Below are positions 1-8,680 of a stretch of 8,680 nt of DNA, in pieces. The stretch is from a bacterium ADurb.Bin374. GTDB taxonomy: Bacteria > Riflebacteria > Ozemobacteria > Ozemobacterales > Ozemobacteraceae. The stretch lies in the NCBI GenBank assembly GCA_002068715.1, contig MWAR01000191.1:1-8680 (forward strand), read 5' to 3'. The first letter of the stretch is position 1, and each line of letters begins with the position of its first letter. Both the position numbers and the translations under genes were made by a program. Below the pieces are notes generated by a model that had not been told where the DNA came from, ran no database searches, and saw nothing but the letters and a program-made list of their open reading frames with translations.

Positions 1-73
1 TCGGGGCGACTGGACTCGAACCAGCGGCCCTCTGGTCCCAAACCAGATGCGCTACCAACTGCGCCACGCCCCG
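1..73 (-). tRNA. tRNA-Pro (anticodon UGG)
   Basis: Read on the minus strand this is a complete 73-nt cloverleaf. The 7-bp acceptor stem CGGGGCG pairs with CGCCCCG, followed by discriminator A at position 1. The D arm has GCGC pairs, the anticodon stem is TCTGG/CCAGA, and the T arm is GCTGG-TTCGAGT-CCAGT (one G-T wobble). The anticodon loop TTTGGGA places UGG at window positions 38-40, which reads proline codons. The window begins at the discriminator base, so it cannot be seen whether CCA is encoded. The gene is transcribed away from the HIT gene and has its own promoter just upstream. Confidence 0.96.
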
Positions 74-97
74 GTTATCGTCCGTTGCGATGTGGAT

Positions 98-126
98 ATA
101 TTACCAAAACACGTGTACCGAGTCAA
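98..126 (-). promoter_or_regulatory. Sigma-70-type promoter of tRNA-Pro
   Basis: On the minus strand there is a -35 box TTGACT (window 121-126), a 17-bp spacer and a -10 box TAATAT (window 98-103). Both boxes match five of six consensus bases with ideal spacing. Transcription would start near position 91, leaving a leader of about 17 nt before the mature tRNA 5' end at 73, which is normal for a tRNA precursor. The call rests on pattern only. Confidence 0.75.
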
Positions 127-152
127 GCGGATTTTTCAAAACATTTTTTCAT

Positions 153-210
153 GCCATTGTGATGGCCTGGCACATCGCGATGCGCCCGGCCATAATGGCA
201 TGGATTATGG
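153..210. repeat. Cluster of inverted repeats in the tRNA-Pro/HIT intergenic region
   Basis: The 204-bp divergent region 74-277 holds overlapping dyads. GCCAT-tgtg-ATGGC lies at 153-166. ATGGCC (162-167) pairs with GGCCAT (188-193). A perfect 7-bp repeat CCATAAT (190-196) pairs with ATTATGG (204-210) across a 7-bp loop. The cluster lies upstream of the tRNA promoter (98-126) and upstream of the HIT -35 box at 237. It could be an operator region, a folded RNA or the relic of a small repeat. No T-tract follows, so a simple intrinsic terminator is unlikely. No open frame here looks coding. Confidence 0.5.
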
Positions 211-236
211 TATCCCTCGAATCGGTTACAGGAATG

Positions 237-265
237 TTGACATGGGGGGAGTGATGCGGTAGTAT
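237..265 (+). promoter_or_regulatory. Promoter for the HIT gene, start site very near the ATG
   Basis: A perfect -35 box TTGACA (237-242) is followed by a 17-bp spacer and a weaker -10 box TAGTAT (260-265, four of six consensus bases). Initiation 6-7 bases after the -10 box would fall near 271-273, only about 5-7 nt before the ATG at 278. That leaves no room for a Shine-Dalgarno sequence, and none is seen (the bases before the ATG are TTTCACCT). The HIT message may therefore be effectively leaderless. Confidence 0.6.
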
Positions 266-277
266 GGCATTTCACCT

Positions 278-619
278 ATGGATACGTGTATTTTCTGCAG
301 GATTGCGAAGGGCGAGATCCCGGCCGACATCGTGTATCAGGATGCCGACGTGATCGTGTTTCGCGACCTTCATCCGCAGGCACCGGTTCACGTTCTCGCG
401 GTACCGCGCAAGCATATCGCGAGTCTCGTCGAAGCCGGCGCGGCCGATGGCCAGGTTCTGGCCCCGGTGTTCCGGAGCATCCAGCAGGTCGCCTCGAAAC
501 TCGGCCTTGAGCAGGGCTTCAGGGTCGTCACGAACCATGGTGAACACGGTGGACAATCGGTGGGTCACATCCATTTTCATGTTCTCGGCAAGCGGCAGAT
601 GCAGTGGCCGCCGGGTTGA
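278..619 (+). CDS. HIT-family (HinT-like) nucleotide-binding hydrolase
   Basis: This 113-residue protein has the normal length for a bacterial HinT-type protein. These cytosolic dimers hydrolyse purine nucleoside phosphoramidates and aminoacyl- or acyl-adenylates. The N-terminus carries the family signature DTCIFCRIAKGEIPA with C4 and C7, and xxPRKHI with H46 follows at residues 42-47. The catalytic histidine triad HIHFHVLG is at 97-104 (H97, H99, H101), preceded by N86 and GQSVGH as in HINT proteins. C4, C7 and the histidines could bind zinc as in some relatives. The start is fixed because family homology begins immediately after M1, even though no Shine-Dalgarno sequence is present. It ends 58 nt before rpsU and is probably co-transcribed with it. 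The exact substrate is unknown. Confidence 0.93.
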   Translation: MDTCIFCRIAKGEIPADIVYQDADVIVFRDLHPQAPVHVLAVPRKHIASLVEAGAADGQVLAPVFRSIQQVASKLGLEQGFRVVTNHGEHGGQSVGHIHFHVLGKRQMQWPPG

Positions 620-677
620 CGACAGAGAAACGATGTTCCCCTCGTGAAAACGAAGATAGGGAGGGGGGTGAAACGAT

Positions 678-860
678 ATGGCAGAAGTTCGAGTTCTGAA
701 GGATGAACCGTTGGAGAAAGCCCTGAAGCGCTTCCAGAAGAAGTGCCAGGAGGCCGGCATCATCAAGGAAATCAAGCGGCGGCGCGCCTACGAGAAGCCC
801 AGCGAGAAAGCGAAGCGCAAGGCGGCCGAAGCCCGGCGCAAGCAGCGGCGGCGGAAGTAA
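678..860 (+). CDS. rpsU: 30S ribosomal protein S21
   Basis: A 60-residue, strongly basic protein that is a clear S21 (bS21). It has the N-terminal VRVLKDEPLEKALKRFQKKC core, then GIIKEIKRRRAYEKPSEK and a lysine/arginine-rich tail ending RRKQRRRK. S21 is a small-subunit protein near the platform and the anti-Shine-Dalgarno region, and it assists initiation by base pairing. The ATG at 678 is preceded by a purine-rich ribosome-binding site (GGGAGGGGGG, about 659-668) with a 9-nt spacer. No separate promoter is visible in the 58-bp gap behind the HIT gene, so read-through from the HIT promoter is likely. The link to downstream nfeD and floA genes is a known conserved neighbourhood. Confidence 0.97.
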   Translation: MAEVRVLKDEPLEKALKRFQKKCQEAGIIKEIKRRRAYEKPSEKAKRKAAEARRKQRRRK

Positions 861-887
861 TCGACTACAAAAGTTGGGAAAAAAGAC

Positions 888-917
888 TTTACATATTTCA
901 GCGGCTTGTTATATAAT
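888..917 (+). promoter_or_regulatory. Promoter embedded at the 5' edge of the long nfeD gene
   Basis: TTTACA (888-893, five of six to TTGACA), an 18-bp spacer and a perfect TATAAT (912-917) lie in a short AT-rich patch just after rpsU. Initiation would fall near 924. The longest open frame of the nfeD gene starts at a TTG at 874, which would put this promoter inside its coding sequence. It is more likely that 861-920 is non-coding and that the protein starts downstream. Confidence 0.7.
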
Positions 918-924
918 TCAAGGC

Positions 925-2277
925 TTGGGACGGTTTTACCGTCTCGCGGGTTTGTTGTGCCTTCTTTTCATCGCGCTGACGTTCGCCGCCTTCCCGGCCA
1001 ATGCCCAGTCGGCAATATCGGGAAAAGGGGAAACCGTGCTCGTCGTGCCCATCACGGGCAATATCGACAGCGGGCTTTCCTTCTTCCTGCAGCGCATGAT
1101 TCGCCGCGCCGAGCGCGAGAACATCAAGGCGGTCATTCTCGAGGTCAACTCGAACGGCGGTCTCGTCGACGCGGCCCAGGAGATGAAAGACGCGCTCCTG
1201 CGAAGCGGCATCACGACCGTCGGGTACGTCAAGGGGCGGGCGCTCTCGGCGGCCGCTCTCATAACGATTTCCTGCCATCGCATTTTCATGGAGCCCGGCT
1301 CCGAGATGGGCGCCGCGACCCCGATCAAGATCATGGGCACCTCGATCCAGGCCGCCGAAGCCAAGTTCGTTTCGGCGTTCCGGGGCGAGTTCGAATCCGC
1401 CGCCGAAGCGCGAAAACGGCCGAAAACACTGGCCGCCTCGATGGTCGACAAGGAAGTCGACGCCATCCCCGGCCTCCGCAAGCGTGGCGAGATCCTCACC
1501 CTGACGAGCGAAAGCGCCCTCCAGCACGGGTTCTGCGATGCGGTCGTCACCTCGCTCGACGGAGTGCTGCGCCGTCTGAACCTCGAGCAGGCAACGATCG
1601 AGCGCGCCGAGCCGACCTCGGGCGAGAGAATCGCCCGCTGGCTAACGCACCCCAACGTCTCCGTCCTGCTGTTCACGATCGGCTTCTGGTGCCTGGTTCT
1701 CGAGTTTCTGGTGTTCGGCTGGGGCCTGCTGGGCTGGTTCGGCCTCGTCTGCTTCGCCCTTTTCTTCGGCGGCCACCTGTTCGCCTACATGGCGGGCTTC
1801 GAAGCCGTCCTGTTGTTCGGCATCGGCCTTCTGCTGCTCCTGGCTGAAATTTTCATCATTCCCGGCTTCGGCATCACCGGCATTGCCGGCATCGGCGCGA
1901 TGTGCGCCGGCCTGGTGATCACGTTCGGCGGAATATATACCGCTGTATATTCAATTGCGAAAATCATGGCCCTGTCGATCGTGATGATCGTCGTGCTCTA
2001 CAATCTCGGGCCAAAACTGAAACTGTTCGACCGGTTCGTGCTCAAGGAAGCGATGACGACCGAAGCCGGCTTCGTGGCTGTCGACGGCCACGCGTTCGAC
2101 AAGCTTCTCCACATGGAAGGCACGACGGTTTCGACGTGCCGACCGGCCGGCATCGTCCGGATCGGCCCCGACAAATTCGACGTGACATCCGACGGCGAGT
2201 TCATCGAGCGGGGAAAGCCGATCACGGTCATCGCCGTCGAGGGCACGAAGATCGTCGTCCGGGAAGTAAAGGGATAA
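925..2277 (+). CDS. Long NfeD protein: secreted-side ClpP-class serine protease with membrane and OB domains
   Basis: This belongs to the NfeD1b family (B. subtilis YqeZ-like), membrane proteases that accompany flotillins. From the chosen start the protein has 450 residues. Residues 1-27 form a signal peptide (arginines at 3 and 6, hydrophobic core, AxA site before Q28). A ClpP-class domain spans about 38-218, including NSNGGLVDAA at 75-84, the nucleophile Ser108 in ALSAAAL, and Lys147, placed like the lysine of the archaeal NfeD Ser/Lys dyad. About five membrane segments run from 245 to 360, including the hallmark IIPGFGITGIAG. An NfeD OB-fold occupies about 379-450. The start is uncertain. 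The frame is open from a TTG at 874, but that stretch is AT-rich, has no ribosome-binding site and contains a strong promoter. The TTG at 925 begins a normal signal peptide. Its stop overlaps the next gene's ribosome-binding site. Confidence 0.9.
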   Translation: MGRFYRLAGLLCLLFIALTFAAFPANAQSAISGKGETVLVVPITGNIDSGLSFFLQRMIRRAERENIKAVILEVNSNGGLVDAAQEMKDALLRSGITTVGYVKGRALSAAALITISCHRIFMEPGSEMGAATPIKIMGTSIQAAEAKFVSAFRGEFESAAEARKRPKTLAASMVDKEVDAIPGLRKRGEILTLTSESALQHGFCDAVVTSLDGVLRRLNLEQATIERAEPTSGERIARWLTHPNVSVLLFTIGFWCLVLEFLVFGWGLLGWFGLVCFALFFGGHLFAYMAGFEAVLLFGIGLLLLLAEIFIIPGFGITGIAGIGAMCAGLVITFGGIYTAVYSIAKIMALSIVMIVVLYNLGPKLKLFDRFVLKEAMTTEAGFVAVDGHAFDKLLHMEGTTVSTCRPAGIVRIGPDKFDVTSDGEFIERGKPITVIAVEGTKIVVREVKG

Positions 2278-2288
2278 GGAACCTCCTC

Positions 2289-3026
2289 ATGCGGAACATG
2301 CTGCCTGTCTTCTCGTTTTTGCTTCTGCTGGCCTGCTTTTTCGCGACTCCGGCAGTCATGGCGCAGGAAATGTCCGGCGAAGAGCTCCTTCCGCGGCTTT
2401 CATCGGGCACGACCGATTCCGGCAGGCAGCCCGAAGCCGCTCCGACCGGCACCTCGGATGAACCGGCCGGAACGGGAAAGCCAGCGGAAACGCCCGCTCC
2501 GGGTGAACCGGGGGCCGTCTCCTACAGCATGGTCGTGCTAGCCATGCTGATCGGCGGTCTGCTCCTGCTGTTCATCGAAGTGGCGCTGATTCCCGGTTTC
2601 GGAATCACCGGCGTCACGGGCATCATCGCGATTTTTGCCGGCCTCGGCCTCGCCTTCTGGAAACTCGACATCCGGCTGGCCGTCCTGTACTCGTTCGGCT
2701 CGATGGCGGCCCTCGTGGGCTTGGTTCTCTGGGCGATTTATATCTTCCCACATACCAGCATCGGGAAAAAGTTCGTCCTGAACGCGAAGATCTCCGTCGA
2801 GGACGGATTCACGGCGATCCGCGACCTCGAACGATTCGTCGGCATGGAAGGCGTTGCCACGAGCGACCTTCGCCCTTCAGGCATCGCCCGCATCGGCGAC
2901 GAGCGCATGGACGTGCTGTCGGACGGCGAGTTCGTTCCGCGCCAGAGCAAAATCAAAGTTCTGCGCGTGAAAGAAGGGGCGCTCATCGTGGCAATGATCG
3001 AACCTCCTCCCCCAGGCAACGCCTGA
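2289..3026 (+). CDS. Short NfeD protein (membrane plus OB domain, no protease)
   Basis: A 245-residue NfeD-family protein without the ClpP-class protease domain. Residues 1-25 are a signal peptide or first membrane segment (LPVFSFLLLLACFFATPAVMA). Residues about 40-78 form a Pro/Thr/Gly/Glu-rich linker. Membrane helices run from about 80 to 154 and contain the family hallmark LLLLFIEVALIPGFGITGVTG. An OB-fold domain spans about 165-238 with LRPSGIARIG and DVLSDGEFV. The membrane and OB parts align well with the upstream long NfeD, so the two are paralogues. NfeD OB domains are thought to contact flotillins. The ATG at 2289 has AAGGA (2276-2280) eight bases upstream; an ATG three codons later is an alternative. 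The open frame extends back to 1902, but that part is a shadow of the long NfeD gene. It is probably translationally linked to its neighbours. Confidence 0.9.
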   Translation: MRNMLPVFSFLLLLACFFATPAVMAQEMSGEELLPRLSSGTTDSGRQPEAAPTGTSDEPAGTGKPAETPAPGEPGAVSYSMVVLAMLIGGLLLLFIEVALIPGFGITGVTGIIAIFAGLGLAFWKLDIRLAVLYSFGSMAALVGLVLWAIYIFPHTSIGKKFVLNAKISVEDGFTAIRDLERFVGMEGVATSDLRPSGIARIGDERMDVLSDGEFVPRQSKIKVLRVKEGALIVAMIEPPPPGNA

Positions 3027-3038
3027 CGAGGGCTTTCA

Positions 3039-3431
3039 GTGGACTTTTCCGCGTATCTCCCCCTGATTGGCTTTCTGATCCTTGTCCTTGTCGTCAACTG
3101 GGTCGTGCCGGTCATCCTGCTGATCCGGGCCCGCTGGACAGGACTCGAACTCGACCCGTTCAGCTTGATCGGCATGCGATTGCGGAACGTGCCGCCGCAC
3201 CTGATCGTAGGATCCGCGATTGCAGCCTCCCGCGGGGGCATTCCCATCAGCATGAATGAGCTGGAAGCTCATCACTTGGCAGGCGGCAATCCGGCGAGGG
3301 TCGTTCGGGCTCTTCTGATGGCAAAGGAGGCCGGAAGCTCGTTGAATTTCAGTCAGGCGGCGGCGATCGACCTCTCGGGACGTGACGTCCTGGAGTATTG
3401 CAGGTCCCTTCCGAAAAAGAAGGAACGCTAA
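3039..3431 (+). CDS. Stand-alone N-terminal FloA-like protein (no SPFH or coiled-coil domain)
   Basis: A 130-residue protein that corresponds to only the first about 120 residues of a FloA flotillin. It has a hydrophobic membrane segment (about 7-29), then a soluble region with FSLIGMRLR (42-50), LAGGN (80-84), LNFSQAAAIDL (102-112) and GRDVLE (114-119). Against the full FloA encoded at 4286-5266 it aligns without a gap over residues 1-120, with 45 identities in positions 41-120 by hand count. It then ends in a basic tail (KKKER) where FloA continues into its SPFH region. The GTG start has GAGGG six to seven bases upstream, 12 bp after the short nfeD stop. The intact start, ribosome-binding site and conserved residues argue for a functional gene rather than a decayed floA. 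Its function is unknown; it may cap or modulate FloA assemblies. Confidence 0.88.
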   Translation: MDFSAYLPLIGFLILVLVVNWVVPVILLIRARWTGLELDPFSLIGMRLRNVPPHLIVGSAIAASRGGIPISMNELEAHHLAGGNPARVVRALLMAKEAGSSLNFSQAAAIDLSGRDVLEYCRSLPKKKER

Positions 3432-3443
3432 CCGGTCAGAGCG

Positions 3444-4181
3444 TCATTTTCCCCAAGGCATCCGAAGGATTTCCGGTGAAATGGGCTTCACGACGCCGGG
3501 AAGTGGCACGGCCAAAAGAGAGCGAACACGCTTGTTTCGTTCGATTGCCCGGGCCTGAAATCTCGTACAAACCTTTTCCTGGCTGAACGCCTCGTTCCGT
3601 TGGCACAAGCCTTCCCAGTCGGTGTCTTCGCGGATCTCGAATCCGCAGAGAGGCCAGATCAGACGTGCATATTCGGCAATCGGCTCAACATCCGTCAACA
3701 GATTCAATTTTCCGTTTCGGGCGAGAAGAGTTCGGTATCGAGCAAGAAATGTCGGTGCAATCAGCATTTTTCCGGGTTTCCGCAGGTAGGGAGTGGGAAA
3801 CGTAACCCAAATTTCATCGAGTTCTCCCGGCGCAAACAACTTCTCCAGCAGTTCGCCCTCGACCCGGATGAATCCGACATTGTTCAGTTTTTCTTCCAGT
3901 GCCGACCTGGCGCCATGCCAAATCCTGCCGCCCTTGACGTCCAGACCGAGCACATTGAAGGCGGGATAGATCCTGGCGAGACCGAGCGAGAAATCGCCCC
4001 AGCCGCAGCCCATTTCAAGAATCAGCGGCGCCGGTCGTCGAAAAAACGCGTCGTTCCACTTCCCGGCACGTTCGAACGGGGTTTCCAGCAGTTCCCGTAT
4101 CGGGGGTTCGAATAAATTGGGAAATGCGGCAAGCTGCCTGTATCGCTCGAGTTTCGGAACGCGCATGGGTCGTGGGGTCAC
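3444..4181 (-). CDS. TrmB-like tRNA (guanine-N7)-methyltransferase, divergent
   Basis: A 245-residue class I SAM-dependent methyltransferase of the TrmB family, which makes m7G46 in tRNA variable loops. Visible features are FPNLF (20-24), the SAM loop EMGCGWG (56-62), GLDVKGGR with the acidic D81 (79-86), the family stretch DEIWVTFPTP (122-131), LTD at 162-164, and the C-terminal region CTRFQARAIERNKRVRSL. The usual FPDPW-type motif is FPTPY here. Threonine 130 replaces the conserved aspartate and the following Lys/Arg/His cluster is altered, so activity or specificity may differ. The GTG at 4181 gives the longest form. An ATG at 4166 (240 residues) is preceded by AAGGTGA and is a good alternative. 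The gene is convergent with the FloA-like gene (12 bp between stops) and divergent from floA. No terminator is seen in the convergent gap. Confidence 0.82.
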   Translation of the reverse strand: MTPRPMRVPKLERYRQLAAFPNLFEPPIRELLETPFERAGKWNDAFFRRPAPLILEMGCGWGDFSLGLARIYPAFNVLGLDVKGGRIWHGARSALEEKLNNVGFIRVEGELLEKLFAPGELDEIWVTFPTPYLRKPGKMLIAPTFLARYRTLLARNGKLNLLTDVEPIAEYARLIWPLCGFEIREDTDWEGLCQRNEAFSQEKVCTRFQARAIERNKRVRSLLAVPLPGVVKPISPEILRMPWGK

Positions 4182-4188
4182 CTTGTTC

Positions 4189-4217
4189 TTGACTTTGATC
4201 GGGGTTTCCCGGATTAT
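4189..4217 (+). promoter_or_regulatory. Promoter for floA
   Basis: TTGACT (4189-4194), a 17-bp spacer and GATTAT (4212-4217, four of six) form a plausible sigma-70-type promoter. The start would be near 4224, leaving a leader of about 62 nt. Because the trmB-like gene separates floA from the nfeD genes on the opposite strand, floA needs its own promoter, and this is the best candidate in the 104-bp gap. Confidence 0.5.
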
Positions 4218-4218
4218 A
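4213..4218 (-). promoter_or_regulatory. -10 box for the trmB-like gene
   Basis: On the minus strand these bases read TATAAT, a perfect -10 box. Transcription would begin near 4206, giving a leader of about 25 nt to the GTG at 4181. No good -35 box lies 16-18 bp upstream, so the promoter may be weak or need an activator. It overlaps the plus-strand floA promoter. Confidence 0.45.
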
Positions 4219-4285
4219 GAATAAAATGGGCCGGTACATGCCGGGCAGCGTGAAAATTCGTGCGTCGATCTGAAGGAGGCGTTCC

Positions 4286-5266
4286 GTGGAAGGCTTCGTC
4301 GTATTGATCATCATCGGTGGTCTGATCGGTTTCTTCGTTCTCACCTATTTCGTTCCGGTCGGACTCTGGGTCAGCGCTCTCGCGTCGGGCGTCCCGGTCG
4401 GCCTGTTCGACCTGATCGGCATGCGGCTTCGCGGCGTCTCCCCGTATCAGATCATCAACCCGGCCATCACGGCGTTCAAGGGCGGTCTCGACGTGGCCCT
4501 GCAAGCGCTCGAATCGCACTACCTCGCCGGCGGCAACGTCCAGAAAGTCGTTTCAGCCCTCATTTCGGCGCAACGCGCCGGCATTCCGCTGAACTTCAAA
4601 CAGGCCACGGCGATCGATCTGGCCGGCCGTGACGTGCTCGACGCCGTCCGCAACTGCGTGAAACCGAAGGTCATCACGACCCCCGAAGTCTCGGCCATGG
4701 CGAAGAACGGCATCCAGGTCAAGGCCATCGCCCGCATCACCGTGAAAACCGACATCAACAAGCTGATCGGCGGCGCCACCGAAGAGACGATCCTGGCCCG
4801 CGTCGGCGAAGGCATCGTCACCACGATCGGCTCGGCTGAGTCGCACAAGGAAATCCTCGAGAATCCTGACCGCATCTCCAAGACGGTCCAGGAAAAGGGC
4901 CTCGATGCGAAAACGGCGTTCGAGATCCTTTCGATCGACATCGCCGACGTCGACATCGGCAGCAACATCGGCGCCAAGCTCCAGATCGACCAGGCCGAGG
5001 CCGACATGAAGATCGCCCAGGCAAAGGCCGCCGAACGCCGCGCCATCGCCGAGGCCAAGGAGCAGGAAATGCGCGCCCTCGAGCAGGAGATGCGCGCGAA
5101 GCTCGTCGAGTCCGAGGCGCAGGTTCCACAGGCCGTCGCATCGGCGCTGTCTGACGGCAACATCGGTATTCTCGATTATTATACTCTGAAGAATATCAAC
5201 TCCGACACCGAGATGCGAAAGTCCTTCTCGCAGATGGTCGACGTGCCGGTCATCCCCAACAAGTAA
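4286..5266 (+). CDS. floA: Flotillin-like protein FloA
   Basis: A 326-residue protein of the FloA (UPF0365) family, close to the usual length of about 330. FloA is a membrane-anchored scaffold that forms oligomers in functional membrane microdomains and organises membrane protein complexes. A membrane-inserted hairpin or helix is at about 4-31. A conserved N-terminal region follows with [13 protein letters not shown] (41-53), LAGGN (80-84) and DLAGRDVLD (111-119). An SPFH-type domain spans about 128-230. An Ala/Glu/Arg-rich coiled coil runs through about 232-282 ([19 protein letters not shown] and on), and the conserved tail contains [21 protein letters not shown]. The GTG start is fixed by a strong AAGGAGG (4273-4279) six bases upstream and by homology from residue 1. 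It leads a three-gene operon with the genes at 5284 and 5943. Confidence 0.97.
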
Positions 5267-5283
5267 GCGGAGAGCGCTGAAAC

Positions 5284-5916
5284 GTGGAAGCGTTTTTCCA
5301 GGTCGTCATCTTCCTGGTGATCGTCGTCGCCTCGGTCTGGTCGGAAATGAGCAAGAACAAGTCGAGCGGCAGTTCTGACGCCGAGTTCGGCGACCTCACG
5401 GCAATCGATGACTTCTTCAAGCAGCAGGAAAAGGCCCAGAAATCGTCTCAGCAGCGACCTTTGTCGGGCGGCTTCGATGACGACGTCGTTTCCCTCGAAC
5501 GGACACCGGCCCCGAGCGAGGTGTTCGGAACCCCTCAGAAAGTTCAGCCCCAGCCCGCGAGGCAGAAGCGCTTTGACAAGAAGGAGAAAAAGCGGGGCCA
5601 GGGCAAAGGCCGCGCTGCCTTCGATCAGGGCGGCCGCGCGCTTCCGCCGCTTCCACCCGTGTCGTCACATTTCGGCAGCGCCGAGAGCGATGAAGGGCCG
5701 TGTCTCGACGAGGCGCCGTCGCTGACCGGACGCGGGAGTTACGAGCGCGACGGCTTTGCCATCGCCCGCACCGCCTCGACCACGACCGTCACCACCCGCC
5801 GGCCCGCGAGGCGCTGGTCGCGGCAACAGCTCATCAATGCGATCGTCATTTCGGAGCTCATGAACCGGTATGACGTAAACCGCGTATACGGCCGCATTCC
5901 CGACCGGCGAAGCTGA
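5284..5916 (+). CDS. Membrane-anchored hypothetical protein with compact C-terminal motif
   Basis: A 210-residue protein of no family I can name with certainty. Residues 3-20 form one membrane anchor (FFQVVIFLVIVVASVWS). Residues about 22-175 look disordered, being rich in Gln, Ser, Pro, Lys and Gly, with an acidic patch at 65-67 and a basic run KRFDKKEKKRGQGKGR at 95-110. The last about 33 residues are compact and probably helical (WSRQQLINAIVISELMNRY, 178-196). They recall a short C-terminal helix of the AI-x-SEI/L type that I remember from small proteins coded beside flotillin genes; this is recollection, not a search. It starts 17 bp after floA at a GTG, with GGAG (5269-5272) upstream. 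An anchor-linker-hook layout suggests a tethering partner of FloA or of the next gene's product. That is an inference. Confidence 0.8.
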   Translation: MEAFFQVVIFLVIVVASVWSEMSKNKSSGSSDAEFGDLTAIDDFFKQQEKAQKSSQQRPLSGGFDDDVVSLERTPAPSEVFGTPQKVQPQPARQKRFDKKEKKRGQGKGRAAFDQGGRALPPLPPVSSHFGSAESDEGPCLDEAPSLTGRGSYERDGFAIARTASTTTVTTRRPARRWSRQQLINAIVISELMNRYDVNRVYGRIPDRRS

Positions 5917-5918
5917 GA

Positions 5919-5937
5919 CAAGATCGACGAGATCTTG
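5919..5937 (+). promoter_or_regulatory. Perfect hairpin in the gap between the 210-residue gene and the acyltransferase-like gene
   Basis: CAAGATC-GACGA-GATCTTG is a perfect 7-bp inverted repeat with a 5-nt loop. It starts two bases after the TGA at 5914-5916 and ends five bases before the ATG at 5943. It fills the ribosome-binding-site position of the next gene, and no clear Shine-Dalgarno sequence is otherwise seen. No T-run follows, so it is not a standard terminator. It may limit translation of the downstream gene, mark an RNA processing site or bind a protein. Confidence 0.55.
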
Positions 5938-5942
5938 CCCAG

Positions 5943-6638
5943 ATGGAATTCATCGACCACTTCAGACGCGCCAGACGTTCCTTCCGGGGCCTGCTCGCCG
6001 CGTTCGACCTGACGGTCCGGTTCGGCGGTTATGCGCATGCCGCCGCGGAGTCCGGACCGGCCGTGATTCTCATTCACGGAAGTGAGCTCATCGCCCAGGC
6101 ACTGTTGACGGCGTATTATCCCCGCCCCTTCCAGGCCGTCGTCAGTCTCTCCATCTGGAAAAAGCCCATTCTCCGCGCCCTGGCTTCGCGTCTCGGGTTT
6201 CTCAACCTGCCGCGACGCAACGGCGGCTGGCTGAGCTGGATACGAGCGGCCCTGAACGTGCTGCAGTCCGGCGGCCGGATCGCCCTGTTCGTTCCTTCCG
6301 ATTTCGCGTCTTCGAACAAGCCTGCCGCCGAATTCGGCATTGCGGCAATGCTCTGCCGTCTCACCGGATGCGCGTTCGTTCCGGTTGCAACGGACGGGTG
6401 TGACCGGGTGCTGCCCCCGGGCTGTTTTCTGCCGCGAGTCCGGCCTCTCCGGATGCTGATCGGCAAACCGATCAAGCCTCGCGTCGAGACCGCGGTATCG
6501 AATAGAAACCGTGACTGGGCGACGATGTTCCGGACGGATTTGTCGATACTTCAACAGCGGCTTCTGGCCTGTCCGGAAGGCGTACCGGGTGAACATTGCA
6601 GTATTGTTCAGCCGCTTCCCAAGGCGTCTCAGGAATAA
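5943..6638 (+). CDS. PlsC-like (lysophospholipid) acyltransferase homologue with degenerate active site
   Basis: A 231-residue protein whose plan matches the PlsC/LPLAT acyltransferase fold. The block AVILIHGSELIAQALL (40-55) sits at motif I. VSLSIWKKPILRALASRLGFL (67-87) resembles the segment after it. ALNVLQSGGRIALFVPSDFASS (103-124) sits at motif III. AEFGIAAMLCRLTGCAFVPVA (129-149) and the LIGKPIKP block (172-179) match the later motifs. The catalytic signature NHxxxxD is reduced to IHGSELI: His45 remains but the aspartate position is Ile50. FPEG is replaced by VPSD (117-120). Normal acyl transfer is therefore doubtful; it may bind lipid or act as a pseudoenzyme. The ATG start follows a hairpin and has no clear ribosome-binding site. 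Its place behind floA suggests a membrane-lipid role. The family call is by pattern recognition only. Confidence 0.7.
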   Translation: MEFIDHFRRARRSFRGLLAAFDLTVRFGGYAHAAAESGPAVILIHGSELIAQALLTAYYPRPFQAVVSLSIWKKPILRALASRLGFLNLPRRNGGWLSWIRAALNVLQSGGRIALFVPSDFASSNKPAAEFGIAAMLCRLTGCAFVPVATDGCDRVLPPGCFLPRVRPLRMLIGKPIKPRVETAVSNRNRDWATMFRTDLSILQQRLLACPEGVPGEHCSIVQPLPKASQE

Positions 6639-6670
6639 CGGCGCATCCGTCGAACCAACGCGCGGCTGAT

Positions 6671-6692
6671 TTGTGAATTTTTTATTTTTCAC
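6671..6692. repeat. AT-rich imperfect dyad downstream of the acyltransferase-like gene
   Basis: TTGTGAA (6671-6677) and TTCAC (6688-6692) flank a T-rich centre in an otherwise GC-rich gap. The sequence could form a weak 5-bp hairpin or serve as a binding site with widely spaced half-sites. No GC-rich stem followed by T-run was found, so a terminator for the floA operon is not evident. The rest of the 193-bp gap 6639-6831 holds the nifJ control elements. Confidence 0.3.
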
Positions 6693-6730
6693 GCCGGCAG
6701 GGGATTTTCAAACGTTCATGCGGATGCCAT

Positions 6731-6759
6731 GCCGGTCGCCGGGTTGACTTCTGACCGGC
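6731..6759. promoter_or_regulatory. Inverted repeat flanking the nifJ -35 box (possible operator)
   Basis: GCCGGTC (6731-6737) and GACCGGC (6753-6759) form a perfect 7-bp inverted repeat with a 15-bp spacer. The half-site centres are 22 bp apart, about two helical turns, so a dimeric regulator could contact both from one face. The -35 box of the nifJ promoter lies between the arms, which would favour repression. GC-rich chance repeats are common here, so the assignment is tentative. Confidence 0.45.
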
Positions 6760-6772
6760 CTCGGCCTATCAT
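6744..6772 (+). promoter_or_regulatory. Promoter for nifJ
   Basis: TTGACT (6744-6749), an exact 17-bp spacer and TATCAT (6767-6772) give five of six matches in each box. The predicted start is near 6779, leaving a leader of about 53 nt before the GTG at 6832. Confidence 0.75.
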
Positions 6773-6788
6773 TCACCCGTTTCAGGAA

Positions 6789-6808
6789 CGTGGGGGTACA
6801 TCCCCGCG
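6789..6808 (+). promoter_or_regulatory. Leader hairpin upstream of the nifJ ribosome-binding site
   Basis: In the predicted nifJ leader, CGTGGGG (6789-6795) pairs with CCCCGCG (6802-6808), seven pairs including one G-U, around a six-base loop GTACAT. It lies about 11 nt before the AGGAGGG ribosome-binding site at 6820-6826. No T-run follows, so a role in mRNA stability or translation is more likely than termination. Confidence 0.45.
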
Positions 6809-6831
6809 ACAACACATTCAGGAGGGACACC

Positions 6832-8680
<1,849 letters not shown>

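Follow-up and report, generated by a model that had tools for sequence, protein, structure and literature searches.

The locus described here raises the question of why a bacterium should carry both NfeD and FloA in a long and a short form, and in particular what a gene for only the N-terminal part of a flotillin-like protein could be doing next to nfeD. The window (the whole stretch of DNA analysed, 8,680 nt; contig MWAR01000191.1, assembly GCA_002068715.1) comes from the uncultured bacterium ADurb.Bin374 (Riflebacteria). Open frames and profile matches place four genes on the plus strand in the order NfeD-long, NfeD-short, FloA-short and FloA-long, as a first-pass annotation of the sequence had stated. 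The features of the locus are:

925..2277, plus strand: NfeD-long (NfeD1b type), with a ClpP-like domain, a membrane domain and an OB-fold (PF25145, PF24961, PF01957)
2289..3026, plus strand: NfeD-short, with the membrane part and OB-fold and no protease (PF24961, PF01957)
3039..3431, plus strand: FloA-short, 130 aa, with a membrane helix and a six-helix N-terminal module (PHB subdomain 1; PF12127)
3444..4181, minus strand: trmB, tRNA (guanosine46-N7)-methyltransferase (NCBIfam NF001080)
4189..4222, plus strand: two overlapping promoter-like matches upstream of FloA-long (consensus matches only)
4286..5266, plus strand: FloA-long, a full-length flotillin-like FloA, 326 aa (PF12127, NCBIfam NF010186)
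5284..5916, plus strand: unnamed protein after FloA-long, with homologues at the same place in related loci

The intergenic gaps are 11 bases (NfeD-long to NfeD-short) and 12 bases (NfeD-short to FloA-short). The trmB gene (NF001080, 150.3 bits; cut-off: 132) is intact and convergent with FloA-short, begins 12 bases beyond it and parts the two FloA genes. Because it lies on the opposite strand between them, the apparent operon comprises NfeD-long, NfeD-short and FloA-short, with FloA-long forming what looks to be a unit of its own. The two promoter-like sites just upstream of FloA-long, which are consensus matches only, agree at 9/12 positions each; positions 601-5400 hold four such sites (shuffled mean: 0.9). 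The intervening trmB is absent from the first-pass annotation. In relatives where trmB was found, it is located away from the NfeD/FloA locus; in one genome (G017) it shares a contig with the FloA genes, yet about 100 kb off. The protein encoded directly after FloA-long matches no Pfam family above its cut-off, and its homologues lie directly downstream of NfeD-linked FloA in 14 loci of other genomes (L199-L211, L215).

Two trivial explanations were rejected. The arrangement is not a one-off assembly error, since the four-gene order is repeated in another assembly from this species (G001): contig JAGOCE010000158.1 (L001 = L196) is 99.6% identical over window positions 2223-6957, spanning NfeD-short to FloA-long, and an overlapping contig (L197) carries NfeD-long and is 99.9% identical over positions 927-2349. 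Chance resemblance between the short and long forms is rejected by the pairwise identities. FloA-short and FloA-long share 48% identity over 128 aa without gaps (E-value: 2e-35) and the NfeD pair shares 39% over 141 aa, and both pairs are therefore homologous.

FloA-long matches PF12127 over positions 2-312 of 314 (495.3 bits) and scores 502.1 bits against NF010186 (cut-off: 393), and so can be classified as a full-length FloA. FloA-short also matches PF12127 (107.9 bits; gathering score: 34), though over positions 6-117 of 314 only, and falls below the NF010186 equivalog cut-off (110.8 versus 393 bits). It ends at the junction of the helical subdomain and the SPFH part. An AlphaFold2 model (pLDDT 93.7) predicts the N-terminal membrane helix and six-helix subdomain of FloA; the SPFH beta part (PHB subdomain 2) and the coiled coil are absent, and the model consists entirely of helices with no strand.

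The best explanation, put forward tentatively and at somewhat less than even chances, is that FloA-short is a functional, stand-alone FloA anchor and helical subdomain expressed from the nfeD operon, acting as a non-polymerising companion of FloA-long. Its main rival, which is unlikely, is that a FloA gene was duplicated in tandem, one copy lost its 3' part as trmB moved in, and FloA-short is what is left of it, tolerated without a function of its own. The abutting trmB, located elsewhere in relatives where it was found, fits such a history, as does the restriction of the 130-aa form to one species in the collections searched (one 90%-identity cluster of seven sequences from four contigs). Against decay, FloA-short retains 24 of 30 positions conserved widely across FloAs and only 4 of 16 specific to the NfeD-linked FloA clade (Fisher p 0.00044), together with 27 of 70 variable positions. 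This pattern suggests selection on the fold, not decay. The frame is intact, the boundary clean, the predicted fold confident and the protein identical in a second strain; the gene has a single synonymous change between the two strains compared, too few to gauge recent selection. No FloA C-terminal trace was found above chance level in positions 3432-4285 using tblastn and blastn. FloA-short thus looks like a genuine protein and not obvious debris.

Proteins with the same cut are also conserved elsewhere. Genes for only the N-terminal part of FloA (N-only) above the PF12127 cut-off number 10, in 9 of the 39 genomes of the phylum. This count excludes frames truncated at contig ends (G008 C53, G018 C171), one disrupted copy (G009 C154), sub-threshold fragments (G017 C41:111713, G039 C95, G009 C60) and a C-terminal FloA piece in G024 (C51). 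This last piece suggests a longer, fragmented FloA in G024 as well. Database clusters of the same cut number 38 (156-174 aa), 21 of which were aligned. No N-only gene was seen among 299 Bacillota genomes (205 with FloA) sampled evenly from the phylum to which a Caldicoprobacter genome belongs, as judged by per-genome summary rows for PF12127, a control that a divergent N-only form below the cut-off would escape. Four Bacillota genomes with a second or weak FloA match were inspected individually; they proved to have an extra full-length gene, an extra copy carrying a stop, a split copy and a C-terminal piece at a contig start. These surveys, like the locus counts below, rest on genomes of unknown completeness. 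Six other N-only proteins keep 13 to 20 of the 30 conserved positions, fewer than FloA-short, and the class is therefore loosely constrained. Three genomes (G011, G014 and G024) have their N-only gene in the same position, flanked by secG and enolase (eno). Outside the window's species, N-only genes are sited away from NfeD, except in the distant genome G039, in which NfeD-long, NfeD-short, FloA-short and FloA-long follow one another in the same order as in the window.

The secG-eno genes suggest another origin, which is improbable on present evidence: FloA-short may descend from an old N-only lineage whose role is separate from that of FloA-long and NfeD (perhaps in the Sec or membrane-protein pathway), and have moved into the nfeD operon here. 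The position of most N-only genes away from NfeD is consistent with this, and a tree that includes the N-only rows groups FloA-short with the proteins of G011, G014 and G024 (94/90), although this value falls short of the tool's threshold and the grouping involves long branches (FloA-short branch: 1.24). When the other short forms are removed, FloA-short shifts next to its own FloA-long, weakly (46/84) and on a branch of 2.71, and a single clade of the two is not rejected (p-AU 0.281). This placement would also suit a degenerating duplicate. G039, as a second case adjoining NfeD/FloA, argues against the old-lineage origin.

The companion reading of FloA-short is favoured because the cut falls at a domain junction, the conservation pattern follows the fold, the same cut recurs, the order is repeated in G039, and the N-only gene keeps its secG-enolase position in three genomes. 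It is weakened because the 130-aa form comes from one species, its branch is long and its class is loosely constrained.

The short NfeD has a different distribution. NfeD-long has the ClpP-like domain with a Ser/Lys dyad, the membrane domain and the OB-fold that characterise NfeD1b; its start (TTG at 925) is that chosen in the first-pass annotation, and the true start may be nearby, as the frame is open from 874. The columns of the predicted catalytic Ser and Lys are conserved in all 16 aligned rows, of which the window's is one, and we take these two residues to be catalytic. NfeD-long was also aligned with PH1510 (PDB 2deo). NfeD-short matches PF24961 (26.6 bits; cut-off: 26) and PF01957 (43.6 bits; cut-off: 29.1) and has no Pfam match to the protease domain, so that it has membrane segments and an OB-fold and, as previously annotated, no protease. 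A database search found 144 homologues (E<=1e-3), among them proteins 74-86% identical to it. All 24 Riflebacteria genomes that have a full NfeD-long match also carry NfeD-short beside it (a count without the distant partial matches of G028, G029, G030 and G032 and shorter NfeD matches). NfeD-long next to NfeD-short is the standard arrangement, whether FloA-short is present or not.

The first-pass annotation had paired the two short forms and proposed a search for their co-occurrence. In 23 of the 39 genomes, NfeD-short and FloA-long share a contig and the locus could be scored. FloA-short lies between these two genes in 2 of the 23 (this species and G039) and is missing there from 21, including that of G004, where the gap is filled by a gene for a 753-aa protein with cNMP-binding and AAA_31/ParA-type ATPase domains and TPRs. 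A contig end truncates NfeD-short in two scored loci (G002 C62, G023) and FloA-long in one (G018), and the NfeD-short matches of G029 and G031 are weak. The 16 remaining genomes were left out: in G005 the contig stops after NfeD-short, in G016 and G020 NfeD-short and FloA are on separate contigs, in G017 NfeD is on C92 and FloA on C41, and 12 have no NfeD-short match or no FloA match at all (G021, G024-G028, G030, G032-G036). The pairing does not hold across the phylum, an outcome that the first-pass annotation had itself named as refuting it. That the short forms act as a matched pair in mixed assemblies, diluting, capping or localising the long forms, is thus very unlikely, as the four genes are together only here and in G039 and FloA-short lacks the coiled coil, which in S. 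aureus is the binding site of the NfeD OB-fold (PMC11222466). The related idea that both are membrane-proximal modules stands in part: FloA-short looks like a genuine protein of this kind, but the truncations are not functional mirror images, because NfeD-short keeps the FloA-binding OB-fold and FloA-short lacks the coiled coil that is its target in S. aureus.

As a non-polymerising companion of FloA-long, FloA-short could work as follows. It would be made from the nfeD operon, and its membrane helix and lipid-recognising helices would probably bring it into the membrane microdomains that FloA-long occupies. The lipid role is an extrapolation from another phylum: S. aureus FloA requires helices 1-2 to bind staphyloxanthin and to localise to microdomains (PMC11222466), and those of FloA-short may act similarly. 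Lacking the PHB beta strands, the coiled coil and the NfeD-binding part, it would be unable to dimerise, to polymerise or to be held by NfeD, respectively. Mixed with FloA-long, it might then modulate how large FloA assemblies become or what they contain, or carry the microdomain address alone.

It is possible, though doubtful, that Riflebacteria more generally use such natural "flotillin heads" (the membrane helix and 32-residue-repeat helical FloA subdomain, without the SPFH or coiled-coil part) as proteins in their own right, which mark or regulate membrane microdomains. If so, a flotillin-derived module works without the scaffold that defines flotillins. The role of the helical N-terminal subdomain itself has so far been probed with artificial deletions. 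Natural subdomain-only genes, which occur in several genomes and not always in the same genomic context, provide a ready-made tool for asking whether the subdomain suffices for microdomain finding and whether non-polymerising subunits tune flotillin assemblies.

Among known systems, FloA/YqfA (SPFH5 subfamily, PF12127, NF010186) includes FloA-long as a full member; FloA-short shares its membrane helix and six-helix N-terminal subdomain but not its SPFH beta subdomain and coiled coil. As described in the main text of Hinderhofer 2009 (PMC2636767), in which the word "truncated" does not occur, the NfeD1b-SPFH5 operon (B. subtilis YqeZ-YqfA) likewise has a ClpP-type NfeD adjoining FloA. The locus differs from it in the extra short NfeD beside the long one, found in the phylum genomes examined, and in that trmB splits off FloA-long and FloA-short closes the apparent operon. 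The NfeD1a-SPFH1a.1-SPFH1a.2 tandem duplications of the same text also place two SPFH-family genes behind one NfeD, although there an SPFH1 member is replicated and here one copy is an N-terminal module. A further parallel is the set of S. aureus FloA PHB deletion variants used to map lipid binding, dimerisation and multimerisation (PMC11222466), which have the same subdomain boundaries. Those variants were engineered in the laboratory, whereas FloA-short is a natural gene encoding the membrane helix and subdomain 1 only.

The first-pass annotation of this locus described four genes, a long and a short NfeD followed by a short and a long FloA. These genes are genuine and occur in the order stated, although trmB, absent from that annotation, is located between the two FloA genes. 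The genes of the window are as follows.

1-73, minus: tRNA-Pro
between tRNA-Pro and NfeD-long: HIT protein, then ribosomal protein S21
925-2277, plus: NfeD-long
2289-3026, plus: NfeD-short
3039-3431, plus: FloA-short (130 aa)
3444-4181, minus: trmB
4286-5266, plus: FloA-long (326 aa)
5284-5916, plus: unnamed 210-aa protein
next: unnamed 231-aa protein
last: start only of a pyruvate:ferredoxin-oxidoreductase-like gene (named by reading, without a search)

The nfeD operon apparently ends with FloA-short and not with FloA-long because the gaps are short (11 bases between NfeD-long and NfeD-short, 12 bases between NfeD-short and FloA-short), trmB is convergent with FloA-short (12 bases apart) and FloA-long has promoter-like matches of its own upstream (4189-4222).

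A Candidatus Ozemobacteraceae genome (isolate Go_SlDig_bin_287; G001) includes a contig, JAGOCE010000158.1, that matches the window at 99.6% identity over 4735 bases; the NfeD-long of this genome is found on a second, overlapping contig (L197). FloA-short has one synonymous change between the two strains, too few to gauge present selection. The spacer 5' of NfeD-long is unlike between these same-species strains: in the window (866-926) it carries a promoter-like TTTACA-18-TATAAT (11/12), while L197 has a shorter unrelated stretch lacking this element (3214-3242). At about window position 6957, the pyruvate:ferredoxin-oxidoreductase-like gene is missing 42 bases in frame relative to the other strain (L196 4736-4777).

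In family relatives with the locus fetched whole, the order is HIT, S21, NfeD-long, NfeD-short, FloA-long and a 210-aa-like protein (for example, L200, L202, L203, L205, L206, L208 and L209). NfeD-long retains a Ser and a Lys, taken to be catalytic, that align with the active site of PH1510. An NfeD-long match extending through the OB-fold was found in 24/39 Riflebacteria genomes, and as all 24 also have NfeD-short, these genomes normally carry the long and the short NfeD as a pair. The first-pass annotation had proposed that short NfeD is matched by short FloA. NfeD-short and FloA-long share a contig in 23 genomes. Two of these have FloA-short in between, namely G001 and the distantly related G039 (157 aa); G037 and G038, relatives of G039, lack it. 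One short form is therefore missing at least as often as not, the outcome that the annotation itself had named as refuting the proposed matching. In G004, the junction occupied in the window by FloA-short and trmB holds a gene whose 753-aa product combines a cNMP-binding domain with a ParA/MinD-type ATPase domain and TPRs (L201 5767-8025, minus).

FloA-like genes without the SPFH part (N-only) recur in the phylum. With the curated PF12127 model, ten matches over the cut-off were found in 9/39 genomes (G001, G009, G011, G012, G014, G017 [two], G022, G024 and G039); an eleventh (G009, contig C60) is just under it. The position between secG and enolase is kept in G011, G014 and G024, with one extra gene adjoining secG in the first two (Pfam check of neighbours: SecG in G024, enolase in G011). 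Of these genes (L184 3820-4209, L187 4758-5372 and L188 4866-5435), the latter two have an insert of roughly 35-40 aa between helical repeats. The proteins of G009, G012 and G022 are 162-179 aa with a variable Lys/Glu-rich tail. A protein search with 11 N-only queries gave at least 38 clusters of 156-174 aa among the 120 listed of 132. Twenty-one of the 38 were aligned; together with the G012 protein they make up a single subfamily, and both of their ends appear complete. Some of the remaining 17 lie on short contigs and may be truncated. A second class of about 220 aa, keeping the SPFH part and dropping the coiled coil, comprises six genes in five genomes (G009 [two], G012, G013, G017 and G034). 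G017 has tandem FloA genes (222 and 325 aa; L178 4892-6638), away from the contig of its NfeD genes, with an additional weak FloA-like N-terminal fragment immediately upstream. None of the 299 Bacillota genomes scanned, of which 205 have FloA, showed an intact N-only gene. Open-access full-text searches gave no paper for Riflebacteria and flotillin and, judged by title, only other subjects for UPF0365 and YqfA; no title among the matches listed names a natural N-terminal-only FloA.

The main rival to a functional FloA-short is a relic tolerated in one species. In the protein database FloA-short has its own cluster only (7 sequences, 4 contigs), although NfeD-short proteins 74-86% identical to that of the window are present there. 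No FloA tail remnant was found beside trmB. Over 124 aligned columns (NfeD-linked clade of 21 rows versus 14 other FloAs; 8 columns in no class), FloA-short retains 24/30 positions conserved in both groups but 4/16 conserved in the NfeD-linked clade only (Fisher p 0.00044), and 27/70 variable positions. Had FloA-short decayed without constraint from the neighbouring FloA, both conserved classes would be lost alike; a split predating the NfeD-linked clade would likewise account for the missing clade-specific positions. Six other N-only proteins retain 13 to 20 of the 30. In an N-terminal domain tree (79 rows, 124 columns), FloA-short has a long branch and clusters with the secG-linked genes at 94/90. 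When the other short forms are omitted, it joins its own FloA-long with weak support (46/84), a grouping that is not rejected as a constraint (p-AU 0.281).

FloA-short corresponds to positions 6-117 of PF12127 and ends at the start of the SPFH part. Its AlphaFold2 model (44-sequence alignment; pLDDT 93.7, pTM 0.81) is all helical, with helices at 3-22 (taken as a membrane helix) and 25-33, then six at 40-48, 53-65, 72-80, 85-97, 104-112 and 117-122. A conserved module, well folded by prediction, is encoded alone beside the nfeD genes. The FloA helical subdomain is repetitive, a 32-residue lag being the best self-match in 49/49 full-length FloAs tested and significant in FloA-short (p 0.0002, shuffling). 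That of FloA-long (window 4394-4663) resembles such a repeat. In several N-only proteins a basic-residue run comes directly after the helical module, as the end of the protein or as its continuation (window 3405-3431; C-terminal parts of L188, L192, P0122 and P0170); L095 and L102 lack it.

The proposed model is as follows. FloA-short would go to the membrane and into FloA microdomains. It would be unable to dimerise, polymerise or bind NfeD as FloA does, and so could act as a companion, limiting or marking the assemblies that FloA forms. This companion role is tentative, with slightly less than an even chance of being correct; in this form, the dilution or capping suggested by the first-pass annotation may survive, with NfeD-short not the partner.

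Hinderhofer 2009 (PMC2636767) defines SPFH5 (YqfA), which shares an operon with an NfeD of the ClpP type. The S. aureus FloA study (PMC11222466) describes a single transmembrane segment followed by a PHB subdomain 1 made up of six parallel helices, a beta-sheet PHB subdomain 2 and a coiled coil, from maps of 7.9-8.8 A resolution partly fitted with predicted models. Dimerisation is assigned there to contacts between PHB domains close to beta strands 2 and 3, and the NfeD OB domain to the FloA coiled coil; deletion of subdomain 1 helices 1-2 abolishes staphyloxanthin binding and microdomain localisation. When its model helices are set against this layout, FloA-short consists of the membrane helix and the entire subdomain 1.
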